The notes under the pieces are model-generated. The model saw only the letters and a list, made by a program, of their open reading frames with translations. It did not search any database and was not told the DNA's origin. Shown piece by piece: positions 1-54,369 of a stretch of DNA of 54,369 bases; the stretch's first letter is position 1; every line of letters starts with the position of its first letter. Both the position numbers and the translations under genes were made by a program. The stretch is from Candidatus Moranbacteria bacterium RIFOXYB1_FULL_43_19 (GTDB lineage: Bacteria; Patescibacteriota; Minisyncoccia; Moranbacterales; UBA11712): the NCBI GenBank assembly GCA_001784875.1, contig MFSH01000009.1:1-54369 (forward strand), given 5' to 3'.

Positions 1-47
1 ATCAAATCAACTCAGGCTGTTTAAATTTTAACAGGATACCCCGCAGC

Positions 48-2855
48 TTGCTGCGGCTGGGTAATTCATTGAAAGAATTCACACTTGATGAAATATTTTC
101 TGATCCGGGATTATTCATCGATTTTTGGAAAGAGTATACCAAGCCGGAATTTTATTATTTGTCTTTTTTTGAAGAAAGAGGACAGCTGAAATTGTTGCCC
201 AGCGATCTATCAGTGGAAAAAAGAAAGCAGGATTTTTTCAATGCAATTACTACGTTGATTCGAGGATTCAAGAATAAATTGAAAATTGAAGGATATTTCA
301 AAGACCTTGAAAAAAAAGAACAAGAGAAAAAAGCAGTCGAAATTACATACGCGTATATAATTCAGTTCATACTTTACAAAACTCTTGTCGACAATGACTT
401 TGGTAAATTTACAAAAGAATTTGAAGATATTACAAAAAATATACAAGACTGCCTGAAAACAAAACATTATGGAGAAATTCTGGGAAATATTGAGGGAATT
501 TCAAATAGCATCTCACAAAATATTTATCGTCCGTTTATTAAGGAACAGGAATTTATCAATAAAACGCTCCGTGATTTAATCAGAAAACCGAAAAAAGAAC
601 TTCACGATGTTTCTCCTTGGCTCGATATTTTTGTTTTTATAAAAAATTACAACTTTGCGAATGTTAAGAATGAAATTTTTGGCTATATCTATGAAAACTA
701 CCTGAAAGAACTATACGAGGACACAAAAAAGGGACAATACTTTACCGATCCGGCTATAGTCAATTTTATGCTCGACCAAGTTGGTTATACTAAGGAAACA
801 ATCAAAAGACGGCTAAGCAACAAACCCGACGATCCTTATATTTCAATCGTCGATCCTTCTTGTGGAAGCGGTACCTTTTTATATAGTGCGACTGATCAAA
901 TTATAAGCGCTGTTCCCAATGGTTCGGAAGAAACGTCGAAAAAAATTGAAGAGATGATTAATGAAAATGTTTTTGGATTGGATATAGCCGAATTCCCGCT
1001 ATATCTTGCGGAAATGAATATCTTAATGAGAATGCTTCCGCTCATCCTTAATGAAAAATATAATAATCCAATCGATAGGAAAATTAAAGTTTTTAAAACA
1101 AAGGACAGTGTCGCCGAATTTTTAGATACCGAGATCAGAAATACTATGCATGATCTCGTGGGACAGCAAACATTATTTTCTTCGAAGAAATTAGATTTGG
1201 ATTATTCCAGTTTTATGCGGGAGAAAAGCGACCTGGAGGAAATGAAGAAAAGTCTGGAAAATAATCCCAAATGTCCACGTCGTCGGTTTGATTTTGTGAT
1301 TGGAAATCCACCATATGTCAGCTACAACGAATGCTCGAGACAGCGAGTATATATTGTTGAGTTAATACAGCAGAAAAAAGCAATGATGAGCGATATATAC
1401 GGAATGAATCTGAATACCGTTCCCGGCAGAATAAAAGCCTATGCTCCAAAACCAAATCTCTACGCATTTTTCATAGCGCTTGGATTAGCGCTTTTAAAAG
1501 ATAACGGAAAATTATGTTATATTATCCCACAAACAATTTTATCCGCCAACGATCTGGATGTGGCGCGTTATCACTTAGCAAAGTTTTACACCATTGAAAA
1601 GATCATCACTTTTAGCGGTAATATGTTTATTGAGCGGGGCTTAAAACAAAACAAAACTGTTGCAACTTCAAGTTTGGTTTTTGTTGTTAGGCGAGCTACA
1701 CCAGAGTCTGCTCATCAAGTGGAGATTATACATTATAGAGATTCAAATGAAGATATAGAAAAATGTTTACAAAATATTTCTTTGGGCAGAAAAATAAGTA
1801 AAAGGAAAATTAAACAACATGACTTGATGATAAATATTGCAAATTGGAATTTTATCAAACAAGATAAAGGTTATTCAGAATTTATTCAAAACTATATAAA
1901 TAACACGATTGACATTTCAACTTTCAGATCCAAACTATCAAGAAAAGACGACTTCTATTTTGACGGAGGGGCGATTATAAATTCAAAAAATATAACTAGT
2001 GTAGAAAAAGATAGCTTTGAAATATTTGATTATGAAAAAAATGATTGGAACCGCTATACAGTAAGTCAAAGTTATGAATATTATCCAAAAAATTCTGAAT
2101 TAAACTTTCCAGGCGGGAGTCAAGGTCTGAATACATTTAAACAAAAATACAAAATTATATGGAGGACTCGTTTTAGTGATCATTTTCAGTTTACGGATAG
2201 AGACATTTTATTAGTCAGTAATCAGTCGCTTACAGTATCTTCCAACTCAAAGCAAAACTTATTATTTTATTTTGCACTAATTAATTCACCGGTAAATAGA
2301 AGAATTCTAAAAAATAATTTAAGACAAGAGAATGAAAGAAATTTCTTTATTCCGTTAAGGGCGATGAAAACATTCATTCGCGTTCCAAAGTTAACTGAAT
2401 ATAATCAATTTATAAACGAAGAAATAATTAAAAAAGCCGAAGAAATGCTGGCACTGGAAGATATAACGCTAGCGGATTTGGTTGATTTTTCTGGCGTGAT
2501 GATACAAAAGTTTGATGATATGGAAGTGGCGGGTGATAATTTGGTTCTAGAAAAAGATGGCAAACAAATAAAGTGCAAAATAAAAAAAGACAAAAATTTG
2601 ATCAAAAAGACGATAAAAGATATTTCGAAAAACAAAAAATTGTTTAGAGATAAACAAATTATTTTAAGCGAACTAAAATCCCTGCCGGCTATTGATTTTG
2701 AAAAACAAAAAGAGATCAAAGATTATATTGACGATCTGATATTTTCTTTGTATTTTAATGTTCCAGTCAATAGGGTTGGTTTGGGTAAAGCAAGAGAAAC
2801 AAAACGAGAATGCGAGAAAAATAAGTTTTATAAATTAATAAATATACCAAGATGA
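48..2855 (+). CDS. N6-adenine DNA methyltransferase, Eco57I/type IIG-like
   Basis: This is probably an S-adenosylmethionine-dependent adenine methyltransferase of a restriction or defence system. Visible motifs are GQYFTDPAIVNFM (about residues 229-241, motif X-like), the SAM-binding DPSCGSGTF (about 269-277) and the catalytic NPPY (420-423). The long C-terminal part would be the target recognition region. No PD-(D/E)xK nuclease motif was recognised in the N-terminus, so it may be a stand-alone methyltransferase or need a partner. The start is unsure: position 48 is a TTG, another in-frame TTG lies at 69, and the frame stays open to the window edge, so the gene could begin upstream. A 16-nt palindrome (41-56) overlaps the putative start and looks like intergenic DNA, which favours 69. 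The stop overlaps the next gene by 4 nt. Confidence 0.85.
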   Translation: MLRLGNSLKEFTLDEIFSDPGLFIDFWKEYTKPEFYYLSFFEERGQLKLLPSDLSVEKRKQDFFNAITTLIRGFKNKLKIEGYFKDLEKKEQEKKAVEITYAYIIQFILYKTLVDNDFGKFTKEFEDITKNIQDCLKTKHYGEILGNIEGISNSISQNIYRPFIKEQEFINKTLRDLIRKPKKELHDVSPWLDIFVFIKNYNFANVKNEIFGYIYENYLKELYEDTKKGQYFTDPAIVNFMLDQVGYTKETIKRRLSNKPDDPYISIVDPSCGSGTFLYSATDQIISAVPNGSEETSKKIEEMINENVFGLDIAEFPLYLAEMNILMRMLPLILNEKYNNPIDRKIKVFKTKDSVAEFLDTEIRNTMHDLVGQQTLFSSKKLDLDYSSFMREKSDLEEMKKSLENNPKCPRRRFDFVIGNPPYVSYNECSRQRVYIVELIQQKKAMMSDIYGMNLNTVPGRIKAYAPKPNLYAFFIALGLALLKDNGKLCYIIPQTILSANDLDVARYHLAKFYTIEKIITFSGNMFIERGLKQNKTVATSSLVFVVRRATPESAHQVEIIHYRDSNEDIEKCLQNISLGRKISKRKIKQHDLMINIANWNFIKQDKGYSEFIQNYINNTIDISTFRSKLSRKDDFYFDGGAIINSKNITSVEKDSFEIFDYEKNDWNRYTVSQSYEYYPKNSELNFPGGSQGLNTFKQKYKIIWRTRFSDHFQFTDRDILLVSNQSLTVSSNSKQNLLFYFALINSPVNRRILKNNLRQENERNFFIPLRAMKTFIRVPKLTEYNQFINEEIIKKAEEMLALEDITLADLVDFSGVMIQKFDDMEVAGDNLVLEKDGKQIKCKIKKDKNLIKKTIKDISKNKKLFRDKQIILSELKSLPAIDFEKQKEIKDYIDDLIFSLYFNVPVNRVGLGKARETKRECEKNKFYKLINIPR

Positions 2856-3439
2856 AAAATGGAGTCGAGAAAAAATCAGAGGAAATTATTAATTCATCGC
2901 AATTAATAAAGGTATTCCTTGATACGAATGTAATATTTGCATATTTGAATAATAATAATAATTTTCACTTAGAAGCTAAAGCATCTCTAGATGCTTTGAG
3001 ATTAAAGAAAAATGTGTGGATTATTGTCTCATATTTGACTATGGGTGAGTTAATTTCTCACCGTAACCTTATGAAAAAAGGGGCATGCTCTGTTCAAAAT
3101 GCCCTAGATCTTTTTGACAAATTCCTTGCCGGATTTGAAAGAAATTTATTCGGAGGCCCTGCTCTAAATCAAGATACTATAGCAAAAAATTATAAAAAAC
3201 ATTCGAGACATAAATCATTTATAAAAGCTGGTTTTACAGATTTTCTTTTGCTAACTCAGGCTGAGGAGATTAAGAATGTCAGGATATTAACCTGTGATAA
3301 AAAAATGCACCACTGCGGGAAAACAATTTTTGGAAATCGAATATATTATTTACCAAATCAAAGTCCTGGAATAAGAAGCGATTACCCAAGATTAATGGCA
3401 GAGATACAAAATAACTTTATGCATTATAGCTATTCCTAA
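2852..3439 (+). CDS. PIN-domain nuclease co-translated with the methyltransferase
   Basis: This 195-aa protein has a PIN fold signature: VFLDTNVIF with D24, a conserved acidic residue in MGELISH (E66), FTDFLLL (D130) and TCDK (D149). PIN proteins are Mg2+-dependent RNases, often VapC-type toxins. The ATG overlaps the methyltransferase TGA stop (ATGA at 2852), so the two are very likely translationally coupled. No small antitoxin gene precedes it. It could be an effector of the methyltransferase system or a toxin whose antitoxin is elsewhere. Family assignment is fairly secure; the role is inferred. Confidence 0.75.
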   Translation: MKNGVEKKSEEIINSSQLIKVFLDTNVIFAYLNNNNNFHLEAKASLDALRLKKNVWIIVSYLTMGELISHRNLMKKGACSVQNALDLFDKFLAGFERNLFGGPALNQDTIAKNYKKHSRHKSFIKAGFTDFLLLTQAEEIKNVRILTCDKKMHHCGKTIFGNRIYYLPNQSPGIRSDYPRLMAEIQNNFMHYSYS

Positions 3440-3496
3440 AATTTAACTTAAGGAATAAGATAATACTAAGTAAGTTTATCGCTAAGTTCTGTAATA

Positions 3497-3664
3497 ATGT
3501 CAAAAATAACAAAGAGGGGAAAAGTTACATTTATCGCAAAAAAAACCGTTAAAGAACCAACGGTTGTTAAGTTTGATACAAAAAAAGGAGAAGTTAGTTT
3601 TACTGCTAAAGTTGAGGTCAAAAAACCTGTTAAGGTTATATTTACTGTAAAAAAGAAGAAATGA
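3497..3664 (+). CDS. 55-aa basic protein, putative antitoxin
   Basis: This short ORF reads MSKITKRGKV and continues for 55 codons to a TGA that overlaps the ATG of the next gene (ATGA at 3661). It is very rich in lysine and valine and is built of beta-prone repeats such as KVTFIAKK, VSFTAKVEV and VKVIFTVKKKK, suggesting a small beta-sheet protein. The family is not recognised. Its position directly upstream of, and coupled to, a PIN-domain protein is the classical antitoxin-toxin arrangement, so an antitoxin role is inferred from context only. Confidence 0.6.
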   Translation: MSKITKRGKVTFIAKKTVKEPTVVKFDTKKGEVSFTAKVEVKKPVKVIFTVKKKK

Positions 3665-4197
3665 AAATCTATCTTGATACAAATATAATTAGGGATTATT
3701 TGGAAAACCGCAACCCTAAATCGGTTGAGTTGGTTGAACTTGCTCGACAAAAAGGATGGGAATGTTTAACCTCTGCCTTTACGATGATGGAACTAGCAGA
3801 CTTAGAACAAGATAGTATATTTTTTCAAAAAACAGTAATAAGAAAGAAATGGGATGTAGACCGCTTTCTTAGAGAAAGAAGACAAAAAACTCTTTCGGAT
3901 AATGATTACAAAGACCTTGAAGAATATCTTGAAAATATACCTATAAGGCTTCCATTTTTAACCTTTTTTAATCTTAGTGAAGATGGCTGGAGAATTTCAC
4001 AGTACATTGCCTCTCATTCAGTATTGTCTGCTGTGGACACAATACATTTAGCAACAGCCTATACGGCAGAATGCAATATTGTCGTAACTACTGATACGGG
4101 ATTTATTAAGCATGGCAATAGCATTCTTAGCGTTAGCGAGCGGGCTGATAAAATTATCGTTTGTCTACCAGAGAAAGTTCAAGAGCACGAAAGCTAG
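3661..4197 (+). CDS. PIN-domain toxin, VapC-like
   Basis: This 178-aa protein shows the PIN acidic residues in order: IYLDTNII (D6), TMMELADLE (E44), VDTIHLATA (D126) and TTDTGF (D145). These are the metal-binding positions of VapC-type RNases. It begins at the ATGA overlap with the 55-aa upstream ORF, giving a compact two-gene toxin-antitoxin candidate. It is a different PIN subfamily from the protein at 2852-3439, so the block carries two PIN nucleases. Target RNA cannot be inferred. Confidence 0.8.
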   Translation: MKIYLDTNIIRDYLENRNPKSVELVELARQKGWECLTSAFTMMELADLEQDSIFFQKTVIRKKWDVDRFLRERRQKTLSDNDYKDLEEYLENIPIRLPFLTFFNLSEDGWRISQYIASHSVLSAVDTIHLATAYTAECNIVVTTDTGFIKHGNSILSVSERADKIIVCLPEKVQEHES

Positions 4198-4221
4198 CCA
4201 TATTCTGTAACCGCTTCTACA

Positions 4222-4362
4222 GTTGAACCTCCCCCAACATTCAATGTTGGTAAAACAGCCTGGGATTTGTAACCATTCCTAAAGTCGAACTTTAGGAATA
4301 AGAAATATGTATTTAAATACGTATTTCCGGCGGTTTGCTATTTCTGAAGTTTAACTTCAGAA
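4222..4362. repeat. Ladder of intergenic palindromes
   Basis: The spacer after the PIN toxin contains successive small palindromes. These are one around 4237-4251 (AACATTCAATGTT), a 25-nt hairpin at 4275-4299 (arms ATTCCTAAAG/CTTTAGGAAT), one at about 4305-4326 and one at 4342-4362 (arms TTCTGAAGTT/AACTTCAGAA). A weaker relative of the ATTCCTAAA hairpin lies at about 3434-3457 after the first PIN gene. No gene is seen in this stretch. Confidence 0.6.
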
Positions 4363-4369
4363 GAAAAAC

Positions 4370-4400
4370 AAAAAGATCGAGGCGGATGCCTCGATTTTTG
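4370..4400. terminator. Bidirectional intrinsic terminator
   Basis: An 8-bp stem ATCGAGGC/GCCTCGAT with a 4-nt loop is flanked by T-rich sequence on the + side and A-rich sequence on the other, so it can terminate both the PIN genes and the convergent histidine kinase. Confidence 0.8.
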
Positions 4401-4418
4401 GCATATATCGTCAAATTT

Positions 4419-5528
4419 TCACGAAATGGGGAGCGTGATGGTGAAAGTGGTTCCTTGGTTTTCCTCACTTTCAAGCTCAATTTTTCCGCCGTGTCCTTCA
4501 ACGATGTTTTTAGCGACATAAAGCCCCAATCCCGAACCGGAAGTTTCAAAGCCAACCGCGTTTTTGGAACGGAAAAATTTCGAAAAGATTTTATCGATAT
4601 CTTTTTTGGGAATGCCTATGCCCGTATCGGATATCTTGAATTGGATATCTTTCTCTCTTCGGAAAGACTTGATGCTTATGGTTCCTTCCGGAGGAGTATA
4701 TTTCACGGCGTTGGCCAGAATGTTATCAAAGACAATAGTCAATCGCTCTTTGTCGAACTTGAATGAAAAAGAGGAGGAAAGCGGCACGTCAACAACCATA
4801 TTTATTTTCTTTTCATCGATAGTTGCCTGGTGTTGCTTGAGAATTTCTTGGAACATGGGACCAATAGGCTGGACGGTGAAATTGAACCCCGTTTTTCCTT
4901 CCTCGATACGGGCCGTATTCAAAAGGTCATTTATGACGCTAATGGTATAATCGATTGTTTCCATCCCTTTTTCAATAATTTCTCTTTGGGCTTGATTAAC
5001 CGGACCAGTATCCTTGTCAAGAAGGGCTGTGTAGGACCATTTGATTCCCGTGAGAGGGGTTCGAAGTTGATGAGCGGCAACAGAAACAAACTCAGATTTC
5101 ACGTTGTCCACTTCCTGAAGCCTTTTGTTGGCTCGGGTGAGTTCTTTTTCTCTTTCAAAAAGTTTCTTGGTCGTTTCCATAAATTCCTGGTTGATGCCTT
5201 CCAGTTTTTTGTTGGCCTCCTCCAGGGATTTTGTCCGCTGCCTCAAATCATCGCTTTCTTCAAGGGCTCTTCTTCGGCAAAAATTTTCCATTTCCAATCG
5301 CTCTTTCCGGGTCTCGTTCATAAGTTTTCGGTTCCGAAAGATCAAAAAAAAGCCCAGGAAAAGGCTCAGTATCGCTGCGGCCAGGAGAGCTGAATATTTT
5401 TGTCCGGAATTCAGATTGGGAAAAAAAAGAAACCAGACAAGATTAACTGCGGCAAGGCCTAAGAAAAAAATAAAAACACTAAACCAGCCCAGTCCGGATT
5501 TTTTTGAATCGGTTTTTGTTTCCTCCAT
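4419..5528 (-). CDS. Membrane sensor histidine kinase
   Basis: This 369-aa sensor kinase has two membrane segments near the N-terminus (about residues 15-36 and 46-66) with almost no extracellular loop. A coiled coil follows (about 70-140), then a HisKA domain with the phospho-accepting H153 in SVAAHQLRTPLTG and a HATPase_c domain (N-box DNILANAVKYTP, G1 DTGIGIP, G2 GSGLGLYVAK). The lack of a periplasmic sensor domain suggests intramembrane or cytoplasmic sensing. It lies 14 nt downstream of a CheY-like receiver gene on the same strand and would form a two-component pair with it. Output is unknown because the regulator has no DNA-binding domain. Confidence 0.92.
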   Translation of the reverse strand: MEETKTDSKKSGLGWFSVFIFFLGLAAVNLVWFLFFPNLNSGQKYSALLAAAILSLFLGFFLIFRNRKLMNETRKERLEMENFCRRRALEESDDLRQRTKSLEEANKKLEGINQEFMETTKKLFEREKELTRANKRLQEVDNVKSEFVSVAAHQLRTPLTGIKWSYTALLDKDTGPVNQAQREIIEKGMETIDYTISVINDLLNTARIEEGKTGFNFTVQPIGPMFQEILKQHQATIDEKKINMVVDVPLSSSFSFKFDKERLTIVFDNILANAVKYTPPEGTISIKSFRREKDIQFKISDTGIGIPKKDIDKIFSKFFRSKNAVGFETSGSGLGLYVAKNIVEGHGGKIELESEENQGTTFTITLPIS

Positions 5529-5542
5529 TTTTGTTTTTCCGT

Positions 5543-5947
5543 TTATTTCTTGAGAACGGATTTCACTTTTTCAACTATCTCGGCCGGAGCAGTGTTGGCT
5601 TTCACAATATAATCAACAGCGCCTGCCTGAAGCCCTCTCTCGACTTCTTCCGGCTGGCCCAAATTTGAAGTGATTATCACTGGGATATCTTTAAGCCCAG
5701 GCTCTTTTTTTATGCTTTCTAGAAAAGCAATTCCGTCTGTGCCGGGAAGAATAATGTCAAGAAGGATGAGATCTATCTTATTCTTCTTGAGCGTCTCTAG
5801 CGCGGCTTCGGAGTTGGTTGCGTTAAAAATACCATAGTTTTCCTGGGCGAATTTTCTCTGGAGAAGCCCGCTGATAAAAGAGTCGTCTTCAACGATGAGA
5901 ACATTACCCTTTTTATTTGGGTCGTTATTTTCCATATTTTTATTCAA
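5543..5947 (-). CDS. Single-domain response regulator (REC)
   Basis: This 134-aa protein is a receiver domain only. It has the acidic pair in IVEDD (D21, D22), the phospho-acceptor D64 in LILLDIILPG, and the conserved lysine in YIVKANTAPAE. An alternative start at Met5 is possible. It is transcribed first, with the sensor kinase immediately downstream. With no effector domain it probably acts by protein-protein contact, as CheY does, or in a phosphorelay. Confidence 0.92.
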   Translation of the reverse strand: MNKNMENNDPNKKGNVLIVEDDSFISGLLQRKFAQENYGIFNATNSEAALETLKKNKIDLILLDIILPGTDGIAFLESIKKEPGLKDIPVIITSNLGQPEEVERGLQAGAVDYIVKANTAPAEIVEKVKSVLKK

Positions 5948-6024
5948 AATTGTTATTCTCCTTATAATTCTATATTTATCTCAAGCAAAGGTCAAATTTT
6001 CCTGTGGCGTCTATATTTTGTAAA

Positions 6025-6056
6025 GAAAAAACCGCCCCCTTAAGGGAGAAGGCGGC
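6025..6056 (-). terminator. Terminator of the radical SAM gene
   Basis: On the minus strand a hairpin with CCGCC...GGCGG outer arms and a CCCTTAAGGG inner stem is followed by a run of T. It lies just beyond the stop of the radical SAM gene and upstream of the receiver gene. Confidence 0.8.
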
Positions 6057-6068
6057 TTCCTGAAAGAA

Positions 6069-7556
6069 TCAATTTCGGGTTGCCATCTTCGAAACGAACC
6101 TTTCGAAGTTCTCGGCTAGAATTGCCTGCACGATAGCCTCCGGAAACAGGCTGGGATTTTCCCTGGCCGTATTCCACATAAGGTGCCAGTACAACTTGCG
6201 ATTTTTTGACAAAATTCCGATGCGCCAGAGACTTTTCAAAAATGCCTTGATATCTCTGGGAGGAATAATGATGCTTTTTTTGGTCGGGCGATAGACTTCA
6301 AACATTTTTGAGATCCGCTTATAGTAATTTTCAGCCCGATATAGATATTGGATTAGGCCGAGATATCCTGCCAAGAGCGCCTCCACACCCATAATCGGAT
6401 TGAAATTTGTTACGCTAGCGGTGTTATCCCATTGGCCAAAGTCTTCGATCAGCCTGCTTTCAGCCTTGAGCCTTTTCCAGAGCCGGGTTCCGGGAAGAGC
6501 GATCAAAATTCCCGCCATAGCGATGGTTATGCCCGTCTCCATGATAAAGTTTTTGATATCATCAAAGATTTCGGGGTTGTCAAAGTCAGATCCAACAACA
6601 AAACCTGCCATGACCTTAATCCCGCTGTGTTGTATTGTCCGGACAGCTTCAGCGAGATCTACGTTGACATTCTGCTGTTTTCCCCAAGCTTTTAGCGCGT
6701 CGCGATTTGTGGTTTCAATTCCCACGAAGACTTCGTGAAAATTGGATTTTTCCATGAGGCGCAGGAGATCCCTATCTTTGGCGAGGTTGATGCTTGCCTG
6801 AGTGAGGAATTTGAAGGGATAGCTCCGGCTCTTCTGCCACTCGATTATGTCCTTGAGCAGCATCTTTACGGCGGGGATATTGCCGATAAAATTATCATCA
6901 ACAAAGAAGACGGAACCCCGCCAGCCCAAACGGTAAAGGATTTCCAGTTCCGCGATTATTTGCTCGCGCCGTTTTTTTCGTATTTTTCTTCCGAAGATTG
7001 AGACAACGTCGCAAAATTCGCAGTCAAAGGGACAGCCGCGGCAATATTGGACAGACATTGTCCCATATTGATGGATGTTGACGAGATCCCAGCGGGGAAC
7101 CGGAGAGTCAGCGAGGTCCGGATAGCCTTCGCTTCGGTATAATTTTTTCGCCCTTCCTCTTTCCAAGTCGGAAATAAGAAACGGAAAAATATTTTCTGCC
7201 TCTCCGCGGAGAATGTGGTTAGTCAGGGGAAATTTTTCCGGGCTGGAAGTGAAAGCCGGACCTCCTCCGACTGTTTTTTTGCCTTTTGCATAGCATCGAG
7301 CAATGACTTCGTTGGCGCTACGGAGCTGGATATGCATGGCCGAGACGAAAACTACGTCCGCCCATTCAATGTGCCTGTCCGTGAATGACTCGACGTTTAA
7401 GTCCACCAGCTTCAATTCCCACGAATCTGGAAACATGGCAGCAATGGTGAGAAGTCCCAGCGGGACAAAAGCCGCCTTTCTCCCGACATATTTCAAAGCT
7501 TCGGGATATTTCCAAAATGAATTTGGACATTCTGGATAAACTAACAACGCTTTCAT
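6069..7556 (-). CDS. B12-binding-type radical SAM protein (DUF4070-like C-terminus)
   Basis: This 495-aa protein has an N-terminal cobalamin-binding-like Rossmann region (about 1-135, with VGGGPAF), then a radical SAM core with the iron-sulfur motif C175-PFD-C179-EF-C182, and a long C-terminal extension with the PTKK and LYWHLMW segments seen in DUF4070 proteins. Such enzymes perform methylations or rearrangements on unknown substrates; no substrate can be named here. A strong Shine-Dalgarno (AAGGAGG) lies about 10 nt before the ATG, unlike most genes in the window. It is a single-gene unit with its own terminator. Confidence 0.85.
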   Translation of the reverse strand: MKALLVYPECPNSFWKYPEALKYVGRKAAFVPLGLLTIAAMFPDSWELKLVDLNVESFTDRHIEWADVVFVSAMHIQLRSANEVIARCYAKGKKTVGGGPAFTSSPEKFPLTNHILRGEAENIFPFLISDLERGRAKKLYRSEGYPDLADSPVPRWDLVNIHQYGTMSVQYCRGCPFDCEFCDVVSIFGRKIRKKRREQIIAELEILYRLGWRGSVFFVDDNFIGNIPAVKMLLKDIIEWQKSRSYPFKFLTQASINLAKDRDLLRLMEKSNFHEVFVGIETTNRDALKAWGKQQNVNVDLAEAVRTIQHSGIKVMAGFVVGSDFDNPEIFDDIKNFIMETGITIAMAGILIALPGTRLWKRLKAESRLIEDFGQWDNTASVTNFNPIMGVEALLAGYLGLIQYLYRAENYYKRISKMFEVYRPTKKSIIIPPRDIKAFLKSLWRIGILSKNRKLYWHLMWNTARENPSLFPEAIVQAILAENFERFVSKMATRN

Positions 7557-7660
7557 AGCGCTTTAACCTCCTTCCGTGAGATAAGTTTATGAAGACGGAT
7601 TTCTCCGATTGATATTTTAATGAGCTATATATTTATATAAGTTCTTTGAACTTATGCTTG

Positions 7661-7732
7661 GGCGAGTACTGGGAATCGAACCCAGGTTCTTGGGACCACA
7701 ACCCAATGTCCTACCATTGAACGATACCCGCC
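7661..7732 (-). tRNA. tRNA-His(GTG)
   Basis: Read on the minus strand this folds as a full cloverleaf with acceptor GGCGGGT/ACTCGCC, D-arm GTTC/GGAC, anticodon loop TTGTGGT (anticodon GTG) and a T-arm with TTCGATT. The first G pairs with the terminal C, as expected for the extra G-1 of tRNA-His. No CCA is encoded. Confidence 0.93.
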
Positions 7733-7744
7733 ATATATTTTTTG

Positions 7745-7967
7745 TGCGCGCACCAGGGTTTTCACCCCGCACCAATTCTAGTTTTGTGCGCTGTGCAGGG
7801 ATCGAACCTGCGACCGTTGGCTTAAGAGGCCACTGCTCTACCAGCTGAGCTAACAGCGCGTATTACCTTGATGTCTAGTGCCAAGTCAAACTGAATTGAT
7901 GCGGGGCAGGCCTGGTAGGGACCGTTTTCTTAAGAGGCAACTGCTCTATCAGCTGAGCTATGCGCGC
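7745..7967 (-). pseudogene. Interrupted tRNA-Lys(CTT) copy enclosing an intact tRNA-Lys
   Basis: The minus-strand 5' part (7967-7907) has acceptor GCGCGCA, a normal D-arm, a CTCTTAA anticodon loop and the T-stem arm CCAGG. The 3' part (7764-7745) has CCTGG and TGCGCGC plus discriminator A. Acceptor and T-stem arms pair perfectly across the gap. Between them lies a 142-nt insert (7906-7765) bounded by CCCCGCATCAATTC and GAATTGGTGCGGGG, which are complementary apart from one G-T pair. The anticodon stem is weak and no TTC T-loop is left, so this copy is probably nonfunctional; an intron-like arrangement is the alternative. Confidence 0.6.
7787..7859 (-). tRNA. tRNA-Lys(CTT)
   Basis: This is a complete cloverleaf: acceptor GCGCTGT/ACAGCGC, D-arm GCTC/GAGC, anticodon loop CTCTTAA (anticodon CTT), T-arm GCAGG/CCTGC with TTCGATC, discriminator A. 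It lies inside the insert of the interrupted tRNA-Lys copy, on the same strand. Confidence 0.93.
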
Positions 7968-8021
7968 AGACAAATATTGTGCTGCGTACTGAATATTTAA
8001 GCGAAAGGCAACAAAGACTTG

Positions 8022-8093
8022 TGTCCCCGCGAGGAATCGAACCTCGATCTAGAGCTTAGAAGGCTCCCGTTCTATCCGTTGAACTACAGGGAC
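8022..8093 (-). tRNA. tRNA-Arg(TCT)
   Basis: Acceptor GTCCCTG/CGGGGAC (one T-G pair), D-arm GTTC/GAAC, anticodon loop CTTCTAA (anticodon TCT, reading AGA/AGG) and a T-arm with TTCGATT are all visible. No CCA is encoded. Confidence 0.93.
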
Positions 8094-8157
8094 AAGCATA
8101 CAAACAAATTATCACATTCAGTGAGTATATCTAATTTAGGCGTTGAAGTCAATTACC

Positions 8158-9459
8158 TCACAATCCATTGGCTTTTTTGTATTCTTTCCATTCTTTGCTT
8201 GACCAATCAGACGGTTTTTCGGTTATCTTTTCTTCTCCGGGATGGGGATATTTGGAAGGGGAGTCGTAGCTCGATTTGAATTCAGATTTTCGGACAAGGT
8301 TTCCGTCCGCTCCATAGACTTCCTGATAGAGAACCGTTTTCATGGCGCCTCCTTCTCCCCGCGAAGTGACGGTTGGGCCGACGAGTTTTGTTTCGCGTCC
8401 GTCATTAGTCCCATAAAAGTCGAAAGTGAGCTGGGTGCCTTCGATATGAGTTTGGATGAGAATATATCCAGGTGTGTCATTCACGAAACGAAGATCAGGA
8501 TTGGGAATATACACGGTCGCATCTGTTCCTTGAGGAGCGTAGTATTGAACCGGGTAGGCGTGATTAGTGCGGGCCGTGATTTTGAGTCCGGCATTGAGGG
8601 CGGCCCGGAAACAGGTCGTGGAAACCTGGCACATTCCTCCACCGTATTCGGGAATGGTTTTATCGACTTTGATGACAAGTTCGGGAAGGTATCCGGTTGA
8701 TTTATCGACCGGGCCAAGAGTTTTGATGAACGAAAATTCATCCCCGGGCTTTATTAGCACGCCGTTGAAACGCCTCGCGCCGACTCCGATATTGTGAATC
8801 CGGTTTTTCGGCGAGCCGCGGAAATTGGAAACGCCCGTCGCGATAAGCTCTTTGATGCCATATTGCGCGACGTCGGAGCTTGAGACCTCTGGCTTCAAGA
8901 CATTCGTTTCAATTTCAATGTCTTTCGCGTAGGGATTTTTTTCAAGTTCCGCGCGGATTTTTTCAACGCTTTTTTCGGGATTGATTTCGGATCCGTTTTT
9001 GCTGACGGCAAAAGCGGAAACTTTCCCTTCCGAAAAAGCGAGTTTCGCGTTTTCGGGGGCGACCCGAGTTTCGTTTTGGGCGTTTTCAAGATATTTTTGG
9101 AGATTTTCTTCGTCGATTGAAAGCCGGGTGGAAATTTTCGTGTGAAAACGGTCCCGGCTTTGGGTCAGAAACCGGAAATAGATCGCGAGCCCGGGTTCGC
9201 TGGTTGGAGAGAAATTGATATTTTCCGCTTCGGAATGATAGCCGGAATTTATTTTGAGCGACGGGCGGATTTTCAGCCACTTCAATAGGCTTTCTTTGTC
9301 AACGGCAAACTTTTGCCCGCTGAAATGAAGATAAATCGGCGAGCCAATCACATCCTGGATTTTATCCACCGAAAAATCGCCGAGGTTGGTTTCCTGGGCG
9401 CGAACTGCAAGCGGCAAGCACAAAAAGAAAATTATGGCAAAAGCTATTTCGCGTTTCAT
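8158..9459 (-). CDS. Exported VanW family protein
   Basis: The protein starts best at MKREIAFAIIFFLCLP (start at 9459; an upstream in-frame Met at 9495 would bury the signal peptide), which is a clear signal peptide ending near RAQE. After about 190 residues of peptidoglycan-binding-like domain comes the VanW domain with GSPKNRIHNI, GVLIKPGDEFSF, GGGMCQVSTT and RTNHAYPVQYY. VanW proteins are cell-envelope proteins of uncertain activity found in vancomycin resistance clusters and widely elsewhere. It is flanked by tRNAs and the purine operon, so context adds little. About 433 aa, complete. Confidence 0.88.
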   Translation of the reverse strand: MKREIAFAIIFFLCLPLAVRAQETNLGDFSVDKIQDVIGSPIYLHFSGQKFAVDKESLLKWLKIRPSLKINSGYHSEAENINFSPTSEPGLAIYFRFLTQSRDRFHTKISTRLSIDEENLQKYLENAQNETRVAPENAKLAFSEGKVSAFAVSKNGSEINPEKSVEKIRAELEKNPYAKDIEIETNVLKPEVSSSDVAQYGIKELIATGVSNFRGSPKNRIHNIGVGARRFNGVLIKPGDEFSFIKTLGPVDKSTGYLPELVIKVDKTIPEYGGGMCQVSTTCFRAALNAGLKITARTNHAYPVQYYAPQGTDATVYIPNPDLRFVNDTPGYILIQTHIEGTQLTFDFYGTNDGRETKLVGPTVTSRGEGGAMKTVLYQEVYGADGNLVRKSEFKSSYDSPSKYPHPGEEKITEKPSDWSSKEWKEYKKANGL

Positions 9460-9644
9460 TGTATTTAGAATACTGGAAAATCTATGTTTATACAAGGTAT
9501 TACGAAAAAATCAGCGCGAAATTTTTGCAACCCCGGCACCAATTCCGTCTATGCTTGAAAGCGAGAATATTATTTTGTGAGCGAAACGGCTTCGCCTTCA
9601 GCTATTATTATTTTTCAGGACGGTGTCTGAATTAGTAAGGGGCA

Positions 9645-9711
9645 AGAAAAAAAAGCCGCAGGCCGGTCCGAAACGGAGAACGCGCGGCGTTCCGTCGGGA
9701 CCAGCCTGGGC
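9645..9711 (-). terminator. Long intrinsic terminator of the purBEC operon
   Basis: Just after the purC stop the minus strand forms a long imperfect hairpin whose arms include CAGGCTGGTCC and GGACCGGCCTG, followed by eight T residues. Confidence 0.85.
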
Positions 9712-9717
9712 TGTGAA

Positions 9718-10926
9718 TCAATTTGACTGCGGGATGCGGTTGCCGATCCGCAGACGTGCCCTTAAATTGCGGGCACCAGTTTCCCGAACAGCCGCTTCTG
9801 GGAGAATTACACGCTGACTGGCGGACTTATCATAACCGCCGGAGAGTGTGCGTTTGCTTTCCAGCCGGAAGTATTCCTTGCAAAGATAGTTCTCCAGGAA
9901 AACCTTGGCCAGATCTCTTGCGCCTGAGGCAATCAGTTCTCGGCCTCTTTTCGTGTCTTCCAGATCCCTGTAGCGGCCATCCTCAGTCCCGCCGTATTCG
10001 TCTCCCAGCCGGATAATGCCGGTCTGGGCGTTAATTTTGGCGAATTCGCAGAACATTCCGAGGTCGAACATGGGCATCTGTTCCCAAGACCTGATCGGTA
10101 GATCCCCGGCCAGGCAAAGTTCGTTGAAAAGCAGTGCCGTTGACTCTTCAGACCACTTTCTCCTGCCCGGAACCGGCTGGGGGCTAAAGATGGGCAGGCC
10201 CGCTTCAAACTGTCCGAATTCCATCTTCTGGTCCGGACGGTCCAAGCCGCACTGTCTGGCGACTTTCCGGTTAAGCAGATGGAGAAGGACGCTCATCCCG
10301 TAGATATAGTTGGCGACATGTCCGTTGCCAACAATCTGGAAGAATTCCTCCAGGGTGATGGGCTTATCCTTCTGGCCCGGGGGCGCTTTAGTGGTCGGAG
10401 TGAAAAACGGACGGGGGAGCGGATCGCCTAATTTAATGCCTTTGGGAACGTCCTGTCCGCAAATTACGTCGCCCTTTTGGGACTTGTCGACCATCGAACC
10501 TTCGGCTCCCGTTCTAACAATGTTTTCCACCGGAAAGATCTTATCAGCAGGCAACTTAACGCTGCAGCGGTTGTATAACTCTTCCGGAATCACGCTGCGA
10601 TAATGATCCTTGGGAATGTAATCGGTAGCGATGAGCAGGGTTGCGAGTGCTCGGCCCCATTCCTCAAAGCTGGCTGCAATGATTCCCTTGCCTTGGTAAT
10701 AGGCCTTGATGAGATGTCTGCCGATCCGGATGAAATGCCGCTGGTCATACGCCCCGGTTGAATCAGTGATTCCAAAAAGGAGATGCGAGTCGGGCAAGAT
10801 GAATCCGCGCCTGACTTTTCTTTTTCCGGGCATTTTTTTCAGCCCCGGAATTTCAATATCCAGGACGGCCGATTCATTCAGTGGGTTGTAGGGAGTACCG
10901 TCTGTCCGTAGAAAAATAGGGATCAT
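9718..10926 (-). CDS. purC: SAICAR synthetase-like protein (divergent PurC)
   Basis: PurC ligates aspartate to CAIR with ATP to give SAICAR. Recognisable PurC elements are PDSHLLFGITD, VENIVRTGAEGS, the hallmark GDPLPRPFFTPTTKAP (about residues 180-195), and IIRLGDEYGGTEDGRYRD near the aspartate-rich site. At 402 aa it is longer than typical bacterial PurC (about 240-300 aa), and many positions differ from the consensus. The ATG has an excellent Shine-Dalgarno (AAGGAGG) 7 nt upstream. It is the last gene of a purB-purE-purC run with about 50-nt spacers. A related ATP-dependent ligase with another substrate is possible. Confidence 0.78.
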   Translation of the reverse strand: MIPIFLRTDGTPYNPLNESAVLDIEIPGLKKMPGKRKVRRGFILPDSHLLFGITDSTGAYDQRHFIRIGRHLIKAYYQGKGIIAASFEEWGRALATLLIATDYIPKDHYRSVIPEELYNRCSVKLPADKIFPVENIVRTGAEGSMVDKSQKGDVICGQDVPKGIKLGDPLPRPFFTPTTKAPPGQKDKPITLEEFFQIVGNGHVANYIYGMSVLLHLLNRKVARQCGLDRPDQKMEFGQFEAGLPIFSPQPVPGRRKWSEESTALLFNELCLAGDLPIRSWEQMPMFDLGMFCEFAKINAQTGIIRLGDEYGGTEDGRYRDLEDTKRGRELIASGARDLAKVFLENYLCKEYFRLESKRTLSGGYDKSASQRVILPEAAVRETGARNLRARLRIGNRIPQSN

Positions 10927-10976
10927 GAATTTCCTCCTTCAGAATTTTCTCCCGGCTTTCGCGCGGGAGTTGGGGT

Positions 10977-11498
10977 TTATTTTTTCTTTTCGATGGCGGC
11001 CATAGCCTCGTCGAGGCTTACAGAATAATACTCCTTTGGTTGGGGGAGAGTAATTTGCGGAAGTTCTCCCTTGGTCGCGAAAAAACAGGCACGGTGAAAT
11101 CCGTGCGATCCCACGTAATCGTCGAAGATGATCTGGTTATTGGGGACTTGGGTTATGCTCTTAATGGCCGCAGCGGTGTTTTCCGGGTTTTCATGAGAGA
11201 AGGCGACGCCCACGACCACGATATGGTCGTTTTCCAATGTGTAGCGCAGATAAGCGTCGCACATACCCGTAAGATGATTAGCCATACCTGCACCGGCGAT
11301 GAGCACATCAATGTAATTGTATTTGCTCCAAGCCGTGAGCTGCTGGAGCACTACCGATGTGTTGCGGTGAATGCTGGCGACCAGAAAGACAGGAACTTCA
11401 ATCAACTTTTCCTGCACCGCTTTTTGGAGATAGCGCAGTCCATTTAGGCATTGCGGCAGGTCGCTTGTCGATCCGATTATAATTCCGATTCTCCGCAT
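10977..11498 (-). CDS. purE: AIR carboxylase / N5-CAIR mutase-like protein (divergent PurE)
   Basis: PurE interconverts N5-CAIR or AIR/CO2 and CAIR. The sequence has the PurE order GIIIGSTSD (phosphate site), VASIHRNT (matching the usual SAHRTP catalytic histidine region), and LIAGAGMANHLTGM (matching GAGGAAHLPGM). The start is set at the ATG at 11498 because GGAGG lies 8 nt before it; an upstream in-frame ATG at 11513 overlaps that Shine-Dalgarno. The protein is about 173 aa, close to the family norm. It lies between purB and purC, so three consecutive pathway steps are adjacent. Confidence 0.78.
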   Translation of the reverse strand: MRRIGIIIGSTSDLPQCLNGLRYLQKAVQEKLIEVPVFLVASIHRNTSVVLQQLTAWSKYNYIDVLIAGAGMANHLTGMCDAYLRYTLENDHIVVVGVAFSHENPENTAAAIKSITQVPNNQIIFDDYVGSHGFHRACFFATKGELPQITLPQPKEYYSVSLDEAMAAIEKKK

Positions 11499-11546
11499 AA
11501 GTTTTTCCTCCATTTTTCAGCCCGCTTCGCGCGGGGCGGTTGCGAG

Positions 11547-12908
11547 TTATTCGGGCATCTGGTAAACTGGTATTTTTTTCTGTTTGAACCCAAAGCGCCC
11601 AAAGATTTCATTGATATGCTTCAGGCTGTCCGCGGGATTGAAACAGTTGTCCAGTTCTTCAGCCGTCACAAGTTGCCTGATCACAGGGTTTGCATAGACC
11701 AGGTCGCGGAAATTTTTTCCGTCGGGCATGACGAAGGGGCCGAATTCCATGGACATGCACAGGCCCTCGAGGATCTCATAAGCCGTCTTGCGGGTCATTC
11801 CCTTTTCGGTCATTTTCATCATTACCCGCTGGCCGAAAACCATTCCGCCGGTCTTCCAAAGATTGCGCGTCATCTGTTTTGGGAAGACCTCCAGCTTATC
11901 CATAACGCCGGCAAAACGGTTCAGCATGAAGTCGACAATGGTGCAAAGGTCGGGCAGATATATCCTCTCGGCAGATGAGTTTTCCAGAGTTCTCTCGCCC
12001 CAGACCACCTCGCATTCAAGGGCGGGAATAATATACCCTCTGGAAATCCTGGCGAGACCACAGGTATTTTCACTTTTGATCGGATTTTTCAGGAAACTTT
12101 TCCAAGGCATGGCTGACGAGCCGCTGGCGCCGGGTTTTGCCCGTTCGCGTACTTCTGCGACGTCAGTCCCGGCCAGGTGGCGAATTTCGGTCGCAAAGCG
12201 ATCGAGTGAATTTGCGACCCCGACCAGCGTCATCGCGTAATGAGCCAAAAAATCCCGGCTGATAATCTGCGTCGAAATTTTTGCCGGCCGAAGACCCAGA
12301 AATTTACAGGCCGTTTCTTCGACAACCGGCGGCAGGGGATAAGTGCCTACCGCACCCGATAACTTGCCGACGGCGATTTCTTTGCGGACGTATTTCAGTC
12401 GGGCAATATGGCGGTCCAGAACGTCAACCCATCCGAGCAACTTGAGGCCAAAAGATGTGGGCTCGGCATGGATATTATGCGTTCTGGCAACCATAACGGT
12501 AAAACGATGCTCGTCGGCGCGTCTTCGAAGGGCTGATCTCAGTTTCGAGAGGCCTTCCAGAATAATCGCGATACTTTTCTGAATCGCTAGCGCCAGGGAC
12601 GTGTCCTCGACGCAGTAGGACGTGAGACCGACGTGAAAAAATGCCCTTACAAATTCCTCGAGCCGTTCCACGACCGCGTCAACGAAAGCGATCAAATCAT
12701 GGTCCTTTACTTTTTCGTATTCCGCGGCGACTACAAGAATTTCCTCGGTTATTTCCACCTTGCGTGCCGCTTCATACGCTCCAGTCGGTGCCATTCCAAG
12801 TTGTTCTTTTGCCCAAAGGGCGGCGAGCTCCACTTGCATCCACATAGTCTTGATTGAGAGCTCTGACCACAACATGCCCATTCTTTCTCGAGTGTATCTT
12901 TCAATCAT
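11547..12908 (-). CDS. purB: Adenylosuccinate lyase-like protein (divergent PurB)
   Basis: This 453-aa protein belongs to the fumarase/aspartase superfamily and is closest to PurB, which releases fumarate from SAICAR and adenylosuccinate. Matching segments are TSYCVEDTSLAL, ARTHNIHAEPTSFGLK (catalytic His loop) and GASGSSAMPWKS, which carries the catalytic serine of the signature loop. The signature is unusual: AMPHKRNP of the family reads AMPWKSFLKNP here, so the histidine is replaced by tryptophan with a small insertion. It is the first gene of the purBEC run; GAGG lies about 10 nt before the ATG. Substrate may be shifted from the canonical one. Confidence 0.8.
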   Translation of the reverse strand: MIERYTRERMGMLWSELSIKTMWMQVELAALWAKEQLGMAPTGAYEAARKVEITEEILVVAAEYEKVKDHDLIAFVDAVVERLEEFVRAFFHVGLTSYCVEDTSLALAIQKSIAIILEGLSKLRSALRRRADEHRFTVMVARTHNIHAEPTSFGLKLLGWVDVLDRHIARLKYVRKEIAVGKLSGAVGTYPLPPVVEETACKFLGLRPAKISTQIISRDFLAHYAMTLVGVANSLDRFATEIRHLAGTDVAEVRERAKPGASGSSAMPWKSFLKNPIKSENTCGLARISRGYIIPALECEVVWGERTLENSSAERIYLPDLCTIVDFMLNRFAGVMDKLEVFPKQMTRNLWKTGGMVFGQRVMMKMTEKGMTRKTAYEILEGLCMSMEFGPFVMPDGKNFRDLVYANPVIRQLVTAEELDNCFNPADSLKHINEIFGRFGFKQKKIPVYQMPE

Positions 12909-12986
12909 TTCATTAACCTCGCCTCAGTGTATTTTTCAATTATATCCGAAAACGGCTTTTCCCGTGTTGTATAGATTTTTAAGGTT

Positions 12987-13050
12987 CAAAAACACAAAAA
13001 CCAAGTCCTCCCTTGTCTCTCACCTAGAAACAGGTGAGGGATGAACTTGG
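12987..13050 (-). terminator. Terminator or attenuator in the purB leader
   Basis: On the minus strand a 50-nt stem-loop (13050-13001), with outer arms CCAAGT/ACTTGG and an inner stem CTCACCT/AGGTGAG, is followed by TTTTTGTGTTTTT. It lies about 80-140 nt before purB. It could finish Hsp20 read-through or attenuate purBEC. A further small hairpin (13073-13054, CCGT/ACGG arms) precedes it. Confidence 0.6.
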
Positions 13051-13111
13051 CCCTCCGTGCTCTCAATCTACGGAAAAACTCGCAAAAAGGCAAATATTCA
13101 TCGACAATCGG

Positions 13112-13151
13112 TTATTTTACATATTATGCTATAGCATAATATGTAAAATAA
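13112..13151. repeat. Perfect 40-nt palindrome
   Basis: The sequence is exactly self-complementary about the point between 13131 and 13132 (core TATGCTATAGCATA, outer arms TTATTTTACA). It is AT-rich and followed on the + side by TTTTT. It may be an operator or a hairpin between hsp20 and purB. Confidence 0.8.
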
Positions 13152-13179
13152 TTTTTATAGCAACGTGTCATAAAAAATA

Positions 13180-13212
13180 GAAAAAAACGATCCCGCAGAG
13201 CAGGACCGTTTT
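13180..13212 (-). terminator. Terminator of hsp20
   Basis: Minus-strand hairpin ACGGTCCTGC/GCGGGATCGT is followed by seven T residues, about 20 nt after the hsp20 stop. Confidence 0.8.
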
Positions 13213-13234
13213 GCAAATTAAACAGATAATTTTT

Positions 13235-13789
13235 CTAAAACCCTCTCACCTGAATCTTTTTCGACTTTGTGGTGTCGGCCTTAGGGAGGCGGATGGTAAG
13301 AATCCCGTTTTTCATGGCTGCTTCGGCCTTGTCAGCCAAAACTTCGACCGGCAGAATAACCGAGCGGGAAAATGTCCCCCAGTAGCATTCCTGGTAATAG
13401 TAATTTTCTCCCTCAACCTTTTCTTCATTTTTGCGGTCGCCGCGGATGGTCACCATATCGTTATTGATCGAAACATCGAGGTCTTCCGGTTTCACGCCGG
13501 CGATGGTTGATTTAATGACAATATCATTATCGGTCTGATAGACGTCAATCGTAAGCTGGCCTTCAGAGTCTCCGGCCCAATTTTCTTCCTGCTCGGCGGG
13601 AGGTTCCGCTTCTTGAGTCGTCGGTTCGATCGAATAGTCTTCCTGCGGAGCGGTTTGCGACTGGATATTGGTCCCTCCATAGGAAACCTGGGAAGTGGAA
13701 CCGCCATATCCGTAAGAAGTCTGTCCCTGTTCTTCCGGAATCTTTCTGGCGCCAGTCAACCTTTCAAAAAATGATCGTTTTTCTTTCAT
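13235..13789 (-). CDS. Small heat shock protein Hsp20
   Basis: An ATP-independent holdase chaperone. The alpha-crystallin domain spans about residues 80-184 (LTIDVYQTDNDIVIKSTIAGVK, GENYYYQECYWGTFSR, NGILTIRLPK). The first 75 residues are low-complexity and rich in Gln, Ser, Gly and Tyr, then acidic, which is long for the family. A consensus-like promoter precedes it and a good terminator follows, so it is monocistronic. Confidence 0.93.
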   Translation of the reverse strand: MKEKRSFFERLTGARKIPEEQGQTSYGYGGSTSQVSYGGTNIQSQTAPQEDYSIEPTTQEAEPPAEQEENWAGDSEGQLTIDVYQTDNDIVIKSTIAGVKPEDLDVSINNDMVTIRGDRKNEEKVEGENYYYQECYWGTFSRSVILPVEVLADKAEAAMKNGILTIRLPKADTTKSKKIQVRGF

Positions 13790-13836
13790 ATTTTTGAGCC
13801 GTGATTATGAATAAAAAAAGTATTTCCTATGAATAG

Positions 13837-13865
13837 AGTATAAATCCTTTTTCTATTTTAATCAA
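13837..13865 (-). promoter_or_regulatory. Sigma70-type promoter of hsp20
   Basis: On the minus strand TTGATT (13865-13860) and TATACT (13842-13837) are separated by 17 nt, about 48 nt upstream of the hsp20 start. Confidence 0.65.
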
Positions 13866-13967
13866 GCCCGGTAGCACAACCGGACAGAAAAAAATGGAAC
13901 TTGACAAGCTGACTCAAAAAATACATGTTACATTTTTTTAGTCTCTTGTCCGGTTGTGCTACCGGGC
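13866..13967. repeat. CCCGGTAG-type inverted repeat element, copy 1
   Basis: Two perfect 21-nt inverted arms (13866-13886 and 13947-13967, GCCCGGTAGCACAAC at the outer end) enclose 60 nt of AT-rich DNA. The right end overlaps the 3' end of the PrsW-like gene and supplies its last Arg codon and TAG stop. The left end abuts the hsp20 -35 box. Confidence 0.85.
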
Positions 13968-14570
13968 GAGTTTTCGGAAATTGAAGGCGATTATGACGAA
14001 ACTGACCAAAAAGGTTATCCCTAAAACAATTTCAACGAGCCAATTCGTGAAATCTCCTTTCTGAATAATGAGAAAATTGAAGAGAAGATGAATGAGGATG
14101 GGAAAAATAATTGTCCGCAGGGCTTGAAATTTTGCTTTTTCTTCCCGGCTGGCGATGAGAACTGAAATAAGAAGATAGGTTAGTATATGGAGCAAGACGA
14201 GAGCTGAAAGTGAAAAAAAAGTGTTTCCATCGAGACTCCCGATTTCCCAAATTCTCTTTCCGTTGGTGAGAAGAACAAGATATGTTTCCGCTCCGCCAAA
14301 AAATATTCCGGCGATGAGCGAAGCCGAAACAAATTTGAAACGATTGAGCCCCAAGTATCGGCGCAAAACAAAAACTGCAGAAAAATATTTGAAGCTTTCT
14401 TCGATGATGGCCGCTGCGACAAGGAAAAAGCCAAGATGAGTGTAAACATCCAAAACGACTTCTCTTCCAGAAAAAATATTTATGGCGGCGGCCAGAAATT
14501 GTTCAGCGACAACAGACACCAAAGCCGTCAGGATTCCGGCGAGCGGTCCGCCAAGAAGAATATATGGCAA
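13959..14570 (-). CDS. PrsW-like intramembrane protease
   Basis: This 203-aa protein is predicted to have about six membrane segments. Conserved residues are AIIEESFKYFSA (EExxK motif), FFGGAETYLV and later histidines in LLHILTYL and ILIHLLFNF, the pattern of PrsW/CAAX-related intramembrane metalloproteases. PrsW cleaves anti-sigma factors in Bacillus; the substrate here is unknown. The stop codon lies inside an inverted repeat element. The start at 14570 lacks an obvious Shine-Dalgarno. Confidence 0.78.
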   Translation of the reverse strand: MPYILLGGPLAGILTALVSVVAEQFLAAAINIFSGREVVLDVYTHLGFFLVAAAIIEESFKYFSAVFVLRRYLGLNRFKFVSASLIAGIFFGGAETYLVLLTNGKRIWEIGSLDGNTFFSLSALVLLHILTYLLISVLIASREEKAKFQALRTIIFPILIHLLFNFLIIQKGDFTNWLVEIVLGITFLVSFVIIAFNFRKLAR

Positions 14571-14611
14571 TGTCTTGAAATTAGAAATTAGTAACTGGTA
14601 ATCGGGATATC

Positions 14612-14637
14612 CAAATTACAAATTACAAATTACAAAT
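14612..14637. repeat. Short tandem AAATTAC word repeat
   Basis: About four copies of AAATTAC in tandem fill the gap between tsaD and the PrsW-like gene and run into the tsaD stop. It is one of several word-repeat spacers in the window. Confidence 0.7.
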
Positions 14638-15746
14638 TACGACAACTTCAGGCTAGCATCAGCTTCCATTTTTTTCCAGTTGTCGCGAAATATTTTTTTA
14701 TTTTTTACTGATCGGAATTTGAAATGTCCGGCAACGGCGATCATAGCGGCGTTGTCGAGGGAGTATTTTGTATCCGGTAGTTGGTATTTGGTATCTGGTA
14801 TTTCGTTTTTTATTTTTTTTCTAAGTTGCTTGCGAAGTTCCTTGTTGGCCGAGACTCCTCCGCCCAGCAGTATTGTTTTTGGCTTGAATTTTTTGGCAGC
14901 GCTAAGAGTTTTGTGGAGGAGAACATCAATAACTGCTTGCTGAAACTCAGCGCAAATTTCACCTGTTAATCTTTTACTTCTCAGTATCTTCGGGTTATCG
15001 CGGACGGTGTAAAGGAGCGCTGTTTTGAGTCCAGAGAAAGAGAAATTGAAGTTGGGAGAATTGAGCATGGGACGGGGAAGCCGGTATTTTGTATCTTGTA
15101 TTTTGTATCTAGTTTTTTGTTTTTTATATTTTTCAGCTAGTGAGGAAACTTCTGGCCCGCCAGGATATCCCAATCCCAAAATTTTCGCTGCTTTGTCAAA
15201 AGCTTCCCCGGCAGCGTCATCGAGCGTCTGTCCTATGATATTGAAATTCATATGTTTTTTCATCAAAATGAGTTCTGTATGCCCACCCGATACGATTAAA
15301 GCTAGAATTGGGAATTCTATGCTGGAATTTTGATTTTTGAATTTTGATTTTTGAATTTGTTTGGAAATTGCGCCAATGAAATTGGCGTAAACGTGTCCCG
15401 CAATATGATTTGCCCCAACCAGGGGTTTTTGCCAGGCATAAGCCAAAGCTTTGGCGGCATTTGTCCCAATGAGAAGCGCCGGAATGAGTCCCGGTCCCTC
15501 CGTCACGGCAATGAGATCAATGTCTTTTCGCCTTATTTTATTTTTTGCGATGATCTTTTTAAGAAGAATCGGCAAGTTTTTGAGGTGTTCTCTGGCCGCG
15601 AGATTGGGCACTACTCCTCCAAAAGGGGAGTGGATTTTCGTTTGCGAAGAAATATATTCATCAACGGCAAAAAAAACACCTTTTTTTGCCTTTACGAGAG
15701 CAACGGCCGTCTCATCGCAAGATGTCTCAATGGCGAGAATTTGCAT
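14637..15746 (-). CDS. tsaD: tRNA N6-threonylcarbamoyladenosine synthase subunit TsaD
   Basis: TsaD transfers threonylcarbamoyl to A37 of ANN-decoding tRNAs. The sequence begins MQILAIETSCDE, the family N-terminus, so 15746 is used instead of an in-frame Met 7 codons upstream. Metal ligands H114 and H118 lie in NHIAGHVYANF, and SGGHTE, DDAAGEAFDK, GGPEV and GGGVSANKELR follow in order. Three non-conserved insertions are encoded by word repeats of the kind found between genes: around 15325-15358 (IQKSKFKNQNSS), 15081-15120 (TRYKIQDTKYR) and 14764-14805 (IPDTKYQLPDTKYS). All are in frame, so the protein should still be functional. Confidence 0.93.
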   Translation of the reverse strand: MQILAIETSCDETAVALVKAKKGVFFAVDEYISSQTKIHSPFGGVVPNLAAREHLKNLPILLKKIIAKNKIRRKDIDLIAVTEGPGLIPALLIGTNAAKALAYAWQKPLVGANHIAGHVYANFIGAISKQIQKSKFKNQNSSIEFPILALIVSGGHTELILMKKHMNFNIIGQTLDDAAGEAFDKAAKILGLGYPGGPEVSSLAEKYKKQKTRYKIQDTKYRLPRPMLNSPNFNFSFSGLKTALLYTVRDNPKILRSKRLTGEICAEFQQAVIDVLLHKTLSAAKKFKPKTILLGGGVSANKELRKQLRKKIKNEIPDTKYQLPDTKYSLDNAAMIAVAGHFKFRSVKNKKIFRDNWKKMEADASLKLS

Positions 15747-15789
15747 ATAGTTTAGTATAACCAACATTCAATATAAGGGAAACCCTGTG

Positions 15790-15839
15790 AAGTCCGGCTT
15801 TGAGGAATCCCGACCTGACATCGGGGGGAAGCCGGACTT
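15790..15839. repeat. Palindromic element, intergenic copy of the one in ligA
   Basis: A 50-nt imperfect palindrome has outer arms AAGTCCGGCTT/AAGCCGGACTT. Its core (15796-15833) matches, on the opposite strand, the segment inside ligA at 42643-42684: GGCTTTGAGGAA, YCCCGA, a 7-nt loop and TCGGGGGGA are shared. Confidence 0.75.
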
Positions 15840-15851
15840 TGGAAAGGATAC

Positions 15852-15885
15852 AAAAAATTCCACCATATTATGGCGGAATTTTTTG
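15852..15885. terminator. Terminator of the HU gene
   Basis: Stem AATTCCGCCAT/ATGGTGGAATT on the minus strand is followed by T6, 20 nt after the HU stop; it can act in both directions. Confidence 0.8.
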
Positions 15886-15907
15886 GTTCTGAAAGATACA
15901 GGAATTA

Positions 15908-16180
15908 TTACTTCATCACCGCATCCTTGAGCTTCTTGAGAACTCGAGCCTTGAGAACAGTCTTGGCCGGAATGCTGATAGATTCTCCGGTCATTGGATT
16001 GCGTCCCATCCGAGCAGCTCGGTGCTTTTTCTCGATCTTTACAACGCCCGGAATTTCAACTGCCTCTTTTGTGACAGTGCTTTTTACAACTTCCGTCATT
16101 GTCTCAAGGACTGTGATAACGTCCTTTTTAGCCATCTCGGTTTTTGCCACGATGGCTTCCACAAGCTCTTTCTTTTTCAT
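15908..16180 (-). CDS. HU/IHF family nucleoid protein
   Basis: This is a 90-aa histone-like DNA-binding protein. The N-terminal helices (MKKKELVEAIVAKTEMAKKD) and the beta-arm signature (EIPGVVKIEKKHRAARMGRNPMTGE, followed by IPAKTVLKARVLKKLKDAV) are typical of HU, which binds and bends DNA as a dimer. It is monocistronic with its own terminator. Confidence 0.95.
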   Translation of the reverse strand: MKKKELVEAIVAKTEMAKKDVITVLETMTEVVKSTVTKEAVEIPGVVKIEKKHRAARMGRNPMTGESISIPAKTVLKARVLKKLKDAVMK

Positions 16181-16283
16181 GTGGTTTTCGTATTAATTAT
16201 AATTTTCGAAGTTCGACTTTCAAATACTATCAGAATATTGGGATTTTTGCAATATTTTGTCAAGAGAGAAGAAAAAATCGTTG

Positions 16284-16471
16284 TACCGCTACGGGGAATC
16301 GAACCCCGGTTAACGGACGTGCCCCGCACCAATTTTAGTAGCCCCTAGGGGAATCGAACCCCTGTTAACGGATTGAAAACCCGTTGTCCTAACCACTAGA
16401 CGAAGGGGCCTTGTGGAATTGGTGCGGGGTTGAACAAAAACCCGCTGTCCTGACCACTAGACGATAGCGGC
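16284..16471 (-). pseudogene. Interrupted tRNA-Glu-like copy enclosing an intact tRNA-Glu
   Basis: The minus-strand 5' part (16471-16430) has acceptor GCCGCTA, D-arm GTCT/GGAC and half an anticodon arm (GCGGG). The 3' part (16321-16284) has TCCGT, the T-arm CGGGG/CCCCG with TTCGATT, acceptor TAGCGGT and discriminator A. The halves pair across the gap. The 108-nt insert (16429-16322) interrupts the anticodon loop and is bounded by CCCCGCACCAATT and its exact complement AATTGGTGCGGGG. The exact loop of a joined product cannot be fixed. It could be a dead copy or an intron-containing gene. Confidence 0.6.
16339..16410 (-). tRNA. tRNA-Glu(TTC)
   Basis: This is a complete cloverleaf with acceptor GGCCCCT/AGGGGCT (G1-T72 pair), D-arm GTCT/GGAC, anticodon loop TTTTCAA (anticodon TTC) and T-arm GGGG/CCCC with TTCGATT. 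It lies inside the insert of the interrupted tRNA-Glu copy, on the same strand. Confidence 0.92.
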
Positions 16472-16586
16472 ATCGATGCCTCAAAGGCAATAATACTGAT
16501 AAAATTTGATTTAGTCAATCGGTGTTTACATTTTTCCTTTTATAATGCTACAATCCTTTTGTTGTTAATAGCTCAAAAGCAAGATT

Positions 16587-18185
16587 ATGTCCGGTGAAAA
16601 CAAGAGAAATTCTCATATAAATGAGCCAATTGCTGAATTTGTTGAAAAGCTGAAGCAGCAGATTGAAGCTGAAAAAAGGGGAGAAGAAAAGCGCGGGGAG
16701 GAAGACATTGAAGAAACAGGTGAAAGTATGGCTCTTCTCTATGAGAAAGTCCGAAATCTTATCGAATACAAAGATGACCATCTTATAAAAAGAAACGCCA
16801 TTGAGCGAATTTTAAAGCGCAATCTTCTCATAGAGCTCCGCCGGGAAAATTTCACCGAGCAGTTTTTAGAGGAACTGGCCATGAGCGGTTATCTTGAGAA
16901 AGGGGAAGTTGGCGAAAAATTGGAAACAAGGGTTTCAGAAGTAATCTCAAAATACCAAAAAGCTTCCGGGGCAATTTCGGGTTATGAAACGAAGAGATGG
17001 CTGGTCGGCATGGCTTCCTGCGAAATCGAAGAAATCCTGTTTCCCAACCCTTCGAGATTTGCTTTGGCGCGGGCAATGTATGAGACAGTGAAAGAAAAAA
17101 TTGAAATAAGAGGCGCGAGAAAGTCGTCAGGGGGCGGAAAAAATATCCAAATTTTTCTGGCTGTGGTCAGGTCAATTGCCAAGCCCGACAATGCTATGCT
17201 CAATTTCGTTCTTTTCAAGCTTTATCTCCCGCAGTGGTTCAAAGAAGATGTTTCAGACAGGGAATTGGCCGGAATGCTTTCCGGTCTCCCGGCGCTCATC
17301 CATTCAATCCAGGCAAAAATAGCCAGTCCTGTTTCAGTCAAAATCGGGGTGGCGCTCCGGAAATATGCCGTTTATTTCAATATTTTTTACGAAGCAGCGC
17401 TTCAAAACATTTCGAAAATTGAAAAGATACTCGGAAATCCCGATTCGCTGAACTTCGCCGTCCAGCTGTCGGCTTCCGAAGTGTATGATCGGGAGATGAA
17501 AAAATTCTGGAAAAGGGTGAAAAGAAGCCTTGTCTTTCTGGTGATAACAAAAATTTTTTTGGCTGTGGCAGTTGAGTATCCATTCGACCTTTATATTGTC
17601 GGTCAGGTCAGGGCGATTCCAATCATTATCAATCTTTTTCTTCCGCCGATTTACCTCCTTATTCTTTCAACGACCATTCGCCGTCCCAGCGATCAAAATT
17701 CTGCTCTTATTGCCAAAGGGGTTGAAGAAATTGCCTATGGCCGAGAAAAAAAGCCGATTGCTGAGATCCGGCTTCAGGAAATCGAAACTTTTTCCGATTG
17801 GGCGCTCAATTTATTCTTCATTCTCACTTATGGCATTTCGTTCGGATTGGTCATTTGGATCTTGAATATTTTGCATTTTAACTGGCTCGGAATTTTGATA
17901 TTCCTCTTTCTTTTCAGCGTGATAAATTTTTTCAACGCTCTGGTTCGCCAACCGGTGCGTGAGCTTCTGGTTGCCCGCGAGAAAGAAGGAATGGTCGGTA
18001 TGCTCATCGACACGCTTTCGATGCCGTTTGTGAGGATAGGGAAGTGGATGTCAATCAATTTTTCCCGCGTCAATGTTTTCATCTTTCTGTTTGATGTTAT
18101 AATAGAAGCGCCATTTAAGGTTGTGGTTCGTTTTATTCGGGAATGGGCCGGATTTATCCGGAGGAAGAAAGAAGAGGTGATTTAA
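16587..18185 (+). CDS. Conserved membrane protein of unknown function
   Basis: I do not recognise the family of this 532-aa protein. The first 300 residues are soluble, mostly helical and charged (a Lys/Glu-rich stretch at 20-45). The C-terminal part has about four to five membrane segments (about 311-330, 337-358, 404-450, and a weaker one near 495-505) ending in a basic tail FIRRKKEEVI. The start ATG follows a short spacer after the tRNA cluster. It is followed by a GT-C-like transferase on the same strand, so an envelope role is possible but not shown. Confidence 0.7.
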   Translation: MSGENKRNSHINEPIAEFVEKLKQQIEAEKRGEEKRGEEDIEETGESMALLYEKVRNLIEYKDDHLIKRNAIERILKRNLLIELRRENFTEQFLEELAMSGYLEKGEVGEKLETRVSEVISKYQKASGAISGYETKRWLVGMASCEIEEILFPNPSRFALARAMYETVKEKIEIRGARKSSGGGKNIQIFLAVVRSIAKPDNAMLNFVLFKLYLPQWFKEDVSDRELAGMLSGLPALIHSIQAKIASPVSVKIGVALRKYAVYFNIFYEAALQNISKIEKILGNPDSLNFAVQLSASEVYDREMKKFWKRVKRSLVFLVITKIFLAVAVEYPFDLYIVGQVRAIPIIINLFLPPIYLLILSTTIRRPSDQNSALIAKGVEEIAYGREKKPIAEIRLQEIETFSDWALNLFFILTYGISFGLVIWILNILHFNWLGILIFLFLFSVINFFNALVRQPVRELLVAREKEGMVGMLIDTLSMPFVRIGKWMSINFSRVNVFIFLFDVIIEAPFKVVVRFIREWAGFIRRKKEEVI

Positions 18186-18302
18186 AAAATCTCAAATTTC
18201 AAAACTCAAAAGTGTTGTGTCGCTTCGCGACAATTATTTTATAAAAAAGTTTACGAGCGGAGCAAGATCCAAAAATTTGACATTGGAGATTTGACTCTTG
18301 AC

Positions 18303-19994
18303 ATGATGAAGAAGCATTGGGACAAAATAGCTCTTGCAGTAATTGTTTTGCTCGCGATTGCTATAAGAATATACCACTTCCATGACTGGCTCTATTTTGC
18401 CATGGACCAGGGGCGGGACGCGAATTTGATCCGCAAAGCCGTTGAAAACGGAATTTCCCATTTGCCGCTTCTTGGGCCGCGGGCGGCGGGCACGTTCCTT
18501 CGCCTCGGGCCGGCTTTTTACTATTTCCAGTATATCTCCGCCAAAATATTCAATTCCACCGATCCGGCGGTTCTGGCTTATCCGGATCTTTTTTTTGGAA
18601 TTCTTTCTGTCCCTCTTTTCTTCTTCTTTCTGCGCTTATATTTTCAAAATACGATCTCGCTACTTATGGCGGCTCTTTTTGCTTTCAATTTCGTGGCTAT
18701 CCAGTATTCTCGTTTTGCCTGGAATCCGAATTCCGTTCTCTTCTGGACCCTTTTTTGCTTTATTGGAATTCTCAAATTGACGGATGAAACAAATGAAAAA
18801 AAGAAATATCTTTGGACAATTTGTTCGGCAACCGGACTGGCGATCGCAAGCCAGCTTCATTTCCTGGCCCTTTTTATTGTTTCGGGAACAATTCTTGTTT
18901 ATCTTGTCTGGTCAAGGCTGATTTTTCGCCTGGGCTGGAAAAAAATTATGCTTTCCATTTTCATAATTCTCCTTTTTTATGTTCCGGTGATAATCTCCGA
19001 TGTGGCAACAAAAGGGGATAACCTGAAACAATTTGTCTGGTCTTTTTTCAACAAGCCCCAGGAGCATTCACTGGTTGATAATTTTTTCACCAACGCTATC
19101 AGCCACAGCCAGCATTATTTTTTTATTCTTTCCTCCTATGCAAGCAAGACAGGAACATTTTCACTCTGGGGAGGCTTTGCCTTGATATGTTTTGGGCTGT
19201 TTTATCTTTGGAAAAAATATTCTGGCGAAAAAAATATGGCCAAAAAAAATTTTTTTAGGCTTGTCGTTGTCTGGTTTCTTGTTTCCTTCCTCGTTCTTTT
19301 GCCTTTCGCTTTTCAGATTCTTGAGATCAAATCCCGTTTTTTCTTTTCCTCTTTCTTTTTGCCGTTTATTTTTTTTGCGTTTGGAGTGGAATGGATTTTC
19401 AACAGTCGACTAAAAAAAAAGCTAGCTATGCCTTTGGTCTTCTTAGCGGGAGCAACCATTCTGGCGCTTAATGTCGAGGCGGCATCAACTTGGTTCTCCG
19501 GATTTTCCGGCAATCAACGCCAGAGCTTTACAATGGAGCGCAATCTTTTTGTGAAGCAGACGGCGGGTTTCACCCTTGCGAATATCCAAGAACTGGCGAA
19601 ATATTTGATCTTTCGCACAACGAACGAAAAGAAAAAAATATATATTTTGGGAAATATGGATTACCGGGTCCCGGTCGAATATTTTTTGAAAAGGGAAAAA
19701 CCGCCGATTGATTATGGAAAAATTTCGCTCAAATGTCGCGATCCGGAAATGCTATATTTCGCAATCACATCCGTATCGGGCGGATGCCAGTCGATTCCCT
19801 CAAAATATTTTGCGATATTCGAAGCTGTTCGGGCTAAGGCTTTCGGAGGCCTGATGGTCTGCGAGCTAAAGCTCAAAAATGATTTGCCCGAATACGAAAA
19901 AAAGAAAAAAGAGAAGAAGGATGAGGAAAGCAGCAGCGAAGACAAAAAGCCGGCGCCGAAAAGGACAGAGAGGGTGAAGTGGGGAGATTTATAA
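18303..19994 (+). CDS. GT-C fold membrane glycosyltransferase (PMT/ArnT-like)
   Basis: A multi-spanning protein (about 563 aa) with an N-terminal membrane segment, then FAMDQGRDANLIRKAV containing the acidic residues of the first extracytoplasmic loop typical of the GT-C superfamily (PMT_2/ArnT), and about ten further hydrophobic segments. Such enzymes transfer sugars from polyprenyl phosphate donors to proteins or lipids outside the membrane. The C-terminus is a charged Lys/Glu tail. The ATG at 18303 or 18306 is preferred to an upstream TTG. The next genes include another glycosyltransferase, which fits surface glycan synthesis. Confidence 0.75.
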   Translation: MMKKHWDKIALAVIVLLAIAIRIYHFHDWLYFAMDQGRDANLIRKAVENGISHLPLLGPRAAGTFLRLGPAFYYFQYISAKIFNSTDPAVLAYPDLFFGILSVPLFFFFLRLYFQNTISLLMAALFAFNFVAIQYSRFAWNPNSVLFWTLFCFIGILKLTDETNEKKKYLWTICSATGLAIASQLHFLALFIVSGTILVYLVWSRLIFRLGWKKIMLSIFIILLFYVPVIISDVATKGDNLKQFVWSFFNKPQEHSLVDNFFTNAISHSQHYFFILSSYASKTGTFSLWGGFALICFGLFYLWKKYSGEKNMAKKNFFRLVVVWFLVSFLVLLPFAFQILEIKSRFFFSSFFLPFIFFAFGVEWIFNSRLKKKLAMPLVFLAGATILALNVEAASTWFSGFSGNQRQSFTMERNLFVKQTAGFTLANIQELAKYLIFRTTNEKKKIYILGNMDYRVPVEYFLKREKPPIDYGKISLKCRDPEMLYFAITSVSGGCQSIPSKYFAIFEAVRAKAFGGLMVCELKLKNDLPEYEKKKKEKKDEESSSEDKKPAPKRTERVKWGDL

Positions 19995-20105
19995 AACTTA
20001 AAGCGAAAATCTAAAATTTAAAAACAAAATCGAAAAGATGAAAAGTTTTGAATTTTTAGCCGTTATATTTCGTTTTTCGATTTAAATTTTTAGATGGAGG
20101 ACAAA
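19995..20105. repeat. AT-rich self-complementary spacer
   Basis: Word-repetitive DNA (AAATCTAAAATTTAAAA and, further on, TTTCGATTTAAATTTTTAG) that can fold back on itself lies between the transferase and the esterase gene; no gene is seen. Confidence 0.55.
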
Positions 20106-20114
20106 AAATTCTAG

Positions 20115-20942
20115 ATGAAAAATAAGCATTCCTTTTTGCTAAAAGGTAACAATAACATCGGTGTTTTGCTGCTCCACGGCTGGACTTCTCCGCCCGAAGA
20201 ATTTTTGCCACTCGCCAAATATTTGAATTCTTTCGGCTATACGGTTTCAGCGCCGCTTCTCCGCGGACACGGAACAAAGCCCGAGGACTTGCTGGGAGTA
20301 AAATGGGAAGACTGGCTTGAGGATAGCCGGAAGGCTCTTGAAGAGCTGAAAAAAACTTTGTCTCTCACCACAGCCGTGGTCAGAAATGACGCAGATGAAG
20401 ACCTTACTCGTGGCCAAAATGGAATGTCTGTGGCTAGGGATGAGACAAAAATTTTTGTCGGCGGAATTTCGATGGGCGGGAATTTATCGATGATGTTGTC
20501 CGGAGATGACAGTGTCGCGGGGATTTTGGCGATGGGGCCTTCAGTGAAGTTTCGTTTCCACAAGCTGGATAAACTGGTTATAGCTTTCATGGGGCTTACC
20601 AAAGTATACAGAAAAAAATATTATCCTCCCTGGGTCAGGAAAAAAATGGGGAAGCGCGATGTTTATATGTACTATCCAGTTGAAAGCGCGAAAGAAGTCA
20701 TGAAACTGGCTGACGAAACCAGGAAATATTTGCCGGCCGTCATAAAACCTATTCTTATTATGCAATCGACAAGCGATCACATGGTCTCAAAAAGGTCACC
20801 GCAAATAATCGCCGACGGCGTGAAATCAAAAATCAAAGAAATTTTCTGGATCGAAAACGCCTATCATGTTTTTGCGGAGAAAAAGGAAGTTTGGGAGAAA
20901 ATCGGAGAGTTTATCAAAAAAATCCTAAGCGCTAAATCCTAA
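20115..20942 (+). CDS. Alpha/beta hydrolase, carboxylesterase/monoglyceride lipase-like
   Basis: A 275-aa serine hydrolase of the Est30/esterase type. It has LLLHGWTSPPEEF (oxyanion region), RGHGTKPEDL, the nucleophile elbow GISMGG (S119), the acid in STSDHMV and the catalytic histidine in AYHVF. Residues about 82-111 (TTAVVRNDADEDLTRGQNG and onward) form an extra segment directly before the beta-strand leading to the nucleophile. It is encoded by DNA whose ends are partly complementary (about 20359-20450) and may be an inserted element. Substrate is unknown. Confidence 0.85.
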   Translation: MKNKHSFLLKGNNNIGVLLLHGWTSPPEEFLPLAKYLNSFGYTVSAPLLRGHGTKPEDLLGVKWEDWLEDSRKALEELKKTLSLTTAVVRNDADEDLTRGQNGMSVARDETKIFVGGISMGGNLSMMLSGDDSVAGILAMGPSVKFRFHKLDKLVIAFMGLTKVYRKKYYPPWVRKKMGKRDVYMYYPVESAKEVMKLADETRKYLPAVIKPILIMQSTSDHMVSKRSPQIIADGVKSKIKEIFWIENAYHVFAEKKEVWEKIGEFIKKILSAKS

Positions 20943-21050
20943 GCTCTAAACAATATCAAATGACCAAAAAAAAATTAAAAATTTTTACTTTTTTATTTTT
21001 TAGTTTTGAATTTATTTAGAATTTAGATATTAGGATTTAGAATTTGATAT
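20943..21050. repeat. AT-rich self-complementary spacer, CTAAACAATATCAAA family
   Basis: The spacer carries CTAAATCCTAAGCTCTAAAC and, after an A/T-rich centre, an inverted echo (ATTAGGATTTAGAATTTG). The motif CTAAACAATATCAAA recurs in the gatA spacer at about 46439-46453. No gene is seen. Confidence 0.65.
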
Positions 21051-21051
21051 T

Positions 21052-22236
21052 ATGCGTATCGCTATTTTCACCAACAACTACCTCCCAAATCCCTATGGCG
21101 TTTCGGGGTCAGTCGAAAGTTTTCGGAAGGAATTTGAGCGGGCAGGCCACGAAGTCTATGTTTTTGCGCCGTGCTGGAAGGGCTACGCGGACAAAAATCC
21201 GCGGGTTTTTCGCTACCCGGCGGTCGAAACGAACGTGAAAATAAAATTTCCTCTTGCAATTCCATATTCCCGGAAAATTTCCAGTTTCCTAAGAAAACTC
21301 GATCTGGACATCATTCATTCCCAGCATCCGAATCTTTTGGGCTCGGCGGCAATGCGCTGGGCGAAGAAAAAAAATATCCCGCTTGTTTTCACCTGGCACA
21401 CGCTCTACGACCAGTATGCCCACTTTGCTCCTTTTGTCCCGCGGCGGCTGGCTGCCTGGTGGACAATCCGGAACGCCAGAAATTTTGCCAATCGCTCGGA
21501 CGTGGTGATCACGCCCACGCCGTCTGTTATCGAAATAATCCGCAAATGGGGAGTGGCGAACAACAATATCACATCTGTTCCGACAGGGGTTGAGGAAGAG
21601 CAATTCGCGAGTCCCGATCGGTCAGGTATCCGAAAAAAATACAATATAAAGGACAGTGAAATTTTGCTTTTTGTCATGACGCGGCTGACGGATGAAAAAA
21701 ATGTTGAGTTTTTAGTTGAAGCAGTTCTGCCTATTCTCAAGAAAAATGATCGGACAAAATTTATGATTTGTGGAGAGGGGAGTTTGAAAGAAGTTCTGAA
21801 AAAAAAAGTTTTTGACGCAGAAGTTGAAGATAAGGTGATTTTTGTCGGTATTGTTTCCGAAAGCGAAAAGAAAGACTACTATGCTGCGGGAGATATTTTT
21901 GTCTACGCCTCGAAATCGGAAACGCAAGGAATGATTCTTACCGAAGCGATGTATTTGGGACTTCCTGTTGTGGCTGTGCGGGCGACGGGGGTGAAAGATA
22001 TTGTCGAAGACGGGAAAACGGGATTTTTAGTAAGGGAAAATAAAAAAGAATTTGGTGACGCTGTGCAGAAGCTTATAGATGATGAAAATCTACGCGAAAA
22101 ATTTGGCGAGGTAGCAAAAAGAGTAGCGAAAGAAAAATATACTTCTTCAATTTGCGCAAAAAAAATGCTGGAAGTTCATAAAAAGGCGATCGCGGATTTT
22201 TCCAAGACTAAGTCTTGGAAAAATCCTCAGACTTAG
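21052..22236 (+). CDS. GT4 family glycosyltransferase
   Basis: This 394-aa GT-B enzyme has the N-terminal acceptor domain signature MRIAIFTNNYLPNPYGVSGSV and the donor-domain motif SKSETQGMILTEAMYLGLPVVA (about 283-304) with the EX7E-type glutamates. It resembles glucosyl- or mannosyl-diacylglycerol transferases and phosphatidylinositol mannosyltransferases, likely working at the inner face of the membrane on glycolipid or surface glycan. A pale downstream gene partner is the DNA glycosylase 12 nt away. Confidence 0.9.
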   Translation: MRIAIFTNNYLPNPYGVSGSVESFRKEFERAGHEVYVFAPCWKGYADKNPRVFRYPAVETNVKIKFPLAIPYSRKISSFLRKLDLDIIHSQHPNLLGSAAMRWAKKKNIPLVFTWHTLYDQYAHFAPFVPRRLAAWWTIRNARNFANRSDVVITPTPSVIEIIRKWGVANNNITSVPTGVEEEQFASPDRSGIRKKYNIKDSEILLFVMTRLTDEKNVEFLVEAVLPILKKNDRTKFMICGEGSLKEVLKKKVFDAEVEDKVIFVGIVSESEKKDYYAAGDIFVYASKSETQGMILTEAMYLGLPVVAVRATGVKDIVEDGKTGFLVRENKKEFGDAVQKLIDDENLREKFGEVAKRVAKEKYTSSICAKKMLEVHKKAIADFSKTKSWKNPQT

Positions 22237-22248
22237 ACCTGGGTTAAT

Positions 22249-22815
22249 ATGCGAAAAAATATTCTTCCCCGTAAATTCTATTCCCGAAATACGTTGAAGG
22301 TTGCCCGAGAACTCCTCGGCTGTTTTTTGATTCGGGAGTATCGTGGGAAAATTTGGCGGGGGATGATCACGGAAACTGAAGCCTACCATGGTGAGGACGA
22401 TTTAGCCTCTCATGCCTCGTGCGGGCGCACGGCGCGTACAGAAATCATGTATGGCGAGTCGGGCTGTGCCTATGTCTACATGATCTACGGTATGTACCAT
22501 TGCTTAAATGTTGTCACCGAAAAAAAAGATTTCCCCGCGGCGGTTTTGATACGCAGCGCAAAAATCTTTAGACGTCCGACGCCTAAAAAAACAAAGATAT
22601 CGGACGTCTATCTGGACGGTCCCGGAAAACTCTGTAAATTCTTGAAAATCGATCGGAAACTGAACAAGTGGGACCTGACAAAAGGAGAGAAACTTTGGAT
22701 TGAACGACCCGCCCAAAATTGCGCCAAGCGGAATATTGTGGCGGGCAGGCGAATCGGCGTTGACTACGCCCAGCACTGCCGGGAATATTTGTGGAGATTT
22801 TCAATCAATTTATAA
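22249..22815 (+). CDS. 3-methyladenine DNA glycosylase, AAG/MPG family
   Basis: This 188-aa base-excision enzyme removes alkylated purines. Family segments present in order are FYSRNTLKVARELLGC, ITETEAYHGEDDLASHASCGRT (catalytic Glu region), MYGESGCAYVYMIYGMYHCLNVVTE, AAVLIRSA and DGPGKLCKFLKID. The length matches bacterial members. It starts 12 nt after the glycosyltransferase, so the two may share a transcript. Confidence 0.93.
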   Translation: MRKNILPRKFYSRNTLKVARELLGCFLIREYRGKIWRGMITETEAYHGEDDLASHASCGRTARTEIMYGESGCAYVYMIYGMYHCLNVVTEKKDFPAAVLIRSAKIFRRPTPKKTKISDVYLDGPGKLCKFLKIDRKLNKWDLTKGEKLWIERPAQNCAKRNIVAGRRIGVDYAQHCREYLWRFSINL

Positions 22816-22873
22816 TCATTTCAAGGCTTATAAAAGGTATATTTCCGCTGTGTTTCATGAAACATTCCGACTA

Positions 22874-22902
22874 TTGACAGGAGTGTTTTATTTTGATATA
22901 AT
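22874..22902 (+). promoter_or_regulatory. Consensus sigma70 promoter
   Basis: TTGACA (22874-22879) and TATAAT (22897-22902) are separated by exactly 17 nt. It would drive a leader of more than 200 nt ahead of the small exported protein at 23136. The leader contains a perfect 22-nt palindrome at 23042-23063 and no convincing gene. Confidence 0.85.
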
Positions 22903-23135
22903 CACCCGTTGGAATGAACAACCGAGAAATTTTGCGGGGAGAATGATGGAGGGGAGAGAAGAAAGGGGAAATGATAATAGGCTATTAGTTATTTCAATAA
23001 CATTGCCTTAAATATCAGATTATCAAAAACTCTTCTTCATCATTCTCTTCTCGAGAAGAGAATAGTTCATTGAAGAAATAAACCGGATCCATGCGGATTC
23101 CGGAAAAAATTAGAACGAATTTAAGGAGCGAAAAG

Positions 23136-23537
23136 ATGAAAAGAATGCTTATCGTGGTTATGGTCGCCGTGATTTTATCCGGCATAGTTATTGAAATCTC
23201 TCATGCGGCTGAAAAGAGTGCGATGGCCAGTTTTTCGTACAGATGCGACCTGGAAAAGAGTTCCCAGCTCCTGCTGTTCGCTTTCAAACCGGAGCTTAAG
23301 AAGAGGGGTTGGGCCATCGTCGATGAGCTTCAGAAGTTGGGGTGGAAAAAAAAGAAGCTCGGAAACTTCAGTTATAGCTCCGATTTCTCTTCAAACATCA
23401 GGGACGTTGATATGACAGAGGTAAACGGGAAACTTGCTCTCCGGGTCAATCGTATAATGATGCTTTCGCTGCAAAAAAGCGATGGATCATTGGAGACGCC
23501 GGAGGAAATTGCAAAGATTATCAACAAATTATTTTAG
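23136..23537 (+). CDS. Small exported protein of unknown function
   Basis: The chosen ATG has AAGGAG 8 nt upstream; an in-frame ATG 15 codons earlier would spoil the signal peptide. The protein (133 aa) starts MKRMLIVVMVAVILSGIVIE and has a cleavage-like ISHAAEK. The mature part is basic with no recognised domain. It is the first gene after a consensus promoter, with two hairpins before the next gene. Confidence 0.7.
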   Translation: MKRMLIVVMVAVILSGIVIEISHAAEKSAMASFSYRCDLEKSSQLLLFAFKPELKKRGWAIVDELQKLGWKKKKLGNFSYSSDFSSNIRDVDMTEVNGKLALRVNRIMMLSLQKSDGSLETPEEIAKIINKLF

Positions 23538-23581
23538 CGGCCACCGGCCAATATTCCAGCAACGTTCCGGTAAGCAATCAA

Positions 23582-23662
23582 GGGCAGGGAACCATCATGG
23601 TTTCCCTGCCTCCTCATCCGAATTCGTTATTGCGTAATCGTTGATAGCGAATTCAGATGAGG
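23582..23662. repeat. Two consecutive intergenic hairpins
   Basis: The first (23582-23610) pairs GGGCAGGGAACCAT with ATGGTTTCCCTGCC (one extra T). The second (23612-23662) pairs CCTCATCCGAATTCG with CGAATTCAGATGAGG (one mismatch). Neither has a good T-run. They may limit read-through or protect mRNA ends. Confidence 0.75.
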
Positions 23663-23698
23663 GGTCAAAATTCTTTGAAAACAAGAGGACGAAACGAC

Positions 23699-23980
23699 AT
23701 GAATTCCAACAAATTTTTTGCTCTTTTTGGTGCGGTTATTTGCGCCGCAGTGGTTGCGATTTTAGGCTGGGTTGCATCTCTGTCGTTACAAGAAGTCTGG
23801 GTTTATACGGTTCGTCTCGAGCTGGGCATTGATGACTATCCATTTGGTGGCCAGCTGCTGGATCTTCTTTTGAGGATCATCGGATTTTTGATTGTAGCAG
23901 CTTTCTTCTCTGTGTTTCTGGGAGGCTTTATTAATCTGATAAAACGCTATATCAACCTTGAAAAAGAGGTGAAAGTATGA
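23699..23980 (+). CDS. Small membrane protein of unknown function
   Basis: Start MNSNKFFALFG follows GAGGA about 12 nt upstream. The 93-aa protein has two membrane segments (about 5-28 and 55-80) and a basic, charged tail. It overlaps the next gene by 4 nt (ATGA at 23977), implying coupled translation. No family was recognised. Confidence 0.7.
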   Translation: MNSNKFFALFGAVICAAVVAILGWVASLSLQEVWVYTVRLELGIDDYPFGGQLLDLLLRIIGFLIVAAFFSVFLGGFINLIKRYINLEKEVKV

Positions 23981-24270
23981 AAAAGATTAGCTTGATACTA
24001 GTGGCAATGGCGCTGGTTCTGGCAATGGCGGCCGTAGCGCTGGGGCAGACCCGCGATTTCCACAAGAATCACCCTGAATTGAGGGCAGAAGAGATCTTTA
24101 TCGGAAACTTTACTGCCCGGGAGGTTGGTGAAATTCGATGGAAAACGAAGCGGATGGGTGAGAAGGCCTTAAATCGGGACGGTGTTCCCATCAGCAATCT
24201 CGGATGGCAGGGGGGATATCCTGTATTCGTGCAAAAATCCGAGTTGATGGAAGCAGGCGTCGATCCCTGA
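23977..24270 (+). CDS. Small exported protein of unknown function
   Basis: A 97-aa protein with a textbook signal peptide (MKKISLILVAMALVLAMAAV, cleavage near ALGQT). The mature domain of about 73 aa includes NFTAREVGEIRWKTKRMGEKA. AAAGAGGTGAAAGT before the ATG is a good Shine-Dalgarno. It is translationally coupled to the membrane protein upstream and followed by a terminator. Function is unknown. Confidence 0.7.
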   Translation: MKKISLILVAMALVLAMAAVALGQTRDFHKNHPELRAEEIFIGNFTAREVGEIRWKTKRMGEKALNRDGVPISNLGWQGGYPVFVQKSELMEAGVDP

Positions 24271-24305
24271 CCATCTTAAAAAAGAAGTCTCGCCCAAGGC
24301 GGGGG

Positions 24306-24343
24306 ACCGGGAGTCGAGTCAAAATTCGGCGCCCGGTTTTTTA
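24306..24343 (+). terminator. Terminator of the small-protein operon
   Basis: Stem ACCGGG/CCCGGT with a loop of about 20 nt is followed by six T residues. Confidence 0.75.
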
Positions 24344-24364
24344 TTTCTAAAATTATGATATTTC

Positions 24365-24401
24365 AAAAACAGCTCGGCGCAAAACTCGCGGCTGTTTTTT
24401 T
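24365..24401. terminator. Bidirectional hairpin terminator
   Basis: AAAAACAGC and GCTGTTTTTTT enclose a GC-rich loop. It can end both the + strand small-protein transcript and the minus-strand TrpR-like gene. Confidence 0.7.
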
Positions 24402-24415
24402 GTTCACCTAATAAT

Positions 24416-24441
24416 GCTACAATGCTCTAGAGTATTGTAGC
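24416..24441. promoter_or_regulatory. CTAG-centred palindrome 1 (putative operator)
   Basis: A 26-nt palindrome with one mismatched pair has core CAATGCTCTAGAGTATTG. It lies 30 nt beyond the stop of the TrpR-like gene and shares its core with the palindrome in front of that gene. Confidence 0.7.
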
Positions 24442-24471
24442 AGATGTTAGCGATTCTGGAAATTATTAAAG

Positions 24472-24900
24472 TTAAAGATCAATCTTTTTCACCATATTCC
24501 ATAGCAAGAAATGTAGGGGATATTTTTTGCGAAGATGTTTCATCGAAAAAGGCAAAGCAGGTTCATGCTCAGTGAATTTCTTTTCTTGTTTTTTATGTCT
24601 TTTGATAATTTCTCTATAGCCCCCAAAACCCTGATTAAGCCAACGCTCAACGGAAACTATTGTAGTGAAACCAACCTTGAGTTTGGTTTGTATGTCTCTA
24701 TACGCATATCCCTCAAGAAGCATTTTCGCAATTTGAAGACGCCTGGAAACCATCACTGTTTCCGAAAGGGTGAGCAGGTCTTTGAAAAATTGCTTCACCT
24801 CGTCGCGATTTTTGAGAAGTGCGATCATATCATATAATTCTCCCAAGAATTTCTTCTTTTCAATTTCAGTAAGACTTTGATATCTTACTCTTCCTCCCAT
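24472..24900 (-). CDS. TrpR/YerC family transcriptional regulator
   Basis: This 142-aa protein has the TrpR-fold arrangement: LYDMIALLKNRDEVKQFFKDLLTLSETVMVSRRLQIAKML, then the helix-turn-helix AYRDIQTKLKVGFTTIVSVERWLN (about 68-91). It is closest to YerC/YecD-type proteins and not to tryptophan-binding TrpR, with a C-terminal extension of about 40 residues. Two palindromes with the same CTCTAGAG centre flank the gene. TrpR operators are also centred on CTAG, so autoregulation is likely. Ligand unknown. Confidence 0.82.
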   Translation of the reverse strand: MGGRVRYQSLTEIEKKKFLGELYDMIALLKNRDEVKQFFKDLLTLSETVMVSRRLQIAKMLLEGYAYRDIQTKLKVGFTTIVSVERWLNQGFGGYREIIKRHKKQEKKFTEHEPALPFSMKHLRKKYPLHFLLWNMVKKIDL

Positions 24901-24930
24901 TTTTTTGGCTTAGTGTTTATATCTATCTTG

Positions 24931-24962
24931 TTTGTTTCAATGCTCTAGAGCATTGAAACAAA
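24931..24962. promoter_or_regulatory. CTAG-centred palindrome 2 (putative operator)
   Basis: A perfect 32-nt palindrome with core CAATGCTCTAGAGCATTG lies 30 nt upstream of the TrpR-like start, between it and the recG stop. It is the best candidate operator for autoregulation. Confidence 0.75.
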
Positions 24963-24974
24963 GTTACTTTTATT

Positions 24975-27059
24975 TTATTCAAGGTGGATTTCTTTGTCAA
25001 ATTTTTCAAGAGTATTTTTGAGAATTGGGAACTGGTTTAATTTTGGGTCAAATTCAAACAAGCTTTGAGCTTCGATGCGGGCTTGTTGAATGAGTTTCAC
25101 ATCGCTCAAATGTTGCATGGCCGTGTCAGCAATTCCGGATTGGCGCTTGCCGATGAATTGCCCCGGACCGCGAATTTCGAGGTCTTTTTCGGCGAGCTTG
25201 AAACCGTCTTCGGATTCGAGAAGAGCTTTCAATCTCTTGTTGGTCGTCGCCGAAACCGAATCCGTGAACAAAAAACAATATGACTGGTGATCGGAGCGCC
25301 CGACGCGCCCGCGAAATTGGTGGAGTTGAGCTAATCCGAATCTTTCTGAACCTTCAATGACCATAATTGTCGAATTGGGGACATCCACGCCGACTTCAAT
25401 GACGGATGTCGAGACTAAAATATCCAAGTCTTTCTCTTTGAAGTTATTCATAATCTCTTCCTTATCCTTCGGTTTCATCCGGCCATGGAGAAGGCCAATT
25501 TTCAAATTGGGAAAGATTTCTTCGGACAATTTTTTGTGCTCGGCTGTTGCGGATTTCCCGGATATTTTTTCCGATTCCTCAATAAGCGGGAAAATGAAAA
25601 AAGCTTGCCGGCCTTTTTTGATTTCGGAGCGGATAAATTCATAAACCTTTTCGCGGTTGGCCGGCGTCACAATTTCGGTGATTATTTTTTTTCGGCCCTT
25701 GGGAAGTTCGTCCAAAATGGACAGATCCAGATTCCCGAAAAAAGCAAGAGCCAGGGTGCGGGGGATGGGAGTGGCGGTCATTGACAACAAGTGAGGCACA
25801 GTTTTCTTGAGGTTATCTTTCAGGTTTGCGGCTGCCTTTTGCAGTTTTGCCCTTTGCTCGACGCCAAAACGGTGCTGCTCGTCGATAACGACCAAAGCCA
25901 GATTCTTGAACTCAACCGATTCCTGGATGAGGGCGTGTGTGCCGATGAGAATTTTTATTTCTCCCCGCCGGATTTTTCCCAAGAAATTTTTCCTGGTATT
26001 CTTTTTCCAAACTGTCCGGCATTGGCTGGCCGTCAGGATGCCGACTTTCTGGGAAAAGTTTTTGAAAACTTTTTTAAAGGTTTCAAAATGCTGGATGGCC
26101 AGCACTTCTGTCGGCGCCATGATAGCCGTTTGGTATCCGGCCATCATTGTTTCAAGCGCGGCAATGGCGGCCACGACCGTTTTTCCGCTTCCAACGTCGC
26201 CTTCGAGAAGGCGGTTCATCGGGTGCGGTTTTTCGATGTCTTTCAAGATTTGATAGGTTGATTTACGCTGGGCATCGGTCAATTTGAATGGTAACGAGGC
26301 GACAAAATCCTTGACTAATTTATCATCAAAATCGAGGGCAATGGCTTGGCTTGTTGTCCAGTCTTTCCGCGCTCGCGCGGAAACAAGCTGGATGAGAAAC
26401 ATTTCTTCAAAAGCCATTCTTTTTTGGGATTCCTTCACTTTTTCAAAGTTCGTTGGAAAATGAAGCTCCCGGACGGCTTCTTGAGCGCCAATCAATTTTT
26501 GCCTTTTGAGAATCGCATTGGGAATCACTTCCCCGATTTCCGCCAGATATTTTTTGAGGAGCTGGCTTATTTTCCATCTCATCCAGCGGGAAGTGATCCC
26601 GCGTGTTTCCGGATAGACCGGGACGATCCGGCCGGTATTGGTCGGCACTCGGTTTGCGTTTTCATAGGCGGGGCTGGAAAGATAAAGCCCTTTTTTGTCC
26701 CAGCTCACTTTCCCGCTCATTCTCACGGAAGAATCCTTCTTGATGTTTTGAATGATGTAGGGCTGGTTGAACCAAAGGACCCTCGCTGATCCGGATTTGT
26801 CCTGGATGAGCGCCTCGGTGATTGCCATCTTTCTTTTCCAGGTGCGGATGCTCTGAATGTCAGTTATTTTTCCCTCCACGGTCGCAGTTTCGCCTTCCTT
26901 GATTTCGGCAATTTTTGTTATTTTGGAAAAATCGTCGTAACGGTGCGGAAAGAAATACAAAAAATCCCTGACAGATTTGATTCCGAGCTGCTCAAGTTTT
27001 GGCAGATATTTTTTTTCAATGAAAGATACTTGGGAAAGGGGAGTTTGAAGATTAGGCAT
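24975..27059 (-). CDS. recG: ATP-dependent DNA helicase RecG
   Basis: This 694-aa helicase remodels stalled forks and Holliday junctions. An OB-fold wedge domain (about 55-150) is followed by Walker A LLEGDVGSGKT, MAPTEVLAIQH, the DEQH box (VVIDEQHRFGVEQR), MTATPIPRTLA, and the C-terminal helicase motifs (STSVIEVGVDVPN, QLRGRVGR-like HQFRGRVGRSD). The length matches the family. It reads toward the TrpR-like gene, which appears to have its own control region. Confidence 0.97.
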   Translation of the reverse strand: MPNLQTPLSQVSFIEKKYLPKLEQLGIKSVRDFLYFFPHRYDDFSKITKIAEIKEGETATVEGKITDIQSIRTWKRKMAITEALIQDKSGSARVLWFNQPYIIQNIKKDSSVRMSGKVSWDKKGLYLSSPAYENANRVPTNTGRIVPVYPETRGITSRWMRWKISQLLKKYLAEIGEVIPNAILKRQKLIGAQEAVRELHFPTNFEKVKESQKRMAFEEMFLIQLVSARARKDWTTSQAIALDFDDKLVKDFVASLPFKLTDAQRKSTYQILKDIEKPHPMNRLLEGDVGSGKTVVAAIAALETMMAGYQTAIMAPTEVLAIQHFETFKKVFKNFSQKVGILTASQCRTVWKKNTRKNFLGKIRRGEIKILIGTHALIQESVEFKNLALVVIDEQHRFGVEQRAKLQKAAANLKDNLKKTVPHLLSMTATPIPRTLALAFFGNLDLSILDELPKGRKKIITEIVTPANREKVYEFIRSEIKKGRQAFFIFPLIEESEKISGKSATAEHKKLSEEIFPNLKIGLLHGRMKPKDKEEIMNNFKEKDLDILVSTSVIEVGVDVPNSTIMVIEGSERFGLAQLHQFRGRVGRSDHQSYCFLFTDSVSATTNKRLKALLESEDGFKLAEKDLEIRGPGQFIGKRQSGIADTAMQHLSDVKLIQQARIEAQSLFEFDPKLNQFPILKNTLEKFDKEIHLE

Positions 27060-27117
27060 ATTTTTATTCTATAACAAAGCTAAGCTTTAGGAAATTCCCA
27101 AAGCTTAGCCTTTTTTG

Positions 27118-27189
27118 TGCCCTCGCCAAGAATCGAACTTGGATCCTAGGCTCCGCAAGCCTATGTTCTATCCGTTGAACTACGAGGAC
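27118..27189 (-). tRNA. tRNA-Arg(GCG)
   Basis: Acceptor GTCCTCG/CGAGGGC, D-arm GTTC/GAAC, anticodon stem TAGGC/GCCTA with loop TTGCGGA (anticodon GCG) and T-arm CCAAG/CTTGG with TTCGATT are visible. GCG in place of the usual bacterial ACG would read CGC and CGU without inosine. Confidence 0.9.
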
Positions 27190-27229
27190 AAAAATATATG
27201 TTACGCGTTACAAGTTACACGATTTGCAG

Positions 27230-27757
27230 TTATAGTCCAATCATCCTTTCAAGCCGGTCGATAACCGAGAGCTCCTGCTTTATTTCGGGGAGATATTGAA
27301 GAAGCGTTTCGCGAATTTTGATCGGGTTGGCATTTCCAATCGGAATCTGGATATAGGGAAGAAAAGTTTTTTTGCTGTGAAGGCTCAGCACCCGGATTTC
27401 TTCTTCGGTTTCATAAAAAATCCAGAAACTGCGGATATTGTCGTAATCATAGAAATAATCATCCACCCTGATGCCGTCAGGATTGATTTCCATCTGGATG
27501 ACGCGGGGTTGGCGCTCGGCATAAACATATCCCAGTGTTCCGATCAGAATAAAGGTTATGGCCATCAATATGCTGTTTGTTATGAGTGCGTAAATGATCA
27601 CAGCCAGCAAAACCCCGCCCATTACCCAATACCATTTTGGTTGTTTTTCCGAATGTTCATATTCTGGCGCTTCCCAGGCAAAAGAAGAATTTTCAAAGAC
27701 CGCGGCTTCCCCGGCATTTTGCCTGGCTATTTGTTTTGAAAATTTGTTTCCTGGCAT
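27230..27757 (-). CDS. Conserved membrane protein of unknown function
   Basis: A 175-aa protein with a polar N-terminus, two close membrane segments (about 43-60 and 63-80) and a C-terminal soluble domain (IQMEINPDGIRVDDYFYDYDNIRSFWIFYE) that looks like a small PH-like beta domain. It sits between tRNA genes. No family can be named with certainty; similar two-TM plus beta-domain proteins are widespread in this type of genome. Confidence 0.7.
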   Translation of the reverse strand: MPGNKFSKQIARQNAGEAAVFENSSFAWEAPEYEHSEKQPKWYWVMGGVLLAVIIYALITNSILMAITFILIGTLGYVYAERQPRVIQMEINPDGIRVDDYFYDYDNIRSFWIFYETEEEIRVLSLHSKKTFLPYIQIPIGNANPIKIRETLLQYLPEIKQELSVIDRLERMIGL

Positions 27758-27774
27758 ATTTTTTGGTTATTTTT

Positions 27775-27861
27775 CGGAGGCGAGAGGATTCGAACCTCTG
27801 GAACCCTTGCGGGTTCTCCAGTTTTCAAGACTGGTGCAATCGTCCACTCTGCCACGCCTCC
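27775..27861 (-). tRNA. tRNA-Ser(TGA)
   Basis: Class II tRNA with acceptor GGAGGCG/CGCCTCC, anticodon stem CCAGT/ACTGG with loop CTTGAAA (anticodon TGA), long variable arm GAACCCGCAAGGGTTC and T-arm with TTCGAAT; discriminator G. Confidence 0.95.
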
Positions 27862-27867
27862 ATATTT

Positions 27868-27911
27868 GGTGCGGGACAAGCTGCCGCTTTCGTCCACTCA
27901 GCCATCCCACC
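27868..27911 (-). pseudogene. Truncated tRNA-Ser-like 5' fragment
   Basis: GGTGGGATGGCTGAGTGGAC matches the 5' end and D-arm of a tRNA-Ser, but after about 30 nt it runs into GTCCCGCACC, the same word that bounds the nested tRNA-Lys and tRNA-Glu inserts. The ends could pair (GGTGGGA with TCCCGCACC, with a bulge). Confidence 0.5.
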
Positions 27912-27919
27912 ATTATTTT

Positions 27920-28046
27920 CGGAGAGGGCGGGATTCGAACGTCGCTTCGCGCCTTGAAACCCTGCGGTTTCAATACTTCCGCCGCGGGAAAACTCACGTT
28001 TTCTCGATCCCTTTCCTGTTCGAATCCACCCTGGAATATCTACTAA
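27920..28046 (-). pseudogene. Degenerate tRNA-Ser-like 3' fragment with inverted T-arm
   Basis: The part at 27920-27983 reads on the minus strand like a tRNA-Ser 3' half (GTTCGAATCCCGCCCTCTCC). An inverted T-arm-like copy (GTTCGAATCCACCCT on the + strand) lies at 28019-28033, with GC-rich hairpin DNA between. No complete cloverleaf can be built. Confidence 0.45.
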
Positions 28047-28055
28047 AGAAAATTT

Positions 28056-28142
28056 CGGAGAGGGTGGGATTCGAACCCACGGACCCGGTTAAAGGTCAAC
28101 ACATTAGCAGTGTGCTGCTTTCGGCCGCTCAGCCACCTCTCC
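28056..28142 (-). tRNA. tRNA-Ser(GCT)
   Basis: Class II tRNA: acceptor GGAGAGG/CCTCTCC, anticodon loop CTGCTAA (anticodon GCT), long variable arm, T-arm GTGGG/CCCAC with TTCGAAT; discriminator G. Confidence 0.95.
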
Positions 28143-28170
28143 ATTACTATATAAGCATACGATATATTGA

Positions 28171-28905
28171 CTATTTTTTCAATGCCTGTCTCGCGATGAC
28201 GACGGCGAAAATTTTTTTTGCACCGGCATGTTTCAAAACTTTCGCGCATTCCCGAAGAGTGGATCCGGTTGTGGCAATGTCGTCGACAAGATATATAATT
28301 TTTCCTTCGATATCATCCAAGCTAACGTCGGATTTGATCTTGAAAAGATCTCGAACATTTTCCGCTCGGTCTCCATAATTCCCAAGTTCCATCTGCGGCT
28401 TGTTATATTTTCTTCGTTCCAAGATGTCCAAGACAGGAATTTTGAACGGAGGCGCCAGGTTTCGGGAAATATTTTCGGCAAGAAGATGTGCCTGGTTAAA
28501 GCCGCGCCAGCGAAGCCGCCGCGGATGAAGGGGAACGGGAACAATTGCCCGGGGAAGAGGAAGATCATGAAAAAAAATCGCTTTTGTTTCGAGCCGCGCC
28601 AAGGGAGCAGACAGATCGCCTGCAAAGCGGTATTTGAAATTATGGATCATTTTTTTGACAGTCGGGTTGCCATAAGAAACGGCGGAAATCAAGGCGTCCA
28701 GATGGAACTCTCGGCTCGCCCGGCATTTTCCGCAAAGAAAGCCAGACAGAGTGGCTTCTCTTTCGCATTTTGGGCAGACCTGAAAGCGCTTCAAGGGTAT
28801 TTTTTGAAAACATTCCTCGCAGAGCCAAAAATCGCTTTTTTGGCAGCCGAAGCAAACTATCGGGAAAAGTGTATCCAGGACAATTTTTTTGATTTTTTCA
28901 AGCAT
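28171..28905 (-). CDS. ComF family amidophosphoribosyltransferase-like protein
   Basis: ComF proteins support natural transformation; they carry a zinc ribbon and a phosphoribosyltransferase fold. Here the paired cysteines (CFGC, CEEC, CPKC, CGKC) fall in the first 75 residues. The PRPP loop VDDIATTGSTLRE is near the C-terminus, preceded by VPVPLHPRRLRWRGFNQA. The start MLEKIKKI (28905) is chosen; a longer frame exists upstream but looks non-coding. It lies just before the type IV pilus locus on the opposite strand, which suits a DNA-uptake role. Confidence 0.9.
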   Translation of the reverse strand: MLEKIKKIVLDTLFPIVCFGCQKSDFWLCEECFQKIPLKRFQVCPKCEREATLSGFLCGKCRASREFHLDALISAVSYGNPTVKKMIHNFKYRFAGDLSAPLARLETKAIFFHDLPLPRAIVPVPLHPRRLRWRGFNQAHLLAENISRNLAPPFKIPVLDILERRKYNKPQMELGNYGDRAENVRDLFKIKSDVSLDDIEGKIIYLVDDIATTGSTLRECAKVLKHAGAKKIFAVVIARQALKK

Positions 28906-29103
28906 TTTCTTGATTTCTGGCTCATTTTTTGTTTTGAGGCGGGAGCTTTTTCTAAATTGTATTCTATTTTCGGATTTTGTTCCAAAAATAATTTGCGCTG
29001 TTTTCTCAAATATGGTAATATTGATTTGCTGAAAAAATATCTGAAAATACAAAAATAAAATGAAATTTAGGAATCAAAAAAACTTTGGTTATTGTGTTTT
29101 ACT

Positions 29104-29131
29104 CAAAGCAGGTTGATTTTGCCTGGCTTTT
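29104..29131 (+). other. Terminator-like hairpin just before pilM
   Basis: AAGCAGG and CCTGGCTT pair imperfectly and are followed by TTTTTATTTT, ending 7 nt before the pilM ATG. No Shine-Dalgarno is visible. It may be an attenuator or the end of an upstream transcript. Confidence 0.4.
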
Positions 29132-29137
29132 TATTTT

Positions 29138-30223
29138 ATGTTTGGCTTATTTTTTGGAAAAAATCACTCTCTTGGCATTGATGTCGGGACGACGGGCATA
29201 AAAATCGTCGAACTCAGAAAGGAAAACAATGTTCCAATGCTTTCGAATTATGCCCTTTCTTATGATTCGGGTTCGCTTCTTCAATCAGACGGCCTGGAAA
29301 TTCTGAATGGACAGATTGAAACGATTCTCCAAAGCATGATGAAGAAAGCGGAATTTAAAACGAAAAGGGCAGTTGTGAGCGTGCCGAGCTTTCTGGCGCT
29401 AATTTCCTTCGTTGAGCTTCCGGAGATGCCGGCCTCCGAAATTGAAAAGGCCATTCAATTTGAAGCAGCCAAGTTTATTCCTTCGCCTATCGATGAAGTC
29501 AATATCGGCTGGGAGATTGTCGGCAATTACCAGGAAAAGCCAGTTGAAGGAGGCCAACCAAATCGCGGGAGCCAAAAAATGCAGGTTATGGTCGTGTCAG
29601 TTCCTAATGCGGCCGTCGATAGGCTTTCTTCGGTTGTAAGCAGCTCAAGAATAAAAGTGATGGCGATGGAAGTTGAAAATTTTGCCACAGTGCGTTGCCT
29701 CGTTGGAAATGATAAGGGCACATTTATGATTGTCAATATTGGCGCCAAAGCAACGGATTTTACCGTTGTAAGTGATGAAGTCATTCGCATGACTCGGAGC
29801 ATAGATATCGGAGGCTCGGAAATTTCAAGAGCCATCGCAAGCAGTCTTGGCATTGATCTTCAAAGGGCCGACCGGATAAAAAAATCAAGCCAAATAAACT
29901 TGCTAAACCCAAAAGACCAGCTGTCAATTCTCGTGAGTCCCGTTGTCGGTATGATTATTGAAGAGATAAAGAGATTGCAAGAGCTATATCACAAAAAAAA
30001 TTCTCTGAGAAAAATTGAAAAGATAATTTTTACCGGCGGGGGATCCAAACTTTCTTCTCTCGTTGAATATTTTTCGAAGCAGCTTTCCGTAGAGTGCCAA
30101 AAAGGAAATCCTCTGGCCAGAATCGGAGTGAAAAAAGAACATGAAAAAGTTGTTGGGGAGGTAGCATCAGAACTGACGGTGGCCATTGGTTTGGCCTTGC
30201 GAGGACTAGAAATACAAAAATAG
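29138..30223 (+). CDS. pilM: Type IV pilus assembly ATPase-like protein PilM
   Basis: This actin-like cytoplasmic protein binds the N-terminal tail of PilN and links the pilus platform to the inner membrane complex. The 361-aa sequence has the nucleotide-binding LGIDVGTTGIKIVEL (about 12-26), MIVNIGAKATDFTVV and IFTGGGSKLSSL signatures. It opens the pilus locus and is followed by PilN and PilO homologues in the usual order. Confidence 0.93.
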   Translation: MFGLFFGKNHSLGIDVGTTGIKIVELRKENNVPMLSNYALSYDSGSLLQSDGLEILNGQIETILQSMMKKAEFKTKRAVVSVPSFLALISFVELPEMPASEIEKAIQFEAAKFIPSPIDEVNIGWEIVGNYQEKPVEGGQPNRGSQKMQVMVVSVPNAAVDRLSSVVSSSRIKVMAMEVENFATVRCLVGNDKGTFMIVNIGAKATDFTVVSDEVIRMTRSIDIGGSEISRAIASSLGIDLQRADRIKKSSQINLLNPKDQLSILVSPVVGMIIEEIKRLQELYHKKNSLRKIEKIIFTGGGSKLSSLVEYFSKQLSVECQKGNPLARIGVKKEHEKVVGEVASELTVAIGLALRGLEIQK

Positions 30224-30306
30224 CCAGACTCTCCCTTGTTGCCTCCAATGTTGGTATTATGGTAAAATTAACATATGATGATAATCTAAATATATAAACA
30301 AAAAAT

Positions 30307-30861
30307 ATGGCAACAAATATAAATTTAGCAACTCCGGAAAACGAAACAAAAAAAATACTATCCGGAAAGACATCACTTATTCTTTCGCTGTTGCTTCTTT
30401 TCCTAGCAATTGGAATTTATGCCGGCGTCAGCTTTCTTTCAAGTCGTTATCTTAGCCAGAACAGCCAAGTTGAGAGTCAGATAAATGCGGAAAAAGCAAA
30501 AATTTCTGGACCGGAATATGCGGAAATAACCGATTTCCAGGAAAGGCTGGATCTTATCGACAAGATTCTCGGAGATCAAGTTTATTTCGAAAATTATATC
30601 AAAAATTTGAGCAAGTATGTCCTTCCCGAGACGCGGCTCACTCTTTTCGGCTGGAAAGGCAGTGTGAATGAGATCACTTTGTCAGGGATCACGGCCAACT
30701 TTGATGCCCTTTCAAAAGAATTGATTCTGCTCAAAAATTCTCCGCTTATTCAGTCGATCGAGTTTAAAAGCGCTTCGGAATCTTCAGGAAACGAAGGCCA
30801 AAGCGGTATAAAGTTCGAGCTTACGGCAAGCGCGAAAAAAGATGCTTTAAATAATAAATAA
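30307..30861 (+). CDS. pilN: Type IV pilus assembly protein PilN
   Basis: A 184-aa protein with a short cytoplasmic N-terminus, one membrane segment (about 24-45) and a coiled-coil/ferredoxin-like periplasmic domain. The fold class and the position between PilM and a PilO-like gene support the call. The classical PilM-binding motif INLLP is replaced here by INLATP. Confidence 0.78.
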   Translation: MATNINLATPENETKKILSGKTSLILSLLLLFLAIGIYAGVSFLSSRYLSQNSQVESQINAEKAKISGPEYAEITDFQERLDLIDKILGDQVYFENYIKNLSKYVLPETRLTLFGWKGSVNEITLSGITANFDALSKELILLKNSPLIQSIEFKSASESSGNEGQSGIKFELTASAKKDALNNK

Positions 30862-30888
30862 AAAGCCTACATAAAAAGGCACAAAAAA

Positions 30889-31746
30889 ATGGTCACAAAA
30901 TCAATTGGGCTCAAAGTTCTCATTCTTCCCTTGTCGCTTGCTTTGGTTGTGATGATTTCGATTGTTTTCATCAAGCCGGCTCTTGTCAGAATGAATGCGA
31001 ACCGGAAAACACTTGCTCAAAATGAAGAGAAGCTAACGGCTTTGCAGGCGCAAACACAAAAAATGGACAGCCTGAAAAGAATCTTCGAATCTTTGGAAGA
31101 AAAAAAATTGGTGTCGGTAGCCCTTCCAGAGGATGAAAGTATAGAAGATTATTTGAGCGAACTATACCAGCGGGCGTCCAGAAGCGGGGTTTTGGTAACC
31201 GACTTTTCTGTTTCCGAAAATTCTTCGACAAATACAGAGCAGGCTTATTCTTGCGGCGCGGTGGCGTCATTGCAGAGTACTGCTTCATTTTCCGGGAATT
31301 CCCCGGCTCAAACGCCGCAAACGAACGGAAGCAGTCCCGTCGCGAATGACACCATCGCTGGAGGTGTTTCTCCCGCTGTTGTTCCTGCGTGCGCCAATAT
31401 TTCCTCGGTTCAAATTTCAGTTGAGGGAAACTGGGAACAGCTTTTGAGTTTTTACAAGTACCTTGCTGACTCGAACAGAATCGCCAACATGGAAGCAATT
31501 AATATCAGTTCCAAAGGCCAGTCGAGCCAGGATGAAACATCAAGCGCCGACCTTCTATCGAGCAAGCTTACCCTGGCTATACATAGCAAAGAGAAAAAAG
31601 AAGTGAGCGACATGAGTTCGGTGAATGCGCTTGTGGCTGGAGCCGGTTTTGACCTGGGCGTTCTGAACAAACTGAAGGAAATTGTCTACGCGCCTTACGA
31701 GGAGCCGCTGGTTTCTGAAACAGGAGAAAGAAACATTTTTAAATAA
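30889..31746 (+). CDS. pilO: Type IV pilus assembly protein PilO-like
   Basis: This 285-aa protein has one membrane segment (about 8-28), a coiled coil (about 35-75) and a periplasmic domain. The middle (about 105-165) is an unusual Ser/Asn/Ala/Pro-rich low-complexity stretch. Position after PilN and overall architecture support PilO; sequence similarity alone would be weak. Confidence 0.72.
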   Translation: MVTKSIGLKVLILPLSLALVVMISIVFIKPALVRMNANRKTLAQNEEKLTALQAQTQKMDSLKRIFESLEEKKLVSVALPEDESIEDYLSELYQRASRSGVLVTDFSVSENSSTNTEQAYSCGAVASLQSTASFSGNSPAQTPQTNGSSPVANDTIAGGVSPAVVPACANISSVQISVEGNWEQLLSFYKYLADSNRIANMEAINISSKGQSSQDETSSADLLSSKLTLAIHSKEKKEVSDMSSVNALVAGAGFDLGVLNKLKEIVYAPYEEPLVSETGERNIFK

Positions 31747-31793
31747 CGGTAAAGTCTCGCCCCGATCCAAAAAATTGAATCTCATAAATTGAA

Positions 31794-33416
31794 ATGACGG
31801 TAAAAAGAAAAAATGCAGAAAATGAAAAAACAAAAAAAGAAAGCATAAATTGGGAGAACGTTAACATATCCCCTGAAATTATTAATTTGGTGCCGTATGA
31901 AGCGGCAAAGAAATACCGGTTTGTTCCGCTCGAAAAAGATGGGCAAACACTTCGTGTCGGTGTTGTGGAGATGGATGATATCGAGGTGCAAAACGCTCTT
32001 CAATTCCTGGCCGAAAAAAACCAGATCAGTGTCGAGATGATAAAAGTCTCGGAAAGCGAATTCAAATCGGCTCTCAGCGCCTATACCAGTCCGACTTTCA
32101 CAATCTCAAAAGCGCTTGAGACAATCAGCCGGGCGGAAACCAGCGAGGAAAAAGGAAAAACAGGGGAAGAAAGCGAAAGCGAGGAAGCTGACAAAATAAT
32201 CCGAGAAGCTCCGGTTGCCAAAATTGTTGAAGTGATACTTCGGAACGCCATAGAAGGAGCAGCGAGTGACATTCATGTCGAGCCTCTTGAAGATCTGGTG
32301 CGGGTAAGATACCGACAGGACGGAGTATTGCACAATTCGCTGATGCTTCCTAAAAAAATCGGACCGGCCATTGTCTCGCGGGTAAAAATTCTTTCAAATC
32401 TCAAGATTGACGAGCGCCGAAAACCTCAAGACGGTCGCTTCCGGATCATAGAGAAAGGAAAGCAGATTGACTTCCGGGTTTCCTCATTACCCGTTTCCAT
32501 GGGAGAAAAAGTGGTGATGAGGGTTCTGGACAAGGAGCAAGGTCTGATAGGCCTTGAGGATCTGGGTATCCAGGGGAGGAACCTTGAAATAATAAAAAAA
32601 AGCATTTTCGAACCGTTCGGCATGATTTTGGTCACCGGGCCGACCGGTTCCGGAAAATCAACCACGCTATATTCGATTCTTCAGATTCTCAACAAGGAAG
32701 GGGTCAACATCGTCACCTTGGAGGATCCGGTCGAATACGCCATTGAAGGAGTGAATCAGAGCCAGGTGAAGCCCGAAATTGGATATACTTTCGCGAACGG
32801 ACTCCGCTCGATATTGAGGCAGGATCCGGATGTGATCATGGTTGGCGAAATACGCGATAAGGAAACAGCCGAGCTGGGAGTTCATGCGGCCTTGACAGGC
32901 CATGTTGTTCTGACCACTCTGCATACCAATGATTCGATCGGGGCGATTCCAAGGCTTGTTGATATGGGAGTTGAGCCGTTTCTCGTGGCTTCCTCAGTTC
33001 GGGTTGTGGTCGCCCAGAGGCTTGTGAGAAGAATTTGCAAGCACTGCAAAGAAGAGGACAAAATGCCCGAGTCCGCGAAAAAAGACATCGAAAAAGCCCT
33101 TTCGCTGATATCCGATGAACACAAAAAACAGCTCGAGCTGCCAAGCGAGATAAAAATGTATAAGGGAAAAGGATGTCCTCAATGCGGCGGATCAGGAATG
33201 AAAGGAAGAGTTGCACTTTTTGAGGTGTTCTATATGGATGAGCGGGTAGCAAATCTTCTCAGCGAAAAAATTGATGAGGACGATCTTAGAAAAGCAGCCG
33301 CCGAGCAGGGAATGGTTTTGATGAAGCAGGACGGAGTGGTAAAAGTCATCAAGGGGATTACTACTCTCAGTGAAGTCGAAAGAGTCACAGAAGAAGGTTA
33401 TTTGGAAATAGAATAA
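31794..33416 (+). CDS. pilB: Type IV pilus extension ATPase PilB
   Basis: The 540-aa hexameric ATPase powers pilus polymerisation. It has an N-terminal GspE_N/PilB domain, a Lys/Glu-rich linker (about 112-136), Walker A GPTGSGKST (282-290), Asp box/Walker B DPDVIMVGEIRD, His box GHVVLTTLHTNDS, and the zinc-binding tetracysteine CKHC...CPQC. All functional motifs of the extension ATPase are intact. Confidence 0.96.
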   Translation: MTVKRKNAENEKTKKESINWENVNISPEIINLVPYEAAKKYRFVPLEKDGQTLRVGVVEMDDIEVQNALQFLAEKNQISVEMIKVSESEFKSALSAYTSPTFTISKALETISRAETSEEKGKTGEESESEEADKIIREAPVAKIVEVILRNAIEGAASDIHVEPLEDLVRVRYRQDGVLHNSLMLPKKIGPAIVSRVKILSNLKIDERRKPQDGRFRIIEKGKQIDFRVSSLPVSMGEKVVMRVLDKEQGLIGLEDLGIQGRNLEIIKKSIFEPFGMILVTGPTGSGKSTTLYSILQILNKEGVNIVTLEDPVEYAIEGVNQSQVKPEIGYTFANGLRSILRQDPDVIMVGEIRDKETAELGVHAALTGHVVLTTLHTNDSIGAIPRLVDMGVEPFLVASSVRVVVAQRLVRRICKHCKEEDKMPESAKKDIEKALSLISDEHKKQLELPSEIKMYKGKGCPQCGGSGMKGRVALFEVFYMDERVANLLSEKIDEDDLRKAAAEQGMVLMKQDGVVKVIKGITTLSEVERVTEEGYLEIE

Positions 33417-33423
33417 TTTTATG

Positions 33424-33557
33424 CCCGGTAAGACAATTTTGACTGGCCTTTGGCTGAAAAAATTGCTACACAGGCAAATAAAATTTATTTAGATCATTTT
33501 AGATTATTGCTGATTTTTGTCACTAGGTTTTTCTAGGGTCAAAATTGCACTACCGGG
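33424..33557. repeat. CCCGGTAG-type inverted repeat element, copy 2
   Basis: The arms 33424-33443 and 33538-33557 are inverted with 2-3 mismatches (outer CCCGGTA/TACCGGG) around about 94 nt of AT-rich DNA. The element ends on the base before the ATG of the receiver gene. Confidence 0.8.
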
Positions 33558-33935
33558 ATGAGCAAGAAAAAAGTATTAATCGTGGAGGACGACAACTTTG
33601 TGGCAGAGGTTTATTCGACCAAGCTTCTGGAAATGGGGCATGAAGTTCGAATTGCTCAAAACGGGGAAGACGGCCTCAAGATGGTCGCCGAAGAGAGGCC
33701 GGATCTCATCCTTCTCGACATCATTATGCCGGTAATGGGCGGAATTGAAATGCTTGAGGAAATAAAAAAGAAAAATGAATGGAAGCAAATTCCGGTTATT
33801 CTTCTCACAAATGTGGGAGAAAAAGAAAGTGTCCAGAAAGTGAGAAGCCTGGGAGTCCAGGACTACCTGATCAAGTCTCATTTCACACCAGCGGAGGTGA
33901 TTGAAAAAATCGAAGCTATTCTTGGAACCCGGTAG
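33558..33935 (+). CDS. CheY-like receiver protein in the pilus locus
   Basis: A 125-aa receiver domain with the acidic pair in IVEDDN, the phospho-acceptor in LILLDIIMPVMGG and the conserved lysine in YLIKSHFTPAE. It is bracketed exactly by two CCCGGTAG-type inverted repeat elements: it starts on the base after one and ends with the TAG inside the other. Position between pilB and pilT suggests control of pilus dynamics, like PilG/PilH, but this is inference. Confidence 0.93.
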   Translation: MSKKKVLIVEDDNFVAEVYSTKLLEMGHEVRIAQNGEDGLKMVAEERPDLILLDIIMPVMGGIEMLEEIKKKNEWKQIPVILLTNVGEKESVQKVRSLGVQDYLIKSHFTPAEVIEKIEAILGTR

Positions 33936-34060
33936 CACAACTTCGAATCAGCAATGATTCAAAAATACAATTACAGCTGCATTCAAATAATAACTTTCAA
34001 TTCGGCAGTTTTATAACTAATTCCTTTTTATTGATCTTGCTCGAAGTTGTTCTACTGGGG
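33928..34060. repeat. CCCGGTAG-type inverted repeat element, copy 3
   Basis: Arms 33928-33946 (CCCGGTAGCACAACTTCGA) and 34041-34060 are inverted with two or three mismatches around about 94 nt of AT-rich DNA. The left end supplies the receiver gene's stop codon. Confidence 0.8.
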
Positions 34061-34079
34061 AAAATAAAACAATAAGAAG

Positions 34080-35156
34080 ATGGAAAATAGAACGCAAGTC
34101 GAGGCAAAATTCACAAGTTATCTGGAAATGGTGGCCGGGCAAAACGCTTCGGACCTTCATTTGTGTGTTGGTCGTCCTCCGATTCTCCGGATTGACGGGA
34201 AGCTGTATCCGATTGCCGGAGAGGGGAAAATCTCCGAACAGGCCATGATTGAGCTCTCAAGAGTGATTCTCAACGAAGAGCAGCAGAAAAAATTTCAAGC
34301 AGCCAAACAAATCGATTTTTCAATCGATCTTCACGGAAAAGCCCGCTTTCGAGCCAATTTATATTATCAGAAAGGCCTCATCAGCGCCGCTTTTCGGATG
34401 ATTCCCTCGAAAATCAGAACTCTCGAAGAGCTCGGCATGCCTTCAGCTCTATACGAGCTTACCAAGCAGTCGCAGGGTTTTGTTTTGGCGACTGGTCCGT
34501 GCGGCCATGGAAAATCAACAACTCTGGCGGCGATGATCGACCACATCAATCACACCCGCCAGGACCATATCATAACCATTGAAGACCCGCTGGAATATCT
34601 TTTTGAACCGGATATGTGCATCATCGACCAGAGAGAAATTTTTCAAGATGCGACCGATTTCGGAACGGCTCTCAGGGCGGTTTTTCGGGAAGATGCGGAT
34701 GTGGTAATGGTCGGTGAAATGCGGGATCTTGAAACAATTTCAACGGCGATCACCGCAGCTGAAACGGGACATCTCATTTTCGCAACTCTTCACACAAATG
34801 ATGCGGCTCAGACGGTTGACCGGATGGTGGATGTTTTTCCGGCTCATCAGCAAAATCAAATAAGAATGCAGCTGGCCCAAAATCTTCTGGGGATTATTTC
34901 CCAAAGACTGCTAAACAGAGTGGACGGAGGGAGGGTTCCGGCGGTTGAAATACTGTACAACAACAACGCCATTGCCAATTTGATCAGGGAAGGGAAGACT
35001 CACCAGATAAATCTCGTCATCGAAACTTCCCGCGAGCAGGGAATGAATTCCCTCAACAGTTCTCTGGCAGGGTTGGTAAAAAGAGGAATAGTTTCTTTCG
35101 AAGAGGCAGAAACATATTCAACCAACCGGGAAGAGCTAAAGATACTATTGAGATAA
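34080..35156 (+). CDS. pilT: Type IV pilus retraction ATPase PilT
   Basis: This 358-aa ATPase drives pilus depolymerisation. It shows ASDLHLCVGRPPILRIDG at the N-terminus, Walker A written GPCGHGKST (139-147) in place of the usual GPTGSGKST, Asp box TIEDPLEYLF, Walker B DADVVMVGEMRD, His box GHLIFATLHTNDA, and a C-terminal segment resembling the AIRNLIRE motif (AIANLIREGK). Length is normal. Confidence 0.95.
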   Translation: MENRTQVEAKFTSYLEMVAGQNASDLHLCVGRPPILRIDGKLYPIAGEGKISEQAMIELSRVILNEEQQKKFQAAKQIDFSIDLHGKARFRANLYYQKGLISAAFRMIPSKIRTLEELGMPSALYELTKQSQGFVLATGPCGHGKSTTLAAMIDHINHTRQDHIITIEDPLEYLFEPDMCIIDQREIFQDATDFGTALRAVFREDADVVMVGEMRDLETISTAITAAETGHLIFATLHTNDAAQTVDRMVDVFPAHQQNQIRMQLAQNLLGIISQRLLNRVDGGRVPAVEILYNNNAIANLIREGKTHQINLVIETSREQGMNSLNSSLAGLVKRGIVSFEEAETYSTNREELKILLR

Positions 35157-35164
35157 AAAAATAT

Positions 35165-36373
35165 ATGAAATACAAATACAAGGCGCGAAATCAAGCAGGA
35201 GAAATCCAGGAAGGTTTTGTTGAAGCCACAACCATAGCCAACGCGACTTTGGTTCTCCAGCAGCACAATCTGGTTGTTGTTTCCGTGAAACCTGTGCAGG
35301 AATCCGGACTTTTGTCCGGGCTTTCGCATGCGTGGGAGGGAATTTCGGCCAAGGAGTTTGTCATTTTCACGAGGCAGCTAGCCGTGATGATTGAGGCCAA
35401 AGTTCCGCTTACAGTCGCCTTCAAGAGCATAGCCAGCCAGACAGCCAACCCTTATTTCGCCAGCGTTCTTTCCCGGATAATTTCGGATATCGACGAAGGG
35501 AAAACTCTTTCCGAGTGTTTCCAAAAGCACCCCAATGTTTTTTCGGAACTTTTTGTGAATATGGTCCAATCCGGCGAGATTTCCGGAAATCTCCAAAAAA
35601 CCCTCGAGGATTTGGCTGACAATATCGAGAAAAACCACACTCTGACTCAAAAAGTCAAAGGCGTGCTCTATTATCCGGCTTTTATTCTTTCCGCTTTTTT
35701 CATCGTGGCCTTCATCATGATCACTTTCGTCATTCCGAAACTGATGACGATGCTCAAAGAAACCAATGCCCAGCTGCCTATCACGACCAAGATTCTCATC
35801 TGGAGCGGTGATTTCATGCAAAAATGGTGGTGGGCAGTGCTTTTGGCGGTCATTGCCGCGATTGCCGGAGTCATATATTATGTCCGTACAGAAGAAGGAA
35901 AGAAAGAATTTGACGTTGCCATTCTCAAAGTTCCGCTGGTGAGCCGGGTTCTGCGCTACGTGTATCTCGCGCGCTTTTCCGAAAACTTGAGCACGCTGGT
36001 CCGGTCGGGGCTTCCCATCGTCACGTCCCTTCAAATTTCCGGAAAAGTGATCGGCAACTCGCTTTTCGAGATGGATATTCTTGAGACGGCGGAGAAAGTG
36101 AAAACGGGTGGCTCCATCAGCGGAGAGCTTGCCGGAAAGCCGAATTTTCCCCCGATGATGGTCCAGATGATCAAAGTCGGAGAAGACACAGGAAAACTGG
36201 ATTCGACCCTTGAGACGATGTCCAAATTCTATACCCGGGAAGCCGACCAGATGGTTTCCAATTTGAGCTCGATTCTTGAGCCGGTGCTGATTGTCATTTT
36301 GGGTGTCGGTGTCGGCATCCTGGTTTTCTCAATCATTGTTCCGATATATAATATAGCGCAGGGGATAAAATAG
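35165..36373 (+). CDS. pilC: Type IV pilus platform protein PilC
   Basis: This 402-aa inner membrane platform protein couples the ATPases to pilin insertion. Two GspF domains (about 65-190 and 265-395) contain FTRQLAVMIEAKVPL and RFSENLSTLVRSGLPI, with three membrane segments. It follows pilT by 8 nt. Confidence 0.96.
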   Translation: MKYKYKARNQAGEIQEGFVEATTIANATLVLQQHNLVVVSVKPVQESGLLSGLSHAWEGISAKEFVIFTRQLAVMIEAKVPLTVAFKSIASQTANPYFASVLSRIISDIDEGKTLSECFQKHPNVFSELFVNMVQSGEISGNLQKTLEDLADNIEKNHTLTQKVKGVLYYPAFILSAFFIVAFIMITFVIPKLMTMLKETNAQLPITTKILIWSGDFMQKWWWAVLLAVIAAIAGVIYYVRTEEGKKEFDVAILKVPLVSRVLRYVYLARFSENLSTLVRSGLPIVTSLQISGKVIGNSLFEMDILETAEKVKTGGSISGELAGKPNFPPMMVQMIKVGEDTGKLDSTLETMSKFYTREADQMVSNLSSILEPVLIVILGVGVGILVFSIIVPIYNIAQGIK

Positions 36374-36427
36374 ATTTTTGAATTCGAATTCTGAATTTTG
36401 AATAAAAATTTAAATAAATAAATTAAT

Positions 36428-36446
36428 CTAGGAAGGCGGTGAAAAA
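36428..36446 (+). promoter_or_regulatory. Pilin ribosome binding site leader (shared with the pilin at 38725)
   Basis: CTAGGAAGGCGGTGAAAAA directly precedes the ATG. Nearly the same string (CTAGAAAGGCGGTGAAAAA) precedes the pilin at 38725, while the other pilins lack it. Confidence 0.6.
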
Positions 36447-36854
36447 ATGATAAACAAAAAATATTCAAAAGGCTTCACTCTCATCGAGCTTCTGGTTGTG
36501 ATTGCAATTATAGGAATTTTAGCAGCGGTGGTTTTGGTGAGTATAGCAGGCGGTAGGGATAGAGCTCGTCTTTCCGCAGCCAAGCAATCGGTCATGAGTA
36601 TTATGCCATTCCTTATAGACTGTAGCATGAGAGGAGTAGCCATTACTACGCATGGTGCAACCGGAGGAGGTGTATCTTGTACCGGAGCACCTAACTGGCC
36701 AGCGCTTGCTGGTTGTGCTGTCACCACGGGTTCAACTGCAGAATGTTGCTATACGGGTGACTTGACTGATGGTGATGTCGATGTTGATTGTAGGGCAGCA
36801 GATTTTAGATGTGATGTAACTGGTACTAGCGCCGGGGCATGTTTAGATATTTAG
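36447..36854 (+). CDS. Type IV pilin, paralogue 1
   Basis: A 135-aa prepilin with leader MINKKYSKG^[12 protein letters not shown], cut by PilD after Gly9, with the Glu5 of the mature pilin. The soluble domain has eight cysteines, so disulfides are likely. It is a paralogue of the next gene, with 77 identical nt in the helix-coding part. A good RBS makes it a candidate major pilin. Confidence 0.92.
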   Translation: MINKKYSKGFTLIELLVVIAIIGILAAVVLVSIAGGRDRARLSAAKQSVMSIMPFLIDCSMRGVAITTHGATGGGVSCTGAPNWPALAGCAVTTGSTAECCYTGDLTDGDVDVDCRAADFRCDVTGTSAGACLDI

Positions 36855-37022
36855 AAAGAGATTCATGAAAAAGTTCTCCTAAGATTTTTTCTTGGCAGAA
36901 CTGAAGTTACAAGTTAGCTGATTTAATTTTCCCAATTAGCCCGTCTTTTCAATCAAAGGGCGGGTAAAGATGGGCGAATGTTTTCTGTGAAGGATAAGAT
37001 TTTCAACTTTTAATACAAAAAA

Positions 37023-37436
37023 ATGAAAAAAAATAAAAGCGGGTTCACTCTCATCGAGCTTCTGGTTGTGATTGCAATTATAGGAATTTTAGCAGCGGTG
37101 GTTTTGGTGAGTATAGCAGGTGGGAGGGATAGAGCTCGACTTTCGGCGGCGAAACAGGCTTTGGTGAGTGCGATGCCTTTTGCTATTGATTGCAGTATTA
37201 GGGGTATAACCGTGAATCATCCTACAACTACTAGCGGAGGAGTCGGAGGAAATCCAATTTGCGTTGGAGGACCTAATTGGCCAACCCTTTCCGGGACTAC
37301 ATCTGATCTAGGGTCTACTGCTCGTTGCGGCTACGTAGGTGACCTAAGTGATGGTATGATAAATGTTGATTGTGTCGCGAATGATTTCCATTGTGACATA
37401 ACAACTCAGAGTGCAGGAGCCTGTATAGATAATTAG
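37023..37436 (+). CDS. Type IV pilin, paralogue 2
   Basis: A 137-aa prepilin with leader MKKNKSG^[12 protein letters not shown]. Its soluble domain follows paralogue 1 ([33 protein letters not shown]) but diverges in the middle. The first 77 nt of the mature helix (37044-37120) are identical to those at 36474-36550, indicating recent duplication or gene conversion. Confidence 0.92.
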
Positions 37437-37644
37437 CGGATGGACAGATTATGTGCAAGAAATCTGTTTTGGTGTCCGATCAGAGTTTGAATTCTTTCAA
37501 ACATATTTTCTCAACGACCTTGTCTTTTTTTCAGATGTTCTTCTTTTTCAATTTTTTGAAAAATGCTTCAACTGGAAATGAAAGGTGGCGACGTGAATAA
37601 AAGGGCGAGGGGAGGTGGGAAAATAAATAAATAAGAACAAAAAA
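37437..37644. other. Gap between pilin genes
   Basis: I see no gene here. The stretch is AT-rich in its first two thirds and purine-rich before the next pilin start; no convincing terminator or promoter was found. Confidence 0.5.
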
Positions 37645-38136
37645 ATGATATTTCTCCCGAAAAACAAAAAAGGTTTCACTCTCATCGAACTCCTCGTCGC
37701 GATGGCCATAATCGCCATCTTGGCTGCTGTTGTTTTAATTTCGATGCAAGGCTATGGTAAAGACGCCCGGGCGTCGAAAGCCTTAGCGGAAATGTCGAGC
37801 GTCATTCCATCACTATATAGTTGCTGGGGGAATGGAGGAACGGTTAACGCTCCCGGTACTTATGGTGGGATTAACATTTGCAAACTGGATGGAGTGGACA
37901 ATCCAGCCTATGGATCCTGGCCGGTTGGTTTTTCAGGCGATTTGAAAGAATGGTGGCTTGGCAGTTGGGATGCTCCCAATCCATTGGCGAATAAGAATTG
38001 GACGGCTGTCTTCGTAAGTGCTAATGACGGGAAAAACGTTTGTTGCAACTCTGCAATGAATGGGTGTAAGATTCTTGCTTGGGATGGGTCAACATGGCCA
38101 GCAGGATATTGCGATCCGACTCATCCAGATAACTAG
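37645..38136 (+). CDS. Type IV pilin-like protein
   Basis: A 163-aa prepilin with leader MIFLPKNKKG^[12 protein letters not shown]. The C-terminal domain is rich in Trp and Gly with several cysteines (NVCCNSAMNGCKI, GYCDP). It is longer and clearly different from the two preceding paralogues, so it may be a minor pilin. Confidence 0.9.
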   Translation: MIFLPKNKKGFTLIELLVAMAIIAILAAVVLISMQGYGKDARASKALAEMSSVIPSLYSCWGNGGTVNAPGTYGGINICKLDGVDNPAYGSWPVGFSGDLKEWWLGSWDAPNPLANKNWTAVFVSANDGKNVCCNSAMNGCKILAWDGSTWPAGYCDPTHPDN

Positions 38137-38173
38137 TTTTTTTCTTTTTCTAAAAATGAACAATAAAAAAATA

Positions 38174-38620
38174 ATGAAAAAAAATAAAAAAGGATTCACT
38201 CTCATCGAGCTTCTGGTTGCTATGGCGATAATCGGCATTTTGGCGGGAGTGGTTTTGGTTTCACTGTCGAGCTATAGTAATAAGGCCAGAGCTAATGCCG
38301 CGTTGCAGACTGCCAAGAGCATCATGCCAGAAGCGACTCGATGCAATCTTAATAATCTTCCGCTCACCAATATTCCATCAGATACGGCTAATTCAGGTGG
38401 GCCAATTTGCGCAGGATCATCTTTTTCATGGCCTTCGTTGGATACTGCAAGTACGACCGGATGGAAATGGGGATGGACAAGCGATTCCGATTTGTATTAT
38501 CTACAAATCAGCGGTTCCGGCCCCTTTATTCTTTGTAGAGTCAACAAAGATAACTGGAACTGGCAAGGCAGTGGCTGGGTTCCTGATTTATATCCTGGAG
38601 TATGTTTGTATAAAAACTAA
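38174..38620 (+). CDS. Type IV pilin-like protein
   Basis: A prepilin of about 148 aa with leader MKKNKKG^[12 protein letters not shown]. An alternative ATG at 38156 would give a 13-aa leader; neither has a clear RBS. The soluble domain has three cysteines and many Trp residues. It resembles the upstream gene in its helix but not in its globular part. Confidence 0.88.
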   Translation: MKKNKKGFTLIELLVAMAIIGILAGVVLVSLSSYSNKARANAALQTAKSIMPEATRCNLNNLPLTNIPSDTANSGGPICAGSSFSWPSLDTASTTGWKWGWTSDSDLYYLQISGSGPFILCRVNKDNWNWQGSGWVPDLYPGVCLYKN

Positions 38621-38682
38621 TTAATTTCCATAATAACACTCAATATTAGAAAATTTGAATCAAATGTGAATATATGAAATTT

Positions 38683-38724
38683 ATTCATATATAATTAAGA
38701 TTAACCTAGAAAGGCGGTGAAAAA
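38683..38724 (+). promoter_or_regulatory. Candidate promoter and RBS for the pilin at 38725
   Basis: A TATAAT box (38690-38695) overlaps an inverted repeat (ATATGAA/TTCATAT), with no good -35. The RBS string AAAGGCGGTG follows, 5 nt before the ATG. Confidence 0.4.
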
Positions 38725-39135
38725 ATGAAAACAAACAAAAAAGGTTTTACTCTCGTTGAGCTTCTCGTCGTGATCGCCATTATCGGAATTTTGGCGGCGA
38801 TCGTGCTGGTGAGCCTCCAGAGCGCGAAAAACAAGGCAAAATTGGCATCTTTCCGCTCGAGCGCGGTGAGCGTCAATCCGGCAGCGATGAGCTGCGCGGA
38901 TGAAAATATCCTCGCGGTGGCTTCAGTTGCTCCGGGAGACAATATTTGCGCTGACATAACAGTTGAAGACAGCGTTTATCCGGTTCTTGCCAACGGTGTC
39001 TGTGACGGAAACACCTACGTAGTTGCGGCGACAGACGCGACTTCGGCCGACGGCCAGTATTCGGTTGTCATGACCTGCACCATTGCCGGAACTGCCAGAG
39101 TGGTCACATGCACGGAAAGCGGCTGCACGCCATAA
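38725..39135 (+). CDS. Type IV pilin
   Basis: A 136-aa prepilin with leader MKTNKKG^[32 protein letters not shown]. The C-terminal domain ends in two cysteines ([11 protein letters not shown]), giving a type IVa-like D-loop. It has its own AT-rich upstream region and the same RBS leader as the first pilin, so it could be separately expressed. Confidence 0.92.
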
Positions 39136-39380
39136 TTTGTATTGAAAATTTTTCCATTTAGCCTCGCTTTTTCCGCCCACGCACCGAATAAATTGGTGCG
39201 GGGTAAAAAATGGCGGGGCGATAATGGAATAATTTCGAATTGGTCTTTGGTAACAGGGTTATGGGCAGTGGGTTTAGTCTTTGGCTATGGGTCTTTAGTT
39301 TTTTTCCAATGACCAAAAACCAATGACTTGTCCCACAGCCGATGACCAATGTAACCAATAACTAGTTAACACAAATTTTT
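39136..39380. repeat. Hairpin and word-repeat spacer with a GGTGCGGGG copy
   Basis: The spacer holds a hairpin (about 39159-39219) containing CGCACC/GGTGCG and the string AATTGGTGCGGGG (39191-39203), the same word that bounds the nested tRNA inserts, but with no tRNA nearby. It is followed by TTGGTC/ACCAA word repeats that are partly self-complementary (CCAATGACCAAAAACCAATG near 39306). No gene is seen. Confidence 0.6.
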
Positions 39381-40208
39381 ATGATAGCTATTTTCTTCAT
39401 CGTCGGTCTCATTGTCGGTTCTTTCCTCGGAGCCGTGAACTACCGTCTCAAGACTGCCGAAGACATTGTTTTCAAACGGTCCCACTGCCCGCACTGCAAA
39501 AAGAAAATCCGCTGGTACGACAATGTGCCGCTTTTGAGCTTCGTCGTCCTTTGGGGAAAATGCCGCGCTTGCGAAAAAAACATTTCCTGGAAATATCCGG
39601 CGGTCGAGCTTTTGACCGGGCTTCTTTACGCGGCGGTGGCCTGGAAGTTTCTGGGCGGCTGGGGAGTGTCTCCCGAAAAAATGCTTACCGGTCCGGACGT
39701 GGCGGAAATGTCTTTCTGGCTTTTCACGGTATCTTACCTTGTCCTCATCTTTTTCCACGACCTTTCGTTTATGCTCATCCCAGACGCGGCTGTATATCCG
39801 GCCATCATCATCACCCTTCTTTTTCAGTATTGGAAATATCTCCAGGGACCGCTTGGAATCGCCACGCTCAAGAATCCTTTTGTGGGCGCGTTTTTTGCGG
39901 CGCTCGTTGCGTCCTGTTTTTTCTTTCTTCTCATCTGGATGTCGCGGGGAAAATGGATCGGGGGAGGGGACGTGAAACTTGGATTTCTGGCAGGAACCAT
40001 TGTCGGCTGGCCAAAAATACTCTTTGTCCTCTTTTTTGCCTATATGATCGGGGCGGTGGCAAGCCTCATTTTGATCGGCCTCAAGAAAAAAACCTGGAAA
40101 AGCCAGATTCCCTTCGGGCCGTTTCTCGTCACTGGAATTTTGATAGTGATGTTTTTTTCTGAACAGCTCCAGTTTTGGGCTAACAGGTTTTTGAATATAG
40201 GATATTAA
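39381..40208 (+). CDS. pilD: Prepilin peptidase PilD
   Basis: A 275-aa membrane aspartyl protease that cleaves prepilin leaders and methylates the new N-terminus. The N-terminal methyltransferase part has two CxxC pairs (CPHC, CRAC), and the catalytic aspartates lie in FHDLSFMLIPD and GGGDVKLGF. About eight membrane segments are predicted. It sits between the pilins and the pseudopilins. Confidence 0.95.
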   Translation: MIAIFFIVGLIVGSFLGAVNYRLKTAEDIVFKRSHCPHCKKKIRWYDNVPLLSFVVLWGKCRACEKNISWKYPAVELLTGLLYAAVAWKFLGGWGVSPEKMLTGPDVAEMSFWLFTVSYLVLIFFHDLSFMLIPDAAVYPAIIITLLFQYWKYLQGPLGIATLKNPFVGAFFAALVASCFFFLLIWMSRGKWIGGGDVKLGFLAGTIVGWPKILFVLFFAYMIGAVASLILIGLKKKTWKSQIPFGPFLVTGILIVMFFSEQLQFWANRFLNIGY

Positions 40209-40282
40209 TCAATTTCGAATTCCTAATTTCGAATGAATTTTAATGACTGAATTTCGAAATTTTAGAATTCAAATAATATATT
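40209..40282. repeat. Word-repeat spacer continuing into the pseudopilin leader
   Basis: AATTTCGAA/TTCGAAATT words flank AATGAATTTT. The same kind of words (TTCAAAA) continue past the start codon as five CAAAATT copies inside the next gene. Confidence 0.6.
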
Positions 40283-40879
40283 TTGATTCAAAATTCAAAA
40301 TTCAAAATTCAAAATTCAAAAAAGGGCTTTACTCTTATCGAGCTCATGGTTGTCATTGCTATTGTCGGGATTTTAGCGACGATTGCTCTTGTCAACACCG
40401 GAAAAAACGATGATCGGGATGTGCGCCTCGAAGCAGAACGCCTGACAACGTTCCTTCGGGATGTGCAAAACCGGTCTTTCGCTTCAGAAAAAATCAACGG
40501 TGTGACTGGAAAAGTTTGCGGATATGGAGCCTATTATCAAAGCGGAACGCCAAACAGCTTTCAGACTTTCTATGTGGTTACCAAAGATATATCAGATCCT
40601 CCGACTGACGCGCTTGATGTCGAATGTGAAAGCGGAAATGTTTGGAAAAAGAATGCTTCTGGTCCCGGATCAACCGCGATTACCTATGGAAATCCATTTT
40701 ATTTCAAAAAAGACACCGTAGCTGGCGGCCCCTTGATCGAAATTTTCTTTCTCTCTCCGAACGGAAAAGTTTTTTACAACGGAAGTTTGGTTGCCGACAA
40801 TGCAGTCATAAGCTTGAGGAAGGGGACTGCCAATGTGACGGTAACCGTCAATAGTACAGGAAACATTAGCTATAAATAA
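40283..40879 (+). CDS. GspH/FimT-like pseudopilin
   Basis: A 198-aa prepilin. The leader MIQNSKFKIQNSKKG is encoded by tandem TTCAAAA words and is followed by FTLIELMVVIAIVGILATIALV. The soluble domain (RDVRLEAERLTTFLRDVQNRSFASEK) matches GspH/FimT minor pilins, which help initiate pilus assembly. An internal start cannot replace the leader because no other Met precedes the cleavage site. Confidence 0.88.
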   Translation: MIQNSKFKIQNSKKGFTLIELMVVIAIVGILATIALVNTGKNDDRDVRLEAERLTTFLRDVQNRSFASEKINGVTGKVCGYGAYYQSGTPNSFQTFYVVTKDISDPPTDALDVECESGNVWKKNASGPGSTAITYGNPFYFKKDTVAGGPLIEIFFLSPNGKVFYNGSLVADNAVISLRKGTANVTVTVNSTGNISYK

Positions 40880-40886
40880 CAGATCT

Positions 40887-41522
40887 GTGAAGAAAAAAAC
40901 AATCGGCAAAAATTTTTCGGAAATTGCGGGCTTCACCCTGATTGAGCTGCTCATCACAATTTTTCTCATTTCGGTGGGATTGATTGGCGTCATCTCTTTT
41001 TTCAATACAAATCTCCAGAGCCAGTTCGAAGCCAAAAACGAAGTCATTGCCGCGGGCCTTGCCCAGGAAGCGACAGAACTGGTGCGAAACATTGTGGATT
41101 ATAATTTTTTGAATGATAATACCAAGTGGTACACTGAAATAGCCGTTGATCAAAATGGGACAAGTAATTGCGATTGGCTTGATGTTGAATCATTGACGAA
41201 TCATAAATGTTGGAATAGCAGCGATAACTATAAGTTTATAGGCGTCTGCATCGATATTTTAAATGGCCAATACTATCAATGCCAGAACGTAGGCAATGAA
41301 AATAGAAAATATACGGATTTTCTTCGGAAGGTTGTGGCCAAGGGAGAGAATGTTAATGATAAATTTGAATTGCCAAATGGAATCGATCTTGATGCGGGAG
41401 ACTGTCTAAAAGTCGAAGCAACGGTTGGGTGGCCAAAATCAAATGCTGCTTGCGCCAACGATATTGCAATGTGTCCCCAAAAGACCACTTCCACCGACAT
41501 AATCTGCAAGCCGCGGCTGTAA
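40887..41522 (+). CDS. Type IV pilus minor pilin, PilV-like
   Basis: A 211-aa protein with leader MKKKTIGKNFSEIAG^FTLIELLITIFLISVGLIGVISFF. The longer leader and the helix followed by AGLAQEATELVRNI are typical of PilV/GspI. The start is GTG at 40887 (7 nt after the previous stop). The C-terminal domain has eight or so cysteines. Confidence 0.85.
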   Translation: MKKKTIGKNFSEIAGFTLIELLITIFLISVGLIGVISFFNTNLQSQFEAKNEVIAAGLAQEATELVRNIVDYNFLNDNTKWYTEIAVDQNGTSNCDWLDVESLTNHKCWNSSDNYKFIGVCIDILNGQYYQCQNVGNENRKYTDFLRKVVAKGENVNDKFELPNGIDLDAGDCLKVEATVGWPKSNAACANDIAMCPQKTTSTDIICKPRL

Positions 41523-41537
41523 AATTATATTTCACTG

Positions 41538-42221
41538 ATGAAAATACCAAATACCAAATACCAAATACCAAATACCAGAAAAGGCTTCACGCTCGTCGAA
41601 TTGCTGGTTGCTATCCTTATATTCTCCATCATTGTGATCGCAATCGTAGCCGTTTTTGTTTCCACAGTGACGTCCTCCGGAAAAGCGAAAGCCATCAAAA
41701 CCGTCAAGGAAAACGCCGAATTCGCGATGTCTTCCATCGCCAAGGATGTCAGGATGGGGAAGATAGGCAGCTATGCTATTGGAGGAGGAACAGAATTCTG
41801 GCCCGATGGATCCGTCAATGAGAAATATTTTGCTGTTATACGGAATATAAACATGGAGGTGGCTTGTTACTTTGTAGGGAGCGATTATCTAGGCGTTGCG
41901 ACAGGAACACGCGATGCTTCTTCGGGTATTCTTGATTGTCCTAGCGCCGATATAACGAAATATGACAGAATAATTGATCTTTCGGGAACGAATATGAAGT
42001 TTGATGATTTTTCTTCTGGTTTTTATGCGTGCCCGACCGCAATAAGCGATATTGATGTTGGTTTGCATCCCTGTTTTTTTGAAATAGGAAAAAAACGACG
42101 CGGCTGGGTGGAAATAAACCTCAACATTGTCCCCACCGGTGGAATTGGAATGGATTCAGACACGATCAATATCCAGACTACTGTCTCTTCGAGGGATTAT
42201 GGCTGGGAAGACGTGGAATGA
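41538..42221 (+). CDS. Type IV pilus minor pilin, PilW/GspJ-like
   Basis: A 227-aa protein with leader MKIPNTKYQIPNTRKG encoded by tandem AAATACC words, followed by [24 protein letters not shown]. The downstream VKENAEFAMSSIAKDVRMG is typical of PilW/GspJ minor pilins. The third of three consecutive pseudopilins after PilD. Confidence 0.87.
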   Translation: MKIPNTKYQIPNTRKGFTLVELLVAILIFSIIVIAIVAVFVSTVTSSGKAKAIKTVKENAEFAMSSIAKDVRMGKIGSYAIGGGTEFWPDGSVNEKYFAVIRNINMEVACYFVGSDYLGVATGTRDASSGILDCPSADITKYDRIIDLSGTNMKFDDFSSGFYACPTAISDIDVGLHPCFFEIGKKRRGWVEINLNIVPTGGIGMDSDTINIQTTVSSRDYGWEDVE

Positions 42222-44470
<2,249 letters not shown>

Positions 44471-44573
44471 GTTTTCAATTTCGAATTTTGAATGAATGTC
44501 CAAATTTTCGAATGTTTGAAACATTCTATCATTCAAAATTGTCTCAAAATTCAGAATTCAAAATTCTTAATTA
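44471..44573. repeat. AT-rich self-complementary spacer
   Basis: Words TTCGAATTTTGAATGA and ATTCAGAATTCAAAATTC form an inverted pair about a centre near 44520 (AATGTTTGAAACATT). No gene or terminator with a T-run is evident. Confidence 0.55.
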
Positions 44574-44896
44574 TGCTTAGCAAAGAAGAAGTAAAAAAAG
44601 TCGCTGATCTCGCCCGTATTGAAATAACCGATCAAGAAGCCGAAAAATATTCGAAAGAACTTTCGGATATTTTGGGTTTTGTCGAGAAATTGAACGAGGC
44701 CGACACGGATAAAATTGGGCCAATCGCGCCCGCCCGTCTTGCTACGCAAAGCGTTGCGGGCAGGCATATCACGGGAGCAAAGAACGCAACGCGCGAGGAC
44801 AAAATTATCGAAGCGAGCAATGAAACGAAAGAGGGGATTATCAAAAATTTCCCGGAAAAGAAGGATAGATTTGATAAGGTAAAAGCGGTTTTCTAA
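44574..44896 (+). CDS. gatC: Asp/Glu-tRNA amidotransferase subunit GatC
   Basis: A 107-aa subunit that wraps around GatA in the GatCAB complex, which converts Glu-tRNA(Gln)/Asp-tRNA(Asn) to Gln/Asn-tRNA. Typical segments are EEVKKVADLARIEITDQEAEKY and LSDILGFVEKLNEADTD. The usual short loop before the HITG-like segment is lengthened by about 10 residues (ARLATQSVAGRH) encoded by a GC-rich palindrome at 44728-44765. The next gene is gatA; gatB is not in the window. Confidence 0.93.
44728..44765. repeat. GC-rich palindromic element in frame in gatC
   Basis: GCCCGCCCG and CGGGCAGGC arms enclose a 20-nt partly paired loop (TCTTGCTACGCAAAGCGTTG). It replaces a normally short surface loop. Confidence 0.65.
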
Positions 44897-44978
44897 GCCT
44901 GGCAACAAAATACGAATCGAGTACCAATATACGAATTTGTATATTCGTATGTGATTAGTATTTCGTAGCCAAGATGAT

Positions 44979-46421
44979 ATGATTAAGGAACTTCACGAAA
45001 AATTGGTCAACCAGGAAATAACTTCCGAACAGCTGACCTCGGATTATTTTGGCGCGATTGAAAAAAAAGATCCGAAAATAGAGGCTTATCTGAACCTCAA
45101 CAAAGAGTTTGCGCTTGGTAAAGCCCGCGCGGTGGACAAGAAAATAAAAAACGGGGAAGAAATCAGTCTTTTGGCGGGCATACCTTGCGCTGTGAAAGAC
45201 AATATGTGTCTTGAGGGTCTCCCGGTGACAGCCGGTTCGAAAGTTCTGGAAAATTATACTGCTCCCTACGATGCAACAGTTATAAAAAAACTGAAAAAAG
45301 AAGACGCAGTATTTCTTGGTAAAACCAACCTCGACGAATTTGCGATGGGCTCTTCAACTGAAAACAGCGCTTACCAGACGACCAAAAATCCCCGCGACCC
45401 ATCGCGGGTTCCCGGCGGCTCGTCCGGAGGCTCAGCGGCGGCCGTCGCAGCGGATATGTGTGCCTACGCGCTGGGATCGGATACGGGAGGATCAATTCGC
45501 CAGCCAGCTTCTTTTTGCGGAGTGGTGGGCCTCAAGCCGACCTATGGCCTGGTCTCCCGCTACGGTCTCATTGCCATGGCTTCGAGCCTTGACCAGATCG
45601 GACCGATCACAAAAACCGTGGAAGACGCGGCCATTGTGCTTACAAAAATCGCAGGACCAGACCGGAATGACGCAACGGCCGTGAAGAGCGCCGACACAAT
45701 TTATGAAAATTGCCTGACGGGCGAGATAAAAAACTTGAGAATCGGAGTGCCGAAAGAATATTTTGCAGAAGGAGGCCTTGATTCGGAAGTGAAAAATATC
45801 ATTGAGGAGTCAATAAAGAAATGCGAAAAAATGGGTGCGGAAATTGTGGACGTAAGCCTCCCGAATTCAGACTTTGCTCTCGCGACCTACTATATCATTA
45901 TGCCTTCGGAAGTGAGCTCTAACCTGGCGCGTTTCGACGGTATCCGGTTCGGGCAATCAATTGGAGAAGAGAAGAGCGAAGAAAATCTTGTCCTCAAGGA
46001 CATTTATTTCAAATCCCGCGCCAAATATCTCGGGAAAGAAGCGAAGCGCCGGATTATGCTCGGAACCTACGCGCTTTCGGCCGGATATTATGACCAATAT
46101 TATAAAAAAGCCCAGAAAGTCCGCTCTCTCATCAGAAAAGAATTTGAGGAAACTTTCAGGCGGGTGGATTTGATTCTTGGCCCGACGGCGCCAACGCTGG
46201 CTTTCAAAATCGGCGAAAAGACGGAAAATCCTCTCGAGATGTATCTTTCCGACATATATACGGTGACGGCCAATATCGCCGGCATCCCGGCTATTTCCAT
46301 TCCCGCGGGAAGTGCTAGAATAGAAGGGAAAGACTTGCCGGTCGGGCTGCAACTCATGGGAAAGTGGTTTGATGAGGAAACTCTTCTCAATTGCGCTTAC
46401 GCAATCGGGAAGAAACTCTAA
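44979..46421 (+). CDS. gatA: Asp/Glu-tRNA amidotransferase subunit GatA
   Basis: This 480-aa amidase subunit supplies ammonia from glutamine. The Ser-cisSer-Lys triad is visible as K73 (AVKDNM), S148 (PGGSSGGSAA) and S172 (SDTGGSIRQP). The C-terminal region NIAGIPAISIPAG is conserved. It follows gatC by about 80 nt with an AT-rich inverted spacer; no frame damage. Confidence 0.97.
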   Translation: MIKELHEKLVNQEITSEQLTSDYFGAIEKKDPKIEAYLNLNKEFALGKARAVDKKIKNGEEISLLAGIPCAVKDNMCLEGLPVTAGSKVLENYTAPYDATVIKKLKKEDAVFLGKTNLDEFAMGSSTENSAYQTTKNPRDPSRVPGGSSGGSAAAVAADMCAYALGSDTGGSIRQPASFCGVVGLKPTYGLVSRYGLIAMASSLDQIGPITKTVEDAAIVLTKIAGPDRNDATAVKSADTIYENCLTGEIKNLRIGVPKEYFAEGGLDSEVKNIIEESIKKCEKMGAEIVDVSLPNSDFALATYYIIMPSEVSSNLARFDGIRFGQSIGEEKSEENLVLKDIYFKSRAKYLGKEAKRRIMLGTYALSAGYYDQYYKKAQKVRSLIRKEFEETFRRVDLILGPTAPTLAFKIGEKTENPLEMYLSDIYTVTANIAGIPAISIPAGSARIEGKDLPVGLQLMGKWFDEETLLNCAYAIGKKL

Positions 46422-46550
46422 TATCTAAATCCGAAATCCTAAACAATATCAAAATATAAATGACTAAAATTCAAAACTTTTTGAGATTTGGATTTTAAGA
46501 ATTTGAATTTGTTTAGGGCTTAGCGCTTAGAATTTAGAATTTATAAACTC
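46422..46550. repeat. AT-rich self-complementary spacer, CTAAACAATATCAAA family
   Basis: The left part has CCTAAACAATATCAAA (as at about 20945-20960) and the right part has inverted words TTTAGGGCTTAGCGCTTAG and AATTTAGAATTTA. No gene is seen. Confidence 0.65.
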
Positions 46551-47069
46551 ATGGATATTGATATTTTTGGCGCTATTTCTTCAGTCTATAGCGGATTTCT
46601 CCAGTCAGCTTTCTTTTATTACCTCAAGATTTTTTCCGCTGTCGTGTCCATTTTGCTTTTTATTGATGTTGTTCTTTTGCTTTCAAAAAGGGTGGGGACA
46701 GACATGAGAATCGCTCTTTACGGAATGCCGGCCAGCCGATTCAAGAAAGCAAAATATATTCCGCGGTGGGAAGCGATCAAAGGGCGCCTTGCGGCGGGAA
46801 GTGTCGCTGGCGGAAAAATCGCCATAATCGAGGCTGACAAAATGCTTGACGAAGCTTTGGGAAAGCTGGGGTTCACTGGAAAAAGCGCGAGCGAAAAAAT
46901 TTCCTCTATAAAAGCCGGCCAGCTGGTCGGAGTAGAAGAGCTTCGGGACACCCGGGTTTTATACCACAAAATCATGGAAGATCCCGGTCACGAAGCCAGT
47001 CTCGAAGAAATAAAGTCAGCTCTTTCGATGTATGAAAGATTTTTTCGGGGAATCGAACTGATAGATTAA
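46551..47069 (+). CDS. Conserved membrane-anchored protein of unknown function
   Basis: A 172-aa protein with one strong membrane segment (about 20-45) after a short N-terminus, then a charged soluble domain (IPRWEAIKGRLAAGSVAGGKIAIIEADKMLDEALGKLGF). The family is not recognised. It sits between gatA and gap with AT-rich spacers on both sides. Confidence 0.72.
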   Translation: MDIDIFGAISSVYSGFLQSAFFYYLKIFSAVVSILLFIDVVLLLSKRVGTDMRIALYGMPASRFKKAKYIPRWEAIKGRLAAGSVAGGKIAIIEADKMLDEALGKLGFTGKSASEKISSIKAGQLVGVEELRDTRVLYHKIMEDPGHEASLEEIKSALSMYERFFRGIELID

Positions 47070-47194
47070 AATGCAAATATCAAATTGCAAAATGACAATG
47101 TAAAGTTTGAAATGTCCGCAGAACAAAAATAATAAAAATTTTACATTTTGAATTGTCATTTTGATTTTTGATGTTTAAACTTTAAATTAAAAAT
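47070..47194. repeat. AT-rich self-complementary spacer
   Basis: TGCAAAATGACAATGTAAAGTTTGAAATG and, inverted, ACATTTTGAATTGTCATTTTGA form a long imperfect stem around a centre near 47135. No gene is seen. Confidence 0.6.
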
Positions 47195-48193
47195 ATGATT
47201 AAGATTGCCATCAACGGTTTTGGTCGCATCGGCCGGCCGGCGCTCAAGATAGCGCTCGAAAAAGGTGATATTGAAGTTGTTGCCGTAAATGACTTGGCTG
47301 ACGACAAAACCCTGGCTCATCTTCTCAAATACGACAGCTCTTATGGAATTTATGGGAAAAACGTCGAGGCGGGAAACGGGGAAATTATTGTCGACGGAAA
47401 AAAAATAAAAAGCCTCACCGAGCCTGATCCGACAAAACTGCCGTGGAAAGATTTGGGAATCGATGTTGTTCTTGAATGCAGCGGGGTTTTCACGAAAAAA
47501 GAAGAGGCCGAAAAACATCTCGCGGCTGGTGCGAAAAAAGTGATTCTTTCCGCCCCGCCAAGCAGGGAGGGGGTGCCTGTTTATCTTCTGGGGATCAATG
47601 AAAAGGACTATAATCCATCGGAAAATGTGATTTCAAACGGTTCCTGCACGACCAATTGTCTTGCCCCGATGATAAAAGTTCTCGACGATAGATTCGGAGT
47701 AGAGAAAGGATTTATGACAACGATTCATTCATACACGAATGACCAGCGGATTTTGGATTTGCCACACAAAGATTTGCGCCGGGCGCGGGCGGCGGCGGTC
47801 AATATCATTCCGACAACGACCGGTGCGGCGAAAACCGTGGGAAAGGCCATGAAAAATCTTGAAGGGAATCTGAACGGAATTGCCATGCGGGTTCCGACCC
47901 CGGTGGTTTCGGCGACGGATTTCGTCTGCATTTTGAAAAAAGAAGCGACAGCCGACGAGATCAACGCGGCTTATCGCGAAGCGGCGGCAGGCGCTCTCAA
48001 AAATATTTTGGAGGTTTCTGAAGTAGAATTGGTTTCTATGGACTTCAAAGGAAATCCGGCGAGCGCGATTGTGGATCTCCAACTTACGATGGCGCAGGGG
48101 AATCTTGCGAAAGTCGTCGGCTGGTATGACAACGAATGGGCATACGCAAACCGGCTCATAGAAATGGCGGAATATATTTCACGGAACATATAA
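47195..48193 (+). CDS. gap: Glyceraldehyde-3-phosphate dehydrogenase
   Basis: This 332-aa glycolytic enzyme has the NAD-binding N-terminus IKIAINGFGRIGR, the active-site SNGSCTTNC (C151) and the catalytic histidine region TTIHSYTND. WYDNEWAYANR near the C-terminus is also conserved. It ends 1 nt before the murI start, so the two are likely co-transcribed. Confidence 0.97.
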   Translation: MIKIAINGFGRIGRPALKIALEKGDIEVVAVNDLADDKTLAHLLKYDSSYGIYGKNVEAGNGEIIVDGKKIKSLTEPDPTKLPWKDLGIDVVLECSGVFTKKEEAEKHLAAGAKKVILSAPPSREGVPVYLLGINEKDYNPSENVISNGSCTTNCLAPMIKVLDDRFGVEKGFMTTIHSYTNDQRILDLPHKDLRRARAAAVNIIPTTTGAAKTVGKAMKNLEGNLNGIAMRVPTPVVSATDFVCILKKEATADEINAAYREAAAGALKNILEVSEVELVSMDFKGNPASAIVDLQLTMAQGNLAKVVGWYDNEWAYANRLIEMAEYISRNI

Positions 48194-48194
48194 T

Positions 48195-48959
48195 ATGATA
48201 GGAATTTTCGATAGCGGCGTGGGGGGATTGACGGTAGTCAAGGAAATCAAGAAACAATTACCGGATATTCCGATTGTATATTTTGGCGATACGGCGCGGC
48301 TGCCATACGGGAACAAAAGCCAGGAGACGATTCAAAAATATTCGGCTGAAATTGTCGATTTTCTGAAAAAAAGGGGTTGCCAGACAATAGTTATTGCCTG
48401 CAACAGCGCGTCGGCACTGGCCGCCGATTATGTGAGAGGAAAATATCCAGATATCAAAATTTATGACGTTGTTTCAACGGGTGCCGAAGCAGTGGTCGAA
48501 ACGACAAAAAGCAAGAAAGTCGGAGTAATCGGAACAACCGCGACGATAAACAGCAGTGTCTATAAAAAAAAGATTTCCGAGATTGATCCCGAAATGGAAG
48601 TTTTCGCGAAAGCTTGCCCTTTGTTTGTCCATCTTGTTGAAGAGAATTGGATCAGGCGTCCCGAAACAAAAAAAATTGCTCGAGCTTATCTTCGAGAGTT
48701 AAAACTAAAAAAAATTGATACTTTGCTTTTGGGATGCACCCATTATCCGCTGCTCGAAAAAATTATTTCCGGAGTCATGGGAAGGCGGACAAAAGTGATT
48801 GCTTCGGGGGAAAGGTTGGCAGAAGATCTCAAGAAGAACATGTCAGATAATGAAAAAGGCAAAGACAAGTATTTTGTGAGTGATTTGACGCCGCATTTTG
48901 AAAAATTAGCGCAAAATATCTTGGGAAAAAAGGTGAAAATTGAAAAAATCGTTCTCTGA
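48195..48959 (+). CDS. murI: Glutamate racemase MurI
   Basis: A 254-aa PLP-independent racemase making D-glutamate for peptidoglycan. It has GIFDSGVGGLTV, YFGDTARLPYGNKS, the first catalytic cysteine in IACNSAS (C69) and the second in LLLGCTHYPLL (C181). Together with MurD downstream it supports peptidoglycan precursor synthesis. Confidence 0.97.
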   Translation: MIGIFDSGVGGLTVVKEIKKQLPDIPIVYFGDTARLPYGNKSQETIQKYSAEIVDFLKKRGCQTIVIACNSASALAADYVRGKYPDIKIYDVVSTGAEAVVETTKSKKVGVIGTTATINSSVYKKKISEIDPEMEVFAKACPLFVHLVEENWIRRPETKKIARAYLRELKLKKIDTLLLGCTHYPLLEKIISGVMGRRTKVIASGERLAEDLKKNMSDNEKGKDKYFVSDLTPHFEKLAQNILGKKVKIEKIVL

Positions 48960-49064
48960 GTTGAAAACTAAAATCTAAAAGCGAAAAATAACAACTAAAA
49001 ACTAAAAGCTTTAAGATTTTAGATATATTTTTTAGATTTTCAATTTAAGTTTTTAGTTTTATAT
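48960..49064. repeat. AT-rich self-complementary spacer
   Basis: AAAACTAAAATCTAAAAGC words are followed by their inverted form (TTTAAGATTTTAGATATAT, TTTTTAGTTTTATA). No gene is seen. Confidence 0.6.
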
Positions 49065-50639
49065 ATGTACGACATAGTCATTAGAAACGGCACGGTCGTT
49101 GACGGAACGGGAAAAAAAGGCTTTGAAGCGGATGTTGCCGTTTCCCAAAACAAAATCGCTAAAATTGGAAAAGTCACTTGGTCGAAAGGGAGAACAGAGA
49201 TTGACGCCAAAGGAAAGGTCGTCTCTCCCGGATTCATTGACATCCATAACCACTCCGACGGGTATTGGCAGATTTTTCTCGAGCCCCAGCTCCCGAGCCT
49301 CCTTTTTCAGGGAATTACAACTATCATCGGAGGAAATTGCGGGGCGTCCATCGCGCCGCTGGCAGACATCAAGATCATTGAATCAATCCAGAAGTGGACG
49401 GATCTCAAGAAAGTGAACGTTGACTGGTTGTCATTGAAAGAATTTTCCGAAAGGATGAAGATGATGGATTTGAGCCTAAATTTCGGGACGTTGGTCGGCC
49501 ATGGGACGCTCCGGCGGGGAATCATTCATGATGAAATGCGCCGGCTGGACCGCAGGGAATTCGATGAATTGCAGCGGACGCTTGAAAAATCATTAGTCGA
49601 TGGAGCTCTCGGTTTTTCAGCCGGTCTTGCCTATAGCCATGAAAAACAGTCCACCTGGGACGAACTGGTGGAGTTTGCGGGAATTGTAAAGTCAAGAAAC
49701 AAAGTTTTCTCGGTCCATCTGCGGGACGAGGCTGGCGGAATCATTGGCGCCCTTGATGAGGCGATTGACCTTGCCAAACAAACAGATGTCAGCCTTGAAA
49801 TTTCCCATTTAAAGATCATGGGGGAGAGAAACTGGCCGCTCATGGACAAAGCTCTGGACATGATCAGATGCGCTGCCGGTTCTGGAGTGGACGTGAATTT
49901 TGATGTTTATCCCTATACCCAGACCGGATCGGTGCTCTATTTTTTCCTTCCAGACTGGGCGGCTGAAGGCGGAAAAAAGATGCTCATCCAGCGTCTCAAG
50001 GAAAAACATTCGCGCAGAAAAATAATCGAAGAAATGAAAGAAACGGCCCAATGCCACTATGAAGATGCAGTGATTGCAGCCTGCTCTTTCAGTCAGTCCC
50101 TCGCAAAAAGAAAAATTTCGGAAATTGCCGCAGAGCGGGGTCTCACCGTTGAGGAAACAATTGTTGATCTTCTTGTGGCAAGCGAAGGAAGGGTGATCAC
50201 GCTTATGGAATGTTTGAGCGAAGATAATCTGAAGAAACTTATTAAGCATCCGCTTTCGATCATCGCAACGGACGGAGCAGGGTATAGCGTTTCCCATAAA
50301 GACTCCGGCGAGCTGGTTCATCCAAGGTGCTTTGGAACCTTTCCGCGTATCTTTGGGAAATATGTCCGGGAAGAAAAAATTTTGGGGCTGGAAGATGCAG
50401 TAAGAAAAATCACCAGCCTTCCGGCCAAAAAATTCGGGCTCGAGGGGCGGGGCATTCTGGAAAAAGGAAAAATTGCAGATATCACAATTTTTGATCCGAA
50501 GATTATTTCCGACAAGGCTACGGCGGAAAATCCCTATCAGTATTCTGAAGGGATTGAGCAGGTGATTGTGAACGGAAAATTCGCGATGCGGGACAGAAAA
50601 TTGACGGGGGATATGGGAGGGGAATTCATTTCAGTATAG
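49065..50639 (+). CDS. N-acyl-D-amino acid deacylase (D-aminoacylase)
   Basis: A 524-aa amidohydrolase-superfamily enzyme that would hydrolyse N-acyl-D-amino acids. It has MYDIVIRNGTVVDGTGKKGFEADVAV, the metal site FIDIHNHSDGYW, GNCGASIAPL, VHLRDE, LEISHLKIMG and ATDGAGYS, plus the C-terminal GRGILEKGKIADITIFDP. D-amino acid salvage from peptidoglycan would fit its place between murI and murD. Confidence 0.9.
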   Translation: MYDIVIRNGTVVDGTGKKGFEADVAVSQNKIAKIGKVTWSKGRTEIDAKGKVVSPGFIDIHNHSDGYWQIFLEPQLPSLLFQGITTIIGGNCGASIAPLADIKIIESIQKWTDLKKVNVDWLSLKEFSERMKMMDLSLNFGTLVGHGTLRRGIIHDEMRRLDRREFDELQRTLEKSLVDGALGFSAGLAYSHEKQSTWDELVEFAGIVKSRNKVFSVHLRDEAGGIIGALDEAIDLAKQTDVSLEISHLKIMGERNWPLMDKALDMIRCAAGSGVDVNFDVYPYTQTGSVLYFFLPDWAAEGGKKMLIQRLKEKHSRRKIIEEMKETAQCHYEDAVIAACSFSQSLAKRKISEIAAERGLTVEETIVDLLVASEGRVITLMECLSEDNLKKLIKHPLSIIATDGAGYSVSHKDSGELVHPRCFGTFPRIFGKYVREEKILGLEDAVRKITSLPAKKFGLEGRGILEKGKIADITIFDPKIISDKATAENPYQYSEGIEQVIVNGKFAMRDRKLTGDMGGEFISV

Positions 50640-50733
50640 AGTATCTAGTATCTAGTATCTAGTATCTTGTATTGGGTATTGAGTATTTTAAAAATATATA
50701 CACTATACTCAATACACTATACGCAATACGAAA
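50640..50733. repeat. GTATCTAGTATC word-repeat spacer
   Basis: Four near copies of GTATCTA/GTATCTT are followed by an inverted array (ACTATACTCAATACACTATACGCAATAC region). The same words occur at 42222-42250 and inside tsaD. Confidence 0.7.
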
Positions 50734-52143
50734 TTGAAAAAATCTGACTTTAAAGGCAAAAAAATTACCGTAATGGGGATAGGATTGCACGGCGGCGGAG
50801 GCGCGGCCGTTCGTTTTTTTGCCGCGGCGGGGGCTGTCGTGATTGCAACGGACATGAAAACGGAAAAAGAACTCGCACCCTCAATCGAAAAATTGAAAGA
50901 TTTGAAAAATATTACATATGTTTTGGGCCAGCACCGGATGGAGGATTTCGAAAATGTGGATTTGGTCGTCAAGGGTCCGGCAGTGCCGTGGAATTCAAAA
51001 CACATCCAGGCGGCGCTCAAAAAAAAGATTCCGGTCGAAATGGACTCGAGTATTTTTTTCAAGCTCTGCAAATTGCCGATTATTGGAGTGACAGGAACAA
51101 AGGGGAAAACAACCACCGCTACTTTGGTTTCAGAAATCCTGAAAACAGCCGGAAAAAAAGTTTTTGAAGTTGGCATCGGGCAAAAACCGGTTTTGAATGT
51201 GCTGGAAGAAATCGGTGAAGAAAGAAACGGGTCGGTCGTTTTTGAGCTTTCCAGCTGGCGTTTGTCGGCACTGGGGCGGGAAGGCCTAAGCCCGCACATC
51301 GCGGTGTTGACCAATATCCATCAGGACCATCTGAATTATTATGGGACAATGGAAAAATATATCGCGGACAAGGAATACATTTTTGCCAGCCAGAAAGCGG
51401 ATGATTACGTTGTATTAAATTATGACAACGAATCGGTTCGGGGATTGGCTGATAAGATAAAATCGAAAATAATATTTTTTTCCGCTCTAAAGTCTGATTT
51501 GAAAAATTGTATTTTTATCGAAAAAGGGAAAATAAATTACAAAAGGGACGAAGAATCAGTCGAAATGTGTGATTTGAGCGATATCAGGCTACGGGGTGGA
51601 CACAATTTGTATAATATTCTGGCGGCAGCGGGTGCGGCAGTTGCAGACGGAATCGCGCCGGAAAAAATCTGCGAAGCGGTGAAAAATTTCAAAGGTGTCC
51701 CGCACCGTTTGGAACTTGTGCGGGAGATTGACGGAGTGAAATACATAAACGACACGACGGCGACGATGCCTGACGCAGCGATCGCGGGAATAAATTCTTT
51801 TTCAGAAAACATTATTTTGATTGCCGGCGGGGCGGACAAAAATTTGGTATTCAAGGATTTTTCCAAAGCCATCAAAGAGAAAGTCAAAAAAGCAATTTTG
51901 CTCAAAGGCGAAGCGACGGAGAAAATAAAAGAAGAATTGAAGAAAATAGAAGCAGAAAACAAGATTGACAGCGAGTTCGATTCAATGGAAAAAGCGGTTA
52001 TTCGGGCGAAAAGTATTGCTGGTCCGGGTGACGTTGTTTTGCTTTCGCCAGGCGCGGCCAGTTTCGGGCTTTTTCTCAACGAATTCGACCGGGGGGATAA
52101 ATTTCGCCAAGCGGTGGGGGAACTAGAAGCTTTAGAAGCTTGA
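50734..52143 (+). CDS. murD: UDP-N-acetylmuramoyl-L-alanine--D-glutamate ligase MurD
   Basis: This 469-aa Mur ligase adds D-Glu to UDP-MurNAc-L-Ala. It has the N-terminal UDP-binding ITVMGIGLHGGGGA, the ATP-loop GVTGTKGKTTT, ELSSWRL, LTNIHQDHLNYYG (catalytic DHLD-like), and the C-terminal NDTTATMPDAA and LLSPGAASFG. The start is TTG at 50734, with no strong RBS. MurI in the same region supplies D-Glu. Confidence 0.95.
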   Translation: MKKSDFKGKKITVMGIGLHGGGGAAVRFFAAAGAVVIATDMKTEKELAPSIEKLKDLKNITYVLGQHRMEDFENVDLVVKGPAVPWNSKHIQAALKKKIPVEMDSSIFFKLCKLPIIGVTGTKGKTTTATLVSEILKTAGKKVFEVGIGQKPVLNVLEEIGEERNGSVVFELSSWRLSALGREGLSPHIAVLTNIHQDHLNYYGTMEKYIADKEYIFASQKADDYVVLNYDNESVRGLADKIKSKIIFFSALKSDLKNCIFIEKGKINYKRDEESVEMCDLSDIRLRGGHNLYNILAAAGAAVADGIAPEKICEAVKNFKGVPHRLELVREIDGVKYINDTTATMPDAAIAGINSFSENIILIAGGADKNLVFKDFSKAIKEKVKKAILLKGEATEKIKEELKKIEAENKIDSEFDSMEKAVIRAKSIAGPGDVVLLSPGAASFGLFLNEFDRGDKFRQAVGELEALEA

Positions 52144-52207
52144 TTTATTTTGAAGTCCGGGTATAATCATCATTCAGGCTCCAAATAAGACGATTACGGA
52201 GGAAGTT

Positions 52208-52399
52208 ATGAAACCTAAGGTTGAGCAGGAGGAGGAAAGAGAGAGGGTTCTTAGCTGGCTTTCCGATAATTTCTCGACCCTTTCACAAATTATCGGATCC
52301 AAGATAAAGGCGGGCCAATTGTCACCAAGGGATTATGAGATTCGCAGGGCACTAAAAATTCTCAGCATCGGGAAAAAGAGGCTGACGCAGAGAAATTAA
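52208..52399 (+). CDS. Small protein of unknown function
   Basis: A 63-aa acidic-then-basic helical protein (MKPKVEQEEERERVLSWLSD). A near-perfect RBS (CGGAGGAAGTT) precedes the ATG and a GC-rich hairpin follows the stop, so it looks genuinely expressed. No family was recognised. Confidence 0.7.
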   Translation: MKPKVEQEEERERVLSWLSDNFSTLSQIIGSKIKAGQLSPRDYEIRRALKILSIGKKRLTQRN

Positions 52400-52436
52400 G
52401 GGCAGGGGCTCCCATCGGGGCCCCATATTTTTTGCC
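52400..52436 (+). terminator. Terminator after the 63-aa gene
   Basis: GGGGC/GCCCC stem (with extra G/C pairs around 52405-52424) is followed by ATATTTTTTG. Confidence 0.75.
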
Positions 52437-52437
52437 C

Positions 52438-52468
52438 TTGACACGCTTTTCCAGCCTGCTATTATAAT
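52438..52468 (+). promoter_or_regulatory. Candidate rRNA promoter
   Basis: TTGACA (52438-52443) and TATAAT (52463-52468) are separated by 19 nt, a little long. No gene lies between here and the 16S, so it probably drives the rRNA operon with a leader of about 640 nt. Confidence 0.6.
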
Positions 52469-52540
52469 GAATACCATTAAAATTTAATCAAAAAGCAAAG
52501 AATAGTCTATCATTTTGTGTCCATAATTAGGGTGAACTCA

Positions 52541-52593
52541 CCCTGTTAAATGCCGCGGAGCGGCAATTCGCCAAAGCGAATTATTTGACAGGG
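52541..52593 (+). ncRNA. Three-way junction in the rRNA leader
   Basis: An 11-bp outer stem (52541-52551 with 52583-52593, one G-U pair) encloses two perfect hairpins (GCCGC/GCGGC and AATTCGC/GCGAATT) with no unpaired junction bases. No known RNA family was recognised. Confidence 0.6.
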
Positions 52594-53107
52594 CAAGGTG
52601 AAAGACGCGACTGGAATAGTTTGTAATAGGAATATTACCGATTATTCTGGTCGTGTTTTCTTTGTCCCCGCCAGATTTATCCGCTTTGGGCGGAGGCGAG
52701 CAGGCAAAATAAAACACGAAGAACTTTGACAATTGAATCCTTACTAATTTGCCAGCATATGAATTAGTAGGGTACACCCCCACGCCAATCCCGGCAACAT
52801 TTATTGCATTGCACTGGACGGAAAGCGAAGCGGCTTCGCCTTTCGTCTATGAATAATTAACGCGTGTAGTTTGGATTGGTGTGGGGGTAAACAATCGCAA
52901 ATTTTTGTGGTTGTCCTGGTCCCGTCGCCCTCGGGCGACGGGAAAGTGCCCGCCTTCGCTCTTCGGAGCTACGGCGAGGCAAGTGCTAAGAGTCTATTCA
53001 AAATCTAAATTAATTTAGATTCAAGTTACATTATAGAGTTCTCCGGAATTTTCATCAAAAAAGTTCCGGGTGCTCAAATTATCCCGATCTTTGGATCGCG
53101 GATAATT
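52594..53107 (+). other. Structured rRNA leader hairpins
   Basis: No gene is seen. Hairpins include 52742-52769 (TACTAATT/AATTAGTA), a 16-bp stem 52776-52791 with 52873-52888 (ACCCCCACGCCAATCC and its G-U complement), 52921-52942 (CCCGTCGCCC/GGGCGACGGG), 52952-52980 (GCCTTCGC/GCGAGGC), 53043-53069 (CCGGAA/TTCCGG), and 53077-53107 just before the 16S. Some may be RNase III processing stems. Confidence 0.6.
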
Positions 53108-53113
53108 CTTATT

Positions 53114-53153
<40 letters not shown>

Positions 53154-53173
53154 GATAAGGCATGCAAGTCGAT

Positions 53174-53481
53174 CGCCACACCATTCAGCTTTTGTGGTAA
53201 AATAATAACATGTATTATGTTTATCTAATCAAAAGCAAAAAACTTCAGAAGATTTATACCGGCTACACAACTGATCTAAGAAAAAGAATGCAAACTCATA
53301 ACTCCGGAAAATCGGATTATACGAGCAGAGGTATTCCTTGGAACTTAGTCTACTATGAGGCATACGCATCAGAAGAAGATGCAAAAAAACGTGAAAATAG
53401 TCTGAAGTTAAGAAGTAAAGCATACGCACAGTTAAGAAAGAGAATTGAAAAGTCTTCAAATGAAAGCTGAATGGTGTGGCG
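53174..53481 (+). mobile_element. 16S V1 (helix 6) insertion with GIY-YIG ORF
   Basis: A perfect 17-bp inverted pair, 53174-53190 and 53465-53481 (CGCCACACCATTCAGCT), extends helix 6; the loop of about 274 nt is essentially the GIY-YIG gene. No group I or II intron core was recognised. The architecture resembles rRNA intervening sequences (IVS). Confidence 0.7.
53210..53470 (+). CDS. GIY-YIG endonuclease in 16S helix 6
   Basis: This 86-aa protein is a minimal GIY-YIG nuclease of the UvrC N-terminal/UPF0213 type. MYYVYLIKSKKLQKIYTGYT holds the GIY and YIG strands. The catalytic arginine is R24 in TDLRKRMQTHN, and a conserved glutamate lies in KKRENSLK (E62). It is encoded in the loop of the extended V1 hairpin, with its TGA stop inside the 3' arm. 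It may be a homing nuclease that spreads the insert or a passenger. No RBS better than GGTAAAATAATAAC is seen. Confidence 0.88.
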   Translation: MYYVYLIKSKKLQKIYTGYTTDLRKRMQTHNSGKSDYTSRGIPWNLVYYEAYASEEDAKKRENSLKLRSKAYAQLRKRIEKSSNES

Positions 53482-53715
53482 AGGCAAACGGGTTAGTAAT
53501 GCATAGGAACGTACCCTCGAGTCTCGAATAATCCCTCGAAAGGGGGAATAATGCGAGATAGTTCTCTTCGGAGTAAAGCCCCGACGCAAGTCGGGACGCT
53601 TGAGGAGCGGCCTGTGTCCTATCAGCTTGTTGGCGGGGTAAAGGCCCACCAAGGCTATGACGGGTAGGGGATGTGAGAGCATGATCCCCAACATTGGGAC
53701 TGAGACACTGCCCAA

Positions 53716-53746
<31 letters not shown>

Positions 53747-53842
53747 CGGCAATGGGCGAAAGCCTGACCGAGCGACGCCGCGTGAAGGATGAAGGCCTTC
53801 GGGTTGTAAACTTCTTTTGCAAGGGAAGAAACCGTGTTCAGC

Positions 53843-54280
53843 ACGGAGAATCCAATTACACTAAAACTTTAGGAATTGTGTTGAGAAAAAAATATTTTTG
53901 AGGGGGGTATATTATGTATGATCATGTCATGGAGGTAAAGGGTGAGGTAACGTCAGAAACTTTCAAGAAATTAGATGGAAGTTTGTCCCTGGCGGATTTA
54001 TACCAAATCGGAACGTGTGAAGTAGCTGACGGCCTGCTGGCAATAATAGAAGGTCGTCACAAGAGGTTGAAAGTCTTGTTCAAAGGTGTGGAGAGTTCTC
54101 ACAAAGCGCAGGATGCTGTACTTCATGCCTTTGACGACTTCAAGAACTCCAAGATTCCATGAAGATTTAGTCTTCTGGGCAAGATCATTAACTTTAATAA
54201 AGCGAGATTGCGAACCTGCATTTCTCGCAATCTCAACTCAATTCCTAAAGAAAAAAGTGTCATTGAAGATTCCGTGTTGG
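53843..54280 (+). mobile_element. 16S V3 (helix 17) insertion with 82-aa ORF
   Basis: Helix 17 arms CACGGAGAATC (from 53842) and GATTCCGTG (from 54268) pair with a 2-nt bulge. Inside them a second 19-nt pair (53867-53885 and 54232-54250, one mismatch) lengthens the stem. The roughly 350-nt loop holds the 82-aa gene and a 10-bp hairpin at 54204-54234. Confidence 0.65.
53914..54162 (+). CDS. 82-aa protein encoded in 16S helix 17 insert
   Basis: GAGGGGGGT ends 6 nt before the ATG, a strong RBS. The protein (MYDHVMEVKGEVTSETFKKL and onward) is mixed alpha/beta and has no GIY-YIG, LAGLIDADG or HNH motif that I can see. It is not recognised. Its placement in the loop of an rRNA helix parallels the GIY-YIG gene and suggests an IVS-associated protein. 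Confidence 0.65.
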   Translation: MYDHVMEVKGEVTSETFKKLDGSLSLADLYQIGTCEVADGLLAIIEGRHKRLKVLFKGVESSHKAQDAVLHAFDDFKNSKIP

Positions 54281-54369
54281 ATGCGGCTGACGGTACCTTG
54301 CGAATAAGAGGTTGCTAACTCTGTGCCAGCAGCAGCGGTAATACAGAGACCTCAAGCGTTATCCGGATT

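Follow-up and report, generated by a model that had tools for sequence, protein, structure and literature searches.

The window analysed here is a 54,369-nucleotide stretch of Candidatus Moranbacteria bacterium RIFOXYB1_FULL_43_19, whose 1.0-Mb genome is denoted G000. On the reverse strand of the window, positions 16284–16471 hold a native tRNA-Glu gene, now a pseudogene, whose anticodon loop is split; direct reading places its 5′ part at 16430–16471 and its 3′ part at 16284–16321. The intervening 108 bp (16322–16429) form a fold-back element with tRNA cargo, denoted E, which is recognised by its exact inverted ends of 13 nt, here called arms, and by a family of other copies. Word search and arm pairing locate the arms CCCCGCACCAATT (16417–16429, 5′ on the tRNA strand) and AATTGGTGCGGGG (16322–16334, 3′ on the tRNA strand), which on direct reading are exact complements. 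Enclosed by them is an intact tRNA-Glu (TTC) at 16338–16410, matched by a tRNA model at 65 bits and lying 6 nt from one arm and 3 nt from the other. Directly outside the arms are TTCAA (16430–16434), of the TTCA/TTTA type that is the commonest left flank in the E family, and CACG (16318–16321), of the common CAAG/CAGG/CACG type of right flank. In the predicted RNA fold of the locus, a 13-bp stem encloses the inner tRNA (z −4.4). A preliminary description of this DNA had reported an intact tRNA-Glu nested in an interrupted tRNA-Glu gene, with the insert in the anticodon loop and with exactly complementary ends, and reading of 16284–16471 bears out each of these points.

The other case in that description, a tRNA-Lys with an insert in the T-loop, is likewise real. 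The native tRNA-Lys(CTT) gene (7745–7967, reverse strand), which has an intact syntenic orthologue in G001, a sister species of the same genus, is split by an E-type element whose arms were found by word search at 7765–7777 and 7894–7906; within it lies an intact tRNA-Lys(CTT) at 7786–7859. A decayed case involving tRNA-Ser occupies 27774–27911 on the same strand and consists of a 5′ half (27877–27911), one arm (27864–27876) and an intact tRNA-Ser(TGA) (27774–27862), the other arm being lost. Further tRNA-Ser remnants are present at 27880–28050, between intact Ser-GCT and Ser-TGA genes.

Relationship of outer and inner genes

The outer halves are indeed those of a tRNA-Glu, as had been supposed: they match the intact tRNA-Glu(TTC) of G001 at 68 of 69 aligned positions. 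About 100 nt of upstream sequence and the downstream flank are common to G000 and G002, a second sister species, where the same gene has undergone a separate, different invasion. Because the outer gene is intact in G001 and the outer gene and its flanks are common to G002, sequence comparison identifies it as the native gene and the insert as the later arrival. Similar agreement with G001 is found for the outer Ala-CGC (67/67), Lys-CTT (66/70) and Ser-GGA (78/81) genes, and the outer Pro-CGG gene equals the intact Pro gene of G002 (62/62). The inner tRNAs match these same natives at just 72–94% of aligned positions. Full-length matches nearest to the inner Glu gene, at 90%, come from another genus of the family and from another family, so that the inner gene probably originated in a relative.

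These values bear on local tandem duplication, in which the inner gene would have been copied from the outer one during palindrome insertion and have diverged afterwards. At several GIY-YIG or hairpin cases (Ile, Ser-GCT and Glu in G002; Pro in G043) the intact rescue tRNA and the broken half do not differ in sequence, which suggests local duplication at those loci and means that sequence divergence is not required. At the Glu locus of the window, however, identity to the native over aligned positions is 99% for the dead outer gene and 94% for the functional inner one, the acceptor stem of the inner gene differs, and the inner Ala gene reaches 73%. A pseudogene would be expected to diverge at least as fast as a functional copy, and tandem duplication is a very unlikely account of E.

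The junctions indicate what insertion did to the outer genes. At the Ala locus CGCA, comprising the anticodon and base 37, is replaced by TTCAC...CAAG; in the T-loop cases TTCG gives way to CCTG or CCCG ahead of the element and to TGAA behind it; and the outer Lys gene has lost its anticodon-stem pairing. Since anticodons are lost at junctions and the Lys stem has decayed, neither splicing nor trans-joining could restore the outer genes; judged from these sequences, the outer tRNA is dead and is not spliced. Removal of the insert as an intron would leave the Ala gene with its anticodon missing, and no intron family matched the window at gathering threshold. The earlier suggestion that the outer halves might be joined as RNA fares no better, and an interrupted yet functional outer tRNA is unlikely. 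We find it scarcely credible that the outer halves are kept together by the 13-bp stem and joined once the inner tRNA has been excised, in the manner of archaeal split tRNAs. That stem is predicted around the inner tRNA with the z score given above, and the outer acceptor strands remain complementary, but the anticodon is deleted at the Ala junctions and altered at the Glu junctions, the outer Lys stems are decayed, the Pro and Ser halves are partly lost, and nesting is serial.

Recurrence of nested tRNA genes

Nearly all genomes compared are drafts or MAGs, G000 was covered as selected stretches, and genomes were picked as relatives or as carriers of the arm word, so that the frequencies given here are not estimates for the phylum. 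Among the 41 tRNA genes found in G000, at least nine lie between both arms, nearly all within a broken tRNA gene of the same isotype and strand, and some are more deeply nested. The fully paired cases are Lys-CTT, Glu-TTC, Ser-GGA, Leu-CAG, Gly-CCC, Leu-GAG, Phe-GAA, Ala-CGC and Leu-TAG, the last with a poor outer remnant; Pro-CGG and Ser-TGA keep one arm, and Leu-TAA is nested without E-type arms. For roughly a quarter of the tRNA genes of G000, a copy brought in by an element appears to have taken over, nested in the remains of the original. What had been counted as two independent cases does recur independently, but the number was too low.

The search of related genomes that had been proposed finds the word next to tRNAs elsewhere too. 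Arms of the E type surround a cognate nested tRNA in G006, G015, G043, G239 and a Moranbacteria MAG, all Patescibacteria, and also in an Endomicrobiia MAG. An artefact of metagenome assembly could be suspected from the fact that the genomes are mostly drafts or MAGs. It is the least probable of all the explanations considered, given that orthologous nested Leu-TAG and Pro-CGG genes occur in both G000 and G001 and that identical architecture is found in several genomes across families and phyla.

The identity of inner and outer isotype, noted before for the Lys and Glu loci, holds in the further G000 cases and in other genomes. In the ten pairs in which the outer anticodon is still readable, it always equals the inner one (Lys, Ser-GGA, Leu-CAG, Gly, Leu-GAG and Phe in G000; Ser-CGA, Leu-GAG, Arg-CCT and Glu-CTC in other genomes). 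For outer halves without an anticodon, some isotypes were assigned by reading the body and flanks; automatic calls were confounded by adjoining intact tRNAs (Lys was called His) or, at L181 and L182 (Val), by lost anticodons, and were replaced by reading. Every recognisable outer gene shares its strand with the inner gene: sense scores are 35–75 and antisense scores about 20–25 in clear cases, and the sense score is far above the antisense score in most cases.

Some loci record several rounds. The Leu-GAG locus of G000 contains three generations, namely Leu0 (the gene that is intact in G001, here in pieces), Leu1 and Leu2. In a genome of another family (L181), three Ala genes are nested and the two outer ones are broken at the identical point of the anticodon loop.

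Dead outer Leu genes of G000 (L072 560–830, L083 320–710) carry short complete hairpins of the CCCCGCA...TGCGGGG type in their D- and T-loops, an accumulation which suggests that, even in the absence of selection, tRNA loops are hot spots of insertion. Separately, a tRNA-Phe gene of G001 (L097 2336–2705) appears to have an insert of about 300 nt in its anticodon loop that is group I intron-like by eye. Several tRNAs (L134, L129 and L131 in G002; L145; L158) are followed downstream by a conserved sequence, AGGAAAGGGGTCGGGAAAACGTGAGTTTTCCCG...GAGCGAAGCGACG, of about 90 nt; it ends at a T-loop 3′ half, and on its left it looks like a tRNA 3′ half in inverted orientation.

A family of fold-back elements

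With up to two mismatches, the arm word occurs nine times in the window against 1.5 expected, more often than chance would give, and 113 times in G000 (64 + 49) against 10 (5 + 5) for a reversed control. In G000 the copies pair as inverted arms, mostly about 63–150 bp apart. The arms are of the form CCCCNCACCAATT...AATTGGTGNGGGG, frequently flanked by TTYA at one end and by CARG at the opposite end; these flanks contain no consistent direct repeat, and at the Ala site 4 nt are replaced. Many plain copies measure 109–111 bp and have a central hairpin near GCGAAGCCGCTTCGC. One such member without a tRNA lies in the window at 52778–52886 (no strand assigned), with arms CCCCACGCCAATC and GATTGGTGTGGGG and centre GCGAAGCGGCTTCGC. 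Terminal inverted arms, many dispersed copies and empty sites place E in a fold-back (MITE-like) family; Rfam contains no family matching E at gathering threshold.

The comparison covered 79 arm pairs, each arm having been selected for its own resemblance to the consensus. Both arms have changed at 50 positions, and complementarity is retained at 47 of them; since some of the pairs overlap or are related copies, this is to be read as a strong trend and not as 47 events. Shuffled arm pairs gave a mean of 6.3 complementary double changes and a maximum of 16. On this covariation, the fold-back itself is a conserved feature.

A wide phylum scan found the exact arms in E-type spacing in 2 of 380 genomes, so that this exact version is rare; other arm versions occur, as at Arg-CCT and Thr-GGT in G001. 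In the G000 stretches examined, no copy with exact 13-nt arms was seen to enclose a transposase that would make it autonomous. Phage was considered as a vector and set aside, the one viral contig found carrying a plain element only. Elsewhere in G000 (C14:34218–34509; L048, L017), several plain fold-backs with differing arms overlap or are nested in a cluster, and in G025 a plain member of the family occupies the helix 39 region of a 16S rRNA gene (L185 535–639).

GIY-YIG and RAYT genes

E itself encodes no GIY-YIG ORF, but relatives with similar arms do. In the window, helix 6 of the 16S rRNA gene contains an insert (53172–53483, forward strand) that we propose to be an ORF-bearing relative of E: a GIY-YIG ORF (53210–53470) lies within 21-nt inverted arms, ATCGCCACACCATTCAGCTTT and AAAGCTGAATGGTGTGGCGAG, and the nearest solved relatives of its protein are UPF0213 proteins. 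The same 16S gene has a second insert of about 440 nt in the helix 17 region (about 53835–54270), whose 82-aa ORF (53914–54162) matched no Pfam or NCBIfam family. Three further GIY-YIG ORFs of G000 (L195–L197) are contained in fold-backs that end in CCC...GGG and are flanked by TTCA/TTTA, ORFs between arms of the CCCCGTCAAATAA type have TTCA/TTTA flanks, and in G006 (L204) the ORF is bounded by CCCCTCACCACTTTT and AAGTGGTGAGGGG, arms close to the E subtypes CCCCTCACCAATT. Overall, members with an ORF and members with a tRNA have similar but not identical arms. At one G002 locus (L211, C38) a GIY-YIG ORF lies between long inverted arms (CAGCCCCAGTTTTGAGA); RNase P RNA was suggested as its target by the adjoining motif GAGGAAAGTCCGG, without confirmation by Rfam.

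The GIY-YIG genes of these relatives are embedded in or beside targets, both tRNAs and 16S helix 6. All six non-UvrC single-domain GIY-YIG genes of G001 and five of the seven in G002 have a tRNA no more than 150 nt away (P = 2e-10 and 1e-7, respectively, assuming uniform placement). At one Pro (L200), one Ser (L202) and two Trp loci (L224, L198) the order is broken 5′ half, ORF and intact cognate tRNA, which lies only a few bases from the stop codon of the ORF; a broken 3′ half follows in some, so that Pro-TGG and Trp loci display the complete series. Because GIY-YIG ORFs occur both within fold-backs resembling E and next to tRNAs inside broken cognates, this family is the leading candidate for an autonomous partner of E, and we infer that a GIY-YIG enzyme would cut the target and mobilise E.

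RAYT (Y1) transposases are an alternative mobiliser, the fold-backs then being REP/REPIN-like palindromes and the GIY-YIG genes further cargo. Seven Y1_Tnp genes are present in G000, and E is palindromic and high-copy, with recurrent short flanks and no clear target duplication. On the other hand, the palindromes beside the G000 RAYT genes differ from the E arms in sequence, a search for E arms at RAYT ends found none, and it is GIY-YIG ORFs, not RAYTs, that occur within arms and beside tRNAs. Mobilisation by RAYTs is, in our assessment, unlikely.

A model of insertion and rescue

It is likely, in our judgement, that E is a homing- or REP-like fold-back mobile element that carries a rescue tRNA and replaces a native tRNA by a nested foreign cognate. 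Larger members of the family would encode a single-domain, UPF0213-like GIY-YIG nuclease, which may make the cut and move E. Insertion would occur in loops of structured-RNA genes, chiefly the D-, anticodon and T-loops of tRNAs, and some members would carry a promoterless tRNA. An insertion into a single-copy tRNA gene would destroy it, and the only surviving descendants would be those whose cargo has the same anticodon and the sense direction, transcribed from the promoter of the broken gene. The native tRNA would end up replaced by a foreign one nested in its remains, possibly through several rounds at one locus, and cargo inserted anywhere else would remain unexpressed and degenerate.

Cargo tRNAs start 0–34 nt from the nearest arm, and the arms are constant. 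This leaves no room for a promoter between arm and cargo, so that expression must come from outside; most simply, the inner tRNA probably uses the promoter of the broken gene. We infer that lethality of the other outcomes is the filter behind the cognate rule. Such a filter would account for cognate identity and strand, for the occurrence of tRNA-bearing copies in tRNAs and of the plain G000 copies elsewhere. By itself it does not explain how tRNAs enter between the arms.

Alternatively, homology could direct insertion to the cognate tRNA through double-strand-break repair or single-strand annealing involving the cargo or co-carried flanks, the cognate rule then reflecting targeting and not survival. 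No tRNA-bearing copy was seen clearly outside tRNAs, while plain G000 copies lie there; the outer 3′ half at the L224 Trp locus, not the 5′ half, matches the inner gene, as in co-conversion; and the successive Ala insertions of L181 share an identical anticodon-loop position. Yet inner and outer genes are only about 69–93% alike, with short exact matches, the loss of silent promoterless cargo elsewhere would equally leave no copies outside tRNAs, and no guide is known. Directed targeting is a possibility that we consider rather improbable, and survival of cognate rescue is preferred.

A more far-reaching version of this rescue model is natural cleave-and-rescue, in which GIY-YIG fold-backs would break host tRNA genes anticodon by anticodon and supply the replacements, making the host dependent on them, while repeated rounds would rewrite tRNA sets and move genes between lineages. 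We put this forward tentatively, as an idea with real but lesser chances than the model of E itself.

Comparison with known systems

tRNA genes are usually regarded as vertically inherited and almost untouchable; the replacements in G000 appear recognisable and datable, and E-type nesting offers a concrete route for horizontal tRNA replacement. It would also account for unusual tRNA remnants in Patescibacteria and for the small GIY-YIG genes that adjoin tRNAs there, and provide a natural analogue of engineered cleave-and-rescue drives.

The rRNA genes of CPR bacteria contain insertions, including non-intron ones that encode GIY-YIG proteins, which sit at the tips or bases of rRNA stem-loops and were judged not to spread by homing (PMC11270868). 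Like the 16S helix 6 insert of the window, they are inserts with a GIY-YIG ORF that belong to neither the group I nor the group II class, in similar hosts. The main text of that report mentions no tRNA, inverted or palindromic ends, or hairpins, whereas E has arms, tRNA targets and rescue cargo. SegB, a free-standing GIY-YIG homing endonuclease of T4-type phages, adjoins tRNA genes, cleaves tRNA-containing sequence and moves tRNA DNA by recombination (PMC13096335 and its reference Brok-Volchanskaya 2008). The placement of a GIY-YIG gene beside tRNA genes recalls the ORF-bearing relatives of E, but SegB belongs to phage and has neither fold-back arms nor a nested cognate rescue copy inside a tRNA gene. 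Dada DNA transposons insert within specific tRNA genes of eukaryotes (PMC3706591). They share with E insertion inside tRNA genes, and differ in being eukaryotic, in using a DDE transposase, in their target duplications of 6–7 bp and in their multicopy target genes, with no rescue tRNA described.

REP and REPIN sequences are short palindromes present in many copies and presumably mobilised in trans by RAYT (PMC3116915, PMC2817692). Unlike those of E, REP arms are hairpins of their own, and the RAYT-adjoining palindromes seen here differ; among the papers searched, we did not find tRNA cargo nested in tRNA genes described for REP/REPIN elements. Archaeal split and intron-bearing tRNA genes have complementary sequences at the break and are joined as RNA (PMC3218864). 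The Glu locus likewise presents a broken tRNA with complementary break sequences, but the outer genes described here are dead, with anticodons lost. Among the open-licence papers searched, none was found to describe a whole cognate tRNA that travels in a fold-back and lies nested in the gene broken by it. Integrative elements use tRNA genes as att sites, inserting in the anticodon or T-loop region with tRNA function kept; they are large, employ a tyrosine integrase and restore just the 3′ part of the same gene. E, in contrast, is 108 bp long without an integrase, and places a whole foreign tRNA between short arms.
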